From contig JAVEDU010000035.1 of the NCBI GenBank assembly GCA_030840805.1, positions 1 through 64,000 on the forward strand: a stretch of DNA of 64,000 nt. Direction: 5' to 3'. The notes below the pieces were generated by a model. The model worked only from the letters and a program-made list of their open reading frames with translations. It did no database searches and was not told where the DNA came from. Within the stretch, counting starts at the first letter, position 1. Every line of letters starts with the position of its first letter. The DNA comes from Actinomycetota bacterium. GTDB taxonomy: Bacteria > Actinomycetota > Actinomycetes > Mycobacteriales > HKI-0501. The translations under genes and the position numbers were made by a program. Of the stretch, positions 1-64,000 are shown piece by piece.

Positions 1-20
1 ACCCCATGATCGACTCGGGG
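1..20. repeat. Truncated arm of palindromic repeat family A
   Basis: The first bases of the window read ACCCCATGATCGACTCGG, nearly the same as the right arm of the family A palindromes at 8905, 20425, 31031 and 51992, and closest to the 51992 copy, which ends in CAACTCGG. The rest of the element would lie outside the window. The stretch 21-137 between this arm and the stop codon of the next gene shows nothing I recognise. Confidence 0.55.
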
Positions 21-137
21 TGGGGGCGGCGTGGCCCGGTGGTGGCGCCCGAATCCTCACGGAATCCGAACGATGCGCCCTTCAGTCGCGCTCTCGCGCC
101 GCCGATGACATCGACGTGACCCTGCCCGACCAGGACC

Positions 138-368
138 TCAGTCCGTGCGTGCCCGGCGCCAGCCCTTCACGCCCAGCACACCGACCGTGGTCCCGATCGC
201 GAGCGCGGACACGATCAGCACGGCGTGGACCCACAGGAAGCCCGTCGGGCTCCCGCCGTCCCACGCCCGCGGATCGTCCCAGATCGCCTTGGCGAACCGG
301 GGCCACACGGCCCAGCTCCACACGGCGACAGCAACGAGGAAAGCCGACCAGCGGCGAGTGAGGAACAC
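138..368 (-). CDS. Small SCO4848-type membrane protein
   Basis: A 76-residue protein with two hydrophobic segments, roughly residues 7-25 and 47-66, joined by a short loop containing GGSPTGFLWVH. It matches the SCO4848-type family of actinobacterial small membrane proteins of unknown function. I chose the GTG at 366-368, which gives the family-like N-terminus MFLTRRWSAFLVAVAV; the frame is open further upstream but reads through the neighbouring gene. The start codon lies one base from the divergent carboxypeptidase start at 370, and this carboxypeptidase/SCO4848 pairing is conserved in Streptomyces. Each promoter must therefore lie within the other gene's 5' end, or transcripts begin further in. 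Confidence 0.7.
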   Translation of the reverse strand: MFLTRRWSAFLVAVAVWSWAVWPRFAKAIWDDPRAWDGGSPTGFLWVHAVLIVSALAIGTTVGVLGVKGWRRARTD

Positions 369-369
369 A

Positions 370-1662
370 GTGACGATTATTCTCCGCAGGCGCACGTCGC
401 GGTCAGGCGGCCTCGGACGAGGCCGCCTCCGCCGCGCGGCTCTGCTCGTCACCGCCGCCTGCTGCGCCCTCGGCGCGGTCGCGGTCGGCGTGGCGCCCGG
501 CGCGACCGCCGCCACCCCGACCCCGATCGGCGGCAAGGCGATGGGCACCAGCGGCACGCTGCGCACCAGCGGCAGCCCGGCGATCCCCGCCTCGGTCAAG
601 TCCCGGGCGTTCGTCGTCGCGGACCTCACGACCGGCACCGTGCTGGCGGCCCGCAAGCCCCACTACAAGCTGGCCCCGGCGAGCACCCTGAAGACGCTCA
701 CCGCGCTGACGATCCTGCGGAACGTGCCCCTGGACCGGAAGGTGCGGATGACCCGCACGGTGCCGGTCCCGGAGTGCGCGTGTGTCGGGCTGACGCGCTG
801 GAGGTACTACCGGGTGGACGCCCTCCTGAACGCCCTGATCATGCGCTCGGGCAACGACGTCGCCGAGCTGCTGGCGACGTCCACCGGCAGCCGCGCGCGC
901 ACGATGACGCTGATGAACAACACGCTCCGCGACCTCCGGGCCGGGGACAGCCGCGCGGTGACCCCGTCCGGGCTGGACGGCCGCGGCCAGAGCCTGAGCG
1001 CGTACGACCTGGCACTGGTCAACCGTGCCGCGTTCGCCGACGCGCGGTTCCGGAAGATCATGGCGACGAAGACGTTCCGGTTCGGCCCGGTCGGCGGCCC
1101 CACCCGCACCCTGGTCGCCCAGAACGAGCTGTGGCACATGGGCTACGCCGGTCAGCTCGGCTCGAAGAACGGGTGGACCCGCAAGGCGCAGCAGACGTTC
1201 GTGGCGGTGGCCCGCCGCGGCAGCCGGACGCTGGTCGTCACGCTGCTCTACAACGACCGGGGCATCGCCAAGCAGGCCGCGACGCTGCTCGACTGGGGCT
1301 TCCGGCTGCCGGCCGCGGCGAAGGGCATCGGCGCCCTGGTCCCGGCGCGCTCGGCGCCCACGCCGACCCCGAAGCCCACCGTCACCCCGGCGCCGACGGC
1401 CACCCCGACCGCCGGCGCCGCCACCACCACCGCCGTCCGGAAGGCGGCTGTCGCCCCCACCCGCACCGCCGGTCCGGCGGTCCCGCCGACCGCGACAGCC
1501 ACCCCCACCCCGTCCCCCGTCGGCACGCTCCCGATGCAGGCCTCGCTGTCGCTCGGGGCGATCGGGTTCGCCGGGCTGGCGCTCCTGCCCGGCCGCCGCC
1601 CGGGCAGGAGAAACGGGACACGCCGACGCGCCAGTGATCAACGCGGGGGTATCACCCGGTAA
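370..1662 (+). CDS. D-alanyl-D-alanine carboxypeptidase (S11 family), KNG variant
   Basis: A 430-residue exported penicillin-binding protein that trims the terminal D-Ala of peptidoglycan stem peptides. A basic N-terminus and hydrophobic segment (about 20-48) form a signal peptide. Catalytic motifs are SxxK (S105-K108, PASTLK), SxN (S160-G-N162, RSGND) and, in place of the usual KTG, K266-N-G268 (GSKNGWT). After the catalytic domain comes a Pro/Thr/Ala-rich linker (about 325-395), then a hydrophobic stretch and a basic tail, so the protein is probably membrane-tethered. I chose GTG 370 because it precedes the signal peptide; the frame extends upstream to 145 but there overlaps the antisense membrane protein gene. 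A second carboxypeptidase gene follows after 12 bases. Confidence 0.88.
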   Translation: MTIILRRRTSRSGGLGRGRLRRAALLVTAACCALGAVAVGVAPGATAATPTPIGGKAMGTSGTLRTSGSPAIPASVKSRAFVVADLTTGTVLAARKPHYKLAPASTLKTLTALTILRNVPLDRKVRMTRTVPVPECACVGLTRWRYYRVDALLNALIMRSGNDVAELLATSTGSRARTMTLMNNTLRDLRAGDSRAVTPSGLDGRGQSLSAYDLALVNRAAFADARFRKIMATKTFRFGPVGGPTRTLVAQNELWHMGYAGQLGSKNGWTRKAQQTFVAVARRGSRTLVVTLLYNDRGIAKQAATLLDWGFRLPAAAKGIGALVPARSAPTPTPKPTVTPAPTATPTAGAATTTAVRKAAVAPTRTAGPAVPPTATATPTPSPVGTLPMQASLSLGAIGFAGLALLPGRRPGRRNGTRRRASDQRGGITR

Positions 1663-1674
1663 CGTCCGGTCCCG

Positions 1675-3075
1675 ATGGGACCGAACCTCGCGCGCATCCT
1701 GGTCGCCACCGCCGTCCTCTCCGCCGTCGCCGGTACCGCGACGCCGGCCGCGGCCGCCGTGACCGCCACGCCGCACACCGCCACGCCGCACACCGTCCTG
1801 CCCGCGGCCGTCCCGGCGGCGCTGCCGTGCCGGGGCGGAGGGGCGGCGGCGGACGCCGACCCGCTCGACTCCACCGGGCTGGTGGTCCCGCCGGAGGCGA
1901 AGCCGCTCCCGACCGGCCTCACGGCGAACTCGTGGGTCGTCGCGGACGTCACCAGTGGCGACGTCCTCGCCGCCTGCGGCGCCCACGTGGAGCACCTGCC
2001 GGCGAGCACGCTGAAGCTGCTCACCGCGGTCACCGTGCTGCCGAGGCTCGACCCCTCGCAGACGATCACCGTGCTGCCCCAGGACCTCGACTTCGAGCCC
2101 GGCAGCAGCGCCGTCGGGCTGGTCGCCGGCGGCCGGTACACGACCGAGACACTGCTCCTCGGGCTGCTCCTCGTGTCGGGCAACGACGCGGCGAACGTCC
2201 TCGCCCGGGTCGCCGGGGGCGAGGAGGGCCGCCCCGGCACGATCCGCGCGATGAACGCCGAGGCGGCGCGGCTCGGCGCCCGCGACACCGTCGCCGTCAA
2301 CCCGCACGGGCTCGACGCCCCGGGCCAGCACACCTCGGCGTACGACCTGGCGGTGATCGCGCGGGCGGCGTTCGCGCGCACGGACTTCCGGCGGATCGCG
2401 GCGACGCCCACCGCCCAGATCCCGAGCGAGACCGTCACGCTGCCGGGCGGCGCCGGCAAGACCTACCCCGGCTACCAGATCCAGAACGACAACAAGCTGC
2501 TCACCACCTACCGCGGCACGCTCGGCGGCAAGACCGGGTTCACCGACAGCGCCCGCCACACGTACGTGGGGGTCGCCGAGCGCGGTGGCCGGAGCCTCGT
2601 CGTCACGCTGATGCGCGGCGAGCAGGCGCCGCTGCGGATGCGGGAGCAGGCCGCCGCGCTGCTCGACTGGGGCTTTGCGCTGCCGGCCGGTACGGCGCCG
2701 GTGGGCCGCCTCGCCGAGCCGAAGCCGGCCCAGCCCAGTCCCCGTGTCCTCGCCGAGGCCCGGATCCGGCGCCCCGGTGCCGGGGTGCCCGGGGCGGCAG
2801 CCGGGGCCGGGGCCGGAGCCGGGACCGTGACGCTGATGGTCCTCGCCGGCCTCGCCGCGGTGGTGGCCGGCCTGCGCCTGCGGGTCAGGCTCCGGCTCGC
2901 CCGCCGCCGCCCGGTGCGGACAGCGCGGACGGCTCCGCCGTCTCGCCGTCCGCAGACTCTCCAGCAGCGCCAGAGCCGGGCTCCGGAACGTCGGCCTGGC
3001 TCCGGTCCGTCGGGTCCAGGCGATCGCCGCCCGTACCGAGATCCACCGCGGCCTCCCGCGAGTCGGTCGCGGTGA
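1675..3075 (+). CDS. D-alanyl-D-alanine carboxypeptidase (S11 family)
   Basis: A 466-residue paralogue of the preceding gene. A signal peptide at 1-27 ends in TPAAAA. Motifs are S111-T-L-K114 (PASTLK), S168-G-N170 (VSGND) and a canonical K286-T-G288 (GGKTGFT). A single membrane helix near residues 383-405 is followed by a long Arg/Pro-rich tail, giving a membrane-anchored periplasmic enzyme. The last 191 bases overlap, tail to tail, the end of the convergent YihY gene, so both C-terminal tails are encoded by the same DNA. The tandem arrangement suggests duplication. The ATG at 1675 gives a good signal peptide. Confidence 0.88.
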   Translation: MGPNLARILVATAVLSAVAGTATPAAAAVTATPHTATPHTVLPAAVPAALPCRGGGAAADADPLDSTGLVVPPEAKPLPTGLTANSWVVADVTSGDVLAACGAHVEHLPASTLKLLTAVTVLPRLDPSQTITVLPQDLDFEPGSSAVGLVAGGRYTTETLLLGLLLVSGNDAANVLARVAGGEEGRPGTIRAMNAEAARLGARDTVAVNPHGLDAPGQHTSAYDLAVIARAAFARTDFRRIAATPTAQIPSETVTLPGGAGKTYPGYQIQNDNKLLTTYRGTLGGKTGFTDSARHTYVGVAERGGRSLVVTLMRGEQAPLRMREQAAALLDWGFALPAGTAPVGRLAEPKPAQPSPRVLAEARIRRPGAGVPGAAAGAGAGAGTVTLMVLAGLAAVVAGLRLRVRLRLARRRPVRTARTAPPSRRPQTLQQRQSRAPERRPGSGPSGPGDRRPYRDPPRPPASRSR

Positions 3076-3883
3076 GCGCGGCGCAGTAGATCAGCAGCTG
3101 GTGCAGCCAGTACAGGAACACCAGCAGCCCGACCGCGACCGCGACCGCCTTGTACGCCGGGTTCGTCTGCGTACGGCTGATGTACAGCGTCCCGGCCGTC
3201 TTGAGGGCCTCCAGCCCGACCGCCGACACCACGGCCGGCCAGAGCAGCCGGCGGAACGGCTGCCGGATCCGCGGCACGGCGGTGAACAGAGCCAGGAACA
3301 GCACCACGTCCACCGCGAGCGAGAGCGCCAGCCCGAGCACGCCGAGCCCGAACCGGCCGCCGACGGTGTCGTCCACGCCGATCAGGTCGAGGGCCCACCT
3401 CGTACCGCCGGTCGCGGCGGCGGACACCGCCAGCGACAGTCCGGCGATCAGGCCGAGGCCGAGGAGCACGCCGGCGTCGATGGCCTTGCGGACGACGAGA
3501 TTGCCGGGGGCCTCCTCGCGTTTCCAGATGGTGCGCAGTGAGGTCCGCAGGACGTCGACCCAGCCCAGCCCCGCGAAGTAGAACCCGACGAGGCCGAGGA
3601 GCCCGGCGGTGTTCTTCGCGCCCTCGATGTCGCCGACGGCCAGCACCGGGAAGTTCTTCGCGAGCGAGTCGGCCACGGCCGTCGTCACGTCCGGGTTGCC
3701 GCGGAACAGGAACCCCAGCACCGCGAACGCCAGCAGCGCGAGCGGGAAGATCGCCAGGAACCCGAAGTAGCTGCAGGCCGCGGCGAGGCGGCCACCGTTC
3801 AGGTCGGTGTAGAGCGTTCCCGCCCGGGCCGCGTGGTCGAACCAGCCCCAGCGCCGCCGCAGCCGCTCCACCAGGCCCGCCAT
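2885..3883 (-). CDS. YihY/virulence factor BrkB family membrane protein
   Basis: A 332-residue polytopic membrane protein with about six hydrophobic segments between residues 25 and 260. It belongs to the YihY/BrkB family, once called ribonuclease BN, whose biochemical role is unresolved. The sequence YFGFLAIFPLALLAF near residue 40 is typical. The last 65 or so residues are hydrophilic, rich in Asp, Glu, Gly and Ala, and overlap the 3' end of the convergent carboxypeptidase gene. The ATG at 3883 follows a GAGAGG ribosome site. The RNA-ligase, trpS and CorC genes lie upstream on the same strand, and synteny matches Streptomyces. Confidence 0.85.
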   Translation of the reverse strand: MAGLVERLRRRWGWFDHAARAGTLYTDLNGGRLAAACSYFGFLAIFPLALLAFAVLGFLFRGNPDVTTAVADSLAKNFPVLAVGDIEGAKNTAGLLGLVGFYFAGLGWVDVLRTSLRTIWKREEAPGNLVVRKAIDAGVLLGLGLIAGLSLAVSAAATGGTRWALDLIGVDDTVGGRFGLGVLGLALSLAVDVVLFLALFTAVPRIRQPFRRLLWPAVVSAVGLEALKTAGTLYISRTQTNPAYKAVAVAVGLLVFLYWLHQLLIYCAALTATDSREAAVDLGTGGDRLDPTDRSQADVPEPGSGAAGESADGETAEPSALSAPGGGGRAGA

Positions 3884-3895
3884 ACCGACCGCCTC

Positions 3896-6739
<2,844 letters not shown>

Positions 6740-6860
6740 GGCGCAGTCACGCGACGAGTTTACGTGGGCCCGGAAAGCACCGCTCCGAGCCGTGCCTGGA
6801 TGCTGTCATCAACGACATCCCGCCGGAGCGGGCCACCGACATGCCGAGGGATGCCACATC

Positions 6861-7814
6861 GTGAAACTGCTCGTCACCGGCGGCGCCGGGTACATCGGCG
6901 GCATCGTCACCACGATGCTGCTCGACGCCGGGCACGACGTCACCGTGGTGGACGACCTGTCCACCAGCCCGGCCGACGGCGTACCGCCGCGGGCCACGTT
7001 CATCGAGTGCGGCCTGGCCGACGTGGCCACCGTGCTGACCCGCGAGGCGGGCTTCGACGCGGTGCTGCACTTCGCCGGGCTCATCGCGGCGGGCGAGAGC
7101 ATGCAGCAGCCCGGCCGGTACTGGCACGTGAACACCGGCGGCTCGCTCGCGCTGCTCACGGCCATGCGGGACGCGGGCGTGGACCGGATCGTGTTCTCGT
7201 CCACGGCCGCGGTGTACGGCGACCCGGAGTCCGTGCCGATCCCGGAGACGGCGCGCCTGAAGCCCACCAACGTGTACGGCGACACCAAGCTCGCCGTCGA
7301 CCTGATGCTCGCCGGGGAGGCGGCCGCACGCGGCCTCGCCGCCGTGAGCCTGCGGTACTTCAACGTCGTCGGCTCCTACCGCGGGCAGGGCGAGCGGCAC
7401 ACCCCGGAGACCCACCTCATCCCGCTCGCGCTGGAGGCGGCGCAGGGGAAGCGGGACCAGATCGCCGTGTTCGGCACCGACTACCCGACCCCGGACGGCA
7501 CCGCGATCCGCGACTACATCCACGTCGAGGACCTGGCCCGCGCGCACCTGCTGGCACTGGCGGCCCTCGCACCCGGCGAGCACAAGGTCTACAACCTGGG
7601 CAACGGCAGTGGGTTCAGCGTCCGCGAGGTGCTGGCGGTCGTCGAGCAGGTCACCGGCACGACGCTGCCCGTGGTGGAGCGGCCCCGCCGCGCCGGTGAC
7701 CCCGTGGAGCTCGTCGCGTCGAGCAAGCGCGCCCGCGCCGAGCTCGGCTGGACACCGGCGAAGCCGACGCTGGCGGCGATGGTGGGTGACGCGTGGGAGT
7801 TCCTCCAGCGCTGA
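6861..7814 (+). CDS. galE: UDP-glucose 4-epimerase
   Basis: A 317-residue extended short-chain dehydrogenase that interconverts UDP-glucose and UDP-galactose (Leloir pathway). The NAD-binding motif GGAGYIG is at residues 7-13. The catalytic tyrosine and lysine lie in NVYGDTK (residues 137-143), after the conserved FSSTAAVYG. I chose GTG 6861 because the Rossmann strand begins right there (MKLLVTGGAGYIGG) and a GAGGG ribosome site sits about 11 bases upstream; the frame is open further upstream but enters the divergent CorC promoter region. The last 22 bases overlap galK, indicating an operon. Confidence 0.94.
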   Translation: MKLLVTGGAGYIGGIVTTMLLDAGHDVTVVDDLSTSPADGVPPRATFIECGLADVATVLTREAGFDAVLHFAGLIAAGESMQQPGRYWHVNTGGSLALLTAMRDAGVDRIVFSSTAAVYGDPESVPIPETARLKPTNVYGDTKLAVDLMLAGEAAARGLAAVSLRYFNVVGSYRGQGERHTPETHLIPLALEAAQGKRDQIAVFGTDYPTPDGTAIRDYIHVEDLARAHLLALAALAPGEHKVYNLGNGSGFSVREVLAVVEQVTGTTLPVVERPRRAGDPVELVASSKRARAELGWTPAKPTLAAMVGDAWEFLQR

Positions 7815-8890
7815 GCGGGACCTGGGCCGCACCGGGGCGGGTGAACCTGATCGGCGAGCACACCGACTACAACGACGGGTTCGTCCTCCCGTTCGCGCTG
7901 CCCCGCCGGACGGTGGTCACCGCGGCGGCGACCGGTGAGCCGGGCTGGACGGTCCGGTCCCGCGGCGAGGAGGTGTCGTTCGGTCCGGCGGACCTGCGCC
8001 CCGGGGCGGTCGAGGGCTGGGCCGGGTACGTCGCGGGCGTGGCCTGGGCCCTGCGGGACGCCGGCCACGAGGTGCCGGGGGCGCGCCTGGAGCTCATCTC
8101 CGACGTTCCGGTAGGGGCGGGGCTGTCCTCGTCCGCCGCGCTGGAATGTGCCGTCCTGGCGGCCCTCACCGGCCTCGCCGGGGTGGAGCTGGCGGGCATG
8201 GACCGCGCCCGGCTGGCCCGCCGGGCGGAGAACGACTACGTCGGGGTGCCCTGCGGGATCATGGACCAGGCCGCGTCGACGCTGGCCCGGGACGGGCACG
8301 CGCTGTTCCTCGACTGCCGTACCGGCGAGACCGAGCAGGTCCCGCTGCCCCTCGCCGACGCCGGCCTCGCGATGCTCGTGCTCGACTCCAAGGCCCCGCA
8401 CCGGCTCGCCGACGGGGCGTACGCCGAGCGGCTGGCGGCCTGCCGTACCGGTGCTGACCTGCTCGGCGTCCCCGCACTGCGGGACGCGACCCCGGCCGAC
8501 GTGGACCGGATCGACGACGCGGTGATCCGGCGGCGGGTACGCCACGTCGTGACCGAGAACGACCGCGTCCTCGCCACCGTCGACCGCCTCCGGACCGGGG
8601 ACCTGCGCGGCATCGGGGAACTGCTCACGGCCTCGCACGCGTCGATGCGGGACGACTTCGAGATCACCGTGCCGGAGGTGGACACCGCGGTGGAGGCGGC
8701 GCTCGCGGCGGGGGCGTACGGGGCGCGGATGACCGGCGGGGGGTTCGGCGGCTGCGTGATCGCGCTCACCGACGCCGACCGCCTCGACGCCGTACGGGAG
8801 GCGGTCGAACGGGCGTACGCGGAGCGGGGCTTCACCCCGCCGGAGTCGTTCGCCGCGCTGCCGTCGCCGGGAGCCCAGCGGCTCGCGTAG
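7793..8890 (+). CDS. galK: Galactokinase
   Basis: A 365-residue GHMP-family kinase that phosphorylates galactose to galactose-1-phosphate. The signature GRVNLIGEHTDYNDG lies at residues 15-29, the ATP loop PVGAGLSSSAALE near 105-117, and a C-terminal GGGFGGCVIAL motif near 315. The start must be GTG 7793 because an in-frame stop (7787-7789) lies just upstream, which leaves an N-terminus slightly shorter than usual before the signature. It overlaps galE by 22 bases. No galT is present in the window. Confidence 0.94.
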   Translation: MGVPPALSGTWAAPGRVNLIGEHTDYNDGFVLPFALPRRTVVTAAATGEPGWTVRSRGEEVSFGPADLRPGAVEGWAGYVAGVAWALRDAGHEVPGARLELISDVPVGAGLSSSAALECAVLAALTGLAGVELAGMDRARLARRAENDYVGVPCGIMDQAASTLARDGHALFLDCRTGETEQVPLPLADAGLAMLVLDSKAPHRLADGAYAERLAACRTGADLLGVPALRDATPADVDRIDDAVIRRRVRHVVTENDRVLATVDRLRTGDLRGIGELLTASHASMRDDFEITVPEVDTAVEAALAAGAYGARMTGGGFGGCVIALTDADRLDAVREAVERAYAERGFTPPESFAALPSPGAQRLA

Positions 8891-8904
8891 GCGACACCCC
8901 ACCC

Positions 8905-8971
8905 CGCGTTGATCATGGAGTTTGCAACAGACACGCCGGCGTGTCGTGCTGCAAAGTCCATGATCAACGCG
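8905..8971. repeat. Palindromic repeat family A, copy 1
   Basis: A 67-base inverted repeat. The outer arms CGCGTTGATCATGGA (8905-8919) and TCCATGATCAACGCG (8957-8971) are perfect complements. TTTGCA and TGCAAA form an inner stem, and the centre is the 14-base palindrome ACACGCCGGCGTGT (8931-8944). It sits between the convergent ends of galK and the glyoxalase-like gene. As RNA it would fold into a long hairpin from either strand; no strong U-tract follows. Confidence 0.9.
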
Positions 8972-8986
8972 AGAGGGGCGCGACCA

Positions 8987-9616
8987 TCAGAGCCGGACGG
9001 TGCCCTCGGTGGTGGTGAAGTCCACGGCGACGATGCCGCGCGGTCCGTCGACCCAGGAGACCTCGTGGTCGTCCAGCGGGTGGTCGCTCGGCTCGCCGAG
9101 CCACTCGGCGAGGGACTCCGGGTCACCGGCCAGCGTCAGCTTGCCCAGCGACAGCTCACCGCCCTTGGCCGCGGGACGCTCGGCCTCGTCGACCTCCCAC
9201 TGGATGAAGAACGGGAGGAGCGGGTCGTTGATCAGACCGTTCACGCCGAGCTGCTTCCAGCGCAGGTCGAGACCGTCGGGGCGGCGGCGGTTGCCCTGCA
9301 CCGCCTGGCGGCCGAGCCGCTCCTCCACGGGGCGGATGTCGTCCACCGACACGACCCAGCCGAGCCAGCCACCGCCGGCCTCGACGCGCCGCTTCACGGC
9401 CCGGCCGAACGGGGCCTTCTCCGCGGCGGGGTGGTCGAGGACGTCGACGACCTCCAGGTACTCCCCGCCGGCCAGTGGGAGGATCGCGTTCCGGGTCCCG
9501 AACCGGGGGTGGATGCCACCCTCCGTGATCGGGGTGCCGAGGTGGAAGGAGAGCTCCTCCACGGTGGCGGCGAGCCCCTCGGGGCGGGCGGCGAAAATCA
9601 CGTGATCCAAACGCAT
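8987..9616 (-). CDS. VOC (glyoxalase-like) family protein
   Basis: A 209-residue protein with a glyoxalase-like fold. The start MRLDHVIFAA and the segment GGEYLEVVDV near residue 60 are typical of the first beta-alpha-beta unit of this superfamily, and a second unit follows around residues 145-200. Members range from metal-dependent dioxygenases and isomerases to binding proteins; no substrate can be assigned. I chose ATG 9616, where homologues start. A CACAAT -10-like hexamer sits six bases before it, so the mRNA may be leaderless. Confidence 0.78.
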   Translation of the reverse strand: MRLDHVIFAARPEGLAATVEELSFHLGTPITEGGIHPRFGTRNAILPLAGGEYLEVVDVLDHPAAEKAPFGRAVKRRVEAGGGWLGWVVSVDDIRPVEERLGRQAVQGNRRRPDGLDLRWKQLGVNGLINDPLLPFFIQWEVDEAERPAAKGGELSLGKLTLAGDPESLAEWLGEPSDHPLDDHEVSWVDGPRGIVAVDFTTTEGTVRL

Positions 9617-9665
9617 GGCGACATTGTGGGGCAAGTGTCCGAGGCGCCCGGCAGGCACCCCCGGA

Positions 9666-10439
9666 TCAGTCGCCGTAGTCGACGACGACGGCCGAGTGGT
9701 CGCTCCACCGGGTGTCGTAGCTCGCGGCCCGGTCGACCACCGCGCACCGGGCCCGACCGGCCAGGTCCGGGGTGGCGACGTGGTGGTCGATCCGCCAGCC
9801 GGCGTCGTTGTCGAACGCCCGCCCGCGGTAGGACCACCACGTGTACGGCCCCGCGCTGTCCGGGTGCCGGGCGCGGACCACGTCCACGAAGTCCGTGAAC
9901 ACCTCGCCCAGCCACGCCCGCTCTTCCGGCAGGAAGCCGCTGCTCTTGAGGTTCGTCTTCCAGCTCTTGATGTCGGCCTCGGTGTGGGCGATGTTCCAGT
10001 CGCCGCAGACGAGCAGCTCCCGGCCCCGGTCCCTGGCCTCCTTGAGATAGGCCGCGAACTCCGTCATGAACCGGTACTTGGCGTCCTGCCGCGGCGTGCC
10101 GACCCCGCCCTTGGGCAGGTACAGGCTGCCGACGGTGACCCCGGCGAGATCGACCTCGACGTACCGGCCCTCGGGGTCGAACTCCGCCGACCCGAACCCG
10201 ACGCGGACCGCCGTCGGCCGCTCGCGGGTCAGCACGGAGACGCCGCAGCGGCCCTTGGTCACCGACTCGGCGTGCGCGCCGTGCCAGCCGTCGAACAGCC
10301 CGGCCGGGATCTCCGAGCCGATCGCGCGGACCTCCTGGAGGCACACGACATCGAGCCCGCGGGTGGCGAGCCATGCACCGAAGCCCTTCTTGGCGGCGGC
10401 GCGGATCCCGTTGACATTGGCGGTGGCGACTCTGAGCAC
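9666..10439 (-). CDS. Exodeoxyribonuclease III
   Basis: A 257-residue Mg-dependent AP endonuclease/3'-5' exonuclease of the ExoIII/APE family, acting in base-excision repair. Family motifs are all present: ATANVNGIRAA at the N-terminus, LQEVRA (metal-binding Glu), GDWNIAHTEADIKSW (catalytic Asp/Asn), and near the C-terminus RIDHH and WSDHSAVVVDY (catalytic Asp-His). I chose GTG 10439 because it gives the standard start VLRVATANVNGIRAA; the frame is open upstream to 10565 but no homology is visible there. The terminator of icd lies just upstream. Confidence 0.93.
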   Translation of the reverse strand: MLRVATANVNGIRAAAKKGFGAWLATRGLDVVCLQEVRAIGSEIPAGLFDGWHGAHAESVTKGRCGVSVLTRERPTAVRVGFGSAEFDPEGRYVEVDLAGVTVGSLYLPKGGVGTPRQDAKYRFMTEFAAYLKEARDRGRELLVCGDWNIAHTEADIKSWKTNLKSSGFLPEERAWLGEVFTDFVDVVRARHPDSAGPYTWWSYRGRAFDNDAGWRIDHHVATPDLAGRARCAVVDRAASYDTRWSDHSAVVVDYGD

Positions 10440-10545
10440 GGACAGGGACGGTACTGCCTCGCCCGCCCGGCGCGGCAACGCCCCCACCTTCGCCTTCCGG
10501 TGATCACGGGACGGCGGGGCGCACCGGAGGAGGGTGCGCACGCGA

Positions 10546-10580
10546 AGGGCCCGCCACCGCATCACACGGTGGCGGGCCCT
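10546..10580 (-). terminator. Hairpin terminator of icd
   Basis: The 14-base arms AGGGCCCGCCACCG (10546-10559) and CGGTGGCGGGCCCT (10567-10580) pair perfectly around a 7-base loop, 16 bases past the icd stop codon. A short weak T-run (TTCG) follows on the minus strand. This is typical of actinobacterial terminators with a strong stem and poor U-tract. Confidence 0.8.
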
Positions 10581-10596
10581 CGGCCGGGCAGGTACC

Positions 10597-11820
10597 TCAG
10601 ACGGCCGGGTTCATGGCCTTCTCGAGGTTGCTCGCCAGCGCCTCGAGGAACTCCTCCGTCGTCAGGTACGGAGCGTCCTTGGAGATGAGCAGCGCCAGGT
10701 CCTTCGTCATCTGGCCGCCCTCGACGGTCTCGACGCACACGCGCTCGAGCGTCTCGGCGAACAGCGTGACGGCCGGGGTGCCGTCCAGCTTCCCGCGGTG
10801 CTTCAGGCCACCGGTCCAGGCGAAGATCGACGCGATCGGGTTCGTCGACGTCGGCTTGCCCTGCTGGTGCTGGCGGTAGTGGCGCGTGACGGTGCCGTGC
10901 GCCGCCTCGGCCTCCACCGTCTCGCCGTCCGGCGTCATGAGGACCGACGTCATCAGGCCGAGCGAGCCGAAGCCCTGGGCCACGGTGTCGGACTGGACGT
11001 CGCCGTCGTAGTTCTTGCACGCCCAGACGTAGCCGCCCTCCCACTTCATCGCGGCGGCGACCATGTCGTCGATGAGCCGGTGCTCGTAGGTGATGCCGGC
11101 GGCCTCGAACTGGTCCTTGAACTCGGTCTCGTAGACCTCGGCGAACAGGTCCTTGAAGCGACCGTCGTAGGCCTTGAGGATCGTGTTCTTGGTGGAGAGG
11201 TACACCGGGTAGTTGCGCGCCAGGCCGTACCGCATCGACGCCCGGGCGAAGTCCCGGATCGAGTCGTCGTAGTTGTACATGCCCATCGTGACGCCGCCGC
11301 CGGTGAACTTCGCGACCTCGAGCTCGACCGGCTCGCCGCCGCCGTCCGGGACGTAGGTCAGGGTGACCCTGCCCGGGCCCGGGACGACGTAGTCGGTGGC
11401 CTTGTACTGGTCACCGTGGGCGTGACGGCCGATGACGATCGGCTTGGTCCAGCCCGGGACGAGCCGCGGGATGTTGTCGATGATGATCGGCTCGCGGAAG
11501 ACGACGCCACCGAGGATGTTGCGGATCGTGCCGTTCGGCGACCGCCACATCTTCTTCAGGCCGAACTCCTCCACCCGCGCCTCGTCCGGCGTGATCGTCG
11601 CGCACTTGACGCCGACGCCGTGCCGCTTGATGGCCTCGGCGGCGTCGATCGTGACCTGGTCGTCGGTCTCGTCGCGGTGCTGGATCGAGAGGTCGTAGTA
11701 CTCGAGGTTCACGTCGAGGTACGGGTGGATCAGGCGGTCCTTGATGAACTGCCAGATGATCCGGGTCATCTCGTCGCCGTCGAGCTCGACGACGGTGCCC
11801 TCTACCTTGATCTTCGCCAT
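10597..11820 (-). CDS. icd: NADP-dependent isocitrate dehydrogenase (dimeric, eukaryote-like type)
   Basis: A 407-residue enzyme of the TCA cycle that oxidatively decarboxylates isocitrate to 2-oxoglutarate. The N-terminus ([18 protein letters not shown]), the substrate segment [15 protein letters not shown] and the NADP segment [14 protein letters not shown] match the subfamily that includes mitochondrial and cytosolic IDH, not the about 740-residue monomeric enzyme known from Streptomyces. I chose ATG 11820, which is preceded by a GAAGGGA ribosome site. It follows mdh by 23 bases and the two are probably co-transcribed. Confidence 0.95.
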
Positions 11821-11843
11821 GCGGGGTAGTCCCTTCTCAGCAG

Positions 11844-12782
11844 TCAGAGGCTGGCGACGTCCGCGGCCTTGGCCTTCACGGCCTCGGCGGCGGTGTGCAG
11901 CGCGGCACGCTCGTCGTCGGTCAGCGGGGTCTCGACGATGCGCTTGACGCCCTCGGCGCCGATCTCCGCCTCCACCCCGAGGTAGACACCGGAGATCCCG
12001 TGCTCCCCGTCGATCCACGCGCAGACCGGCATGACCACGCCGGAGTCCTCGGCGACGGCCTTCGCCATGCGCGCGGCGGCGGCGGACGGGGCGTAGTACG
12101 CGGAACCCGTCTTCAGCAGCGCCACGATCTCGGCACCGCCGTTACGGGTCCGCTCGACGAGCTCGTCGATCTTCTCCTGCGGGAGCAGGTCGGTGAGCGG
12201 CTTGCCGTCGACCGTGCACTGCGACGGGACGGGGACCATCGTGTCGCCGTGCGAGCCGAGGGTCAGCGTCTTGACGCTGCCGACCGGGACGCCGAGCTCC
12301 TCGGCGACGAAGTTGGTGAACCGGGCGGTGTCGAGCATGCCGGCCTGGCCGAACACCCGGTTCTTCGGGAACCCGGTCGCGAGCTGGGTCAGCGTGGTCA
12401 TCTCGTCCAGCGGGTTCGAGACGACGATGACGACCGCGTTCGGGGAGGTCTTCGCGATCTGCTCCGAGACGCTGCGGACGATCTTGGCGTTCGTCTCGAT
12501 GAGGTCCATGCGGCTCATGCCGGGCTTGCGCGGCAGGCCGGCGGTGATGACCACGATGTCGGAGTTCTCGGTGCCCTCGTACGAGCCACCACCGACGCCC
12601 ACCACCTTGGTCTCGAAACCCTCGACCGGGCGAGACTGGTTCATGTCGAGGGCGATGCCCTCGGGCTTGCCCTCGACGATGTCCGTCAGCACGACGGTGT
12701 CGAAGATGTCGTACTCGGCGAGACGCAGCGCGGTGGTGGAGCCGTAGAAACCGGCCCCTACGACGGTGACCTTCTTGCCCAC
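11844..12782 (-). CDS. mdh: Malate dehydrogenase (LDH-like type)
   Basis: A 312-residue NAD-dependent enzyme interconverting malate and oxaloacetate. The dinucleotide fold begins at VVGAGFYGS (residues 7-15). The substrate-binding loop has [13 protein letters not shown] near residues 82-94, and the catalytic His lies in GSHGDTMVP near residue 176. This sequence type is the LDH-like MDH (MDH type 3). It starts at GTG 12782 and runs directly into icd, a TCA-cycle pair. The conserved synteny with folD and purH upstream suggests a long metabolic gene cluster. Confidence 0.95.
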
Positions 12783-12846
12783 GGTCGGACTCCCTGTGAT
12801 CGGCGGTCGAGTACCCCTGAGGCTATCCGTACGGTCGTACTGCTGC

Positions 12847-13734
12847 TTAGCGGGCCCCCTCCGGGACCCGGTCGGCGGCCCGCTCCGCCGCCTCCACGAC
12901 GTTCGTGAGGAGCATCGCGCGGGTCATCGGCCCGATCCCGCCGGGCATCGGCGCCACGAAGGCCGCCACCTCGTGCACCTCGGGGGCGACGTCGCCGACC
13001 AGGCGGGTGCGGCCGTCCTCGGTGGCGACCCGGGTGATGCCGACGTCGAGCACGGCGGCCCCCGGCTTCACCAGGTCGGCGGTGACCATCCCCGCGCTGC
13101 CGGCCGCGGCGACGATGATGTCGGCCCGCCGCAGGTGCGCGGCGAGGTCGCGGGTGCCGGTGTGGCAGAGGGTCACGGTGGCGTTCTCGCTGCGCCGGGT
13201 GAGGAGCAGGCCCAGCGGCCGGCCCACGGTGACCCCGCGCCCCACCACGACGACCTCGGCGCCGGCCAGCGCCACGTCGTACCGGCGCAGGATCTCGACG
13301 ATCCCCCGCGGCGTGCACGGCAGCGGGCCGTCGACACCGAGCACGAGGCGCCCCAGGTTGGTGGGGTGCAGGCCGTCGGCGTCCTTGTCCGGGTTCATGC
13401 GCTCCAGCACGGCGCCGCTGTCCAGGCCCCGCGGCAGCGGCAGCTGCACGATGTAACCGGTGCACAGCGGGTCGCTGTTGAGCGTGTCGACCGCGATCTC
13501 CACGTCCCGCTGGGTGGCCGACCCCGGCAGCTCCACCTGGATGCTCGCGATGCCCACCTCGGCGCAGTCGCGGTGCTTGCCGGCGACGTAGCTGTGCGAT
13601 GCGGGGTCGTCACCGACCAGGACGGTCGCCAGTCCCGGCCGGATACCGTCCCGCGCCAGCCTCGTCACCCGCTCCGCGAGCTCCGACTTGATCGCCGCTG
13701 CCGTTGCCTTGCCGTCCAGAATCGTTGCCGTCAC
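12847..13734 (-). CDS. folD: Bifunctional methylenetetrahydrofolate dehydrogenase/cyclohydrolase
   Basis: A 295-residue cytoplasmic enzyme that converts 5,10-methylene-THF to 10-formyl-THF, the donor used by PurN and PurH encoded nearby. Family motifs are [15 protein letters not shown] (catalytic Lys near residue 53), QLPLPRGLD, the NADP motif [12 protein letters not shown], and the C-terminal [15 protein letters not shown] chose GTG 13734, the start with the family N-terminus [15 protein letters not shown]. The first 125 bases overlap the end of the GT87-type gene on the same strand. Confidence 0.95.
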
Positions 13735-15073
13735 GCCTGTTGAGTCTGCCAGGTGCGGCGGACGGCGCAGTACGGCGGTACACCCACTCGGCGCAGAGGA
13801 GCAGCCAGAGCAGCGCCACGAGCGGCCGGGCACCGGCCGGGTGCAGCAGCACGGTGGCCCCCAGCGCCGTCCACAGCACGGTGGCCACCCAGCCGGAGGC
13901 TTTCCCGCTCGGGCACACCGCCTGGTCGGCCACCCAGGACGCCAGGGCCACCGTGAGCGCCGCCACCGGCCACCACGGCACCAGGTCCGGCGGGATCCGT
14001 TCGAGGACGTGGTGCGGCAGCACGACCAGCCACCCCGTCGCCGCGAACCACAGCAGCGTGGCCCGGCGGGCGCCGAGCACGAGCAGCGGCGCGACGAGCA
14101 GCACGAGGTAGTGCGCCCACACGATGGGCGAGGCCACCAGGCCCACGCCGACGGCTGCCGCGTACAGCAGCCGCTCATCGTGCCCGCGGCGGTATCCCCA
14201 CCAGGCGCCGCCCAGCAGGGCGGCGGCGAGCGCGACCGTGGCGACGCCGGCGAGGTCGGCGTGCCCCCAGGCGATGAACAGCGCCGTCGGCGACCACCCC
14301 TTGTGCGCCTCGCTGGTGCCGAGCTCGCCGAGCAGCTCGCGGTAGTCGCCGAACCCGATCGGGCCGACCAGCAGCCCCAGCACCACCAGCGCGCCGGACA
14401 GCACCGCGGCGACGACGGTCGCGCGGTACCGCCGGGACAGCACCAGCCACGCCAGCAGCGGCGCGAGGAACAGCTTGGCGGTCACCAGGACGCCGACCAG
14501 CACGCCGAGGGCCCACGGGCGGTCCCGCCAGCGCCAGGCCAGCACCAGGCCGAGCAGGAACAGCGCGTTGAGGCTGCCGATCTGCAGCCCGACGATCGTC
14601 ACCGAGCCGAGCAGCACGAGCGGCACCGCCAGCGGGTCACGGGCACCCGCCGTCCACACCGCGCCGACCACCGCGGCGATCGAGACGGCGAGGAAGACCA
14701 GCGCGGCGGCGGCGAACGGCAGGAGTCCGAACAGGACGAACGGCAGTGCCGCGAGGTACGGGTACACGAGCTGGTGGGTGGTGCCGACGATCTCGGGGTC
14801 ACCGAGCGGCGGGTACGGGTCGATGCCGCGCGGGATCTCCCACCCGGCCTCCCACAGCATCCCGAAGTCCCAGGGCTCGACCAGGACGGCGAACACCCGC
14901 CAGACGATCAGCGCGGCGAGCAGGGCGGCCCCGCACCGGACGATCCGGGGGGCCCAGGCATCTCGGCGGGACAGGGCTGCCATGGGGGCGGAGTCTGCCA
15001 GCCGGTCCGCCGGCGCGCGCGCCGCGCGGCCGGCCCGGCCACGCCCCACTCGGTCGGCCCGCGCCCGTGCCAT
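13610..15073 (-). CDS. Polytopic GT87-type (DUF2029) mannosyltransferase-like membrane protein
   Basis: A 487-residue protein with about ten or more hydrophobic segments. The acidic motif [12 protein letters not shown] in the first loop, followed by DPYPP, fits GT87/DUF2029 polyprenyl-phosphate-mannose-dependent transferases that build cell-envelope glycans. The specific acceptor is unknown. I chose ATG 15073, which lies two bases after the pentapeptide gene's TGA and has a GAGGGTGGG ribosome site; ATG 14983 is an alternative. The C-terminal tail is hydrophilic and its last 125 bases overlap folD, which is a long same-strand overlap. Confidence 0.75.
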
Positions 15074-15075
15074 CG

Positions 15076-15666
15076 TCAGCCCACCCTCGCCCCGTGGGCC
15101 GTCGCCACGGCGACCGCCTGCAGCGCGTCGATCCGCACCCCGGTGAGATCGAGGATGCGCAGGTCCACACCCTCGAGCTCGGCGCCCCGCAGGTCGGCAC
15201 CGGCGAGCCGCACGTGCCGCATCCGGGCGTGACTCAGGTCCGCCTCGCGCAGGTCGGCCCGGCGCAGGTCGGCGTCGGTCAGGTCGGCCTCGGCGAGCTT
15301 GAGCCCCCGCAGGTCGGTACGGCCGAGGTCGGCGCCGCGGAGGCTGACGTACCGCCAGTCTCCGCCGTCGACCTCCAGCGGCCGCATCGTGCAGTCCACG
15401 AACGTCGAGCCGGACAGCTTGCAGCCGACCAGCCGCGCGGCGAACAGGTTCGTCCGGCGGAAGGTGCACCGCAGGAACGCCGTGTCGGTGTGGCTGCTGG
15501 CGTTCAGCCGCGCGGAGGAGAAGTCACACGTGGTGAACACGCACCCCGACGTGACCAGCTCCTCCAGGTCCGCGCCCTCGAACGAGCAGTCGGTGAAGTG
15601 CTGCCCGGCCAGGTCGCGGCCGCCCCACTCGGCCCCGTGGAACCGTTCGCCGACCACCTCCTCCAT
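15076..15666 (-). CDS. Pentapeptide repeat protein
   Basis: A 196-residue protein with repeated A(D/N)LXX pentapeptides, clearest at residues 105-180 (for example LRGADLGRTDLRG, ADLTDADLRRADLREADL). These form a right-handed quadrilateral beta-helix. Some family members mimic DNA and shield gyrase (MfpA/Qnr), but many have unknown roles and nothing here selects one. The ATG shares one base with the purH stop (TGATG), so translation is coupled to purH, and the GT87-type gene follows after 2 bases. Confidence 0.85.
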   Translation of the reverse strand: MEEVVGERFHGAEWGGRDLAGQHFTDCSFEGADLEELVTSGCVFTTCDFSSARLNASSHTDTAFLRCTFRRTNLFAARLVGCKLSGSTFVDCTMRPLEVDGGDWRYVSLRGADLGRTDLRGLKLAEADLTDADLRRADLREADLSHARMRHVRLAGADLRGAELEGVDLRILDLTGVRIDALQAVAVATAHGARVG

Positions 15667-17219
15667 CAGTGGAAGAAGTGGCGGGTGCCCGTGAGGTAGA
15701 GCGGGACGCCGGCCTGTTCCGCCGCCGCGATCACCTCGGCGTCGCGCACCGAACCGCCCGGCTGCACCACCGCACGCACCCCGGCCGCGAGCAGCACCTC
15801 GAGCCCGTCCGCGAACGGGAAGAACGCGTCGCTGGCCGCCACCGAACCCCGGGCCCGGTCGCCCGCGCGGGAGACCGCGAGCTTCGCCGAGTCGACCCGG
15901 TTGACCTGGCCCATCCCGACGCCCACGGTGGCGCCGGCGTCCGCCAGCAGGATCGCGTTGGACTTCACCGCGCGGATGGCCCGCCACGCGAACGCGAGGT
16001 CGGCCAGGGTGGCCTCGTCGACCGGCTTGCCCGCGGCGAGCGTCCAGCTCGCCGGGTCGTCGCCGGGCGCGTCGATGCGGTCGGGCATCTGGACGAGCAG
16101 GCCACCGGAGACCGGGCGCAGCTCGGCGCCGGAGTCGGCCCGCGGCGGAACGGTGAGGAGCCGGATGTTCTTCTTCTGCCGCAGCACGTCCAGCGCACCG
16201 TCCTCATAGGACGGTGCGAGCAGGACCTCGGTGAACACCTCGGCGACCTGCTCGGCCATCGCGACGCTGACCGGCCGGTTCGTCGCGATCACGCCCCCGA
16301 ACGCCGAGAGCGGGTCACAGGCGTGCGCCTTGCGGTGCGCCTCGGCGATGTCGTCGCCCACCGCGATGCCACACGGGTTCGCGTGCTTGATGATCGCGAC
16401 GGCCGGGCCGGCGAAGTCGTAGGCCGCGCGGTACGCCGCGTCGGAGTCGACGAAGTTGTTGTACGACATCTCCTTGCCGTGCAGCTGCTCGGCCTGCGCG
16501 ATGCCGGGCGCGGCGTCGGGGTCGACGTACAGGGCCGCCTCCTGGTGCGGGTTCTCCCCGTACCGCAGGATCTCCGCCCGCTCGTACGTGGCGCCCGCGA
16601 ATGCCGGCCACCCGTCGTTCTCCGGGTCCAGCGCGGCGGCACACCAGGACGCGACCGCGGAGTCGTACGCGGCGGTGTGCGCAAACGCCTGCGCGGCGAG
16701 GCGGCGGCGTGCGGTCAGGTCGAACCCACCGGCCCGCACCGCGGCCAGCACGTCGCCGTACGCGCCCGGGTCCACCACGATCGCGACGTTGGCGTGGTTC
16801 TTCGCCGCGGCGCGCACCATGCTCGGGCCGCCGATGTCGATCTGCTCGACGATGTCGTCCTCGGCCGCGCCGGAGGCGACGGTCTCCCGGAACGGGTACA
16901 GGTTCCCCACCACCAGCTGGAACGGCGCGATGCCGAGCTCGTCCAGCTGCTGGGCGTGGTCGGGGTTCCGGAGGTCGGCGAGGATGCCGGCGTGGACGTG
17001 CGGGTGCAGCGTCTTCACCCGCCCGTCCAGGCACTCCGGGAAGCCGGTCACGTCGCTCACGGCGGTGACGGCGATGCCGAGGGCGCTGATGCGCGCCGCC
17101 GTCGACCCGGTGGAGACGATCTCCACACCCGCCTCCGCGAGCCCGCGCGCGAGCTCCTCGAGGCCGGTCTTGTCGTACACACTGACCAGGGCCCGGCGGA
17201 CCGGGGTACGGGTGCTCAC
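15666..17219 (-). CDS. purH: Bifunctional AICAR formyltransferase/IMP cyclohydrolase
   Basis: A 517-residue enzyme catalysing the last two steps of IMP synthesis. The N-terminal MGS-like cyclohydrolase domain (1-195) carries [24 protein letters not shown] and NLYPF. The formyltransferase domain contains [27 protein letters not shown], the conserved Lys-His (IKHANPCG) and the C-terminal [10 protein letters not shown] and [14 protein letters not shown] chose GTG 17219, which overlaps the purN stop by four bases (GTGA). The same frame is open far upstream to 18041 but that part is antisense to, or overlaps, purN. Confidence 0.96.
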
Positions 17220-17821
17220 GGGATCGTGACCTTCCTTCCGGTGACGGTCCAACCCTCGCGGGTCAGCCGTCCGACGGTGTCGACCAGCAGCTGCCGCTCG
17301 ACGGTCTTGATGCGTTCGTGCAGGGACGTCTCGTCGTCCTCGTCGAGCACCGGCACGGCGGCCTGCGCCACGACCACGCCCGTGTCGACGCCGGCGTCCA
17401 CCAGGAACAGCGTGCAGCCGGTCACCTTCACGCCGTATTCGAGCGCGTCGCGCGGCCCGTGCATGCCCGGGAACGACGGCGACAGCGCGGGATGCGTGTT
17501 CACCGTGCGGCCGCCGAAGCGGTCCAGGAACTCGGGACCGGTGAGCTTCATGAAGCCGGCGAGCACCACCAGGTCGGGCTCGTACTCCGCCACCGTCTTC
17601 GCCAGTGCGGTGTCCCAGTCGGCGCGCGTCGCGAAGTCCGGGACCCGGTGGACGAACGTCGGGACGCCGGCGCGCTCGGCGCGGGCCAGCCCCTCGATGC
17701 CGCCCCGGTCGGCGCCCACCGCCACGACCTCGGCGCCGTACGCCGGATCGCCACAGGCGTCGAGCAGGGCCTGCAGATTCGTCCCGGAGCCCGAGACGAG
17801 GACGACGAGTCGGCGGTGCAG
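17216..17821 (-). CDS. purN: Phosphoribosylglycinamide formyltransferase, probable CTG start
   Basis: A 201-residue enzyme transferring formyl from 10-formyl-THF to GAR in purine synthesis. It carries [16 protein letters not shown] at the N-terminus, the catalytic segment [12 protein letters not shown] and HxxD-type residues in VDAGVDTG. No ATG, GTG or TTG exists in frame before this conserved strand: upstream codons run back to a TAA with only CTG at 17819-17821. That CTG is preceded by a strong GGGAGGA ribosome site four bases away. The GTG at 17725 would delete the essential N-terminal strand. It is coupled to purH by a GTGA overlap. Confidence 0.88.
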
Positions 17822-17825
17822 GGGG

Positions 17826-17832
17826 TCCTCCC
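17826..17832 (-). promoter_or_regulatory. Ribosome binding site deciding the purN CTG start
   Basis: On the minus strand the bases read GGGAGGA, four bases before the CTG at 17821. No other start codon in the purN frame fits the conserved N-terminus, so this site is the main evidence for a non-canonical start. Confidence 0.6.
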
Positions 17833-17854
17833 GGGGCGCGGCGGTCTGGCGCCG

Positions 17855-17860
17855 ACATTA
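17855..17860 (-). promoter_or_regulatory. Possible -10 element of purN-purH
   Basis: TAATGT on the minus strand would place transcription initiation near 17848, about 27 bases before the CTG start of purN. No convincing -35 hexamer is visible. If real, the out-of-frame ATG at 17858 would lie outside the transcript, which agrees with the CTG start. The rest of 17861-18060, between this element and the next gene, shows nothing else I recognise. Confidence 0.35.
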
Positions 17861-18060
17861 CCGTCCCGGCTCCGGCGCTCCGGTCGCGGGACCCGTCGGC
17901 GCCCGGCACGCTTCGGGTGACGTGTTCGTGTTCCGCTTGACCCCGGTGGCGCCGTTGGTGACCATGACCCGGCACGGCAACGGGGGGCACCGGCGCGCTC
18001 CGGAGTGGACGGCCCAGGCCGAGCCCGCAGTACCCGTGCATTCCATCCGAGGAGGAAGCA

Positions 18061-18477
18061 GTGACCGCACCCGTACCCCCGCCGCCCCCGCCGCCCCCGC
18101 CGGGCGACTACCCGCCAGCCCCGGCCGGCCCGCGCCCCGGGGGCGGAGCGGCTCCCAAGGGTCTCTCGGTCACCGCGATGGTCCTCGGGATCGCCGGACT
18201 GGTCCTGGTGGTCTGCGCCTTCTTCTTCCCGTACCTCGGCATGCTCCTCGGCCTCGTCGCGATCGTGGTCGGCCTCGTCGCGAGGGGCAAGGCGAAGCGC
18301 GGCGAGGTCTCCGGACCGGGGATGGCGCTCACCGGGGTCATCACCGGGGCCGTCGCGCTGGTGATCGGCATCGCGATCATCGCGGGCGTCGCCGCGTTCC
18401 TGAACAGCGACACCGGGGACTGCCTCCAGAAGGCGGGCGGCGACCAGAAGAAGGCCGAGAAGTGCCTCACCGACTGA
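18061..18477 (+). CDS. DUF4190 family membrane protein
   Basis: A 138-residue protein. An N-terminal run of about 12 prolines and a Gly/Pro-rich segment (1-33) is followed by two closely spaced hydrophobic segments (36-58 and 60-73), then a third (about 87-112), and a short extracytoplasmic tail with two cysteines (DCLQ and KCLTD). This is the usual shape of actinobacterial DUF4190 proteins, whose role is unknown. GTG 18061 follows an excellent GAGGAGGAAG ribosome site. It is divergent from purN. Confidence 0.75.
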
Positions 18478-18607
18478 CCTGATCGGCGAGACGGCGGCGC
18501 CGGAGCCTCGCGCCCCGGCGCCGCCGCCGCGTTCCGGAGTTGATCTTCGCTAGGCTGCGCGTCGACACAACATCGAGTGACGATCCGCCTACGAGGAGTA
18601 CATAGAG

Positions 18608-18799
18608 ATGCAGCCTGGTCCGCCGGCCCCGATCAACGGCATCGCGCGCGGGGACCACGCCGGTGCCCAGCAGGCCGCGGCGCAGGCGAGGAAGTTCGGC
18701 AAGCTCGGCATCATCATCGGCGTCGTGCCGACGCTGCTGTGCCGCGCGGTGAGCGGCCGCACGGCAGTTCTGGCGGGCTCGGCCACGACGAACGCTTGA
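18608..18799 (+). CDS. Half-dispanin: CD225-like protein lacking its first membrane helix
   Basis: A 63-residue product with a good start (GAGGAG about 10 bases before ATG 18608). It aligns with the CD225 protein encoded at 18901 if one helix is left out: MQPGPPAPINGIARGDHAGA against MQPAPSAPA, then VNGLAAKGEFAAA. The second half, ARKFGKLGIIIGVVPTLL, matches ARRFATAALAIGLVFWTVF. The first hydrophobic segment of the paralogue is missing, and the tail after TLLCRAV is unrelated. It is either a decayed duplicate or a real single-helix protein. Confidence 0.5.
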   Translation: MQPGPPAPINGIARGDHAGAQQAAAQARKFGKLGIIIGVVPTLLCRAVSGRTAVLAGSATTNA

Positions 18800-18888
18800 C
18801 GTCCGCGGAGCCGGGACGGCGCCGGGGCCTCGTGCTCCGGCGCCGTCGTCGCACTCCGGGCAGGCTGCTGGCGCGGACCCTTCCCCGA

Positions 18889-18894
18889 TACGCT
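18889..18894 (+). promoter_or_regulatory. -10 element for a leaderless CD225 transcript
   Basis: TACGCT ends six bases before ATG 18901 and no Shine-Dalgarno is visible, the arrangement expected for a leaderless mRNA. The -35 region (TGCTGG) is weak. Confidence 0.45.
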
Positions 18895-18900
18895 GACGCC

Positions 18901-19170
18901 ATGCAGCCCGCCCCCTCGGCGCCCGCGCACATCGACAACAACCTCGTACTGTCGGTCGTGGCGATCTTCTTCTTCTGGCCGGTCGCGATCCCCGCCCTGA
19001 TGAACGCCGTGAAGGTCAACGGCCTCGCCGCGAAGGGCGAGTTCGCGGCGGCGGAGGGCGCGGCGCTCCAGGCCCGGCGGTTCGCGACGGCAGCCCTCGC
19101 GATCGGCCTGGTGTTCTGGACCGTCTTCTGTGGTGTGACGGGGTGCGGGCCGCTCGGGCCGCCGCGCTGA
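18901..19170 (+). CDS. CD225/dispanin family membrane protein
   Basis: An 89-residue two-helix protein. Helix 1 (about 15-36) is followed by the conserved intracellular loop VNGLAAKGEFAAAEGAALQARRF and helix 2 (about 66-84), as in bacterial CD225 (dispanin/IFITM-like) proteins. Function in bacteria is unknown. It starts at ATG 18901 with a probable leaderless promoter. A shortened paralogue lies 100 bases upstream, and the convergent DUF6350 gene ends 7 bases downstream. Confidence 0.8.
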   Translation: MQPAPSAPAHIDNNLVLSVVAIFFFWPVAIPALMNAVKVNGLAAKGEFAAAEGAALQARRFATAALAIGLVFWTVFCGVTGCGPLGPPR

Positions 19171-19177
19171 CCCGGGC

Positions 19178-20356
19178 TCAGCGCCGCCGGAGTCCTCTGT
19201 GGACAGCGGCACCGGCGACCGCGGCCACGGCCACCCAGGCCGCGCAGGCGAGGCCGACCTGCCACGCCGACGGCCCGACCGCGGCGAGCCGCCCGCCGCC
19301 GAGCGGACCACCGGCGGCGACCGCGGCAAGGCCGACGAGCAGTCCCGCGACGGGCCCGGTCAGGGCCGCGGCACCGAGCAGCGGGCGCCAGCCCGGCGGA
19401 CCGGTACGGGCCAGCCGCACCCCGGCCACGATCCCGGCGGCGAACGGCAGGACGAACAGCCACATCAGCCCGCCCGCCAGCGGATCGTCCGGCAGCCCGG
19501 CGAGCAGCGGTACCGCGGGCAGCGGGCCGAGGTGCACGCCGAGCGCGGTGACCGAGGTCCCGGTCCCGATCGCGAACCCGGGGCCGACGAGGTACGCCGC
19601 GCCCCAGACGGCGGCCGTCGGGGCGTACAGCACGCACAGCACGAGGACGCCGACCGTGCCGACCGGGCCCGCGTTCAGCGCGCGCACCAGCTCGGCCGCG
19701 TGGTCGACGGCGAGGACGACCCGGAGCCCGGCGACCAGCGTGCCCGCGCCGAGCACACCGGCGGCCGCGATGGCACCGCCCCGGAGGATCTGCGGTACCC
19801 GGTCGTCGCACCGCGCGAGGACCGCCTCACGCACCTCGGCAATCCGCAGCACCCCGGCGGCGGAGGCGAGCGCGGCCAGGACCGCCGTGGACAGCACGGC
19901 CCGGGGCAGCGACACGCCCAGCTGACCCGACCCGGCGAAGGAGGCCAGCACCGTCGCCACCACCGTGTACGTCACCGTCACCGCGCCGACGACCCGCAGG
20001 CCGAGGCCGAGCCCGTCGGCACCGACCGCGCGTGCGGTGTTCGCGCCGGCCCGGACCAGCTGCCAGACGACCAGCGCGGTCAGGCCGAGCGGGGCGAGGC
20101 CGAGGGTCGCGCCGCCGAGGGTCAGCGGGGCACCGTGGGCCAGCAGCCACGCCCCGAGCGCGAACCGGACGGCGTCGGTGGCGCCGCTGCCGCTGGACGC
20201 CCCGGCGACCCACACCACGAGGACGACGGCCGCCAGCGGTGCGATCCCGACGACGACGGCCCACAGGCTGGTGGTGAGCGCCCCGGCGAACAGCGGGACC
20301 GGACGCGTGTCGCCGTTCTCGGGCTGGGCCGGGGAACGGTCGCGGACGTCGGTCAT
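19178..20356 (-). CDS. DUF6350 family polytopic membrane protein
   Basis: A 392-residue protein with about nine to ten hydrophobic segments and few charged loops. It sits between sucD and purN, as does the DUF6350 membrane protein in Streptomyces. No transport or enzyme motif is recognisable. I chose ATG 20356, which has a GGGGGAG ribosome site immediately upstream. Function unknown. Confidence 0.72.
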   Translation of the reverse strand: MTDVRDRSPAQPENGDTRPVPLFAGALTTSLWAVVVGIAPLAAVVLVVWVAGASSGSGATDAVRFALGAWLLAHGAPLTLGGATLGLAPLGLTALVVWQLVRAGANTARAVGADGLGLGLRVVGAVTVTYTVVATVLASFAGSGQLGVSLPRAVLSTAVLAALASAAGVLRIAEVREAVLARCDDRVPQILRGGAIAAAGVLGAGTLVAGLRVVLAVDHAAELVRALNAGPVGTVGVLVLCVLYAPTAAVWGAAYLVGPGFAIGTGTSVTALGVHLGPLPAVPLLAGLPDDPLAGGLMWLFVLPFAAGIVAGVRLARTGPPGWRPLLGAAALTGPVAGLLVGLAAVAAGGPLGGGRLAAVGPSAWQVGLACAAWVAVAAVAGAAVHRGLRRR

Positions 20357-20424
20357 CTCTCCCCCACTGTCGCAAAGGCCGGGCGCCGGTGCGGCCGCCG
20401 ACACGCGGCCACCTCGCCACTTCT

Positions 20425-20491
20425 CGCGTTGATCATGGGGTTTTACGCAGACACGCCGGCGTGTCGTGCGGAAAACCCCATGATCAACGCG
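20425..20491. repeat. Palindromic repeat family A, copy 2
   Basis: The most perfect copy in the window: 20-base arms CGCGTTGATCATGGGGTTTT (20425-20444) and its exact complement at 20472-20491, enclosing the same ACACGCCGGCGTGT core (20451-20464). It is 67 bases long like copies 1 and 3. It lies downstream of the sucD terminator and upstream of the DUF6350 start, both on the minus strand. Confidence 0.92.
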
Positions 20492-20517
20492 GGCTGGGCG
20501 GGCGGGCGGGAACGCGA

Positions 20518-20551
20518 AGGGCGCCGGACCCGCGTGCGGATCCGGCGCCCT
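20518..20551 (-). terminator. Hairpin terminator of sucCD
   Basis: AGGGCGCCGGA (20518-20528) pairs with TCCGGCGCCCT (20541-20551), with further partial pairing of CCG and CGG inside. It begins 12 bases past the sucD stop codon on the minus strand. Confidence 0.75.
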
Positions 20552-20563
20552 CCAGGTGCAGAG

Positions 20564-21445
20564 CTACAGCCCGGCGATGATGTCCCGCATCAGGCGGGCC
20601 GTCTCGCTCGGGGTCTTGCCGACGCGGACGCCGGCGGCCTCGAGGGCCTCCTTCTTCGCCTGCGCGGTGCCGGACGAGCCGGACACGATCGCGCCCGCGT
20701 GGCCCATCGTCTTGCCCTCGGGGGCGGTGAAGCCCGCGACGTAGCCGACGACCGGCTTCGTCACGTTGTCCTTGATGTAGGCCGCGGCCCGCTCCTCGGC
20801 GTCGCCGCCGATCTCGCCGATCATCACGATCGCGTCGGTCTCCGGGTCGTCCTGGAACGCCTGGAGCGCGTCGATGTGCGTGGTGCCGATGACCGGGTCA
20901 CCGCCGATGCCGATGGCGGTGGAGAAACCGATGTCCCGCAGCTCGTACATCATCTGGTACGTCAGCGTGCCGGACTTCGACACCAGACCGATGCGGCCGG
21001 GGCCGGAGATGTCGGCCGGGATGATGCCCGCGTTGGACTTACCGGGGCTGATGATGCCGGGGCAGTTCGGCCCGATGATCCGGGTCTGCTTGCCCTGCGC
21101 GTACGCCCAGAACGCGGTCGAGTCGTGCACCGGGATGCCCTCGGTGATGACCACCGCGAGCGGGATGCCGGCGTCGATCGCCTCGACGACGGCGCCCTTG
21201 GCGAACGCCGGCGGCACGAAGATGACCGACACGTCCGCGCCGGTCTCGGCCATCGCGTCGGCCACGGAGCCGAAGACGGGGACGGAGGTGCCGTCGAAGT
21301 CGACGGTCTCCCCGGCCTTGCGCGGGTTCACGCCGCCGACGACCCGGGTGCCGGCGGCGAGCATCCGCCGGGTGTGCTTGCTGCCCTCGGAGCCGGTCAT
21401 GCCCTGGACGATGACCCGGCTCTTCTCGGTCAAGAAGATGGACAC
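20564..21445 (-). CDS. sucD: Succinyl-CoA ligase alpha subunit
   Basis: A 293-residue subunit that binds CoA and carries the phosphohistidine intermediate. The CoA-binding motif [11 protein letters not shown] is near residues 15-25, and the phosphorylated His is in [12 protein letters not shown] near residue 250. It forms a heterodimer or tetramer with SucC, whose gene ends 13 bases upstream. It starts at GTG 21445. Confidence 0.96.
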
Positions 21446-21458
21446 GTGATGACTCCCT

Positions 21459-22634
21459 TTACTTCGCGGCCGCGAGCTCGGCAGCGCGCTGAGCCGCGCC
21501 GTCCATGGTGTCCACCTGCTGGACGAGCGGGTGGTTCGCCTCGTCCAGGATGCGCCGCCCCTCGAGGACGTTGTTGCCGTCGAGGCGGACCACGAGGGGC
21601 TTGGTGACCTCGTCGCCGCGGTCGGCCATCAGCTGGAGGGCCTGGACGATGCCGTTCGCGACCGCGTCGCAGGCGGTGATGCCGCCGAACACGTTGACGA
21701 ACACGCTGCGGACCGACGGGTCACCGAGGATGATCTCGAGCCCGTCCGCCATGACCTGCGCGGAGGCGCCGCCACCGATGTCGAGGAAGTTGGCCGGCTT
21801 GACGCCGCCGAACTCCTCACCGGCGTACGCGACGACATCGAGCGTGCTCATCACGAGTCCGGCGCCGTTGCCGATGATGCCGACCTCGCCGTCGAGCTTG
21901 ACGTAGTTCAGGCCCTTGGCCCGCGCCGCCTGCTCGAGCGGGTCGACCGCGCTGGAGTCCTCCAGGGCGGCGTGGTCGGCGTGCCGGAACCCGGCGTTCT
22001 CGTCCAGGGTCACCTTGCCGTCGAGCGCGACGACGTCGCCCGCGGCGGTCTTCACCAGCGGGTTGACCTCGACGAGGGTGGCGTCCTCCTTGATGAAGAC
22101 ATCCCAGAGCTTGACCAGCACGTCGGCGACCTGGTCGGCGACCTCGGCCGGGAACTTCGCCTCGGCCACGATCTCGCGGGCCTTCGCCGGGGTCACGCCC
22201 TCGTTGGCGTCGACCGGGACCTTCGCGAGGGCCTCGGGCTTGGTGGTCGCGACCTCCTCGATGTCCATGCCGCCCTCGACGCTCGCCATCGCGAGGAAGG
22301 TGCGGTTGGTCCGGTCGAGCAGGAAGGAGACGTAGTACTCCTCGGCGATGTCGGCCGTCTCGGCCAGCATCACGCGGTGGACCGTGTGGCCCTTGATGTC
22401 CATCCCGAGGATCTGGGCGGCCTTCGCCTCCGCGTCCGCGGGGTCGGTGGCGACCTTGACGCCGCCGGCCTTGCCGCGGCCGCCGACCTTCACCTGGGCC
22501 TTGACGACCGCGCGGCCGCCGAAGCTCTCGGCGATCGCCCGCGCCTCGGCCGGCGTCGTGGCGGTCGCGCCACCCAGCACCGGTACACCGTGGGCAGCGA
22601 AGATGTCCCTCGCCTGGTACTCGAACAGATCCAT
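21459..22634 (-). CDS. sucC: Succinyl-CoA ligase beta subunit
   Basis: A 391-residue ATP-grasp subunit that binds nucleotide and succinate in the TCA cycle. The N-terminus [19 protein letters not shown], the [15 protein letters not shown] loop near residue 45, and FLDIGGGA and [10 protein letters not shown] in the C-terminal half are diagnostic. Transcription begins in the 245-base divergent gap 22635-22879 shared with a secreted hydrolase gene. That gap also contains a direct repeat GTCCGGCCCG (minus strand) but no obvious operator. Confidence 0.96.
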
Positions 22635-22879
22635 GGACGTCCCGTCTCGTGGGTCGGACGTGGGGGTCGGCCACGGACGGGCCGGACACTCCGCGGGCCG
22701 GACAGCGTTGTCTGCGTATGCACTCTGCGCCTTCGCACACTAGCGACGCCCGGCGGGGGGTGAGCCGCCTGGATCAAGCCCTGTGGCCCATGTCACCGGG
22801 TCCGCGTCACCTCCCGGGCGTTCGTGCGTTGAACACGGTGAGCGACCCTTTCGTAACTCGACCTGTCCGAGGGAGCACC

Positions 22880-24877
22880 ATGGCCCGCCGTTCGCTGCCC
22901 GTCGCCGTCGCCGGTCTGGTCGTGGCTGCGGTGGCCGGACCCCTCGCGACCGCCGCCCCCGCCGCCCCGGCCGCGGCGTCCGCCCGGGCCCTCACGATCA
23001 CCGCCCACGTCGGCGGGCAGACCTGCGACGTGGCCGCGGACCTGTACGTCCCGCCGTCGGCCACCGCCGCCCGCCCCGCCCCGGCGGTGCTCACCACGCA
23101 CGGCTTCGGCGGCAGCAAGGCGGACCAGGCCACGATCGCCCGGACCCTGGCGGGCCGGGGGTACGTGGTGCTGGCCTACTCCGGCCTCGGGTTCGGCGGC
23201 TCGGACTGCAAGATCACGCTCGACCACCGGGACCACGACGGGCAGGCGGCGAGCCAGCTGGTCCGGTTCCTCGGCGGCGACCCCGCGATCGAGGCCGTGG
23301 ACGCGAACGGGCACCGGGTCCGCGTCACCGAGGTCGCCCGTGACGACGCCCGCAGCGGGCTCCGGTACGACCCCCGGGTCGGCATGGTCGGCGGGTCGTA
23401 CGGCGGACAGGTGCAGTTCGCCGCGGCCGCCGTCGAGCGGCGCCTCGACACGATCGTCCCCCTGATCACCTGGAACGACCTCTCCTACTCCCTGGCGCCG
23501 AACAACGCCCCCGGCCCCGGAGTGCTCAAGCAGGAGTGGGTGGACATCTTCTTCGCCGCGGGGATCGCGCGGGGGGCCGAGCACGCGCCGACCGACCCGG
23601 GCCGGGTGGTCGGCTGCCCGAACTTCACCACCGAGGCCTGCCTCGCGAAGGGGCAGCTGGAGGTCGACGGATACCCGTCCGCGCGGACCACCGCGTTCGC
23701 CCGGAACGCCTCGGTCGCGTCGTACGTGTCCGCCGTCCGGATCCCGGTGTTCCTCGGCCAGGGTCAGGCCGACACGCTGTTCAACCTCCAGGAGTCGGTG
23801 GCGACGTACCGGGCGCTGCGCAGGCAGGGCACCCCGGTGAAGCTCATGTGGCAGTCCTGGGGGCACAGCACCGCCGATCCCGCCCCCGGCGAGCTCGACT
23901 GGTCGGCGCCGGAGCGCACCGTCCAGGGCCGGGCGATCCTGGGGTGGTTCGACCACCACCTGGCGGGCACGGGGCCCGAGCCGGCGTATGACTTCTCCTA
24001 CTTCCGGGACTGGGTGCGGTACTCCGGCGACGCGGCGCCCGCCTACGCCCGCGCGGCGACGTACCCGGTGGGCGCCACCGCGTCGCTGTACCTGTCCGGC
24101 CGCGGGTCGCTGGTGGCGTCCCGGCGCGCGGTCCGGGCCGGTACGGCGTCGTGGGTCGGCGTGCCGGGCCCGGGGGCGGTCAGCTACACCGAGACGTCCG
24201 GCACCGCGCCGACCGGGCCGCCGACCGATGCGCCGGGCACGTTCGTGCAGTACACGACCGCGCCGCTCACCGGCGACGTGGACGTGGTCGGGGTGCCGCG
24301 GGTGAACGTCCGGCTGTCCTCCGACCAGGTGCGGATCACCCAGGCGGCGGGGCCGGGCGGGCGGCTGGTGTTCCACGCGAAGCTGTTCGACCTCGCCCCC
24401 GACGGCTCCCGGACCCTGGTGCACCGGCTGATCTCGCCGGTGCGGGTGCCCGACGTGACGAAGCCGGTGCGGCTGGAGCTGCCCGGGATCGTCCACCGGT
24501 TCCCCCGCGGCCACCGGCTCGCGCTGGCCCTGGCGGCCACCGACCTCGCCTACGCGAACCGGGCCGCCGTACCGCAGCGGGTGTCCCTGGTGACCTCACC
24601 GGCCACCCCGGGGCGGCTGGACCTCCCGGTCGTGGCGGGGGCCCGCGGGCTGCCGACGGCCGCCGGGCCGTCCGCCGCCCCGGTTGCCGGGTCCGCCGGG
24701 CCCACCGCGGTGCCGGCCGAGCAGGCCAGGCTCCGGTCCACCGCGGCCGACCGCGGCTCGGCGGCGGTGCAGGGGTTCCAGGTCGCCGGCCTCGCCGCGC
24801 TGGGGTTCCTGCTCAGCTACCTGCTGGCCGGGCGGGTACGGCGGGAGTGCCAGCGGCGGCGCGGTACCGGACGGTGA
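22880..24877 (+). CDS. Secreted, membrane-anchored CocE/NonD-type alpha/beta hydrolase
   Basis: A 665-residue protein. A signal peptide (1-36) is followed by an alpha/beta hydrolase core with THGFGGSK near 75, the nucleophile elbow GGSYGGQ near 174, and the candidate Asp and His in GQGQADT and SWGHS. A C-terminal jelly-roll domain (about 395-600), as in X-Pro dipeptidyl-peptidases and CocE esterases, precedes an Ala/Pro linker and a C-terminal helix with basic tail (VAGLAALGFLLSYLLAG). It probably acts outside the cell on peptides or esters; the substrate is unknown. ATG 22880 follows GAGGGAG. Confidence 0.8.
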   Translation: MARRSLPVAVAGLVVAAVAGPLATAAPAAPAAASARALTITAHVGGQTCDVAADLYVPPSATAARPAPAVLTTHGFGGSKADQATIARTLAGRGYVVLAYSGLGFGGSDCKITLDHRDHDGQAASQLVRFLGGDPAIEAVDANGHRVRVTEVARDDARSGLRYDPRVGMVGGSYGGQVQFAAAAVERRLDTIVPLITWNDLSYSLAPNNAPGPGVLKQEWVDIFFAAGIARGAEHAPTDPGRVVGCPNFTTEACLAKGQLEVDGYPSARTTAFARNASVASYVSAVRIPVFLGQGQADTLFNLQESVATYRALRRQGTPVKLMWQSWGHSTADPAPGELDWSAPERTVQGRAILGWFDHHLAGTGPEPAYDFSYFRDWVRYSGDAAPAYARAATYPVGATASLYLSGRGSLVASRRAVRAGTASWVGVPGPGAVSYTETSGTAPTGPPTDAPGTFVQYTTAPLTGDVDVVGVPRVNVRLSSDQVRITQAAGPGGRLVFHAKLFDLAPDGSRTLVHRLISPVRVPDVTKPVRLELPGIVHRFPRGHRLALALAATDLAYANRAAVPQRVSLVTSPATPGRLDLPVVAGARGLPTAAGPSAAPVAGSAGPTAVPAEQARLRSTAADRGSAAVQGFQVAGLAALGFLLSYLLAGRVRRECQRRRGTGR

Positions 24878-24889
24878 GGGGGCGCGGCG

Positions 24890-25300
24890 TCAGGAGGTGG
24901 CGGGCGCCGCGACGTTGCCCCGGACCCACTCGACGATCTGCTCCATCGTGGCCGAACCCGGCGTGAAGATCTTGGCCACCCCGAGGGTCTCCAGCTCCAC
25001 GATGTCCGCGTCCGGGACGATGCCGCCGCCGAACAGCACGACGTCGTCGGCGCCGCGCTCCCGCAGCAGCTCCAGCACCTTGGCGAACAGCGTCATGTGC
25101 GCGCCGGACAGCACGGACAGGCCGACCGCGTCGGCGTCCTCCTGGATGACGGTCTCGACGATCTGCTCGGGCGTCTGGTGCAGGCCGGTGTAGACGACCT
25201 CCATGCCGGCGTCGCGCAACGCCCGCGCCACGACCTTGGCACCACGGTCGTGCCCGTCCAGACCGGGCTTGGCGACGACCACCCGAATCCGTGCGCTCAT
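24890..25300 (-). CDS. Cobalamin-binding small subunit of an acyl-CoA mutase (IcmB-like)
   Basis: A 136-residue stand-alone B12-binding domain. It has the DxHxxG signature ([10 protein letters not shown], residues 14-23), SVLSGAH near 62 and FGGGIVPD near 90, which bind the corrin and its displaced base. Size and position (beside pcrA, M23 and lipase genes) match the isobutyryl-CoA mutase small subunit of Streptomyces. It could also serve another methylmalonyl-CoA-type mutase; no large subunit is in the window. Confidence 0.82.
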
Positions 25301-25459
25301 GGGGAGAGACCTCCGTGTCTGCGGGACTTGCGGTCACCTTAGCGGGACCGCCTGAAGGGTCGTTCAGGTCGGGGCGTCTTTCGGGGGGCGGATGCCGGAT
25401 TCCGCGGTTACCGTCCGGTATTGCTGAAGCCGGCCCGCTGGCCGGCCGAAGGGGGACGT

Positions 25460-26428
25460 ATGCACGCGATGGTCACCGGCCCCGCCACCCGGGCATGGGG
25501 CGCGACCCGCGCCGCCCGGGACACCGCGGGCACGGCCGTCCGCCGTGCCTGTACGCCCTCCACCGTCTGGGGTGTGACCGTCGAGGCCGTCTGGATCGCC
25601 GCCCACCTCGCGCTGTACCCCCTCGGGGTCGCCCAGGAGCGCGCCGAGCCCGAGCCGGGAGACTTCTCCCTCCGCGATCTGGACCCGCTCCGCCGCAGCC
25701 TGGTCGCCTCGGACGCCGAGGCGGCCGGTACGCCGATCCTGCTGGTCCACGGCATGGTGGACAACCGCTCGATCTTCACGTTCCTGCGCCGGGCCCTGCG
25801 CCGGTGGGGCTTCGGCCGGGTCTCCACGCTGAACTACAGCGTCTTCACCTCCGACGTCCGCACCGCCGCCCGCGAGCTCGGCGAGCGAATCGAGGCCCTG
25901 TGCGCCGAGACCGGCTACGAGCGGGTCCACGTCGTCGGCCACAGCATGGGCGGCGTGATCGCCCGGTACTACGTGCAGCGCCTCGGCGGCGATCAGCGGG
26001 TGCACACCGTCGTGACGATGGGCAGCCCGCACGGCGGCACCGAGGCGGCCCGCCTGCTGCCGACGCGCCTCGCCCGCCAGCTGCGACCGGACTCCGATGT
26101 CATCGCCGAGCTGCGGGAGCCGGCGGCGGACTGCCGGACCCGGTTCGTGGCGATCTGGAGCGACCTCGACCAGCTGGTGCTGCCGCCCGACCGGGCCCGG
26201 ATCGACCACCCGGACCTCGCGGTGCGGAACGTCCCGGTCTCCGATGTGGGGCACATGTCGCTCCCGGTGGACCGGCATGTGATCCGCGAGATCGTCACGA
26301 CGCTGGCCCGGCTCGACCACGACGGGCACCCGGTCTCCGCCGGCGTGACCTCGCTGGACGAGCGTCGCGCGGTGGCTCGCCAGCCGGCCGGGACGACCGC
26401 GGTGCGCAGCGCCGCAGCACCCGCCTGA
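25460..26428 (+). CDS. Alpha/beta-fold lipase or esterase
   Basis: A 322-residue protein with a GHSMGG nucleophile elbow near residue 162, an oxyanion segment LLVHGMVDNRSIF near residue 97, and a late His in DVGHMSLP. The elbow and following GSPHGGTEAA resemble triacylglycerol lipases. An N-terminal hydrophobic segment near residues 35-55 could anchor it in the membrane, without a clear cleavage site. ATG 25460 follows GGGGG; the frame is open upstream to 25421 but without a ribosome site. Confidence 0.78.
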   Translation: MHAMVTGPATRAWGATRAARDTAGTAVRRACTPSTVWGVTVEAVWIAAHLALYPLGVAQERAEPEPGDFSLRDLDPLRRSLVASDAEAAGTPILLVHGMVDNRSIFTFLRRALRRWGFGRVSTLNYSVFTSDVRTAARELGERIEALCAETGYERVHVVGHSMGGVIARYYVQRLGGDQRVHTVVTMGSPHGGTEAARLLPTRLARQLRPDSDVIAELREPAADCRTRFVAIWSDLDQLVLPPDRARIDHPDLAVRNVPVSDVGHMSLPVDRHVIREIVTTLARLDHDGHPVSAGVTSLDERRAVARQPAGTTAVRSAAAPA

Positions 26429-26448
26429 GCAACGCACCCGTTACACCG

Positions 26449-26464
26449 CGTGAGCCACATCACA
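26449..26464 (+). promoter_or_regulatory. Candidate Crp-type operator upstream of the M23 gene
   Basis: CGTGAGCCACATCACA fits the TGTGA-N6-TCACA pattern with one mismatch. It lies about 180 bases before the M23 peptidase start. Actinobacterial Crp proteins often control cell-wall hydrolase genes. The rest of the 26429-26643 gap has no other clear signal; I looked for a ydaO (c-di-AMP) riboswitch and did not see one. Confidence 0.35.
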
Positions 26465-26643
26465 GTGGAAATCACGACACAGGGGATCTTCTGCGCCGAT
26501 TGGTGCCAGGAACTTGTCATCCCGGTGACACGCTGGCTACGGTTGCTCCGCGTTGTCGGGTCCATGCCCGTCATTCACGTACGGTCCGCCTCCCGTTCAC
26601 GGGTCTCGGACCGGGTCCAAGGGTCAGCGACGAAGGGCGTTTC

Positions 26644-27354
26644 GTGCATCACCGGAAGCCTGTCGGACGGCATGTGGGGCGCCATCGCGCTCCGCTGGAC
26701 GTTCGCAGTCGGTATGCCGTCGTGGTCACGACCGCGGTCGTCGGCGCCGGTGTCGTCGCGTTCGGCGCGAGTTCCGCGCTGCCGACGGTCAATGCCCGTG
26801 ACGCCGCGGCCCTCGGCGCCGGTGGCGCCGGGTCGCCGCACGGTGCCGCCCTGGCGAACTCCGGTGGCAACCTGACCCAGGCCCGCACCGCGACCTCGGA
26901 GCGCGCCTCCCGTGCACAGACCCGCGTCGCCGCTCCCAAGCCGGCGCCGGGCTGGGCCCGCCCCGCGAACAGCCCGCTGAGCTCGACGTTCGGGCCGCGC
27001 TGGGGCACGTTCCACTACGGCATCGACTTCGCCGCCGCGTTCGGCTCGGTCGTCCACGCCGCCCACGCCGGCGTCGTCGTGAAGGCGGGCTGGTACGGCG
27101 GGTACGGCAACATCGTGATCATCGACCACGGGAACGGCGTCACCACCCGGTACGGGCACAACTCGAAGGTCCTCGTCCGGGTCGGCGAGCGCGTCCGGGC
27201 CGGACAGGACATCTCGCTCGTCGGCAGCACCGGCGACTCGACCGGCCCGCACTGCCACTTCGAGGTCCGTATCGACGACGTGGCGATCAACCCGATCCCG
27301 TACCTGCTGGTCCGCGGTATCGACCTGCGGCAGAACTACAACCCCACGCTCTAG
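26644..27354 (+). CDS. M23 family (LytM-type) metallopeptidase
   Basis: A 236-residue exported peptidoglycan endopeptidase. A basic N-terminus is followed by a membrane or signal segment (about 26-46), then an Ala-rich linker and the M23 domain from about residue 115. Zinc ligands are in HYGIDF (HxxxD) and HCHFEV (HxH) near the end; GHNSKVLVRVGERV is the typical middle segment. I chose GTG 26644, which has a GAAGGG ribosome site. Its TAG shares bases with the convergent pcrA stop. Confidence 0.88.
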   Translation: MHHRKPVGRHVGRHRAPLDVRSRYAVVVTTAVVGAGVVAFGASSALPTVNARDAAALGAGGAGSPHGAALANSGGNLTQARTATSERASRAQTRVAAPKPAPGWARPANSPLSSTFGPRWGTFHYGIDFAAAFGSVVHAAHAGVVVKAGWYGGYGNIVIIDHGNGVTTRYGHNSKVLVRVGERVRAGQDISLVGSTGDSTGPHCHFEVRIDDVAINPIPYLLVRGIDLRQNYNPTL

Positions 27355-29672
27355 AGCTTCTGGATCGGCGCGTACCGCAGGAGCAGCCACTTCCGCCCGG
27401 TGCCCGCCCCGAAGTCGACCTCGGCCTGCTGCTTCTCGGCGGTGCCGCGCAACCCCACCACGCTGCCCATCCCGAACGTGTCGTGGGTGACCCGGTCTCC
27501 CACGTCGAGCACCGGCACGTCCCGGGCCCCGGACACCGAGGCGCGCCGCGACGGGGCGAACGAGGACGAGGTGACCCGCTCCTGCGCGCTGCCGGTACCG
27601 CTCCAGCGCGACATCGTCTCCCGGGTCGGCTCCTCGCGTTCCCAGGCCAGCAGCGACCCGGGGATCTCGTCGAGGAACCGCGACGGCGGGTTGTACTGCG
27701 GCTGCCCCCAGGCGGCACGGGTGACCGCGCGGGACAGGTAGAGCCGCTCCCGCGCACGGGTGATCCCCACGTACGCCAGCCGACGCTCCTCCTCCAGCTC
27801 CTTGGCGTCCCCGAGCGAGCGCAGGTGCGGGAACACCCCGTCCTCCATCCCGGTGAGGAACACGACCGGGAACTCCAGGCCCTTCGCGGTGTGCAGGGTC
27901 ATCAGCGTGACGACGCCCGCGTCCTCGCCGGACGGGTCCGGGATGCTGTCCGCGTCGGCCACCAGCGCGACCTGCTCCAGGAACGCGGCGAGCGTGGCCG
28001 GCTCACCGGTGAGCGCCATCCGCTCCTCGAACTCCCGGGCCACGCTGACCAGTTCCTGCAGGTTCTCCACCCGGCCCTCGTCCTGCGGGTCGGTGCTGGC
28101 CTCCAGCTCGGCGACGTACCCGGTGCGGGCCAGCGTCTCCTCCAGCACGGCGCTCGGCGTCTCGGTCTCGGCGAGCTCCCGCAGCGACGCCATCATCGTC
28201 GTGAAGTCCCCGATGGACTTGACCGCCCGGGTCCCGATGCCGGGCGCCTCGGCGCAGCGTTCCAGCGCCGCCGCGAACGAGATCCGCTCCCGGCTCGACA
28301 GCGCCTCCACGCACGCCTCGGCGCGGTCGCCGATGCCCCGGCGCGGGGTGTTCAGCACCCGCCGCACACTGACCGTGTCGTCGGAGTTCGCGATGGCGCG
28401 CAGGTACCCCAGCGCGTCCCGCACCTCCCGGCGCTCGTAGAACCGCACGCCGCCGACCACCTTGTACGGCAGACCGACCCGGATGAAGACCTCCTCGAAC
28501 ACCCGGGACTGTGCGTTGGTGCGGTAGAAGATCGCGACGTCGCCGGGGCGCGCGTCCCTGGTGTCGGTGAGCCGGTCGACCTCACCCGCGACCCAGGCGG
28601 CCTCGTCGTGCTCGTTGTCCGCGACGTACGCGTGGATGGGCTCGCCGTCGCCCTGGTCCGACCACAGGTTCTTCGGCTTGCGCTCGGTGTTCCGGGTGAT
28701 CACCGCGTTCGCGGCCGACAGGATCGTCTGGGTGGAGCGGTAGTTCTGCTCCAGCAGGATCGTGGTGGCGTCCGGGTAGTCCCGCTCGAACTCCAGGATG
28801 TTCCGGATCGTCGCGCCGCGGAACGCGTAGATCGACTGGTCGGCATCGCCCACCACGCACAGCTCGCCCGGGGGCACGACGCCGTCGGCGGGGCCGGTCA
28901 GCTCCCGCACCAGCGTGTACTGGGCGTGGTTGGTGTCCTGGTACTCGTCCACGAGGACGTGCCGGAACCGCCGCCGGTAGTGCTCCGCCACCGCGGGGAA
29001 CGCCTGCAGCAGGTGGACGGTCGTCATGATGATGTCGTCGAAGTCCAGCGCGTGCGCCTCGGCGAGCCGGCGCTGGTAGAGCGTGTACGCCTCGGCGAGG
29101 ATCCGCTGGTTGCCGTCGCTCGCCTGACGGGTGAACGTCTCCGGGTCGATCAGCTCGTTCTTCAGGTTGCTGACCTGGGCGACCAGGCCGCGCGGCGGGA
29201 ACCGCTTGGGGTCGATGTCCAGCTCGCGGGCGACCAGTGTCATCAGCCGCCGGGAGTCGTCCGCGTCGTAGATCGAGAACGTGCTCTTGAGCCCCGCGGT
29301 CTTGGCCTCGGCACGGAGGATCCGCACGCAGGCCGAGTGGAACGTCGACACCCACATCGCCCGGGCCCGGGCGCCGACCAGCGCGGCCACCCGCTCCTTC
29401 ATCTCGCCCGCGGCCTTGTTGGTGAACGTGATCGCGAGGATCTCGCCGGGCTGCGCGCCGCGCTCGCCCAGCAGGTACGCGATGCGGTGGGTCAGCACCC
29501 GCGTCTTGCCCGACCCGGCGCCGGCCACGATGAGCAGCGGCGCCCCGTGGTGGACCACCGCGGCGCGCTGGGAGTCGTTCAGCCCCTCCAGCAGCTGCGC
29601 GGGATCGAGGGCGCGCCGCCGCGGCGGTGCGTCGGAGGGGGCGGGCTCGGGCAGCTCGAAAAGGGTGCTCAT
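27351..29672 (-). CDS. pcrA: ATP-dependent DNA helicase PcrA/UvrD
   Basis: A 773-residue superfamily 1A helicase acting in repair and replication restart. It has the Q motif LNDSQRAAV near 30, Walker A GAGSGKTRV near 51, DEYQDTNHAQ (Walker B), QNYRSTQTI, TLHTAKGLEFPVVF, and YVGITRARERLYLSR. The C-terminal 60 residues form a Tudor-like, RNA polymerase-binding type tail (DTFGMGSVVGL to LLLRYAPIQKL). ATG 29672. The stop overlaps the M23 stop within the tetranucleotide CTAG at 27351-27354. Confidence 0.96.
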   Translation of the reverse strand: MSTLFELPEPAPSDAPPRRRALDPAQLLEGLNDSQRAAVVHHGAPLLIVAGAGSGKTRVLTHRIAYLLGERGAQPGEILAITFTNKAAGEMKERVAALVGARARAMWVSTFHSACVRILRAEAKTAGLKSTFSIYDADDSRRLMTLVARELDIDPKRFPPRGLVAQVSNLKNELIDPETFTRQASDGNQRILAEAYTLYQRRLAEAHALDFDDIIMTTVHLLQAFPAVAEHYRRRFRHVLVDEYQDTNHAQYTLVRELTGPADGVVPPGELCVVGDADQSIYAFRGATIRNILEFERDYPDATTILLEQNYRSTQTILSAANAVITRNTERKPKNLWSDQGDGEPIHAYVADNEHDEAAWVAGEVDRLTDTRDARPGDVAIFYRTNAQSRVFEEVFIRVGLPYKVVGGVRFYERREVRDALGYLRAIANSDDTVSVRRVLNTPRRGIGDRAEACVEALSSRERISFAAALERCAEAPGIGTRAVKSIGDFTTMMASLRELAETETPSAVLEETLARTGYVAELEASTDPQDEGRVENLQELVSVAREFEERMALTGEPATLAAFLEQVALVADADSIPDPSGEDAGVVTLMTLHTAKGLEFPVVFLTGMEDGVFPHLRSLGDAKELEEERRLAYVGITRARERLYLSRAVTRAAWGQPQYNPPSRFLDEIPGSLLAWEREEPTRETMSRWSGTGSAQERVTSSSFAPSRRASVSGARDVPVLDVGDRVTHDTFGMGSVVGLRGTAEKQQAEVDFGAGTGRKWLLLRYAPIQKL

Positions 29673-29734
29673 GGCGAGGAAGAGTCTAGGCCCCGGTCGG
29701 ACATCTGTTCGACCGCGGATACCGCCTCCTTCCG

Positions 29735-29788
29735 GTGATCACCACCGCTTTTTCGGCGTCGGAGCACCGAAAGTGCGGTGGTGATCAC
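29735..29788. repeat. Palindromic repeat family B, copy 1
   Basis: Arms GTGATCACCACCGC (29735-29748) and GCGGTGGTGATCAC (29775-29788) are exact complements, with an inner stem TTTCGG (29751-29756) and CCGAAA (29767-29772). It shares its plan with the element at 63748 but not its outer sequence beyond TGATCAC. It lies between the divergent pcrA and leader-peptide genes, ending 32 bases before the leader start. Confidence 0.8.
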
Positions 29789-29808
29789 GAGAGGGGGCCG
29801 CGGCGTGG

Positions 29809-29814
29809 CACACT
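29809..29814 (+). promoter_or_regulatory. -10 element for the leader peptide transcript
   Basis: CACACT ends six bases before GTG 29821, with no Shine-Dalgarno between, so the leader peptide would be translated from a leaderless mRNA. The -35 position falls inside the right arm of the family B palindrome and does not match consensus. Confidence 0.4.
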
Positions 29815-29820
29815 GAGACC

Positions 29821-29877
29821 GTGACGCGCCGCTCGTACGAGTTTTTCTACGGTTACCGGTCCCCGGCAACCGTCTGA
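29821..29877 (+). CDS. Aromatic leader peptide of the chorismate mutase attenuator
   Basis: An 18-codon reading frame, GTG to TGA, encoding MTRRSYEFFYGYRSPATV. Five of the eight residues 5-12 are Tyr or Phe, far above background for this GC-rich genome. Its last third overlaps a pause-type hairpin and it is followed by a terminator hairpin and then the chorismate mutase gene. I infer ribosome-mediated attenuation: scarcity of charged tRNA-Tyr or tRNA-Phe stalls the ribosome and lets transcription proceed. No experimental support is visible from sequence. Confidence 0.72.
   Translation: MTRRSYEFFYGYRSPATV
29851..29871 (+). promoter_or_regulatory. Pause or 1:2 hairpin of the attenuator
   Basis: The bases GGTT-A-CCGG-TCC-CCGG-C-AACC pair symmetrically (4 bp, A-C mismatch, 4 bp, 3-base loop) over codons 11-17 of the leader peptide. 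The inner CCCGG can alternatively pair with CCGGG in the left arm of the terminator at 29896, giving an antiterminator. Confidence 0.55.
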
Positions 29878-29895
29878 GCGCGCACCCCTCACCAG

Positions 29896-29921
29896 ACGCC
29901 CCGGGCACCGGCCCGGGGCGT
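29896..29921 (+). terminator. Attenuator terminator hairpin
   Basis: Arms ACGCCCCGGGC (29896-29906) and GCCCGGGGCGT (29911-29921) pair perfectly around ACCG, followed by TTCGTCGTC. The hairpin lies between the leader peptide stop (29877) and the chorismate mutase start (29970), so it would act as a conditional terminator. Confidence 0.75.
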
Positions 29922-29969
29922 TTCGTCGTCTCGGGACCGGGTCGGGGCCAGAGCCCGCAGGAGCACACC

Positions 29970-30239
29970 ATGACCGTCCAGAGCGGCACCGACACGGCAG
30001 CCGAACGCGTCGACGCCCTCCGCCGGCGCATCGACGAGGTCGACGCCGCCCTCATCGCGCTGTGGCAGGAACGCGCCGAGCTCAGCGGCGAGGTCGGAAA
30101 GGCGCGGATGGCCGCCGGCGGCACGCGGCTCGTGCTCGCCCGCGAGCAGGCGATCCTCGACCGGTACCGCGAGTCCCTCGGCGCGGACGGCACCCGGCTC
30201 GCGATGCTGGTCCTGCGGGCGGGACGCGGCTCCCTCTAG
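29970..30239 (+). CDS. Chorismate mutase (AroQ class)
   Basis: An 89-residue all-alpha chorismate mutase converting chorismate to prephenate, the branch point to Phe and Tyr. The AroQ fold is shown by VDALRRRIDEVDAALIAL, the catalytic Arg/Lys (RRR, KAR) and the C-terminal ARE and REQAILDRYR-like helices. ATG 29970 has AGGAG at the right distance. Upstream lies an aromatic leader peptide and terminator, which fits control by Phe and Tyr supply. It lacks a prephenate dehydratase or DAHP synthase fusion. Confidence 0.9.
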   Translation: MTVQSGTDTAAERVDALRRRIDEVDAALIALWQERAELSGEVGKARMAAGGTRLVLAREQAILDRYRESLGADGTRLAMLVLRAGRGSL

Positions 30240-30258
30240 CGGGCTCCGTCGCGCGGGC

Positions 30259-30264
30259 TAGCCT
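30259..30264 (+). promoter_or_regulatory. -10 element for a leaderless PIG-L transcript
   Basis: TAGCCT ends seven bases before ATG 30272 and there is no Shine-Dalgarno, suggesting leaderless translation. Confidence 0.4.
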
Positions 30265-30271
30265 CGGCGTC

Positions 30272-31009
30272 ATGAGCTACCCACCGTCCGTCGCCCCGCT
30301 CACCGATGTCGAGCGGGTGCTCGTCGTCGTCGCGCATCCCGACGACATCGACTTCGGGGCGGCCGGGACGATCGCCCGGTGGACCGCCGAGGGCCTCGAG
30401 GTCGCGTACCTGCTGGCGACCCGCGGTGAGTCGGGCGGGTTCGACGAGACGCCCCGCGAGCTGATGCCGGCCATCCGCGAGGCGGAGCAGCGGGCCGCGG
30501 CGGCCGCGATCGGGGTCAAGGACGTCGAGTTCCTCGACGGGTACACCGACGGCGCGCTGTACGTCACCCACGACCTGCGCCGCGACATCTCCCGGGCGAT
30601 CCGCCGGTTCCGGCCGGACCGGGTGCTCACGCAGTCCCCGGTGCGCCGGTGGGACCGGATCGGGGTCGGGCATCCCGACCACCTGGCCGCGGGCGAGGCG
30701 ACGATGTCGGCCGTCTACCCGGACGCGCGGAACCCGTTCGCCCACCCGTCGCTGCTGGCCGACGAGGGGCTCGAGGCCTGGTCGGTGCGCGAGGTGTGGC
30801 TGATGGGGAGCCCGACCGCGGACCACGCGGTGGACGTCACCGACACGTTCGGCGCGAAGCTCGACGCGCTGCGGGCCCACGTCTCGCAGACCGCCCACAT
30901 GGACGACCTCGAGGGGATGCTGCGCGGCTTCCTCCGGGCCAACGCGGAGGCCGCCGGGCTGCCGGCCGGGCGGCTCGCGGAGTCGTTCACGGTGCTCGCC
31001 ACGGCCTGA
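30272..31009 (+). CDS. PIG-L family deacetylase
   Basis: A 245-residue zinc hydrolase of the LmbE/PIG-L family, which includes MshB and Mca of mycothiol metabolism. The zinc/catalytic motif AHPDD is at residues 21-25, and the third ligand lies in GHPDH near residue 131. The sequence differs enough from MshB and Mca that I do not assign either. ATG 30272 is probably leaderless. Repeat A copy 3 lies just past its stop. Confidence 0.85.
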   Translation: MSYPPSVAPLTDVERVLVVVAHPDDIDFGAAGTIARWTAEGLEVAYLLATRGESGGFDETPRELMPAIREAEQRAAAAAIGVKDVEFLDGYTDGALYVTHDLRRDISRAIRRFRPDRVLTQSPVRRWDRIGVGHPDHLAAGEATMSAVYPDARNPFAHPSLLADEGLEAWSVREVWLMGSPTADHAVDVTDTFGAKLDALRAHVSQTAHMDDLEGMLRGFLRANAEAAGLPAGRLAESFTVLATA

Positions 31010-31030
31010 CCTGCACCCCCCACCCCACCC

Positions 31031-31097
31031 CGCGTTGATCATGGGGTTTACAACAGACACGCCGGCGTGTCGTGTTGCCAACCCCATGATCAACGCG
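31031..31097. repeat. Palindromic repeat family A, copy 3
   Basis: The 18-base arms CGCGTTGATCATGGGGTT (31031-31048) and AACCCCATGATCAACGCG (31080-31097) are exact complements around the ACACGCCGGCGTGT core (31057-31070). It is 67 bases long and sits between the convergent ends of the PIG-L and response-regulator genes. Confidence 0.92.
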
Positions 31098-31107
31098 GGA
31101 AAGCGCC

Positions 31108-31752
31108 TCAGACCAGGCGGCGGTCCACCGCCCAGCGGCTGAGCTCGTACCGGTTCGACATCTGCAGCTTCCGCAGCACGCTCGACGCGTGCGTCTCCAC
31201 CGTCTTCACCGAGATGAACAGCTCGGCGGCGATCTCCTTGTACGCGTACCCGCGGGCGAGCAGGCGCAGCACCTCCCGCTCCCGGGCGGTGAGCAGGTCC
31301 AGCTCGGGGTCGCTGACGGGGGCGGCCGGGTTCTGGGTGAACGCGTCCAGCACGAACCCGGCCAGCCGCGGCGAGAACACCGCGTCGCCCTCGGCCACCC
31401 GCCGGACGGCATCCGCGAGCTCCTCGGCGGAGATCGTCTTGGTGACGTAGCCCCGGGCGCCCGCGCGGACCAGCCCGATCACGTCCTCGGCGGCATCGGA
31501 CACGGACAGGGCCAGGAACCGCACCCCCGGATGGGTTCGCCGGACCGCCTCCAGCACCGCGCGACCACCGCCGTCGGGCATGTGCACGTCCAGGAGGACC
31601 ACGTCCGGCTCCAGCCGCCCGATCGCGGCGACGGCCTCGGCGACCGTCCCGGCCTCGCCGAGCACCGTCAGGTACCGGCCCAGCTCGGCCCGCACCCCGG
31701 CGCGGAACATCGCGTGGTCGTCGACGAGGAACACGGTCGGGTCGGTGCTCAT
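31108..31752 (-). CDS. NarL/LuxR-type response regulator
   Basis: A 214-residue protein. The receiver domain has VDDHAMF at the acidic pocket (D11, D12) and phospho-acceptor D55 (LLDVHMP), with a conserved Lys in YVTKTIS. The C-terminal LuxR helix-turn-helix (about 145-210) contains LTAREREVLRLLARGYAYKE and ISVKTVETHASSVLRKL. Its ATG overlaps the kinase stop (ATGA), so it is the cognate partner. Targets probably include the divergent PspC operon. Confidence 0.92.
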   Translation of the reverse strand: MSTDPTVFLVDDHAMFRAGVRAELGRYLTVLGEAGTVAEAVAAIGRLEPDVVLLDVHMPDGGGRAVLEAVRRTHPGVRFLALSVSDAAEDVIGLVRAGARGYVTKTISAEELADAVRRVAEGDAVFSPRLAGFVLDAFTQNPAAPVSDPELDLLTAREREVLRLLARGYAYKEIAAELFISVKTVETHASSVLRKLQMSNRYELSRWAVDRRLV

Positions 31753-32972
31753 GCCACTCCTCTCGCGGCCCGGGAGATCCGCAGCCGTACCTCGGTGCCC
31801 TCGCCCGGGGCGGTACGGATCTGCGCGGTGCCGCCGTGCCGCTCCATCCTGCCGACGATCGAGCCGGACACGCCGTGCCGGTCGCCGTCGACCGTGCCGG
31901 CGTCGAACCCGGTCCCGCGGTCGCGCACGAACACGCTGACCGCCTCCGGCTCCACCTCGGCGTACAGCGAGACGGTGGAGACCCCGGCGTGCTTGCCGGC
32001 GTTGACCATCGCCTCGCGGGCGGCCTGCACGAGCGCGCCGAGCGGCTCGTCCACCTCGGAGTCCCCGACCACGACGACGTCGACGGTGACCGCGTAGGTG
32101 TCCTCGACCTCGGCAGCGGCGGCCTCCAGCGCCGCCGCGAGCCGGTCCGTGGGGGACGCGGTCGGCTTGTACAGCCAGTTGCGCAGTTCGCGTTCCTGGC
32201 CGCGGGCGAGGCGGGCGACCTCGCGCGGGTCGTCGGAGTTCCGCTGGATCAGAGCCAGGGTGTGCAGCACCTGGTCGTGGACGACCGCCGCGATGTCGGC
32301 GCGGGTCTGCGAGCGGATCCGCTCGGCGCGTTCGGCGCGCAGCTCGGTGACGGTGCGCCAGACCCAGGGGCCGGCCACGACCGCCACCCCGGCGAGCAGC
32401 ACGCCGCCGAAGAGCAGGCCGTCGCGGGCCGCCCCCAGCTCGCCCGACCAGGCCAGGAACCCCACCAGCCCGATCGCCACCAGGGCGCCCCCCGAGGCCA
32501 GCCGGAACAACGTCCGGCCCCGGCTCGTCTCGCCCAGCACGACGGCGGTCCACGGGAAGGCCGGCGCCTGCGACGACCAGCGGAGCCGCTGGGCCGGGTC
32601 GGCGCGGTGCCAGATCAGCCCGGCGCCGAGGATCACGATGACGAGCGGCCAGACCATGCCGAGTGGCCCGCTGCCGCCGGTCACGAGCCAGCCGAGCAGC
32701 AGGCCACCGAGCGCCAGCGCCCCGAAGGACACGAACTGACCGGCGTCCCGGTCCTTCTCCCGCCGCGCCGTCGGGTCGAGCTGGAGCACGGCCCAGAACG
32801 ACGCGTACAGCACCGCGCCGAGCCCGCCGAAGGCGGTCAGCACGACGAACGCCAGGCGCACGCGGAGGGACGGCAGACCGAGGTGGTCGGCCAGGCCCGC
32901 CGCGACGCCGCCGAAGACGCGGCCGTCCGCCCTGCGGTACAGCCGGCGGTACGGGGTGCTGGCGGTGATCAC
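31749..32972 (-). CDS. PspC-domain sensor histidine kinase
   Basis: A 407-residue kinase. The N-terminus is a PspC domain (RRLYRRADGRVFGGVAAGLA, residues 8-27), followed by about five membrane segments (40-220). The HisKA_3 phospho-His lies in VVHDQVLHTL near 245, and the ATPase domain has EAMVNAGKHAG (N box), DRGTGFD and a final GEGTEVRLRI. Such kinases sense envelope state. GTG 32972. It forms an operon with the downstream regulator and is divergent from a second PspC protein. Confidence 0.92.
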   Translation of the reverse strand: MITASTPYRRLYRRADGRVFGGVAAGLADHLGLPSLRVRLAFVVLTAFGGLGAVLYASFWAVLQLDPTARREKDRDAGQFVSFGALALGGLLLGWLVTGGSGPLGMVWPLVIVILGAGLIWHRADPAQRLRWSSQAPAFPWTAVVLGETSRGRTLFRLASGGALVAIGLVGFLAWSGELGAARDGLLFGGVLLAGVAVVAGPWVWRTVTELRAERAERIRSQTRADIAAVVHDQVLHTLALIQRNSDDPREVARLARGQERELRNWLYKPTASPTDRLAAALEAAAAEVEDTYAVTVDVVVVGDSEVDEPLGALVQAAREAMVNAGKHAGVSTVSLYAEVEPEAVSVFVRDRGTGFDAGTVDGDRHGVSGSIVGRMERHGGTAQIRTAPGEGTEVRLRISRAARGVA

Positions 32973-33135
32973 GACCTCCGGGACGGGCGTTGCGGGTGGG
33001 GCACCCGATGGTCACACGCGGCGGCGGTCCGGTACTACGCGGGAGCACCCCGAGTTCTGGCCCCCGGGAAGATCAGGGTTCTCTCAGGGTCGTACCCGAT
33101 GGTGGCCCGGCCACCCGCCCGCCACGATCGTTGTC

Positions 33136-34452
33136 ATGACCACCGACCCCACGGACAGCGCGCCACCGCCGCCTGCTCCCCCGCCACCCGGACCCCCGCC
33201 CCCACCGCCGCCCCCGCCGCCCCCGCCGTCCGGGTCCCCCGGGCCGCACTGGCCGGTCGGCCGGTTCTCCCGGTCCCGCGGGTCCCGCGTGCTCGCCGGG
33301 GTGTTCGGCGGCCTCGGCAGGGCCACCGGCACCGACCCCATGCTGTACCGGGTGCTGTTCGGCACCCTGCTCGTGTTCGGCGTGGTGGGCGGCCACTGGA
33401 CGGTCGCGGCACTGGTCACGTTCCTGTACGGGGGAGCCTGGCTGCTGCTCCCCGAGGAGGGCGACGAGGCCTCGGCCCTGGAGGCGGTGCTCGGCCGCGG
33501 CCACTCCAGCGTCTCCAAGACCACGACGGTGGTGGTGCTGGTCGGCGCGGTGATCGCGCTGCTCAGCATGCTGGGCGACGCGGTCGGCCTGCTGGCGCTC
33601 CTTGCCGTCGGGGCGCTGGTGTACGTCCTGGTGCGCACGATCTTCGGACCACGTGCCGCGGCGCCCGTCGCCGCCGGGAGCCCGGGACCGGATCCCGCCG
33701 CCGCGACGACCGTCCTCTCGGTCAGCTCGCCCGCCGAGGCCTACACGGTGCCGTTCGCGCCGCACGGGCCGTACGCCGAGACCCAGCGGATCCCCGCGAC
33801 GCCGCCACCTCCTCCGCCACCGGCGCCCCCGCGGCGACGCAAGCCGCCTCGGGAGCGGTCCGCGCTCGGCCGGATCACGTCCAGCCTGGTCCTGCTCGCG
33901 CTCGGCGCCGTCGGGCTGGCCGACCTGCTCGTCCACGGCGGGATCCCGGCGAGCACCTACGTCGCCACCGCGCTCGGCGTCGTGGCCCTCGGGTTGCTGG
34001 TCGGCACCGTCGTCGGCCGGGCCAGGGGCCTGATCCTCCTCGGCCTGCTGCTCACGATCGCGCTGGCCGCCGGCATGGCCGCCGAACGGATCCACGTCCC
34101 GGACGGCACGGACGGGGACGTCGTCTGGCGGCCGACCACCGCGGCGGACCTCGCGCCCAGCTACCAGCACCGCTTCGGCAAGGCGACGCTCGACCTGCGG
34201 TCGGTGCCGATCAAGGACCCCTATGCGACGCATGTCGAGCTGGGTGCGGGGACGCTCGTCGTCCTGCTGCCCCCGAAGGCCGACGTGACCGTGGACGCGG
34301 AGGCAGGCCTCGCGCAACTGGACATCCTGGGCCGGAGCAAGGGCGGGCCCGGCACGTTGGGGCTGTCCGATGACGGCCCCGACGGCCCCGGCGGCGGATC
34401 CGTCTACCTGACCATTCAGATCGGTGCGGGAAACGTGGAGGTGAAGCGGTGA
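33136..34452 (+). CDS. PspC domain membrane protein with proline-rich N-terminus
   Basis: A 438-residue protein. A proline-rich cytoplasmic tail (10-31, including 12 prolines in a row) leads into a PspC domain (about 45-112, RVLAGVFGGLGRATGTDPM). Further membrane helices follow at about 135-170 and 250-320, then a C-terminal extracytoplasmic domain (330-438) like LiaF/DUF1707-associated adhesin-type sheets. It is divergent from the PspC kinase/regulator pair, suggesting a LiaFSR-like envelope stress module. It overlaps the next gene by four bases. Confidence 0.82.
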   Translation: MTTDPTDSAPPPPAPPPPGPPPPPPPPPPPPSGSPGPHWPVGRFSRSRGSRVLAGVFGGLGRATGTDPMLYRVLFGTLLVFGVVGGHWTVAALVTFLYGGAWLLLPEEGDEASALEAVLGRGHSSVSKTTTVVVLVGAVIALLSMLGDAVGLLALLAVGALVYVLVRTIFGPRAAAPVAAGSPGPDPAAATTVLSVSSPAEAYTVPFAPHGPYAETQRIPATPPPPPPPAPPRRRKPPRERSALGRITSSLVLLALGAVGLADLLVHGGIPASTYVATALGVVALGLLVGTVVGRARGLILLGLLLTIALAAGMAAERIHVPDGTDGDVVWRPTTAADLAPSYQHRFGKATLDLRSVPIKDPYATHVELGAGTLVVLLPPKADVTVDAEAGLAQLDILGRSKGGPGTLGLSDDGPDGPGGGSVYLTIQIGAGNVEVKR

Positions 34453-34697
34453 AGCGTCACGAGCTCGATGTCGTCTCGCTGGTGTTCGGCCTGTTCTTCG
34501 CGGCCGTCGCGAGCTGGTGGGGGGTGAACCAGCTGGGGAACCTCAACATCCCGCTCGGCTGGCCGCTCGCCGCGGCCCTGCTCGTGGCCGGGCTCGTGGG
34601 CCTGATCGGCGCACTGCCCCGCCGGAGCCGCGAGGACCACCGGACCGGCGCCGACGCGATCGGTCTCGACGAGCCGGACGACCCGTCGCCCCGATGA
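34449..34697 (+). CDS. Small LiaI-like membrane protein
   Basis: An 82-residue protein with two hydrophobic segments (about 8-26 and 36-56) and an acidic tail. It starts at GTG 34449 inside the end of the PspC gene (GTGA overlap), and its own stop overlaps the next start, so it belongs to this operon. It resembles the short two-helix LiaI/LiaF transmembrane module. Function is inferred only from context. Confidence 0.65.
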   Translation: MKRHELDVVSLVFGLFFAAVASWWGVNQLGNLNIPLGWPLAAALLVAGLVGLIGALPRRSREDHRTGADAIGLDEPDDPSPR

Positions 34698-36073
34698 CCA
34701 CCGCCGCGCCGCTGCTGCTGCTCGTCACCGCACTCGCGGCAGTGGCGGCAGTGGCGGCGGGACACGGCCCCCGCGCCCCGCACCGGACCGGGGCGTGCGG
34801 GACGCGAGGGGCCGTCGCGGCCTATGCTTCCCGGCGTCACCGTGTCGTCGACGGACAGGCCCGCCCCGTGCTCAGCAGCGTTCATCCCTTCCGCCCGAGG
34901 CTGTCCCGGGTGGCCACCGCGACACTGATCGGCGAGATCACCCGCCGCCCCGGCCCGCGCCAGCTCCTGGCCGTCGGTGGCGACGACCGGGCGCTGCGCA
35001 CCCTCCTCGCCGCCCTGATGCCCGGAGACGTGCTCACGGTCGTCCTGCCGGACGAGACCCGGGCCGCCCGGCTCCGCGACCACCTCGACAACACCCCGGG
35101 CCTGCGCCACCTCGGAGGCCGGGTGAAGGTCGCCGACGCACCCGCGACCGGTGCCCGCTTCGACGCCGGCGTGGCGCTCTCCCCCGTCCGCGGCTCCGGT
35201 GCCGCGGCGCTGGTCGCCGAGTACCGGCCGATGATCGCCCCGGGTGGCGTTCTCTCGCTGGCCACCCCGCTCGACGCCCGGGCGGCCGAGACGGTCACCG
35301 CCGACGCCGTGCGCACCGAGACGGTGCTGCGGAACGCGGTACCGCTGCGGGTCCACCACCTGGTCTTCGGCCCCACCGACCCGGTCGTGGCGGAGACGGT
35401 CGCCCCGGCGTACTCGCCGTCCAGCGTCCCGCTGACCCGGGGGATGGCGATCGACTCGAACGGGGTCGCCGCCGGCGCGCTGCTCGGCGGCGCCGCCCTG
35501 CTGGCCCGCCGCGCGCGGCCGAACTCCCGGCTCTGGCTGGCGCCCGCCGTCGCGGCGCTCCCCGTCGCCCTGTTCTTCCGCGACCCTCGCCGGCTGGTGC
35601 CGGGAGACGAGGGCGCGGTCGTCTCGTCCGCCGACGGCACGGTGCTGAAGGTGCAGCGGCTCACCGACGAGCGGTTCGGCCCCGGCGAATGGCTGCGGAT
35701 CGCCGTGTTCCTCTCCGTGCTGGACGTGCACGTCAACCGCTCCCCGGTCGCCGGGCGCGTGGTCGACATCATCCGCGAGGAGGGCGGGTACGCGATGGCG
35801 CAGAGCGAGAGCGCCGAGCACAACGTCGCCTGCTACACCGTCCTGGAGACGGCGCGGGGCCCGGTCGTGGTCGCGCAGCGGACCGGCCTGATCGCCCGCC
35901 GGATCGTGCACCGGGCACCCATCGGGCGGCTGCTGGCCCGGGGTGAGCGGTACGGGCTGATCCGGTTCGGGTCGCGGACCGACGTGTACCTGCCCGGCGA
36001 CGCCGTGGACGCGCTCGTCGGGCCCGGGGACCGCGTCGTCGGCGGCGAGACGGTGCTCGCCCGCTACCGCTGA
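34694..36073 (+). CDS. psd: Phosphatidylserine decarboxylase with N-terminal methyltransferase-like domain
   Basis: A 459-residue protein. The C-terminal about 215 residues are a phosphatidylserine decarboxylase proenzyme: FFRDPRR near 293, VHVNRSPVAG near 346, AEHNVACYT near 377, and the self-cleavage site Gly426-Ser427 in RFGSRTDVYLP. The N-terminal about 240 residues are extra: after a hydrophobic start, residues 70-200 look like a degenerate Rossmann methyltransferase (QLLAVGGDDRALR, MIAPGGVLSLATP). The start overlaps the previous stop (ATGA). It makes phosphatidylethanolamine from the product of PssA, encoded convergently next door. Confidence 0.85.
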   Translation: MTTAAPLLLLVTALAAVAAVAAGHGPRAPHRTGACGTRGAVAAYASRRHRVVDGQARPVLSSVHPFRPRLSRVATATLIGEITRRPGPRQLLAVGGDDRALRTLLAALMPGDVLTVVLPDETRAARLRDHLDNTPGLRHLGGRVKVADAPATGARFDAGVALSPVRGSGAAALVAEYRPMIAPGGVLSLATPLDARAAETVTADAVRTETVLRNAVPLRVHHLVFGPTDPVVAETVAPAYSPSSVPLTRGMAIDSNGVAAGALLGGAALLARRARPNSRLWLAPAVAALPVALFFRDPRRLVPGDEGAVVSSADGTVLKVQRLTDERFGPGEWLRIAVFLSVLDVHVNRSPVAGRVVDIIREEGGYAMAQSESAEHNVACYTVLETARGPVVVAQRTGLIARRIVHRAPIGRLLARGERYGLIRFGSRTDVYLPGDAVDALVGPGDRVVGGETVLARYR

Positions 36074-36080
36074 CCGGAGC

Positions 36081-36863
36081 TCAGACGACCCGGACGGCGG
36101 TGCGCTGGCGGGCCCACAGGAGCGGGCCGGAGAGCAGGTACGCCACCACGGCCAGCGTGAACGTGGTGGGTACGTCCATCAGCGCCCCGGCGGCGGGGAC
36201 GAGCAACAGCCACGGCGGCAGGCGCAGCACGCGCCCCAGCTTCACGTAGGGGAACTCGCTGACCATGAGCAGCGCCAGCGCCCCGACCAGCAGCGTCATC
36301 CAGCCGGCCACCGGATCCGGGTTCAGCAGGACGGACAGCGCCATGATCGCGGCGGCGATCGTGGTGGGCACGCCGGTGAAGTAGTCGCCGTTCTTCGGCG
36401 ACACGTTGAACCGCGCCAGCCGGACGGCCGCGCAGATTGCGACCAGGGCGCAGGAGAGGCCGACGAGCACGCCGGGGGCGCCGCCCGCGAGCCAGGTGTA
36501 CGCCACCACGGGCGTCGCGATGCCGAACGAGCACATGTCCGCGAGCGAGTCCATCTGCGCCCCGAACGGGGTCGAGACGCCGAGCCGGCGGGCGAGGCTG
36601 CCGTCGAGGCCGTCGAAGATCACGCAACCGACCAGGGCCAACGCCGCGACCCGCATCCGGCCGTCGAACGCCAGGAAGATGGCGCTCATGCCCAGCAGGA
36701 GGCTCGCGATCGTGCACGCGTTGACGAGCGCGAACCGGCACCGCCTGGCGCGGGTCCGGGGTCCGGTGAGCAGCGGCACGAGCAGCCCGTCCGGCGCGGC
36801 CACGGGGGGCGTCCAGCCCACCGGCGGCCGGACCGTCGCGGCGGCGGGTGCGGACGAGTACAT
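36081..36863 (-). CDS. pssA: CDP-diacylglycerol-serine O-phosphatidyltransferase
   Basis: A 260-residue membrane enzyme making phosphatidylserine. The CDP-alcohol phosphotransferase signature DGLDGSLARR...G...D...D spans residues 84-109 (DGLDGSLARR, then MDSLAD). About six to seven hydrophobic segments follow the family pattern. I use ATG 36863; the frame stays open to 37112 and the ribosome site here is weak, so a longer N-terminus is possible. Its stop lies 8 bases from the convergent psd stop. The 280 bases up to the Nudix gene (36864-37143) show no other gene or clear signal. Confidence 0.88.
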   Translation of the reverse strand: MYSSAPAAATVRPPVGWTPPVAAPDGLLVPLLTGPRTRARRCRFALVNACTIASLLLGMSAIFLAFDGRMRVAALALVGCVIFDGLDGSLARRLGVSTPFGAQMDSLADMCSFGIATPVVAYTWLAGGAPGVLVGLSCALVAICAAVRLARFNVSPKNGDYFTGVPTTIAAAIMALSVLLNPDPVAGWMTLLVGALALLMVSEFPYVKLGRVLRLPPWLLLVPAAGALMDVPTTFTLAVVAYLLSGPLLWARQRTAVRVV

Positions 36864-37143
36864 GCGGGTCCCGCCGTAGGTCCCGTGGCCCGGCGGGTCA
36901 CCGCCGAGGTCGACGGCCGGCGCGCCGGGGCCCTCCGCGGTGACCGGCCGGCGACCGACGAGCACGCGACGGGCGAAGGTTCCGCTGCGGCGCAGACCCC
37001 GCCGCCAACGGCGACCGGCCGGACGAGGACTGTCCACGGAGCGCCGCCACCGTCGTGCCCGCACACGTCCTCCAGTCCGAAACCAGCCGTATCGTCGCCC
37101 ACCTTCCCACACCGCCCGCCGGGATCGCAGCCGTCACCGCGTC

Positions 37144-38043
37144 TCAGCGGCTCAGTGCCTCGCGGAGCAGAGGGGTCGTGGCCAGCTCGCCGAGCCGGTC
37201 CAGGGGATGCCACGCGACCGCCGACGTGGTGCCGCCGAGGTCGACGACCCGGGGCTCGCCGGCGCCGTCCACGCGCACCGCGTACACCAGCCGGAGGCCG
37301 TGGAAGTCCTCCAGCACCCCGCTCGGCGCCCGGCCGGTGAAGTGGGTGCTGTAGACGCCGAGGAGGTCCCCCACCCGGGCGACGAGGCCGGTCTCCTCGG
37401 CGAACTCCCGCACCAGCGCGCCCGCCGGGTGCTCGCCGTGGTCGACGCCGCCGCCGGGCAGCGTCCAGGCGTCCGGCATGGGCGTGGTGGCGGAGAGCTG
37501 GGTGACGAGCAGCCGGTCCCGGTCGTACGCGAGGCCGTACGCGGCGAGCCGCTGGCGCCGCACCACCCCGTCGAGCGCCGCGGCCGTGGCGGCCGGTGGC
37601 GCCCCGGTGCGGGCCCGCGGGGGCGGCGGTACGGGCAGGGCCAGTGCCTCGGCCACGAACGGCAGCAGCGGCCGGAGCCGGAGCCGCCCGGGGTCGGCGA
37701 ACTCCACGGCGTCCGACGTCCCGTCCGGCTCCGGTCGAAGCTCCCCGCCGATCACCTCGGCGTCGTACACCAGCCGGACGGTGTGCTCGTCCACGCCCAG
37801 GGCCGGCAGCGGCAGGACGTCGGCGTAGACGCGGGGCAGCCCGTGGACGCGGATGTCCAGGCCGGACTCCTCCCGGGCCTCCCGTACCGCGGCGTCCGCG
37901 GGGTGCTCGCCGTGCTCCACACCGCCGCCCGGCAGCGACCACCAGCCACGCACCTCGGAGGCGGCGGAACTGCGGGTCACGAGGACCCGGCCGGCGTCGT
38001 CCCGGAGCACGGCGTACGCGGCGACACGCTGCACAGGGGTCAC
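37144..38043 (-). CDS. Tandem Nudix hydrolase
   Basis: A 299-residue protein with two complete Nudix domains (about 1-130 and 160-299). The Nudix boxes are GGGVEHGEHPADAAVREARE followed by ESGL, and GGGVDHGEHPAGALVREFAE followed by ETGL, each with intact GX5EX7REUXEEXGU residues. Both halves share N-terminal QR(V/L)AAYG/AV, so they arose by duplication. Substrate unknown; typical ones are damaged or excess nucleotides. GTG 38043 is the first usable start. Confidence 0.85.
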   Translation of the reverse strand: MTPVQRVAAYAVLRDDAGRVLVTRSSAASEVRGWWSLPGGGVEHGEHPADAAVREAREESGLDIRVHGLPRVYADVLPLPALGVDEHTVRLVYDAEVIGGELRPEPDGTSDAVEFADPGRLRLRPLLPFVAEALALPVPPPPRARTGAPPAATAAALDGVVRRQRLAAYGLAYDRDRLLVTQLSATTPMPDAWTLPGGGVDHGEHPAGALVREFAEETGLVARVGDLLGVYSTHFTGRAPSGVLEDFHGLRLVYAVRVDGAGEPRVVDLGGTTSAVAWHPLDRLGELATTPLLREALSR

Positions 38044-38241
38044 GAACCGTGACGGTAGCCGGGCCGGAGGGAGGCGCCCTGCCCGCCCCGGCTCGCCAGG
38101 TACGGGTCACGATCGCCCGCACGGGCGGCGCTCCCCTCGCCGCCGTCGTCGGAGGGCAACCGGAGACCGAGAGCTCGGTCCCGGCCGTGGGCACCGCGCC
38201 ACCCGAGAAGTGCCGGTTCCCCGCCTCGGTGGCCCACAGCA

Positions 38242-38459
38242 TCACCGCGGCGGCCAGGGCGACCCCCGCGACACCAGGCCCCGCCCGGCGAGGGTCTCCC
38301 CGAGCGCTTCGGTGGCCAGCCGGCCGGCGATCTCGCCGGCCGCGTGGCCGCCCATGCCGTCCGCGACGACGCAGATCCCGTCCCGGCGGGCGCGCAGTCC
38401 TCGTTGTGCAGGCGGGCGCCGCCGACGTCACCCGCGGATCCCGCCCGGAACGTCAGCAT
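38242..38459 (-). pseudogene. Remnant of a PP2C-family serine/threonine phosphatase
   Basis: The first 22 codons from ATG 38459 read MLTFRAGSAGDVGGARLHNED, a standard PP2C start (metal-binding NED). The next conserved block, DGICVVADGMGGHAAGEIAG, is present but in the next frame, so about one base has been lost near 38390-38400. That frame then stops at 38242, and the later motifs (GMGTT, GDSR, SDG) are missing. The intact family is about 240 residues or more. It lies between guaA and the Nudix gene. The flanking stretch 38460-38567 holds nothing else I recognise. Confidence 0.65.
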
Positions 38460-38567
38460 CGGGTCCGATCCGCAGCGGTGCCCATCCGTCCCCGGCCTTC
38501 CCGGCCGAGTGCCCTGCCTACGACGCCGGCGGGCGGCTCCGTGGCGGATTCGGCGAGGAAGCGGGGA

Positions 38568-40148
38568 TCACTCCCACTCGATGGTGCCCGGCGGCTTGCT
38601 CGTCACGTCCAGTACCACGCGGTTGACGTCCGGGACCTCGTTGGTGATCCGGGTGGAGATCTTCGCCAGCACGTCGTACGGCAGGCGCGTCCAGTCCGCG
38701 GTCATCGCGTCCTCGCTGGACACCGGCCGGAGCACGACGGGGTGCCCGTAGGTCCGGCCGTCGCCCTGGACGCCCACCGAGCGCACGTCGGCGAGCAGCA
38801 CGACCGGGCACTGCCAGATGTCGCGATCCAGCCCGGCGGCGCTGAGCTCCGCGCGCGCGATGGCGTCCGCCCTGCGCAGGAGCTCCAGGCGGTCGGCGGT
38901 CACCTCGCCGATGATCCGGATGCCCAGCCCGGGACCCGGGAACGGCTGGCGCCAGACGATCTCCCCCGGCAGTCCCAGCTCGAGGCCGACCTTGCGCACC
39001 TCGTCCTTGAACAGCGCCCGCAGCGGCTCGACGAGCGAGAACTGCAGGTCGTCGGGGAGCCCGCCCACGTTGTGGTGGCTCTTGATGTTCGCGGCGCCGG
39101 TGCCGCCGCCGGACTCGACGACGTCCGGGTACAGCGTGCCCTGGACCAGGAACTCGACGTCCTCGCCGTGCGCGCCGGCGTCGGCGACGACCTCGCGGGC
39201 CGCCGCCTCGAACACCCGGATGAACTCCCGGCCGATGGCCTTGCGCTTGGCCTCCGGGTCGGTGAGCCCGGCGAGCGCGTCGAGGAACCGCCTCTGCGCG
39301 TCGACGACCTTGAGCCGGACGCCGGTGGCCGCGACGAAGTCCTCCTCGACCTGCTCGGCCTCGCCGGCGCGCAGCAGGCCGTGGTCCACGAAGACGCAGG
39401 TGAGCTGGTCCCCGACCGCCCGCTGCACGAGGGCCGCCGCGACCGCGGAGTCGACGCCGCCGGACAGCCCGCAGATCACCCGCTTGTCGCCGATCTGCGC
39501 GCGGATCAGCTCGACCTGCTCCTCCACGATGTTCGCGGTCGTCCATTCCGGACGACAGCCCGCGATCTCGTACAGGAAGTGCTCCAGCACCGCCTGACCG
39601 TGCTCGCTGTGCAGCACCTCGGGGTGGAACTGGACGCCGGCGAGGCCGCGCTCCGGCGCCTCGAACGCGGCGACGGGCGCGCCCGCGGTGGTCGCCACCA
39701 CGGCGAACCCCGCCGGGGCCGCGGACACCGCGTCGCCGTGGCTCATCCACACCGACTGCTCGGCCGGCAGGCCGTGGAACAGCGTCGTGTCGCCCGGCGT
39801 CACCTCGAGCACGGTGCGCCCGAACTCCCGCTGCCCCGTGTGCGCCACGGTGCCGCCGAGCGCGGCAGCCATGGCCTGGAAGCCGTAGCAGATGCCGAAC
39901 ACCGGGGTGCCACCGTCGAACAGCGCCGGGTCCACCTGCGGCGCGCCCTCGGCGTACACGCTGGACGGTCCGCCGGACAGGATCACGGCGGCCGGGTTCT
40001 TCGCGAGCATCTCGGCGACGGGCATGGTGTGCGGGACGACCTCGCTGTACACCCGCGCTTCCCGGACCCGCCGGGCGATGAGTTGCGCGTACTGGGCGCC
40101 GAAGTCGACGACGAGGACGGGGCGGGCGTCGGGCGCGGTGGAGGTCAC
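38568..40148 (-). CDS. guaA: GMP synthase (glutamine-hydrolysing)
   Basis: A 526-residue enzyme that aminates XMP to GMP. A class I glutamine amidotransferase domain (10-200) has catalytic C87 in FGICYGFQ and the His-Glu pair in GVQFHPEV. The ATP-pyrophosphatase domain has the PP-loop [10 protein letters not shown] near 228. The dimerisation domain ends in the conserved [13 protein letters not shown] 40148. Together with guaB and guaB3 upstream it forms a GMP-synthesis cluster. Confidence 0.97.
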
Positions 40149-40223
40149 GGCCCGATTCTATTCGTCACCGGGACAGCACTCCGACGCGGTGACCCTCGGC
40201 GCCCCCACCCTGCGGATCGAGGC

Positions 40224-40508
40224 TCAGTCGGTCACCGTGACCCCGCGCCAGAACGCCACGCGGCCGGCGATCTCGGCCGCGGCGTCCTTCGGCTCCGGGT
40301 AGTACCAGGCGGCGTCCGGGTTGACCTCGCCGTCCACGGCCAGGGAGTAGTACCTGGCCGTGCCCTTCCACGGGCACATCGTGGTGCGATCCGACGGCCG
40401 GAGGTACTCCGACCGGACCGCGTCCGGCGGGAAGTAGTGGTTCCCCTCCACCATCACGATGTCGTCGCTCGCCGCGATGACGGTGTCGTTCCAGGTTGCC
40501 TCGGCCAT
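40224..40508 (-). CDS. DUF427 domain-containing protein
   Basis: A 94-residue protein with the DUF427 pattern: NDTVIAAS, VEGNHYFPPD, CPWKGTARYY and a C-terminal VAFWRGVTV. The family is a small beta-barrel of unknown function, often with a conserved Cys-Pro-Trp-Lys segment as here. ATG 40508 is used. It sits between guaB3 (9 bases upstream) and guaA (75 bases downstream) on the same strand. Confidence 0.88.
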   Translation of the reverse strand: MAEATWNDTVIAASDDIVMVEGNHYFPPDAVRSEYLRPSDRTTMCPWKGTARYYSLAVDGEVNPDAAWYYPEPKDAAAEIAGRVAFWRGVTVTD

Positions 40509-40517
40509 GCCCCGAAC

Positions 40518-41636
40518 CTAGCGGTCGACGACGAGCTCCACCTTCTGGAACTCCTTGAGGTCGCGGTACCCCGTCTTCGCCATGACCCGCTTGAGCGCAC
40601 CGAACAGGTTCATCCGGCCGCTCGGGCTGTCCGCCGGGCCGGTGAGCACCTCGGCGAGCGTCCCGAACGGGTAGTCGTCCGGCGCGTCGCCGACCGCACC
40701 CCGGGGCAGCTTCGGGTGCGACGCGACGGTGTCCCACCAGACGCCCTGCGCGGGCGACCCGGCGGCGACCCGCAGCGGCTCGCCCAGCATCACGGCGTCC
40801 GCGCCGCAGGCGATGGCCTTGGCGATGTCCCCGCTGGTGCCGATGTCCCCGTTCGCGAGCACATGGACGTACCGGCCGCCGGTCTCGTCGAGGTAGTCGC
40901 GCCGCGCCTCGGCGGCGTCGGAGATCGCGGTCGCCATCGGCACCCGGATGCCGAGCACCTCGTCCGAGGTGGAGCACCAGTCCGCGCCGGTGCCGACGAT
41001 CACGCCGGCCGCGCCGGTCCGCATCAGGTGAAGCGCGGTCTTGTAGTCCGCGGCGCCGCCGACGATCACCGGGACGTCGAGGTCCGCGATGAACTCCTTG
41101 AGGTTCAGCGGTACGTCCACAGTGGACACGTGCTCGGCCGACACGATGGTCCCCTGGATCACCAGCAGGTCCACCCCGGCCGCGAGCACGGTGGGCGCCA
41201 GGTCGAGGGTGTGCTGCGGGGAGATCCGCACCGCGGTGGTGACTCCGGCGTCGCGGATCTCCTTGATACGCCGGGCGATCAGCTCCGGCTTCACCGGCTC
41301 GGCGTACACCTGCTGGAGGTGCGCGGTGACGCCCTCCTCGCGGGTCACGATCTGCTCGTACACCGACGTCGGGTCCTCGTACCGCGCCCACAGGCCCTCG
41401 GCGTTCAGCACGCCGAGCCCGCCGAGCCGGCCCACCTCGATCACCGTGGTCGGGCTCATCGTCGCGTCCGACGGCTGCGCGACGAACGGCAGCTCGAACC
41501 GGAACGCGTCGATCTGCCACGCCGTCGACACCTCGTCGACGTCCCGGGTGCGGCGCGACGGGACGATCGCCACATCGTCGAGATGGTGGGCACGCTGGGC
41601 GGTCTTGCCCATGCCGATCTGCACGATGTCACGCAC
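40518..41636 (-). CDS. guaB3: GuaB3 family IMP dehydrogenase-related protein
   Basis: A 372-residue TIM-barrel protein typical of actinobacteria, related to IMP dehydrogenase but without CBS domains. The N-terminus MRDIVQIGMGKTAQRAHHLDD and the phosphate-binding GAAGVIVGTG are diagnostic. The catalytic Cys position reads WCSTSDE near residue 236. Recent work links GuaB3 enzymes to GMP reductase activity in some bacteria; the role here is not proven. It lies 30 bases downstream of guaB. Confidence 0.9.
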   Translation of the reverse strand: MRDIVQIGMGKTAQRAHHLDDVAIVPSRRTRDVDEVSTAWQIDAFRFELPFVAQPSDATMSPTTVIEVGRLGGLGVLNAEGLWARYEDPTSVYEQIVTREEGVTAHLQQVYAEPVKPELIARRIKEIRDAGVTTAVRISPQHTLDLAPTVLAAGVDLLVIQGTIVSAEHVSTVDVPLNLKEFIADLDVPVIVGGAADYKTALHLMRTGAAGVIVGTGADWCSTSDEVLGIRVPMATAISDAAEARRDYLDETGGRYVHVLANGDIGTSGDIAKAIACGADAVMLGEPLRVAAGSPAQGVWWDTVASHPKLPRGAVGDAPDDYPFGTLAEVLTGPADSPSGRMNLFGALKRVMAKTGYRDLKEFQKVELVVDR

Positions 41637-41666
41637 TGGGGAGCTCGATTCTGCTCGGGAGAGCGG

Positions 41667-43265
<1,599 letters not shown>

Positions 43266-43309
43266 TCAACCTCCCCGGCACACGGCGTACAGGTGCGCCC
43301 CGGGCGGGA

Positions 43310-43315
43310 TACGGT
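43310..43315 (+). promoter_or_regulatory. -10 element for a leaderless DUF5319 transcript
   Basis: TACGGT ends six bases before GTG 43322 with no ribosome site, matching the leaderless pattern seen at 18889 and 29809. Confidence 0.45.
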
Positions 43316-43321
43316 ATCGGT

Positions 43322-43747
43322 GTGCACGACGAGCCCATGGACCCGTTCGCCGGGGACCCCTCCGACCCGGCGTCCGCCCTCGAGGATTCCGACGACGCCG
43401 CGCCCGCGGAGCCGCTGACCCAGGCGGAGCGGCAGGACGTCGTCGACGACCTCGCCGACCTGGAGGTCTACGAGGCGCTGCTCGCCCCTCGTGGCGTGCG
43501 GGGCCTCGTCGTCGACTGCGACGACTGCCGCGTGTCCCACTACTTCGGCTGGGATCTGCTGCGGGCGAACCTGCGGCATCTCGTCGAGGTCGGCGAGAGC
43601 CGGATACACGAGCCGGCGTTCGACCCGGACCCCGCGGACTACGTCACCTGGGAGTACGCGCGGGGCTATGTGGACGGCATCCAGGACGCCGTCGACGAGG
43701 GCGACCTGCCGCCGTTCGAGGACGACCCGGAGTCCGACGGCCGCTGA
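43322..43747 (+). CDS. DUF5319 family protein
   Basis: A 141-residue acidic cytoplasmic protein with a conserved CxxC (VVDCDDCRVSHYFGWDLL) near residues 69-72, followed by ANLRHLVE. It is an actinobacteria-specific family usually found between sigD and guaB, as here. Function is unknown; the CxxC could bind metal or act in redox chemistry. Confidence 0.85.
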   Translation: MHDEPMDPFAGDPSDPASALEDSDDAAPAEPLTQAERQDVVDDLADLEVYEALLAPRGVRGLVVDCDDCRVSHYFGWDLLRANLRHLVEVGESRIHEPAFDPDPADYVTWEYARGYVDGIQDAVDEGDLPPFEDDPESDGR

Positions 43748-43752
43748 GCCAC

Positions 43753-43822
43753 GGCTCTGGACCAGGCGCTCTGGCCCAGGCGCTCTGGACCAGGCGCTCT
43801 GGCCCAGGGGCTCTGGACTAGG
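43753..43822. repeat. Five 14-base tandem repeats
   Basis: Five head-to-tail copies of a unit close to CGCTCTGGACCAGG fill the gap between the convergent DUF5319 and rsdA genes. Units alternate CTGGACCAGG and CTGGCCCAGG; each contains the near-palindrome CTGG-N-CCAG. The last unit (43809-43822) contains the stop codon of rsdA. It could form alternative hairpins in either transcript. Confidence 0.9.
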
Positions 43823-44651
43823 GCCGCGCGCTCGGCGTCAGCAGCAGGTGCAGCAGCGCCTTGGCCCCGTCCGACATCCCCGGCTGGGCGGCCGGCGACG
43901 CGGTCGGACGCGGTGACGCGGTCTTGCGCGGCGCGGCCGTGTTCCGCGGCTGCGGGTCGCGGCTCGGCTCCCTGGAGGGCGACGGCGCGGTCTTGCTCGG
44001 TGTCGGCTCGGACGTGGCCGGATCCGACGGGGCCGGGGTCGGCTGTCCGCTCGTCGTCGGACTCGCCGACGGCGTACCGCTCGGGCTGGGCTCCGGGCTC
44101 GCCGACGGCTCCCCGCCGCCCGGCGACTGCAGCCGCAGGCGCAGTCGGGCGGCCTCGTCGCGGAGCTGTGCCCCGCCGTCGTCCTGCCGGACCCGCACGG
44201 TGTCCTGCTCGGCCTCGGCGAGGTATCGCTCGGCCGCGTCGCGACGATCCTGTTCCGCCGCCGCGGAGGCGCGGTCCAGCGAGTTGCGCGCGTGGAACGC
44301 CGCCTCGCGGGACGGCACCCGGTCCGCGGCGACCACGCGGGTGATCGGCCACAGCGCGCTGTCCGGGCCGGCCTGGGTCGCGGCGGCCGCCACCCCGCCG
44401 AGGGAGAGCAGCCCGATCGCGGACGCGACGGCACCCGTCGCAACGCCCCGGCCCACCCGGCCGCGGAGCCGCGCGACGGCCCCGTGACGGAAACCGGCCG
44501 GGAACGGCTCGGCCTCCACCTCGCACCGCCACTCGTAGAGCGCGAGCGCGATCGGGTCGTCGGCCGGGCGCTCCCCCGCGCCGAGCGAGTCCAGCAGCGC
44601 GTCGTCGCGGGCAATCGCGTCCAGCCGGACCTCCCGGCGGGCCGGCCTCAT
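43818..44651 (-). CDS. rsdA: Anti-sigma-D factor RsdA-like membrane protein
   Basis: A 277-residue protein. The N-terminal 45 residues match the SigD-binding segment of RsdA ([27 protein letters not shown], residues 17-43). A single membrane helix follows at about 70-92, then an extracytoplasmic Glu/Arg-rich coiled region (110-165) and a long Ser/Pro/Thr tail. It should hold SigD at the membrane until regulated proteolysis. The start overlaps the sigD stop (ATGA). The stop codon lies within a 14-base tandem repeat. Confidence 0.82.
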
Positions 44652-45244
44652 GCCGACACCTCGCCGAGCCGGCCGGGGCCGATGAGGTCACGGAGACGGG
44701 CCAGCGCACGGTGCTGCGTGACGCGTACCGCCCCGGCGGTCATGCCCAGCGACTGTCCGGTCTCCTCGGCGGTGAGCCCGACGGCCACCCGGAGCACCAG
44801 CACCTCGCGGTGCGCGGTCGGCAGGGTGCCGAGCAGGTCCTGCATCTGCCGGGACGTCTCGGACGCGAGCGCGGCCAACTCCGGCCCGCGTCCCGGGTCC
44901 TCCACGTCGGGCAGCACCTCGACCGGCCGGCTGAGGTCCCGGACGGCACCCCGGTGCGCATCGGTGACCTTGTGCGCGGCGATGCCGAACACGAACGCGC
45001 TGAACGGGCGGCCGAGATCGCGGTAGCGGGGCAGGGCGGACAGGACCGCCAGGCAGACCTCCTGCGCGACGTCGTCCGCGGACGTGTACGAACCCCCGCC
45101 GGAACGGCCCAGCCGGGCTCGGCAGTACCGCACCACCATCGGACGCACCCTCGCCAGCAGCTGCTCGATCGCGCGGGGTTCGTCGTCGGCGGCACGGGCG
45201 GCGAGCGAGTTCAGCTCACCCTCCGGTGCATTCTTCGCCGGCAC
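44648..45244 (-). CDS. sigD: RNA polymerase sigma factor SigD-like (ECF family)
   Basis: A 198-residue ECF sigma factor. Region 2 spans about 25-95 ([33 protein letters not shown]) and region 4 about 138-190 ([34 protein letters not shown]). I chose GTG 45244, preceded by GGAGG; the frame is open to 45310. Paired with rsdA and located next to guaB/DUF5319, as for SigD in other actinobacteria. The stretch between this gene and the BldM-like gene contains a small GGGGG/CCCCC hairpin (45301-45316). Confidence 0.92.
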
Positions 45245-45338
45245 GCGGCCTCCAGTCGGTCCTCGAGTACGGGATCGACGGTAACGGGGTGGCGCACCGC
45301 GGGGGCACACACCCCCTAGGAGTCACTCCTTGTGACGG

Positions 45339-45944
45339 TCAGGACACCAGTCCGCGGCGGAAGCCGGAGGCCACCGCGTGGGCGCGGTCGTTGACCCCGA
45401 GCTTGCGGAACAGCCGCCTCGCGTGCGTCTTCACGGTGTCCTCGGACAGGTACAGCTCGCGTCCGATCTCGCCGTTGCTCTTGCCCTCGCACATGCCGCG
45501 GAGCACCTGCATCTCGCGCTCGGTGAGGGCGATGCGGCGACGGGCCTCGGCGTCGCCGGGGTTCCCGGCGCCCGGCAGCTCGCCGGTCAGGGCGTGCGCG
45601 AGCGCGATCGCGAGGTCCTCGCGGGACAGGTCGGCGCGGAGGAAGCCACGGGCACCGGCGACCATCGCGGCGGTGACCACGGCGGGGTCGTCGTCGACCC
45701 CCACCACGAGGACCGCGGCACCGGGGTCCCGGCCGACGAGCAGCCGGGTGGTCTGGACGCCGTCGGGGTCGGTCAGCGCCGCGTCGACCAGGACGAGGTC
45801 GGCGGGCGTCGACGCGTAGCGGGCGAGCGCCTCACGGCCGCTCGCCGCGGTGCCGACGGACGTCACCCCGGCGATGCCGGTGGCGCACAGCGCGAGGCGC
45901 TGTCGCACGACAGGTGATGCGATGCAGATCAGCACGGACGGCAC
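45339..45944 (-). CDS. bldM: BldM-like orphan response regulator
   Basis: A 201-residue NarL-type regulator. The C-terminal LuxR domain (LTEREMQVLRGMCEGKSNGE, LYLSEDTVKTHARRLFRKLG, DRAHAVASGFRRGLVS) closely resembles BldM, and position beside sigD agrees. The receiver is atypical: the acidic-pair position reads ICIASPVV, although D54 (VLVDAAL) remains, and the usual Lys is Arg (FLRADLS). It probably works without phosphorylation, perhaps in heterodimers. In Streptomyces BldM controls development; the role here is inferred. Confidence 0.78.
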   Translation of the reverse strand: MPSVLICIASPVVRQRLALCATGIAGVTSVGTAASGREALARYASTPADLVLVDAALTDPDGVQTTRLLVGRDPGAAVLVVGVDDDPAVVTAAMVAGARGFLRADLSREDLAIALAHALTGELPGAGNPGDAEARRRIALTEREMQVLRGMCEGKSNGEIGRELYLSEDTVKTHARRLFRKLGVNDRAHAVASGFRRGLVS

Positions 45945-46055
45945 GCCGGACCTCCCTCATTCTGTGACGCCGACCGTGTTGTTCTCGGCAGGGAAGGAGA
46001 CGTACTGGACCCCTGGGTCATGACGAGTTCGCGTGACGTGGGTCTGCGCGGTCGC

Positions 46056-47012
46056 TCAGCGGAGGCCGAGCGCGGCCAGATCGGGCCGGGCCAGCCAGGC
46101 CTCCCGGTCCGCCGGCGGCAGCCCCTCGGCGATCCCGCTCACGGCGGCGCGCGCCGCCCGCAGGCTCGCGGCGGCCCCGTCCGGGTCCGTGGGGGCCACC
46201 AGCGCGCCCAGCAGGGCCCGCGCCACCCACAGCAGCGGCAGCGCGCCCAGTCCCTCGGCGAGGGCCACCGACCGCCGCAGCGCATCGGCCGCCTCGTCCG
46301 CGCGCCCGCCGGTGGCCCGGAGCTCGCCGATCAGGGACGCGCCGAGGAACAGCAGGCTCTTCGCGACGTGCCGCGGGGCCTGGGCCGTCTCGCTCGTCGT
46401 CACCGCCCGCCGCGCCGTGGCCGCGGCCGTGGCCGGGTCGCCGTCGAGGAGGGCGACCTCGGTCGTCACCCAGTCGAGCCGCACGCGGTGCCGCCACGAG
46501 GCGGCGGGGACCACCGCGGCGGCCTCCTCGAGGAGCCGGGGCGCGTCCGCGGTGCGGCGCAGCCCGACGGCGTCGGCGGCGAGGCCCAGCCGGGCGTCGA
46601 ACCGCGCCTCGGCACCGAGCTCGCCCCGGGCCGCCTGGGCCGCGTGACGCAGCGCGCGCCGGTCGAGCTCCTCGGCGTCGGCGTGCCGGCCAAGCTGGCG
46701 GTAGATGCTCGCCGCGGTCGAGGCGGCGAGGGACGCGACGTGCGGGACCCGGTCGACCGGGATCGCCGGGCCGCCGGCGGGGGCCAGCAGGTCCAGCGCG
46801 GCGCCGTACCGGCCGAGCGCACCGAGCGCGACGCCGGAGAGCCACAGCGCCCTGGCACCGTCCTCGGTGGACGGATCGGCCGCGGCGGCGCGCAGGTCGT
46901 CGAGGGCGTCGGCCGGGGCCCGGTGGAAGAGGACGTGCTCACCCCTCCGTACGAGCCCGGCCAACGACGTCAGAGACCTACCCGGACTGTCCACACCGGA
47001 CACACTAGACAC
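46056..47012 (-). CDS. TPR-like helical repeat protein, function unknown
   Basis: A 318-residue Ala/Leu/Arg-rich protein made of paired helices that look like degenerate tetratricopeptide repeats (for example ALWLSGVALGALGRYGAALD, ASIYRQLGRHADAEELDRRA). No catalytic motif, signal peptide or membrane segment is visible. It lies between two regulator genes on the same strand. The start is uncertain: GTG 47012 opens the frame, and other GTG codons follow within a few residues. Confidence 0.6.
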   Translation of the reverse strand: MSSVSGVDSPGRSLTSLAGLVRRGEHVLFHRAPADALDDLRAAAADPSTEDGARALWLSGVALGALGRYGAALDLLAPAGGPAIPVDRVPHVASLAASTAASIYRQLGRHADAEELDRRALRHAAQAARGELGAEARFDARLGLAADAVGLRRTADAPRLLEEAAAVVPAASWRHRVRLDWVTTEVALLDGDPATAAATARRAVTTSETAQAPRHVAKSLLFLGASLIGELRATGGRADEAADALRRSVALAEGLGALPLLWVARALLGALVAPTDPDGAAASLRAARAAVSGIAEGLPPADREAWLARPDLAALGLR

Positions 47013-47021
47013 CCGGGAAGG

Positions 47022-47993
47022 TCAGGGTGCGGCGGCGCGCGACAGCAGCCGCACGGCGTCGGTCAGCGAGCTGGCGTGCCGCACCCGGGCCGGCAGCGCG
47101 TCGGTGTCCCAGCCCGGTCCGGCGGTGAGCACGCTGACCGGCGGGCGCGTCACCGGAAGCGACTCCAGGGCGGTGACGTCCGCGGTGGCCGGCACCTGGG
47201 ACCACACCAGCACCGCACAGGGACCGGTACGCCGGATCGCGGCGGCCAGCGCACCGGCCGGGGTGGCCGGGCCGAGCTGGCGGGCGCCCGCGCCGTGCTC
47301 GGCCAGCGCCGCCGCGAGCGCGGAGAGCGGGAGGTGGTGCAGCTCGTTCGGCGCGGAGGCGAGGAGCAGCGGCCGGCCGTGCGACGGCTCGGAGGCGCGG
47401 ACGGCGTACTGCCGGAAGACCGCGTCCACGGCGTACGAGACGAGGTGCTCGACCTCGATGCCCTCGCCGGTGGACTCCCAGCGCCGGCCGATGGCGGTCA
47501 GGACGGGCCGGACCAGCTCGTCCCAGGTCTGGATCGCACCGTGCTCGGCCATCGAATGCTCGACCAGGCGCGCGACGCCGATCGAGTCGAGGGCCATCGC
47601 CGCGGCGGCGAGGCCGCGCTGGCCGGGGTGCCCGCCGGGGAGCGCGATGACCCGCCCGCCGGGACCACCGGGCCCCGCCCGCCGGACAGCGGCCGGGGGC
47701 TCGTCCACGTCGAGCTGCGCGGTCAGCACGGCGCGCGCGGCGTCGGCGGCCGGCATCCCGGAGAGCGTCAGGCGGCGCATCGCCTGGAGCCGCTGCAGGT
47801 CGAAATCGTTGTACCGCCGGTGCGTGCCGGTCACGTGCTCGCTCGGGCCCAGCCCGTACCGCCGGGCCCAGGTCCGCAGCGTGGCGGGGGCGACGCCGAG
47901 CCGCCGGGCCACCGCCGCGACCGTCAGCACCAGGTCGGTACTGACGTCGGCGCGATCGGTGTTGTCCACACCGCTCGACATGTCGGCGGTCAC
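47022..47993 (-). CDS. MerR-type regulator with B12-binding-like C-terminal domain
   Basis: A 323-residue protein. The N-terminal MerR helix-turn-helix reads TVAAVARRLGVAPATLRTWA and RRYNDFDLQRLQAMRRL. The middle has a helical bundle with W-x9-EHLVSYAVDAV, the pattern of the cap of cobalamin-binding regulators (CarH type). The final about 110 residues resemble a B12-binding Rossmann fold but I do not see the DxHxxG motif, so cofactor binding is doubtful. GTG 47993 is a compromise; ATG 47981 is possible, and the frame is open to 48047. It is divergent from whiB. Confidence 0.75.
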   Translation of the reverse strand: MTADMSSGVDNTDRADVSTDLVLTVAAVARRLGVAPATLRTWARRYGLGPSEHVTGTHRRYNDFDLQRLQAMRRLTLSGMPAADAARAVLTAQLDVDEPPAAVRRAGPGGPGGRVIALPGGHPGQRGLAAAAMALDSIGVARLVEHSMAEHGAIQTWDELVRPVLTAIGRRWESTGEGIEVEHLVSYAVDAVFRQYAVRASEPSHGRPLLLASAPNELHHLPLSALAAALAEHGAGARQLGPATPAGALAAAIRRTGPCAVLVWSQVPATADVTALESLPVTRPPVSVLTAGPGWDTDALPARVRHASSLTDAVRLLSRAAAP

Positions 47994-48028
47994 GCGCCCA
48001 TGATGGGTCCCGACACGCTGGCGAAGCA

Positions 48029-48063
48029 ACTTGAACAATTTCCGCAACGAATCACTTGAACAA
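48029..48063. repeat. Direct repeat ACTTGAACAA in the MerR/whiB intergenic region
   Basis: ACTTGAACAA occurs exactly at 48029-48038 and 48054-48063, 25 bases apart, in the divergent control region. The second copy contains the -35 hexamer of the whiB promoter, so this is a candidate operator. Confidence 0.6.
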
Positions 48064-48085
48064 CCTGTGGCGCGCTTGCTAGCGT
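48056..48085 (+). promoter_or_regulatory. Promoter of the WhiB-family gene
   Basis: TTGAAC (48056-48061) and TAGCGT (48080-48085) with an 18-base spacer fit the housekeeping sigma consensus of high-GC actinomycetes. It lies 96 bases before the whiB-like ATG. Confidence 0.55.
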
Positions 48086-48180
48086 TCTCCCTGTGCCCAC
48101 ACCGTGGTCACAGGAGAGAGCCGAAGCCTCTGACGACCACCGGTCGCACCAGGGCCGGCGAGTCAGAGGAGGACGACGAG

Positions 48181-48480
48181 ATGGCCGACGTGCGACGCCT
48201 TCCCGGACCGAACGCGGATCTCTGGGACTGGCAGCTCCTGGGCAGGTGCCGTGGAGTCGACAGTTCACTGTTCTTCCACCCCGAGGGTGAGCGCGGCCCG
48301 TCCCGCGCCCGGCGGGAGGCCGAGGCCAAGGCCATCTGCGCCACCTGCCCGGTGATCAAGCAGTGCGCCGCGCACGCCCTCGAGGTCCGGGAGCCCTACG
48401 GCGTGTGGGGCGGGCTCTCCGAGGGTGAGCGCGAGCAGCTCATCTCCACCGGACGTACCCGCATCGTGGCGATGGGCTGA
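48181..48480 (+). CDS. WhiB-family iron-sulfur transcriptional regulator
   Basis: A 99-residue Wbl protein. The four Fe-S cluster cysteines are C23, C53, C56 and C62 (AICATCPVIKQC), followed by the conserved turn GVWGG at 74-78 and a short basic tail. It should bind sigma factor region 4 and DNA. Gene context (bldM/sigD side) matches a Streptomyces Wbl gene, but I do not assign a specific wbl letter. ATG 48181 follows GAGGAGGAC. A very strong terminator follows. Confidence 0.92.
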   Translation: MADVRRLPGPNADLWDWQLLGRCRGVDSSLFFHPEGERGPSRARREAEAKAICATCPVIKQCAAHALEVREPYGVWGGLSEGEREQLISTGRTRIVAMG

Positions 48481-48494
48481 GGCGTACCGCCTCG

Positions 48495-48566
48495 GCAGTA
48501 CCCGGTAACACGTACAGGCCCGGTCCCCTCGCGGGGACCGGGCCTGTACGTGTTACCGGGTACTGC
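48495..48566. terminator. 34-bp perfect hairpin, bidirectional terminator of whiB and groEL
   Basis: Arms 48495-48528 and 48533-48566 are perfectly complementary over 34 bases around a TCGC loop. It begins 14 bases after the whiB stop and ends 20 bases before the groEL stop on the other strand, so it can terminate both convergent transcripts. The sequence begins GCAGTACCCGGTAACACG. TACTGC recurs once more at 48581. Confidence 0.92.
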
Positions 48567-48586
48567 GTACCGCCCCGGAGTACTGC

Positions 48587-50595
<2,009 letters not shown>

Positions 50596-50687
50596 GGTCG
50601 GACCCTCCTGGGTTTCGTTCGTCTGCGAGTCGTGTGAGCCGTAGCGCGGATCCGTCGTCGCGGGATGCCGGACCGCCGCCGCGGGGG

Positions 50688-50714
50688 TTGGCACCCTCAT
50701 GGTGAGAGTGCCAA
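50688..50714 (-). promoter_or_regulatory. CIRCE operator (proximal)
   Basis: TTGGCACCC-N9-GAGTGCCAA, one base off the perfect CIRCE inverted repeat TTGGCACTC-N9-GAGTGCCAA. It covers the expected transcription start of groES-groEL. Confidence 0.85.
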
Positions 50715-50718
50715 TCGC

Positions 50719-50748
50719 AGGCTAGGGCTGCGGCTGGCACTCCGTCAA
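50719..50748 (-). promoter_or_regulatory. groES-groEL promoter
   Basis: On the minus strand TTGACG (50748-50743) and TAGCCT (50724-50719) are separated by 18 bases. The -35 hexamer lies in the spacer of the distal CIRCE and the start site falls in the proximal CIRCE, so HrcA would block polymerase directly. Confidence 0.75.
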
Positions 50749-50760
50749 GGCGAGTGCCAA
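50734..50760 (-). promoter_or_regulatory. CIRCE operator (distal)
   Basis: CTGGCACTC-N9-GAGTGCCAA, one mismatch from consensus. It is centred 46 bases upstream of the proximal CIRCE. Confidence 0.88.
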
Positions 50761-50809
50761 TCGGGTTCCCCCGAACGGCCGTACCGGGGCCGTGGGAGAG
50801 GATCGGTCC

Positions 50810-52000
50810 GTGCCCCTGACCCCGTCGATCCTCGCCACGCTCCGCACCGGGGCGGGCACCGCCCTCCTCGCCGACGTGGCAACGCGCGGAGTCGCCGACG
50901 ACCGGGTGCTGACCACCACCACGGGGCTGCGCGCCGCCGGCCACTCCCCCGAGCTGGTCGCCGCCGCGGTGGAGACGGTCCGGCTCCGGACGCGGGCGGC
51001 GGCGAAGTTCGGCGCGGACGCCGAGCGGATGTTCTTCACCCCGGCGGGCGTCGAGCAGGCCACGCGGACGAGCGTGGCCGCGCACCGGGCGGCGCGGTTC
51101 GCCGGTACGCCCGATGTCGTGGACCTGTGCTGCGGCATCGGCGGCGACCTCGTGGCGTTCGGCCGGGCCGGGATCGCCGTCGAGGGCCTCGACGCGGACC
51201 CGCTGACCGCCGCGGTCGCCGCCGCCAACGCGGCCGAGCTTGGGCTCGCCGACCGGGTCACCGTGCGGTGCGCCGACGTGACGACAGCCGACCTGCGGGG
51301 CGTACCCGCCGTGTTCTGCGACCCGGCGCGGCGGGCCGGCGGGCGGCGGGTGTTCGACCCGTCCGCGTACTCGCCGCCGTGGGACTTCCTGCTGTCGCTG
51401 GCCCGGACGGTGCCGCGGGCGGCGTTCAAGGTCGCACCCGGGATCGACCACGCACTGGTACCGCCCGGCGCCGAGGCCGAGTGGATCTCCGACGGCGGCG
51501 ACGTGAAGGAGGCCGCGATCTGGTGCGGCGACCTCGCCGGGGTCCCGCGCCGCGCCACGCTGCTGCCGTCCGGCGCGACGCTGACCGGGACGGGCGACGC
51601 GCTCGCGCCGGTCGGGGAGGTACGCGACTGGCTGTACGACCCCGACGGCGCCGTCGTCCGCGCGCATCTCGTCGCGGAGCTGGCCGAGACGATCGACGCG
51701 ACCACGGTGGACCCGACCATCGCGTACCTGACCTCGGCGGAGCTGGCCGAGACGCCGTTCGCCCGGGCGTACCGGGTGGACGAGGTCATGCCGTTCTCGC
51801 TGAAGCGGCTGCGCGCCGCGCTACGGGCGCGGGGCGTCGGGCGGGTGGAGATCAAGAAGCGGGGTTCGGCGCTGGACGTCGAGCAGCTGCGGCGGGACCT
51901 GCGCCTGAGCGGGGACAACGGGGCGACCGTGGTGCTCACCCGGGTGGCGGGCAAGCCCACGGTGCTCCTGTGCACCCCCGTAGGCCGCCCTCCGAGTTGA
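50810..52000 (+). CDS. Class I SAM-dependent methyltransferase with THUMP-like domain
   Basis: A 396-residue protein. The SAM-binding motif VVDLCCGIGGDLVAF is near residue 103, and a motif IV-like DPARR (FCDPARRAGG) follows near 170. The C-terminal 70-80 residues (FSLKRLRAALRARGVGRVEI, LTRVAGKPTVLLC) match the THUMP-like domain of this actinobacterial family. It probably methylates RNA; target unknown. GTG 50810 follows GAGAGG; GTG 50792 is an alternative. The stop codon TGA lies inside palindromic repeat copy 4. Confidence 0.8.
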   Translation: MPLTPSILATLRTGAGTALLADVATRGVADDRVLTTTTGLRAAGHSPELVAAAVETVRLRTRAAAKFGADAERMFFTPAGVEQATRTSVAAHRAARFAGTPDVVDLCCGIGGDLVAFGRAGIAVEGLDADPLTAAVAAANAAELGLADRVTVRCADVTTADLRGVPAVFCDPARRAGGRRVFDPSAYSPPWDFLLSLARTVPRAAFKVAPGIDHALVPPGAEAEWISDGGDVKEAAIWCGDLAGVPRRATLLPSGATLTGTGDALAPVGEVRDWLYDPDGAVVRAHLVAELAETIDATTVDPTIAYLTSAELAETPFARAYRVDEVMPFSLKRLRAALRARGVGRVEIKKRGSALDVEQLRRDLRLSGDNGATVVLTRVAGKPTVLLCTPVGRPPS

Positions 52001-52060
52001 TCATGGGGTTTGCAACACGACACGCCGGCGTGTCTGTTGGAAACCCCATGTTCAACTCGG
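51992..52060. repeat. Palindromic repeat family A, copy 4 (inverted orientation)
   Basis: Arms GAGTTGATCATGGGGTTT (51994-52011) and AAACCCCATGTTCAACTC (52041-52058) flank the same ACACGCCGGCGTGT core (52020-52033). The bases beside the core (ACACG on the left, CTGTTG on the right) are the reverse complement of those in copies 1-3, so this copy is inverted. Its left arm supplies the stop codon of the methyltransferase gene, and its right end abuts a truncated nucleoside hydrolase remnant. Confidence 0.9.
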
Positions 52061-52193
52061 GGTAGGTCGCGCACCACCCCGTCGACCCCGGTGTTGCCGT
52101 ACACGCAGGTCACGCCGCGTACCCGCAGCGCGGGCGAGCGGAGGGCGAGGACCAGCGCGAGCGCATCGTCCACGCCGTGTCGCCGTCGAGCAC
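52061..52193 (-). pseudogene. N-terminal remnant of a nucleoside hydrolase
   Basis: From GTG 52193 the frame encodes MLDGDT, the start of the inosine-uridine nucleoside hydrolase motif DTDxGxDDALA. The continuation DDALALVLALRSPALRVRG and TCVYGNTGVDGVVRDL is present but one frame away, so one base has been lost within the catalytic calcium-binding motif. The sequence stops at the edge of palindromic repeat copy 4, about 250 residues short of the family length of about 310. Confidence 0.7.
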
Positions 52194-52197
52194 GACG

Positions 52198-52452
52198 TCA
52201 GCGGTCGACCTCGTGGAAGTCCCAGGAGCGCGCCGGGTGGGCGATCTTGTACCGCGGCGGCGACTCGGGGTCCACCGGGTCACCGCGCCAGCGGCTGACC
52301 ACGACGACCCGCCCGTCCGTCGAGGTGAGCACCTGGCTGTCGACGTGCAGGGGCCGCACCTCCAGCGCCGGTACGGCGACCTCACACACGAACGACAGCA
52401 CGTCGCCCTGGGCCTCCGGCTGCGCGATGACCTCCCACATCCGGACGATCAC
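52198..52452 (-). CDS. Conserved hypothetical small protein
   Basis: An 84-residue, mostly beta-strand-like protein ([53 protein letters not shown]). I do not recognise a family. It has no signal peptide or membrane segment. Its ATG overlaps the tsaD stop by four bases, so it is probably co-translated with the tsaD operon. The nucleoside hydrolase remnant begins 4 bases after its stop. Confidence 0.6.
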
Positions 52453-53492
52453 ACCCGCACCTCGGACACCGACATCGAGGAGTCCGCCGGAATGTCCAAT
52501 GTGGACGGCACGGCGCCGGCGGCGACGAGATGCGAGCCGAGCGCCGCGACCATCGCCCCGTTGTCGGTGCAGAGCCCCGGCCGCGGCACGCGCAGCACGA
52601 TTCCGGCGGCCTCGCAGCGGGACTCGGCGAGCGCGCGCAGCCGGGAGTTCGCCGCGACTCCCCCGCCGACGACGAGCGTGTCCACGCCCTGTTCCCGGCA
52701 GGCCGCGACGGCCTTGGCGGTGAGCACGTCGACCACCGCCTCCTGGAACGAGGCGGCGACGTCGGCCACCGGCACCGGCTCGCCGGCCCGCTCCCGGGCC
52801 TCCACCCAGCGCGCCACGGCCGTCTTCAGCCCGGAGAACGAGAAGTCGTACCGGTGCCCGGCGAGGTCCCGGGGGCCGGTGAGGCCGCGCGGGAAGGCGA
52901 TCGCCACCGACGACCCGGACCGCGCCTCGCGGTCGACGTGCGGCCCGCCGGGGAACGGCAGCCCGAGCAGCCGCGCCACCTTGTCGAACGCCTCGCCCGC
53001 CGCGTCGTCGATCGTCGCGCCGAGCGGTGTCACCTCGGCGGTGAGGTCGTCGACCCGGAGCAGCGACGAGTGCCCGCCGGACACCAGCAGGGCGATCGCG
53101 GGTGCCGGCAGCGGGCCGTGCTCGAGCGTGTCGACGGCGACGTGGGCGGCGAGGTGGTTCACGCCGTACAGCGGCTTGCCGGCGGCGAGCGCGTACGCCT
53201 TGGCGGCCGCGACGCCCACCAGCAGCGCGCCGGCGAGCCCCGGCCCGGCGGTCACCGCGATGGCGTCCACGTCGGACAGCTTCACCCCGGCCGTGGCGAG
53301 CGCCCGGTGCACGGTCGGCACCATCGCCTCCAGGTGCGCCCGGCTGGCCACCTCAGGCACGACCCCGCCGAACCGCGCATGACTGTCCACACTGGACGCC
53401 ACCGCGTCGGCGAGCAGGGTGTGACCCCGGACGATGCCGACCCCGGTCTCGTCACACGACGTCTCGATGCCGAGCACCAGCGGCTCGCTCAC
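52449..53492 (-). CDS. tsaD: tRNA threonylcarbamoyladenosine synthase subunit TsaD
   Basis: A 347-residue ASKHA-fold enzyme that transfers the threonylcarbamoyl group to A37 of tRNAs, working with TsaB and TsaE, both encoded nearby. It has [14 protein letters not shown] at the N-terminus, the metal-binding HLAAH near residues 113-117, SGGHSSL and [12 protein letters not shown] 53492 follows GGAGG and overlaps the rimI stop (GTGA). Confidence 0.96.
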
Positions 53493-53935
53493 AGGTCCTC
53501 CTTGATCATGACCAGCGCATCGGTGCCGCTGGGCTGGTAGTAGCCGCGCCGCACCCCGGTCACCGCGAAACCCCGGCGCTCGTACAGGTGCCGCGCCACC
53601 GGGTTGTCCGCGGCGACCTCCAGGGCGACCTGCGGGGCACCGCGATGCGCGGCCTCGGCGAGCAGCGCGTCCAGCAACCGGGACCCGAGCCCGGTGCCCT
53701 GGGCGGAGCGGCGCACGGCGATGTTCTGGACCCACGCCGAGTCCGGATACACGCACAGTCCCGCGTAGCCGAGCAGCTCGTCGCCGTCCAGCGCGACCAG
53801 GTACCAGCGGTCGGCCCCGGCCAGCTCGGACCAGAACATCCCGGCCGTCCACCGTTCCGCGCCGAACAGCTCGTCCTCCACCGGGAGCACGTCGTCGATG
53901 TGCCACCACCGCATCCGGGTGAGCTCCGTCGTCAC
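53489..53935 (-). CDS. rimI: Ribosomal protein bS18 alanine N-acetyltransferase
   Basis: A 148-residue GNAT acetyltransferase. The acetyl-CoA motif is [17 protein letters not shown] near residue 78 (Q-x-x-G-x-G type), followed by [18 protein letters not shown]. Its location between tsaB and tsaD is the standard place for rimI. GTG 53935 overlaps the tsaB stop (GTGA). The true substrate may be wider than bS18 in actinobacteria. Confidence 0.9.
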
Positions 53936-54609
53936 CCGAGCACGCTCTTCCGGGCGGCCGGCTCCACCGCGTCCGGGCGGCGCAGGTACAGCGGGGTCAG
54001 CGGCTCGGCCGGCGCGCCCGCCGCGACCCGGGCCGCCGCGAGCGACAGCAGCGCCGTGACGTCGGGGTACTCGGGACCGGAGACGGGCAGGCCGAGGACG
54101 TCCCCGTACAGCAGGGCACCGGCACCGACCGCGCGGCGGGCCCCGGACGAGGCGGCGAGCGGGCCGACGTCGGCCGGCCGGTTCACCGCGGGCTCGGTCA
54201 GCCGGTCGCCCGTACCGCTGTAGACGGCCCAGTAGACCTCGCGCCGCCGGGCGTCGGTCGCCACCAGGAACGGGGCGCCGTCGTCGGCCACCGCGGCGGC
54301 GAGCGCGTCCAGCGAGCACACGCCGTACGTCGGGATGCCGAGCGCGTCGCCCAGCGCCGCCGCGGTGACCAGGCCCACCCGCAGACCGGTGAACGGGCCC
54401 GGTCCGACATCCGCGGCCACCGCCCCGAGATCCGCCGCCGTCGCGCCCGCGTCCGCGAGGGACCGGGCGATCAGCGGGGCCAGCGCCTCGCCGTGCCTCT
54501 TGCCGTCGACGACGGTCTGCTCGGCGCGGACGCGGCACACGCCACCGGAGACGTCACCCACCCCGGCGGTGACGGCGGCGGACGAGGTGTCGAGGAGGAG
54601 TACCAGCAC
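53932..54609 (-). CDS. tsaB: tRNA threonylcarbamoyladenosine synthase subunit TsaB
   Basis: A 225-residue partner of TsaD, lacking its active site. It starts [18 protein letters not shown] and contains the family signature [13 protein letters not shown] near 72. I chose GTG 54609; the frame is open upstream to 54792 but without homology. It begins the tsaB-rimI-tsaD operon; the acyl-CoA ligase gene ends 59 bases upstream. Confidence 0.93.
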
Positions 54610-54668
54610 GACTCCCGAGACTAGCCGCGCCCGGGAGCGGCGACTGCCCCCGGGCGCGGCCGTACGCC

Positions 54669-56195
<1,527 letters not shown>

Positions 56196-56273
56196 GGTGT
56201 TACTCCTCGGTAAGTACGTGTGCCGGCTCACACAATGGCAGACCGCCGCACGGGCCACACCAGGGTCCCGCGC

Positions 56274-57071
56274 CTACCGGGGCTGCGCAGCCTCCGCCGG
56301 GGTCGGCGGGCGGACGAACGGCCGTGCCCGTTCCTCCACCGCACCGATGTCGGCATAGTTCTGCCGGGCCGCCGTCAGCGACAGCGCGCCGTTCGGACCG
56401 CCGCGCACGACGTCCGCGTCCTCGTCGTCCTGCCCGTCGTCCTCCCAGGAACACACCGGACAGAGGTTGAACCCGCCCCGCTCCGGCAGCGTGACGTGCC
56501 GGCAGCAGGGGCACGGGTACGGGCCGTCCGCCGGCCCGCGCACCACCGAGAGCCGGTCGAGGCGGTCCACGTAGTCGTCCGCCCACAGCGCGGCGGAGTC
56601 GCCGAGCCGCCCGAGCCGGTCCGCCCAGTCACCGCCGTGTGGCACCAGGTCCACGGTGCGGACGTCGGTGTCCGTGCCCCGGGTGATCCGTACCTCGAGG
56701 TGGTCCCCGGCCAGCCGGTCCACCACGGCCTCGCCCCACTCGACCGCGGTCACCGCGTCGTCGAGCGTGACGTCCAGGTCGAGCGCGTCGATCTCCCCGG
56801 CGAGGTCCGGGGAGTCCCCGAGCCGGTACGCGTCCACGTGCACCAGCGGGACCCGCCCGCCCGGGTGGACGCGCGCGATGACGAACGTGGGGCTGGTGAC
56901 CGCGCCCCGCACCCCGAGCCCGGTACCGAGACCCTGCGCGAACGCCGTCTTCCCGGCACCGAGGGGCCCGGTCAGCAGCAGCAGGTCACCGGGCCGCAGC
57001 AGCCGGGACAGCTGCTCACCGGCCCCGCGGGTGTCCTCCACCGTGGGCAGCTCGGCCGACCATCCGGTCAC
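56274..57071 (-). CDS. tsaE: TsaE ATPase fused to a CPCC zinc-ribbon domain
   Basis: A 265-residue protein. Residues 1-150 are TsaE, the ATPase of t6A synthesis: Walker A TGPLGAGKT (34-42), TSPTFVIARVH, HVDAYRL and VEWGE. After a linker (150-183) comes a complete CPCC-family domain: YPCPCC (185-190), LPERGGFNLCPVCSWEDDGQ (195-214), GPNGALSLTAARQNYADIGA and a final VRPP. Its four or five cysteines should bind zinc. The reading frame is continuous. CPCC proteins are usually stand-alone, so this fusion is unusual. It lies 3 bases after the UDG gene's end region in a long operon. Confidence 0.85.
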   Translation of the reverse strand: MTGWSAELPTVEDTRGAGEQLSRLLRPGDLLLLTGPLGAGKTAFAQGLGTGLGVRGAVTSPTFVIARVHPGGRVPLVHVDAYRLGDSPDLAGEIDALDLDVTLDDAVTAVEWGEAVVDRLAGDHLEVRITRGTDTDVRTVDLVPHGGDWADRLGRLGDSAALWADDYVDRLDRLSVVRGPADGPYPCPCCRHVTLPERGGFNLCPVCSWEDDGQDDEDADVVRGGPNGALSLTAARQNYADIGAVEERARPFVRPPTPAEAAQPR

Positions 57072-57074
57072 GGC

Positions 57075-57632
57075 TCAACCTCCAAGTAGACGGGCGGCGT
57101 GGGCGAGATCCTCGCGCAGTGCCGCCATCGGCGCTCCACGGGGACCGAACCGGATCGCCGCCGAGGGATGGTAGGTGGCCAGCACCCGTCGGCCGCCGAC
57201 CTCGTGCACCACGCCGCGGGACGCCCCCAGCCGGACGCCGCGGCCCAGGAACCAGCCGACCGAGGTGAGCCCGAGCGCCACCACCAGCTCCGGGGCGATC
57301 AGGTCGAGCTGCCGGTCCAGCCAGGGGCGGCACCGCTCGATCTCCGGCCGCTTCGGGGCGCGGTTGCCCGGTGGCCGGCACTTCAGCACGTTCACCACGG
57401 CCACCGCGTCGCGGTCGAGCCCCGCCTCGGCGAGCAGCACGTCCAGCAGCTGACCGGCCTTGCCGACGAACGGCCGCCCGGCCAGGTCCTCCTGGGCGCC
57501 GGGCGCCTCGCCGACCAGCGCCAGCCGGGCGCCGCGCGGGGCCTCGCCGACCACCACGGTGGTCCGCGCGGCGGCCAGCTCCGGGCAGGCCGTGCACCCG
57601 GTCATCGCCGAGCCGAGGGCGGTCCAGCTCAC
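57075..57632 (-). CDS. Type 4 uracil-DNA glycosylase-like protein
   Basis: A 185-residue member of the family 4/5 uracil-DNA glycosylases, removing uracil from DNA. It has the Fe-S cysteines in CTACPEL near the start, VGEAPGAQEDLAGRPFVGKA (motif A), NVLKCRPPGNR and the C-terminal YHPSA motif. The length is normal. GTG 57632 overlaps the hydrolase stop by four bases. Confidence 0.9.
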   Translation of the reverse strand: MSWTALGSAMTGCTACPELAAARTTVVVGEAPRGARLALVGEAPGAQEDLAGRPFVGKAGQLLDVLLAEAGLDRDAVAVVNVLKCRPPGNRAPKRPEIERCRPWLDRQLDLIAPELVVALGLTSVGWFLGRGVRLGASRGVVHEVGGRRVLATYHPSAAIRFGPRGAPMAALREDLAHAARLLGG

Positions 57633-58840
57633 GCGGACTTCCTCCGCCGGACGCGGCGCAGCCGCCGCCGCTCGGTGGACCCGGCCTCGTCGGCCTTCTC
57701 GGCGCGCTCGGCCCGCGCCTGCCTCCGCCTCGGCGTCTCGGGCGCCCGCTCGCCGGGCAGCGCCCGGGCGGCGCGCTGCAGGAACGCCAGCAGATGCGCG
57801 TTCACCACGTCGGCGTGCTCCATCAGCGTCACGTGGCCGCCGTCGGCGATCTCCACGTACTCCGCACCCGGCAGCAGCCGCGCCATCTCCTCGGTGTGCT
57901 CGATCGGCGTGAGCAGGTCGTCCTCGCCGCCGATCAACAGGGACTCGATGCCGTCGAAGACCTCCAGCGCCGCGTACCGCTCGTGGTCGGACAGCGTGCG
58001 CAGGTAGCCGGCGACCACGTCCAGCGGGGTCGCGGAGTTCATCTGCTCGACGTACCGCACGAGCGACGGGCTCACGTCCGCGCCGCCGAACCCGTACCGC
58101 CGGGTCAGCAGGTACGCGAGGTCGCTGCCGGCCGCCCGGCCCTTCTCCAGCAGGCCCGGGCGGGCGCGCAGGGCGGCGGCGAACGCCGGGGTGAGCGGGC
58201 GGCGGATGCGTCCCACCAGGTCCGCGACGGGCCCCGGCAGGCCGAGCGCGACCGCGTCGAGGTCACCGGCCGAGGTGGAGACCAGCGCGATCCCGACCAC
58301 CCGGGACTCGAACAGCTCGGGGTGGTGCTCGGCGAGCGCCATGATCGTCATGCCGCCCATCGAGTGGCCGGCGAGCACGAGCGGCCCGGCCGGCGCGACC
58401 TGGGCGATCACCGCGGCCAGGTCCTCGCCCAGCTCGTCGATGGAGTAGTCCCCGGACGGCTTGCGGCCGCTGCGGCCGTGCCCGGGCTGGTCGTAGAAGA
58501 CCGCCCGCACCCGGGGCTTGGGCACCGCGCCCAGGGCCCGGCGCTGGAAGTGCCAGGTGCCCATGTCGAGGGCGAACCCGTGCACGAACACGACCGTCAG
58601 CTCCGGTTCGCCCTCGGCCGGCTCGACGACCTCGACGTGCAGGTCGACCCCGTCCTGGCCGGACACGGTGAACTCCGCGTCGCACGGCATCCGGCCGAAC
58701 GACTCGTCGGCGTACGGGTCGGCGACCCGGTTCCGGGCCCGGCCGACGGCGAACCGCTCGGTCGCGAGGCCCGCGGCCACGCCCGCGGCGGCGACGCCCA
58801 GCAGCGCACCGACGAGCCCCGCCCGACGTGGTGCGCTCAT
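57629..58840 (-). CDS. Alpha/beta-fold hydrolase
   Basis: A 403-residue protein with an N-terminal hydrophobic segment (7-27), VFVHGFALDMGTWHFQ (oxyanion), the nucleophile GHSMGG near 160, an Asp in GGEDDLLTP and His in DGGHVTLMEH. A basic tail (370-403) ends in RRRLRRVRRRKSA. It is a conserved member of the alr-tsaE operon in actinobacteria; its substrate is unknown. Confidence 0.82.
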   Translation of the reverse strand: MSAPRRAGLVGALLGVAAAGVAAGLATERFAVGRARNRVADPYADESFGRMPCDAEFTVSGQDGVDLHVEVVEPAEGEPELTVVFVHGFALDMGTWHFQRRALGAVPKPRVRAVFYDQPGHGRSGRKPSGDYSIDELGEDLAAVIAQVAPAGPLVLAGHSMGGMTIMALAEHHPELFESRVVGIALVSTSAGDLDAVALGLPGPVADLVGRIRRPLTPAFAAALRARPGLLEKGRAAGSDLAYLLTRRYGFGGADVSPSLVRYVEQMNSATPLDVVAGYLRTLSDHERYAALEVFDGIESLLIGGEDDLLTPIEHTEEMARLLPGAEYVEIADGGHVTLMEHADVVNAHLLAFLQRAARALPGERAPETPRRRQARAERAEKADEAGSTERRRLRRVRRRKSA

Positions 58841-59958
58841 CTGCCGTCCCCCCGGTAGGTCCGTGGTACCCGTGCCCCGACGCGGGTCACGATCTCGTAG
58901 TTGATCGTGTCCAGCACCTCGGCCCAGTCGTCGACGGTCGGTTCGCCGTCGTCGCCCGGCCCGAACAGCACCGCGTCGTCGCCGGCCCGCACGTCGTCGT
59001 CGCCGACGTCCACCACCACCTGGTCCATGCAGACCCGGCCGACGATCACCCGCCGACGGCCGCCGACCAGCACCGGCCCGCGGCTCGACGCGGCCCGCGG
59101 GATGCCGTCGGCGTACCCGAGCGGCACCAGCACCAGCGTCGTCTCCCGCTCGGTCGTGTACGTGTGGCCGTACGAGACGCCCTGTCCGGCCGGTACGCGC
59201 TTGGCGTTGACCAGGGACGCCCGCAGGGTCATCGCCGGCCGCAGCCCGAACGTGTCACCGGCGATCGGCGACAGCCCGTACAGCGCGATCCCGGGCCGCA
59301 CGAGGTCGAAGTGCGCGCCGGGCAGGGTGAGCGTGGCGGGAGAGTTCGCCATGTGCCGCAGCTCGGGGCGGATCCCGGCGGACTCGGCGGTCGCCAGCGC
59401 CTCGGTGAACACCGCGAGCTGCCGTGCGTTCGCGGGATGCCCCACCTCGTCGGCGCGGGCGAAGTGGCTCCAGACCCCGACGACGTCGACGGTGCCCTCG
59501 GCGACGTGCCGGCGGGCCGCGGCCAGCAGGTCCGGCCAGTCGGCGACCGTGGCCCCGTTGCGGCCGAGCCCGGTGTCGACCTTGAGGTGGACGCGGGCGG
59601 TCAGGCCGGTCTCCCGGGCGGCGGCGGCCACCTCGTCGAGCCCGGCCACGGTGGCCGCGGACAGGTCGATGTCGGCGCCCACCGCGCCGGCCAGCACCTG
59701 GCCCGGCGCGATCAGCCACGCGAACACGGGCGCCGTGATCCCGGCCGCCCGCAGCGCCAGCGCCTCGGGCACCGTGCAGGCGCCCAGCCACGTGGCACCC
59801 CCGGCGAGCGCGGCCCGCGCGGTCGGCACCATCCCGTGCCCGTACCCGTCGGCCTTCACGACGGCCATGACCTGCGCGGACGTGCCGGCGGCGAGGCGCT
59901 CGGTGTTCGCGCGGACGGCGTCGAGGTCGATGATCGCCTCGGCCTGGGGGACGGACAT
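58837..59958 (-). CDS. alr: Alanine racemase
   Basis: A 373-residue PLP enzyme making D-alanine for peptidoglycan. The PLP lysine is in AVVKADGYGHG near 35, the second catalytic residue Tyr in GVSYGHTYTT near 265, and VGRVCMDQVVVDVG is the C-terminal signature. I chose ATG 59958, which gives MSVPQAEAIIDLDAVRANTE. The stop overlaps the next gene's start. Confidence 0.95.
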   Translation of the reverse strand: MSVPQAEAIIDLDAVRANTERLAAGTSAQVMAVVKADGYGHGMVPTARAALAGGATWLGACTVPEALALRAAGITAPVFAWLIAPGQVLAGAVGADIDLSAATVAGLDEVAAAARETGLTARVHLKVDTGLGRNGATVADWPDLLAAARRHVAEGTVDVVGVWSHFARADEVGHPANARQLAVFTEALATAESAGIRPELRHMANSPATLTLPGAHFDLVRPGIALYGLSPIAGDTFGLRPAMTLRASLVNAKRVPAGQGVSYGHTYTTERETTLVLVPLGYADGIPRAASSRGPVLVGGRRRVIVGRVCMDQVVVDVGDDDVRAGDDAVLFGPGDDGEPTVDDWAEVLDTINYEIVTRVGARVPRTYRGDGR

Positions 59959-59963
59959 GCCCG

Positions 59964-61391
59964 TCAGTCTCCCAGCACGGTGGCGACGGCCGGTCGCAGC
60001 CCGTCCACCACCCGACCGGCGCTGACCGGCCCCGCCTCGGCGGCGATCCGCCCGGCCAGCCCGTGCACGAATGCCGCCGCGGCGGCCGCCTCGGCCGCGG
60101 GCACCCCGGCGGCCAGGATCGCCGCGCCGATGCCGCTGAGCACGTCGCCGCTGCCGGCGGTCGCGAGCTCCGCGGTGCCGGTCGGGTTCACGTACGCGCC
60201 GCCCCGCTCGTCGGCGACGATCGTTCGGTACCCCTTCAGCAGCACGGTGCACCGCAGGTCGGCCGCCGCCGCTCGGGCCGCACCGAGCCGGTCCTCGCCC
60301 ACCGGCCCGAACAGCCGCCGGAACTCCCCGTCGTGCGGCGTCAGCACGGTCGGGGCGACCCGGTCCCGGACCCACTCGGGGTGCCGGGCGAGCACCGTGA
60401 GCGCGTCGGCGTCGATCAGCACCGGCACGTCGGTGGCGAGCACCCTCCGCAGGGTCGCCGCGGCGGGGACGTCCGTGCCGAGTCCCGACCCGACCGCCCA
60501 CGCCTGGACGCGGCCCGCCTCGGCCACCGAGTCCGTCACGATCACCTCGGGGTAGGCGGCGCGGACCCGGTCGGCCGCATGCCCGGCGTACCGGACCATG
60601 CCGGCCGGGCCGGCCAGCGCGGCACCGACGGCGAGCAGTGCGGCACCCGGGTACCGGGCCGAGCCGGCGGCGATGCCCACGACCCCTCGCGAGTACTTGT
60701 CGTCGTCGGGCCGCGGCCGGGGCCACCGGCCGGCCACGTCGACGGCATCCGGCACCGCCACATCGGGCTCGGCCAGGTACGGGCCGAGCCCGATGTCCAC
60801 CAGCTCGACCAGGCCCGCCCGCTCCGCACCGGGCCCGACGACCAGCCCCGGCTTGAGGCAGCCGAACGTCACGGTCAGGTCCGCCCGCACCGCGTCGCCG
60901 GGGACCGCGCCGGTGTCGGCCTCGACGCCGCTCGGCACGTCCACGGCGACCGTCGCCGCGCCGGTCAGCGCCGCGGCGGCGACCGCCCGGACCGCGTCCG
61001 GGCGCAGGCTCCCGTGGCCGCCGATCCCGACGATGCCGTCGACCACCAGGTCGAGCCGGGCCGGTACCGCGTCGGTGACCCGGCCGCCGGCCGCCCGCAA
61101 CGCCGCCAGACCCTCCGCATGTGCCCGCTCCTGGCTCAGCAGCAGGGCCCGGACGTGGGCGCCGCGGCGGGCCAGCCGTGCCCCGGCGTACAGCGCGTCC
61201 CCGCCGTTGTCCCCGGACCCGACCAGCAGCAGCACCTGCGACCCGTACAGGCCGGCGGACTCCCGCAGCAGGACGGCGCAGCGCCGGGCGAGCCCGGCCG
61301 CGGCGCGCTGCATCAGCGCGCCCTCGCCGAGCGTGGCCATGAGCGCGCGCTCGGCCGCCCTGACCTGCGCCACCCGGTACGCCGGCCTCAT
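59964..61391 (-). CDS. nnrD: Bifunctional NAD(P)H-hydrate epimerase/dehydratase
   Basis: A 475-residue repair enzyme that restores hydrated NAD(P)H. The N-terminal YjeF_N epimerase domain (1-205) has GSGDNGGDALY. The C-terminal carbohydrate-kinase-like dehydratase domain has TPHDGEFRRLFG, LLKGYRTIV and GTAELATAGSGDVLSGI. It precedes alr, a conserved pairing. Confidence 0.94.
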   Translation of the reverse strand: MRPAYRVAQVRAAERALMATLGEGALMQRAAAGLARRCAVLLRESAGLYGSQVLLLVGSGDNGGDALYAGARLARRGAHVRALLLSQERAHAEGLAALRAAGGRVTDAVPARLDLVVDGIVGIGGHGSLRPDAVRAVAAAALTGAATVAVDVPSGVEADTGAVPGDAVRADLTVTFGCLKPGLVVGPGAERAGLVELVDIGLGPYLAEPDVAVPDAVDVAGRWPRPRPDDDKYSRGVVGIAAGSARYPGAALLAVGAALAGPAGMVRYAGHAADRVRAAYPEVIVTDSVAEAGRVQAWAVGSGLGTDVPAAATLRRVLATDVPVLIDADALTVLARHPEWVRDRVAPTVLTPHDGEFRRLFGPVGEDRLGAARAAAADLRCTVLLKGYRTIVADERGGAYVNPTGTAELATAGSGDVLSGIGAAILAAGVPAAEAAAAAAFVHGLAGRIAAEAGPVSAGRVVDGLRPAVATVLGD

Positions 61392-61395
61392 GGCG

Positions 61396-61764
61396 TCAAC
61401 TCTCCGCCACCACCATGGCCGAGGCGATGCCGCCGTCGTGGGACAGCGAGAGGTGCCACCGGACGATGCCCAGCTCGGCGGCGGTCTGCGCCACCGTCCC
61501 GGCCACCGTGAGCCACGGCCGTCCGTCGACGTCCGACACGACCTCGCAGTCGTGCCACGCCAGGTGCCCCGGCGCGCCGAGGGCCTTGGCGACGGCCTCC
61601 TTCGCGGCGAACCGGGCCGCGAGCGACTCCGCCGACCGCGGGTTCCCGGCCGGGGTCAGCCGCTCGGCGTCGGTGAACAGCCGATCCCGCAGGAGTGGCG
61701 TCCGCCTCAGGGCAGCCTCGAACCGCTCGACGAGCACGACATCCATCCCGACGCTGACGATCAC
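61396..61764 (-). CDS. acpS: Holo-[acyl-carrier-protein] synthase
   Basis: A 122-residue Sfp-type phosphopantetheinyl transferase that activates acyl carrier protein. The Mg/CoA motif [11 protein letters not shown] is at residues 6-16 and [12 protein letters not shown] near 51-62; [10 protein letters not shown] follows. It lies between glmS and nnrD with gaps of only 3-4 bases. Confidence 0.94.
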
Positions 61765-61767
61765 CGA

Positions 61768-63642
61768 TTACTCGACGGTGACCGACTTGGCGAGGTTCCG
61801 CGGCTGGTCGACATCGTGGCCGCGGGCCGTGGCGATCTCGCAGGCGAGCACCTGCAGCGGCACGGTCGTCACAAGCGGCGCCAGCAGCGTCGGCGTGCGC
61901 GGCACCCGGATCAGGTGGTCCGCGTACGGCACGACGTCCTCGTCACCCTCCTCGGCGATGATGATGGTGCGCGCACCCCGGGCCCGTACCTCCTGGATGT
62001 TGCTCACCACCTTGCCGTGCAGCGACTCGCGTCCGTGCGGCGACGGCACCACGGCCACGACCGGGGTGCCCTGGTCGATCAGCGCGATCGGGCCGTGCTT
62101 GAGCTCACCGGCCGCGAAGCCCTCGGCGTGCATGTACGCCAGCTCCTTGAGCTTCAGCGCACCCTCGAGGGCCACCGGGTAGCCGACGTGCCGGCCGAGG
62201 AAGAGCACCTGGCCCGACTTCGCCAGGTCACGGGCGAGCTCCCGGACCGGCTCCATCGTCTTCAGCACCTCGGCGATCGCCTCGGGCATCCGCTGCAGCT
62301 GCTCGACGACCGCGCTGACCTCGTCGGCGTACTTGATCCCGCGCACCTGCGCGAGGTACAGCCCGACCAGGTACACGGCCGCGAGCTGCGTCAGGAACGC
62401 CTTCGTCGACGCGACGGCGACCTCCGGCCCCGCCCGGGTGTAGAGGACCGCGTCGGACTCGCGCGGGATGGTGGTCCCGTTGGTGTTGCAGATCGCCAGC
62501 ACGCGGGCCTTCTGCTCCTTGGCGTGCCGGAGCGCCATCAGGGTGTCCATGGTCTCGCCGGACTGGCTGATGGCGATGACCAGCGTCGAGCGGTCCAGCA
62601 CCGGGTCCCGGTACCGGAACTCGCTCGCGAGCTCCACCTCGCAGGGCACCCGGGTCCAGTGCTCGATCGCGTACTTGGCGATCATGCCCGCGTGGTACGC
62701 CGTGCCACAGGCGATGATGAAGACCTTGTCGATGTCGCGCAGGTCCTCGTCGGACAGCCGCATCTCGTCGAGCAGGATCTCGCCGTGCTCGGTGAGCCGG
62801 CCGCGCAGCGTGTCGGCCACGGCCTGCGGCTGCTCGGCGATCTCCTTGAGCATGAAGTGGTCGTAGCCGCCCTTCTCGGCGGCGGAGGCGTCCCAGTCGA
62901 CGTGGTAATCGCGGCCCTCGGCGGCGGCACCGGCGAACGTCGTCACGGTGATGGCGTCCGGGGTGATCTCGACGACCTGGTCCTGGCCGAGCTCGACGGC
63001 CTCGCGGGTGTGCTCGATGAACGCCGAGACGTCGGAGGCGAGGAAGTTCTCGCCCTGCCCGCGGCCCGCCACCAACGGGGAGTTCCGGCGGGCGCCCACG
63101 ACGACGTCGGGCAGATCCCGGTGCACGGCGAGGAGCGTGAACGCGCCCTCCAGCCGGCGGGCCACCCGGCGCATCGCCTCGGCCAGCCGGCTGGTGGTGT
63201 CCGCGGGGACCTCGGCGTACGCGCGGGCCAGCAGGTGCGCGGCGCACTCGGTGTCGGTGTCGCTGGCGAACTCGACGCCCGCCGCCTCCAGCTCGGTGCG
63301 CAGCTGGGCGAAGTTCTCGATGATCCCGTTGTGGATGACCGCGATCGCGCGGTCCTCCGACAGGTGCGGGTGGGCGTTCCGGTCGTTCGGGGCGCCGTGG
63401 GTGGCCCAGCGGGTGTGCCCGATGCCGGTGCTTCCCGCCGCGATCCCGTCCGCGACCGTGTGGCCCGACACGGCCTCGGTCAGATTGGCGAGCTTGCCGG
63501 CCTTCTTCTCGGTGGCCAGCTCGCCCTGGTGGACGATCGCCACGCCCGCCGAGTCATACCCGCGGTACTCGAGGCGCCGCAGCCCCTCCAGCACCACGTC
63601 CAGCGCACGCTGCCCGCCGACGTATCCCACGATTCCGCACAT
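61768..63642 (-). CDS. glmS: Glutamine-fructose-6-phosphate aminotransferase
   Basis: A 624-residue enzyme making glucosamine-6-phosphate, the first step to UDP-GlcNAc. The Ntn amidotransferase domain (1-225) starts at MCGIVGYVG with the catalytic Cys2, and contains GIGHTRWATHGAP and HNGIIENF. Two SIS domains follow (SQSGETMDTL). It ends in PRNLAKSVTVE, as usual. I chose ATG 63642; the frame is open upstream but only Cys2 at the N-terminus is functional. No glmS ribozyme is visible. Confidence 0.96.
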   Translation of the reverse strand: MCGIVGYVGGQRALDVVLEGLRRLEYRGYDSAGVAIVHQGELATEKKAGKLANLTEAVSGHTVADGIAAGSTGIGHTRWATHGAPNDRNAHPHLSEDRAIAVIHNGIIENFAQLRTELEAAGVEFASDTDTECAAHLLARAYAEVPADTTSRLAEAMRRVARRLEGAFTLLAVHRDLPDVVVGARRNSPLVAGRGQGENFLASDVSAFIEHTREAVELGQDQVVEITPDAITVTTFAGAAAEGRDYHVDWDASAAEKGGYDHFMLKEIAEQPQAVADTLRGRLTEHGEILLDEMRLSDEDLRDIDKVFIIACGTAYHAGMIAKYAIEHWTRVPCEVELASEFRYRDPVLDRSTLVIAISQSGETMDTLMALRHAKEQKARVLAICNTNGTTIPRESDAVLYTRAGPEVAVASTKAFLTQLAAVYLVGLYLAQVRGIKYADEVSAVVEQLQRMPEAIAEVLKTMEPVRELARDLAKSGQVLFLGRHVGYPVALEGALKLKELAYMHAEGFAAGELKHGPIALIDQGTPVVAVVPSPHGRESLHGKVVSNIQEVRARGARTIIIAEEGDEDVVPYADHLIRVPRTPTLLAPLVTTVPLQVLACEIATARGHDVDQPRNLAKSVTVE

Positions 63643-63747
63643 GGTGTCCGAGAGTAGCCGAGATCGGGGGCCGCCCAGGTACACCGGCGCGGTGACGTAT
63701 CCGGCAACACAGCACGGGCACGCTCCGGCGGCCCGCCGCCTTGTCCC

Positions 63748-63798
63748 TGATCACGAGTCCGTTTTCGTACCGGGGCAGCGAAAAGGGACTCGTGATCA
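63748..63798. repeat. Palindromic repeat family B, copy 2
   Basis: Arms TGATCACGAGTCC (63748-63760) and GGACTCGTGATCA (63786-63798) are exact complements. Inner TTTTCG (63762-63767) and CGAAAA (63779-63784) pair around an 11-base loop. It lies between the glmM stop and the glmS start, downstream of glmM. The rest of 63643-63814 has no other feature I recognise except a possible -10 (TACTCT) eight bases before glmS. Confidence 0.8.
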
Positions 63799-63814
63799 TG
63801 GGGGCGGGAAGGGC

Positions 63815-64000
63815 TCAGGTGGCGGAACTCACCACGGCGGCGATGCGCTCCGCGACGGTCTGCGCCGCCTCCGCGGTACGCGCCTCGACCATCACCCGGA
63901 TGACCTGCTCGGTCCCGGACGGGCGCAGCAACACGCGACCGCTGTCGGTCAGCTCGACCTCGGCCTCGGCCACCGCGGCGGCCACCGCGGCGGACTCCGC
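63815..64000 (-). CDS. glmM: Phosphoglucosamine mutase, C-terminal part (cut by window end)
   Basis: The last 61 codons before the TGA at 63815-63817 read through to the window edge. They contain the conserved phosphate-binding loop [19 protein letters not shown] and a normal C-terminus ([13 protein letters not shown]). GlmM converts glucosamine-6-phosphate to glucosamine-1-phosphate, next to GlmS in the UDP-GlcNAc pathway. The rest of the gene is outside the window. Confidence 0.85.

Follow-up and report, generated by a model that had tools for sequence, protein, structure and literature searches.

A candidate ribosome-mediated attenuator with phenylalanine and tyrosine codons upstream of actinobacterial chorismate mutase genes

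The window analyzed here, a stretch of 64,000 nucleotides taken at its full length, encodes an 89-aa chorismate mutase of the M. tuberculosis Rv0948c kind, divergent from a pcrA/uvrD helicase gene. Rv0948c is its best solved relative (E 1.1e-20), which together with the Pfam CM_2 match identifies the gene as one that makes phenylalanine and tyrosine. Between the two genes lie a short leader ORF of 18 codons, starting with GTG at 29821 and ending with a stop codon at 29875-29877, and a set of overlapping RNA helices, arranged as follows.

27351-29672, minus strand: divergent neighbor pcrA/uvrD
29809-29814, plus strand: -10 element CACACT (within GTGGCACACT), 6 nt 5' of the leader GTG, from the sequence
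29821-29877, plus strand: leader peptide ORF MTRRSYEFFYGYRSPATV, GTG start, TGA stop, predicted to be leaderless from reading of the sequence
29836-29856, plus strand: sensor codons TAC GAG TTT TTC TAC GGT TAC (Tyr6, Phe8, Phe9, Tyr10, Tyr12)
29849-29873, plus strand: leader hairpin P1, ACGGUU.CCGG-UCC-CCGG.AACCGU, fold -12.9 kcal/mol
29856-29866, plus strand: 5' strand of antiterminator P2a, CCGGUCCCCGG, partner 29901-29911, from covariation and duplex energy
29871-29876, plus strand: 5' strand of P2b (upper tier of the antiterminator), CGUCUG, overlapping the stop codon, from complementarity shuffles
29893-29898, plus strand: 3' strand of P2b, CAGACG, overlapping the base of terminator P3, from complementarity shuffles
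29896-29921, plus strand: intrinsic terminator P3, 11-bp perfect stem, loop ACCG, weak U-tract, -25.6 kcal/mol
29901-29911, plus strand: 3' strand of P2a, CCGGGCACCGG, inside the P3 5' arm and loop, mutually exclusive with P3
29959-29963, plus strand: Shine-Dalgarno sequence AGGAG of chorismate mutase, from reading of the sequence
29970-30239, plus strand: chorismate mutase, 89 aa (Pfam CM_2, E 2.3e-10)

The leader ORF reads GTG ACG CGC CGC TCG TAC GAG TTT TTC TAC GGT TAC CGG TCC CCG GCA ACC GTC TGA, and five of the seven codons in its sensor stretch encode Tyr or Phe, forming a cluster of codons for the end products of the downstream pathway. This Tyr/Phe-rich frame, picked out in an earlier sequence-only reading, was confirmed and proved to be the sole ORF with at least four F/Y per eight residues among 774 short ORF readings (8-40 aa, ATG, GTG or TTG starts, both strands of the window). 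The -10 element that had been placed six bases upstream was also found as CACACT, and its spacing from the GTG predicts a leaderless message, with transcription probably starting at or next to the start codon. Its conserved spacing lends indirect support to transcription and translation of the leader. The same geometry recurred in relatives, where a -10-like hexamer (mostly CATACT, CAGACT or CACACT) lay 6 or 7 nt 5' of the start in 79 of 86 leaders, a somewhat generous figure because the start codon was picked to suit such spacing where several were possible.

Folding enlarged the RNA structure that had been described for this region. The leader hairpin, reported as 4+4 bp, was present and larger than claimed, with 10 bp and one A.C mismatch in P1. 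The 11-bp perfect terminator hairpin between the leader stop and chorismate mutase was found as described (arms 29896-29906 and 29911-29921), followed by a weak U-tract, UUUCGU (UUUCGUCGUC); P3 is absent from the terminator scan list, whose cut-off is at least 5 T in 8. Pairing of the leader CCCGG with the left arm of the terminator also existed, though its extent had been understated: P2a joins CCGGUcCCCGG (29856-29866) to CCGGGcACCGG (29901-29911) through 10 of 11 pairs, and P2b (CGUCUG/CAGACG) additionally joins the end of the leader to bases just 5' of the terminator. The leader-terminator region was more stable than shuffled folds (z = -3.0). In equilibrium folds P3 outcompeted the antiterminator even with the leader masked, so any switch between them must be co-transcriptional or kinetic, as in other attenuators.

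A search of 250 genomes from the order found chorismate mutase in 234, and upstream sequence was read for 92 order-level loci (L001-L092; L003 and L033 come from one genome, and close Micromonospora-like relatives are numerous). At 86 of the 92 loci, in ten families, a leader ORF was recognized by its core, F-[FY]-Y-G-x-[RG]-x-P-x-x-V, or by an obvious variant, for example as MHSQHTRFFYGVRASAAVD in the same family and as VFGQRFYFYYGTGSPAAVGRA, VLDMQRRFFYGYRSAVPVV and VQHHAYRFFYGIRTPAPVIA in other relatives. In a scan of named genomes that was essentially restricted to Micromonosporaceae, 77 of 80 chorismate mutase loci carried the leader. The element also occurred in further families of the class and in actinobacteria at greater distance, including Streptomyces-like genomes (genus inferred); one family, with a chorismate mutase very similar to Rv0948c, probably represents Mycobacteriaceae. 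In most rows the Tyr codon and the terminator were ~50-57 nt apart, as measured by a simple stem finder that took the wrong stem in some of them. Alignment of these upstream regions, which the sequence-only reading had put forward as its main check, showed the aromatic codons and all hairpins to be conserved with compensatory changes, supporting the claim of an attenuation architecture.

Several lineages departed from this pattern. The leaders of family f16 (L046, L048, L052, L055, L091) have shrunk to F-x-Y-G, as in VLSQREFAYGHRDPVAVSPS, keeping the RNA helices and few sensor codons. Some genera of family f7 have no Phe/Tyr leader, and in L071 and L078 (genus g20 of that family) its place is taken by a different candidate leaderless ORF, which reads MVCPFVKQPLRLCAQRDHSPGT in L071, together with a hairpin resembling a terminator. 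The three named Micromonosporaceae loci without a recognized leader were L131, L133 and L206, the last being a second copy in Actinoplanes italicus.

Codon usage within the leaders was strongly biased. Among 78 distinct chorismate mutase leaders, position -2 was TTT in 71 and position 0 encoded Tyr in 76; none contained Trp. TTT accounted for 93 of 158 leader Phe codons, whereas five long genes of the window use it for 0 of their 56 Phe codons. The leader Phe codons lie outside paired stems, and RNA structure therefore does not explain them.

Covariation of P1, P3 and P2a was counted in an alignment of 44 sequences (A1). Cells were paired at 86% in P1 and 88% in P3, with double changes at 4 and 3 pairs, respectively; together the two helices held 59 double-change cells, a number matched by 0 of 500 shuffles, which like all covariation and complementarity shuffles used here correct only partly for relatedness, and slid registers reached at most 52%. 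At P1 pair 15-37 (CG 41, UA 3), a synonymous change of Tyr TAC to TAT was accompanied by G to A on the opposite arm. P2a, pairing leader columns 24-31 with terminator columns 83-90, was 88% paired with 22 double-change cells, again matched by 0 of 500 shuffles, and the next best register reached 66%. Since its columns are common to P1 and P3, P2a excludes both, showing that leader hairpin, antiterminator and terminator covary, overlap and are mutually exclusive. Pair 18-34 extends this pattern to a silent position, where the last base of the Gly codon and its partner six codons later change together (GGG with C in 20 of 21 and U in 1 of 21; GGC with G in 16 of 19).

The two strands of the antiterminator also matched each other within families. 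The P2a duplex was -20.2 kcal/mol with its own arm versus a mean of -14.9 kcal/mol with the arms of other families, and duplexes between leader and own terminator arm averaged -18.7 versus -16.7 kcal/mol for between-family swaps, 1% of which were as good. A bulge is tolerated in the terminator of lineage f14, where the match to the leader arm (GGACUCCGG/CCGGAGUCC) is still perfect. P2b, CGUCUG/CAGACG in the window, takes the form CGUAGGUC/GACCUACG in Micromonosporaceae and CGUGAC/GUCACG or CGUAG/CUACG elsewhere, and its own complementarity across 64 sequences exceeded that of every one of 5000 shuffles; when shuffling was confined to families, 3 of 5000 were not exceeded. As P2b overlaps the stop codon in the window, a ribosome finishing the leader would have to open the antiterminator.

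We built a covariance model (R2) from order-level chorismate mutase leaders only, with no DAHP synthase leader in training. R2 scored the window, itself a training sequence, at 75.4 bits (E 4.9e-17), and under strict filters matched 78 of the 297 genomes sampled from the class and 54 of 396 from the phylum. All 36 matches fetched at E<=1e-3, a set that includes one training sequence (L099) and excludes the window's own match, preceded target genes: 24 chorismate mutase and 12 DAHP synthase. The source genome itself carries a second attenuator (G000:C92:6666-6778, L094; R2 29.8 bits, E 2.5e-4), in which a leaderless W/Y leader, MQRWYGYLLTTPGDLRSPWLLPR (MQRWYGYLL...), with a -10 element TAGACT is followed by a terminator and then by the gene for a DAHP synthase that carries a ferredoxin-like domain (Pfam DAHP_synth_1, E 1.4e-76). 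The element had been viewed as a single one; it is real, and in fact belongs to a large conserved family with this second copy before DAHP synthase.

DAHP synthase leaders read MQQRFFWYGYRPGFPRRLVALH or MRFWYGYFRPPG... in relatives and MSRSFGFWFFYGGRRPA in distant genomes, and all 17 clear ones contained Trp (8 from order-level relatives, 9 among R2 matches in distant genomes). Together with the lack of Trp before chorismate mutase, this shows that leader composition matches the pathway branch. Most other order-level DAHP synthase loci gave no clear leader when the upstream sequence was read. One weaker candidate before DAHP synthase (L219, VPRFEYADRS...) includes F and Y but lacks Trp.

We consider it highly probable that the element upstream of chorismate mutase is a ribosome-mediated transcription attenuator that places the gene under control of charged tRNA-Phe and tRNA-Tyr. 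This reading draws on sequence, conservation, covariation and gene context, from which we infer the start site, stalling, termination and amino acid response. Transcription would begin at or next to the leader GTG. When Phe and Tyr are plentiful, the ribosome would reach the UGA and cover and open the leader-side strands of P2a and P2b, the two parts of the antiterminator, allowing P3 to form and halting transcription before chorismate mutase. When Phe-tRNA or Tyr-tRNA is scarce, the ribosome would instead stall on UUU UUC UAC and mask the 5' arm of P1, leaving the P2 strand free to capture the emerging 5' arm of P3 so that RNA polymerase continues past the terminator site. If the leader were not translated, both P1 and P3 would form and transcription would end. 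Points against this reading are the weak U-tract, the lineages with F-x-Y-G only and the f7 genera without a leader.

The weak U-tract would also fit a different role for leader translation, in which it shields the RNA from Rho or alters access to the chorismate mutase start while the hairpins are secondary, and mycobacterial uORFs with such effects have been reported. However, nearly all relatives have a covarying GC-rich hairpin 5' of the gene, and the partner of the antiterminator is the terminator arm, not the Shine-Dalgarno sequence, making translation-coupled or Rho-dependent control unlikely. Conservation across families of residues past the sensor raises another alternative, that the peptide core F-Y-G-x-[RG]-x-P-x-x-V, and not hungry codons, stalls the ribosome as a nascent chain sensing a metabolite or stress. 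Much of this conservation is explained by RNA pairing: through pair 18-34, the +7 residue (P, A, S or T) follows the base at the silent third position of the Gly codon, which favors an RNA constraint over an arrest peptide. The Trp, Phe and Tyr content of the leaders tracks the pathway as well, and we regard nascent-chain arrest as very unlikely. In a GC-rich genome hairpins are common and the terminator alone would be unremarkable, as if it ended some other transcription next to a chance ORF whose peptide has no role; the uniqueness of the ORF in the window, the codons conserved outside stems and the mutually exclusive covarying helices contradict this explanation, leaving it a negligible chance.

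Taking transcription attenuation as the preferred reading, we lean toward a single homologous, actinobacteria-wide attenuator family that acts at both gates of the aromatic amino acid pathway and has its sensor codons adapted to each one: Trp together with Phe and/or Tyr at DAHP synthase, the entry step, and Phe/Tyr only at chorismate mutase, the Phe/Tyr branch. The two leaders in one genome offer a clean natural comparison in which sensor codons are matched to each gene's place in the pathway. The family also gives a testable account of Phe/Tyr branch regulation, a pathway that also feeds natural products, in many actinomycetes, with mycobacteria and the antibiotic producers Streptomyces and Micromonospora apparently among them. 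The covariance model could be used to annotate a regulatory RNA that lacks any Rfam family: searching the window against Rfam gave no family at its gathering score, T-box or other, and only sub-threshold noise, the best of it on an unrelated inverted repeat.

Systems of this kind have long been known. In E. coli pheL-pheA, a Phe-rich leader and alternative hairpins precede a gene with chorismate mutase activity; pheL is a proteobacterial, Shine-Dalgarno-led leader with Phe codons only, and its target is a fused chorismate mutase-prephenate dehydratase. Compared by description, the window element is like pheL-pheA in its Phe codons, alternative hairpins and chorismate mutase target, and unlike it in its predicted leaderless start and Tyr codons. 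Among actinobacteria, the aroR leader of C. glutamicum is reportedly leaderless. The aroR leader (F-Y-F) precedes aroF, encoding DAHP synthase, and is reported to respond to Phe and not to Tyr (Neshat et al. 2014; PMC11802643; PMC4046766); the pheL attenuator of E. coli is mentioned there too (PMC11802643). It is an experimentally supported precedent for an actinobacterial aromatic attenuator (PMC11802643). As described there, aroR and the window element are alike in being actinobacterial aromatic leader peptides before an aromatic pathway gene, with a response to Phe limitation reported for aroR; they differ in that aroR targets DAHP synthase and reportedly lacks a Tyr response whereas the window element targets chorismate mutase and combines a conserved F-Y-G core with an antiterminator of two tiers.

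The leaderless leader peptides of Streptomyces (trpL, leuL, ilvL and others) form a related group of short leaderless ORFs with end-product codons, some with terminators, and the list of eight in S. lividans includes no Phe/Tyr member and no chorismate mutase element (PMC8079986). An earlier survey reported that Actinobacteria showed no conserved RNA element for Phe or Tyr (Seliverstov et al. 2005, PMC1262725). It also cites S. coelicolor ilvB, where mutation of the candidate codons made no difference (PMC1262725), so such an architecture does not guarantee classical attenuation. Our literature search, with partial journal coverage, turned up no actinobacterial attenuator described for chorismate mutase, and the chorismate mutase element family appears to be undescribed.

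The region between pcrA and the leader promoter holds further features. An imperfect inverted repeat with 34-nt arms and a perfect core (GTGATCACCACCGC/GCGGTGGTGATCAC) occupies 29723-29800; it was not seen in the two same-family relatives and is a possible operator. In a search of a plasmid collection, long matches fell on the helicase gene. A LexA-like box (CGGACATCTGTTCG) lies at ~29699-29712, upstream of the divergent pcrA, and same-family relatives carry TGAACACACGTTCG and CGGACACACGTTCG near the equivalent position, conservation that suggests putative SOS control of the PcrA helicase.

Follow-up and report, generated by a model that had tools for sequence, protein, structure and literature searches.

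The window analysed, a stretch of 64,000 nucleotides, carries a single open reading frame in which a TsaE domain runs on into a Cys_rich_CPCC domain (Table 1). The genes around it were found in the order alanine racemase, hydrolase, uracil-DNA glycosylase (UDG), tsaE-CPCC, acyl-CoA ligase-like gene, tsaB, rimI and tsaD, with the racemase, rimI and tsaD being named by eye, and the GTG start of the fusion gene lies three bases behind the UDG gene. The fused TsaE sits with tsaB and tsaD, as expected in Actinobacteria, and hydrolase, tsaE and tsaB homologues were clustered in 74 of 80 relatives. An excerpt of PMC5335608 describes co-transcription of alr through tsaD in M. tuberculosis. The UDG and ligase genes are extras inside the t6A cluster and are absent here from the genomes of the same family; one Frankiaceae MAG (L029) carries both, along with racemase, hydrolase and tsaE, but no CPCC gene. 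No Rfam match was obtained within the window, and a promoter and terminator scan round the fusion gene found nothing.

Table 1. Features of the tsaE-CPCC locus, in coordinates of the window
Feature	Position	Strand	Basis
tsaE-CPCC fusion gene	56274..57071	(-)	265 codons plus stop, GTG start
TsaE domain, residues 10-134	56670..57044	(-)	PF02367; TIGR00150
Walker A motif GPLGAGKT, residues 35-42	56946..56969	(-)	sequence; G35 and L37-T42 invariant in 30 TsaE rows
Spacer, residues 151-174	56550..56621	(-)	stop-free in all three frames
Trp163 codon TGG, 1 base from TGA or TAG	56583..56585	(-)	possible lost tsaE stop
Cys_rich_CPCC domain	56292..56519	(-)	PF14206
First knuckle CPCC (C187, C189, C190)	56502..56513	(-)	sequence, alignment
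Second knuckle CPVC (C204, C207)	56451..56462	(-)	sequence, alignment
Uracil-DNA glycosylase superfamily gene, just upstream	57075..57632	(-)	PF03167, 107.7 bits
AMP-binding (acyl-CoA ligase-like) gene, between tsaE and tsaB	54669..56195	(-)	PF00501, 331.3 bits
tsaB, start approximate	53932..54630	(-)	TsaD family model PF00814, 91.7 bits

A sequence-only reading of this DNA had described a TsaE protein running in frame into a full CPCC domain, and this was borne out, both Pfam domains being complete within the single 265-codon frame. More specifically, the TsaE domain was recognised by PF02367 (3.7e-30, 104.9 bits, cut-off 26.6) and by the NCBIfam TsaE equivalog model TIGR00150 (74.9, cut-off 60.1), while Cys_rich_CPCC was matched at residues 185-259 by PF14206 (4.6e-24, 84.4 bits, cut-off 24.5) over profile positions 1-74 of 75. 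The CPCC and CPVC knuckles and the GPNG...SL..AR.N segment pointed out in that reading were all located in the translation, the segment as GGPNG..SL..AR.N. Genome-wide searches of the source assembly, a draft of 4.46 Mb in 111 contigs that is 95% complete, returned the fusion gene as the single TsaE match and also as the single CPCC match. As the genome holds no other match to either domain, the fusion protein is expected to serve as its working TsaE.

All columns invariant among 30 aligned TsaE rows, of which the window supplied row 1, were kept in the fusion, the P-loop included, and solved TsaE relatives are available as 5np9, 5mvr and 6nak. The fusion shares the whole domain, the Walker A motif and the invariant columns with TsaE (YjeE), the t6A complex ATPase subunit type 1, whereas the typical protein is without the about 105 residues, including the CPCC domain, that the fusion adds. 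TsaE binds ATP, competes with tRNA for docking on TsaD-TsaB and resets the complex, as described in excerpts of PMC9654439 and PMC11648230. The TsaE part of the fusion is complete and probably works as usual.

In the CPCC half, the four cysteines of the two CxxC knuckles and the WEDD motif, all invariant across 18 CPCC rows, were kept, as was GGPN. The fused domain is 54-60% identical to six close stand-alone relatives from the order, which are 58-74% identical among themselves, and its end branch, at 0.68, exceeds all others in its half of a motif-filtered CPCC tree from which some loci, including the close L102 (W to R), are absent. Both knuckles, WEDD, GGPN and SL..AR are common to the fusion and the Cys_rich_CPCC proteins (PF14206; solved as 8ey3 and 8ey4). 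Those proteins normally stand alone, whereas here the domain is C-terminal and more diverged than its close relatives. The fused domain is intact at its core and more diverged overall, as would fit either relaxed constraint or a changed surface.

The two domains were folded from separate alignments; a mixed TsaE and CPCC alignment placed the CPCC rows over TsaE and was unusable. The model of the CPCC half reached a mean pLDDT of 80.5, and a sequence search linked this half to the solved 8ey3 and 8ey4 (1.2e-11). Foldseek comparison of the CPCC-half model with the PDB gave no match, the link to 8ey3 and 8ey4 being by sequence alone, and a literature search for these two entries returned one unrelated paper and none on the structures. 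The full-length model had a sound TsaE part, a predicted helix at residues 149-175 and a poor CPCC part, for which it had no aligned rows. The CPCC half probably folds by itself as a zinc ribbon, with zinc suggested by the four cysteines.

The place where the two halves meet was approached from both sides. TsaE relatives were taken as the best 80 of 548 loci, from named genomes, and in most of these 80 the TsaE frame stops no further than about 15 residues from query residue 150. The TsaE proteins of the two same-family genomes are 159 and 157 aa long, with tsaB following and no CPCC gene between. On the other side, the stand-alone CPCC protein L152, on a viral contig, probably begins about 17 residues ahead of its knuckle, at a point aligned with about residue 171-175 of the fusion. 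Taken together, the ends of the relatives and the L152 start place the junction in a stretch of roughly ten residues, between where TsaE normally ends and where CPCC normally starts. The TGG codon of W163 is one transition from TGA.

Other additions and losses are seen at this end of TsaE. A. aeolicus TsaE, unlike other TsaE proteins, has no C-terminal helix, as reported in an excerpt of PMC11648230, and in two Klenkia loci (L007:626-1564 and L020:3001-3927) TsaE runs in frame into a NUDIX domain (PF00293, 63.8 and 57.9 bits). The Klenkia proteins resemble the fusion in bearing an unrelated domain on the same TsaE end, but the domain is NUDIX instead of CPCC and occurs at two loci. The A. aeolicus and Klenkia cases suggest that additions and losses are tolerated at the C-terminal tail of TsaE. 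The TsaB-RimI fusion of M. leprae, mentioned in the excerpt of PMC5335608, is likewise a case of t6A operon genes running together, but it joins long-standing operon partners, whereas the partner of TsaE here is a wandering orphan gene.

A search for further TsaE-CPCC fusions and their taxonomic spread, as the sequence-only reading had proposed, brought up no second genome in samples of the order, class and phylum. The whole protein was searched against 397 order genomes, 394 class genomes and 396 phylum genomes, at E up to 1e-45, 0.001 and 1e-40, with matches in 179, 383 and 10 of them, respectively; the samples overlap in genomes and belong to collections that do not span all public genomes. 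A fused protein would be expected near the top of the match lists. Residues 1-265 were matched by the window alone among the matches listed for the order and for the class, and by the window alone in the phylum genomes; no match at E up to 1e-50 was obtained in 35 genomes of another family, all within the class sample. The fusion was found in 0 of the 80 named TsaE relatives and in neither of the two same-family genomes. When 81 TsaE frames (the 80 relatives and the window) were compared with 29 CPCC frames, the two domains shared a frame in the window alone, with one of the 29 CPCC loci, L096, giving no blastp hit at 1e-4; the order's CPCC matches beyond the fetched loci were covered by the whole-protein search alone. 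The loci read contained no separate adjacent tsaE and CPCC genes. Within the genomes sampled, the fusion is lineage-private.

Two kinds of candidate were set aside. Longer weak matches, extending for example to query residue 200 or 251 across one or two stops, were considered as possible split fusions. A tblastn search with the CPCC half found no significant match in 29 class-search loci (L113-L141; best E 0.14), and the longer matches were therefore taken as read-through of flanking DNA, a verdict drawn from L113-L141, similar rows of the order search not being read singly. A CPCC string at L048 was put down to chance, its frame containing no TsaE.

CPCC genes were matched in 74 of the 397 order genomes, the window's included, in 37 plasmid records and at 21 viral-contig loci. 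The neighbours of the stand-alone genes differ, with no constant partner in the 8 of 37 plasmid records that were read. It had been claimed that CPCC proteins are often near toxin systems; this did not hold at the 8 plasmid loci, none of which has a product named toxin, antitoxin or immunity protein within 5 kb of the CPCC gene. Nor was a CPCC gene seen by t6A genes in the 8 plasmid loci or the 80 tsaE loci, and PADLOC gave no match for the CPCC half. On plasmid p319 of Vibrio coralliilyticus (L182) the CPCC gene lies in a same-strand run of small GNAT, VOC, NUDIX and hypothetical genes, which we take to resemble an integron cassette array. A sub-group of CPCC proteins from the order (L106-L110), with a shortened inter-knuckle loop and WTDD or WTED replacing WEDD, forms a well-supported clade of its own. 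The literature searched contained no described function for CPCC proteins, PF14206 being named once, in one archaeal virus paper. The CPCC gene acts as a wandering orphan, patchy and mobile, and its chance landing behind tsaE is therefore plausible.

A joined frame in one draft genome has to be weighed against an artefact, and the sequence-only reading had itself named, as the case against the fusion, its confinement to one assembly with a missed stop or frameshift. The first part of that case describes what was found, the fusion being known from one assembly only with no second genome found; the frameshift part fell. Translation of the junction in all three frames revealed no stop over residues 151-185, the nearest off-frame stops lying at codons 107 and 232 in one alternative frame and at codon 147 in the other. 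As an indel could thus not have yielded two sensible genes, a frameshift was rejected and is practically excluded. With an indel ruled out, only a miscalled base at W163, Y167, S175 or Y185, whose codons are each one base away from a stop, could restore one, and a single such miscall is possible. G+C by codon position was 0.81/0.51/0.94 in TsaE, 0.78/0.58/0.91 in the CPCC part and 0.88/0.46/1.0 in the spacer, coding-like over its short length of 24 codons. That an assembly or base-calling error conceals a true spacer stop, and with it adjacent but separate genes, is in our view very unlikely: the single draft assembly of 111 contigs and the four near-stop codons would allow it, but the commoner type of error, an indel, is removed by the stop-free frames, and the composition of the spacer speaks against it.

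We consider it probable that the gene is a real, lineage-private fusion that arose when the tsaE stop was lost before a wandering CPCC gene, leaving a normal TsaE with the CPCC domain as a passenger. A small stand-alone CPCC gene would have landed directly behind tsaE in the alr-tsaE-tsaB-rimI-tsaD neighbourhood; the tsaE stop would have been lost, possibly and by the route we favour through a change of TGA to TGG at codon 163, and both genes would then have been made as one protein. The TsaE half would remain the ATPase that resets TsaD-TsaB in t6A synthesis, presumably with normal activity. The CPCC half would fold separately, as a probable zinc ribbon with bound zinc, would be tolerated thanks to the variability of the C-terminal tail of TsaE, and would do, if anything, its usual job, with no special role in t6A. 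The complete domains, their single copies, the stop-free and coding-like spacer with W163 one base from a stop, the position of the junction, the lack of another fusion in the genomes sampled, the patchy CPCC genes, the other TsaE tails and the long CPCC branch all argue for this. Against it, a pure passenger could in time lose the four cysteines, WEDD and GGPN, yet all are present; the fusion is in one genome, so there is no second for a test of selection; and the loss of the stop was not seen directly, with no separate-gene intermediate in the loci read.

The alternatives to a passenger give the CPCC half work of its own. It could keep a separate anti-toxin or anti-phage job, such as immunity, and be hitched to tsaE for steady expression. 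The patchy CPCC genes on plasmids and viral contigs would suit such a job, and in the solved 8ey4 the CPCC protein is labelled chain I, a letter that by custom may stand for immunity. With no toxin-named neighbour at the 8 plasmid loci, no PADLOC match for the CPCC half and no paper found on 8ey3 or 8ey4, we regard this as quite improbable. The CPCC half could also regulate or assist t6A synthesis, as a zinc or redox sensor or an RNA-binding ribbon that alters how TsaE goes on and off TsaD-TsaB or tRNA. Its cysteines are intact on the genome's only TsaE, an added domain could matter where TsaE and tRNA compete for the same TsaD-TsaB site (excerpt of PMC9654439), and the alr-tsaD operon of M. 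tuberculosis responds to oxidative stress (excerpt of PMC5335608). Such a role seems unlikely nonetheless, as the fusion is in one genome only, stand-alone CPCC genes had no link to t6A genes in the 8 plasmid and 80 tsaE loci, and the fused domain has drifted most. It would be a long shot that the ribbon senses zinc or oxidation and alters the dwell time of TsaE on TsaD-TsaB, with the t6A level tracking metal or redox state; stand-alone CPCC proteins elsewhere would in that case act in trans on this machinery.

The sequence-only reading had taken the fusion as a guide to CPCC function, in tRNA binding, t6A synthesis or zinc/redox sensing. The fusion itself stands on its sequence; the functional inference is unsupported because it draws on one genome, a scattered orphan CPCC gene and a drifted fused domain. 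A role of these kinds is possible, with nothing found that speaks positively for it. What is new here is the pairing of two known families, in a single fusion so far. A partner enzyme whose role is known usually makes a fusion informative, but a single genome gives a weak hint. Should a second independent fusion or an effect of CPCC on t6A be found, it would provide the first functional anchor for the common CPCC family.
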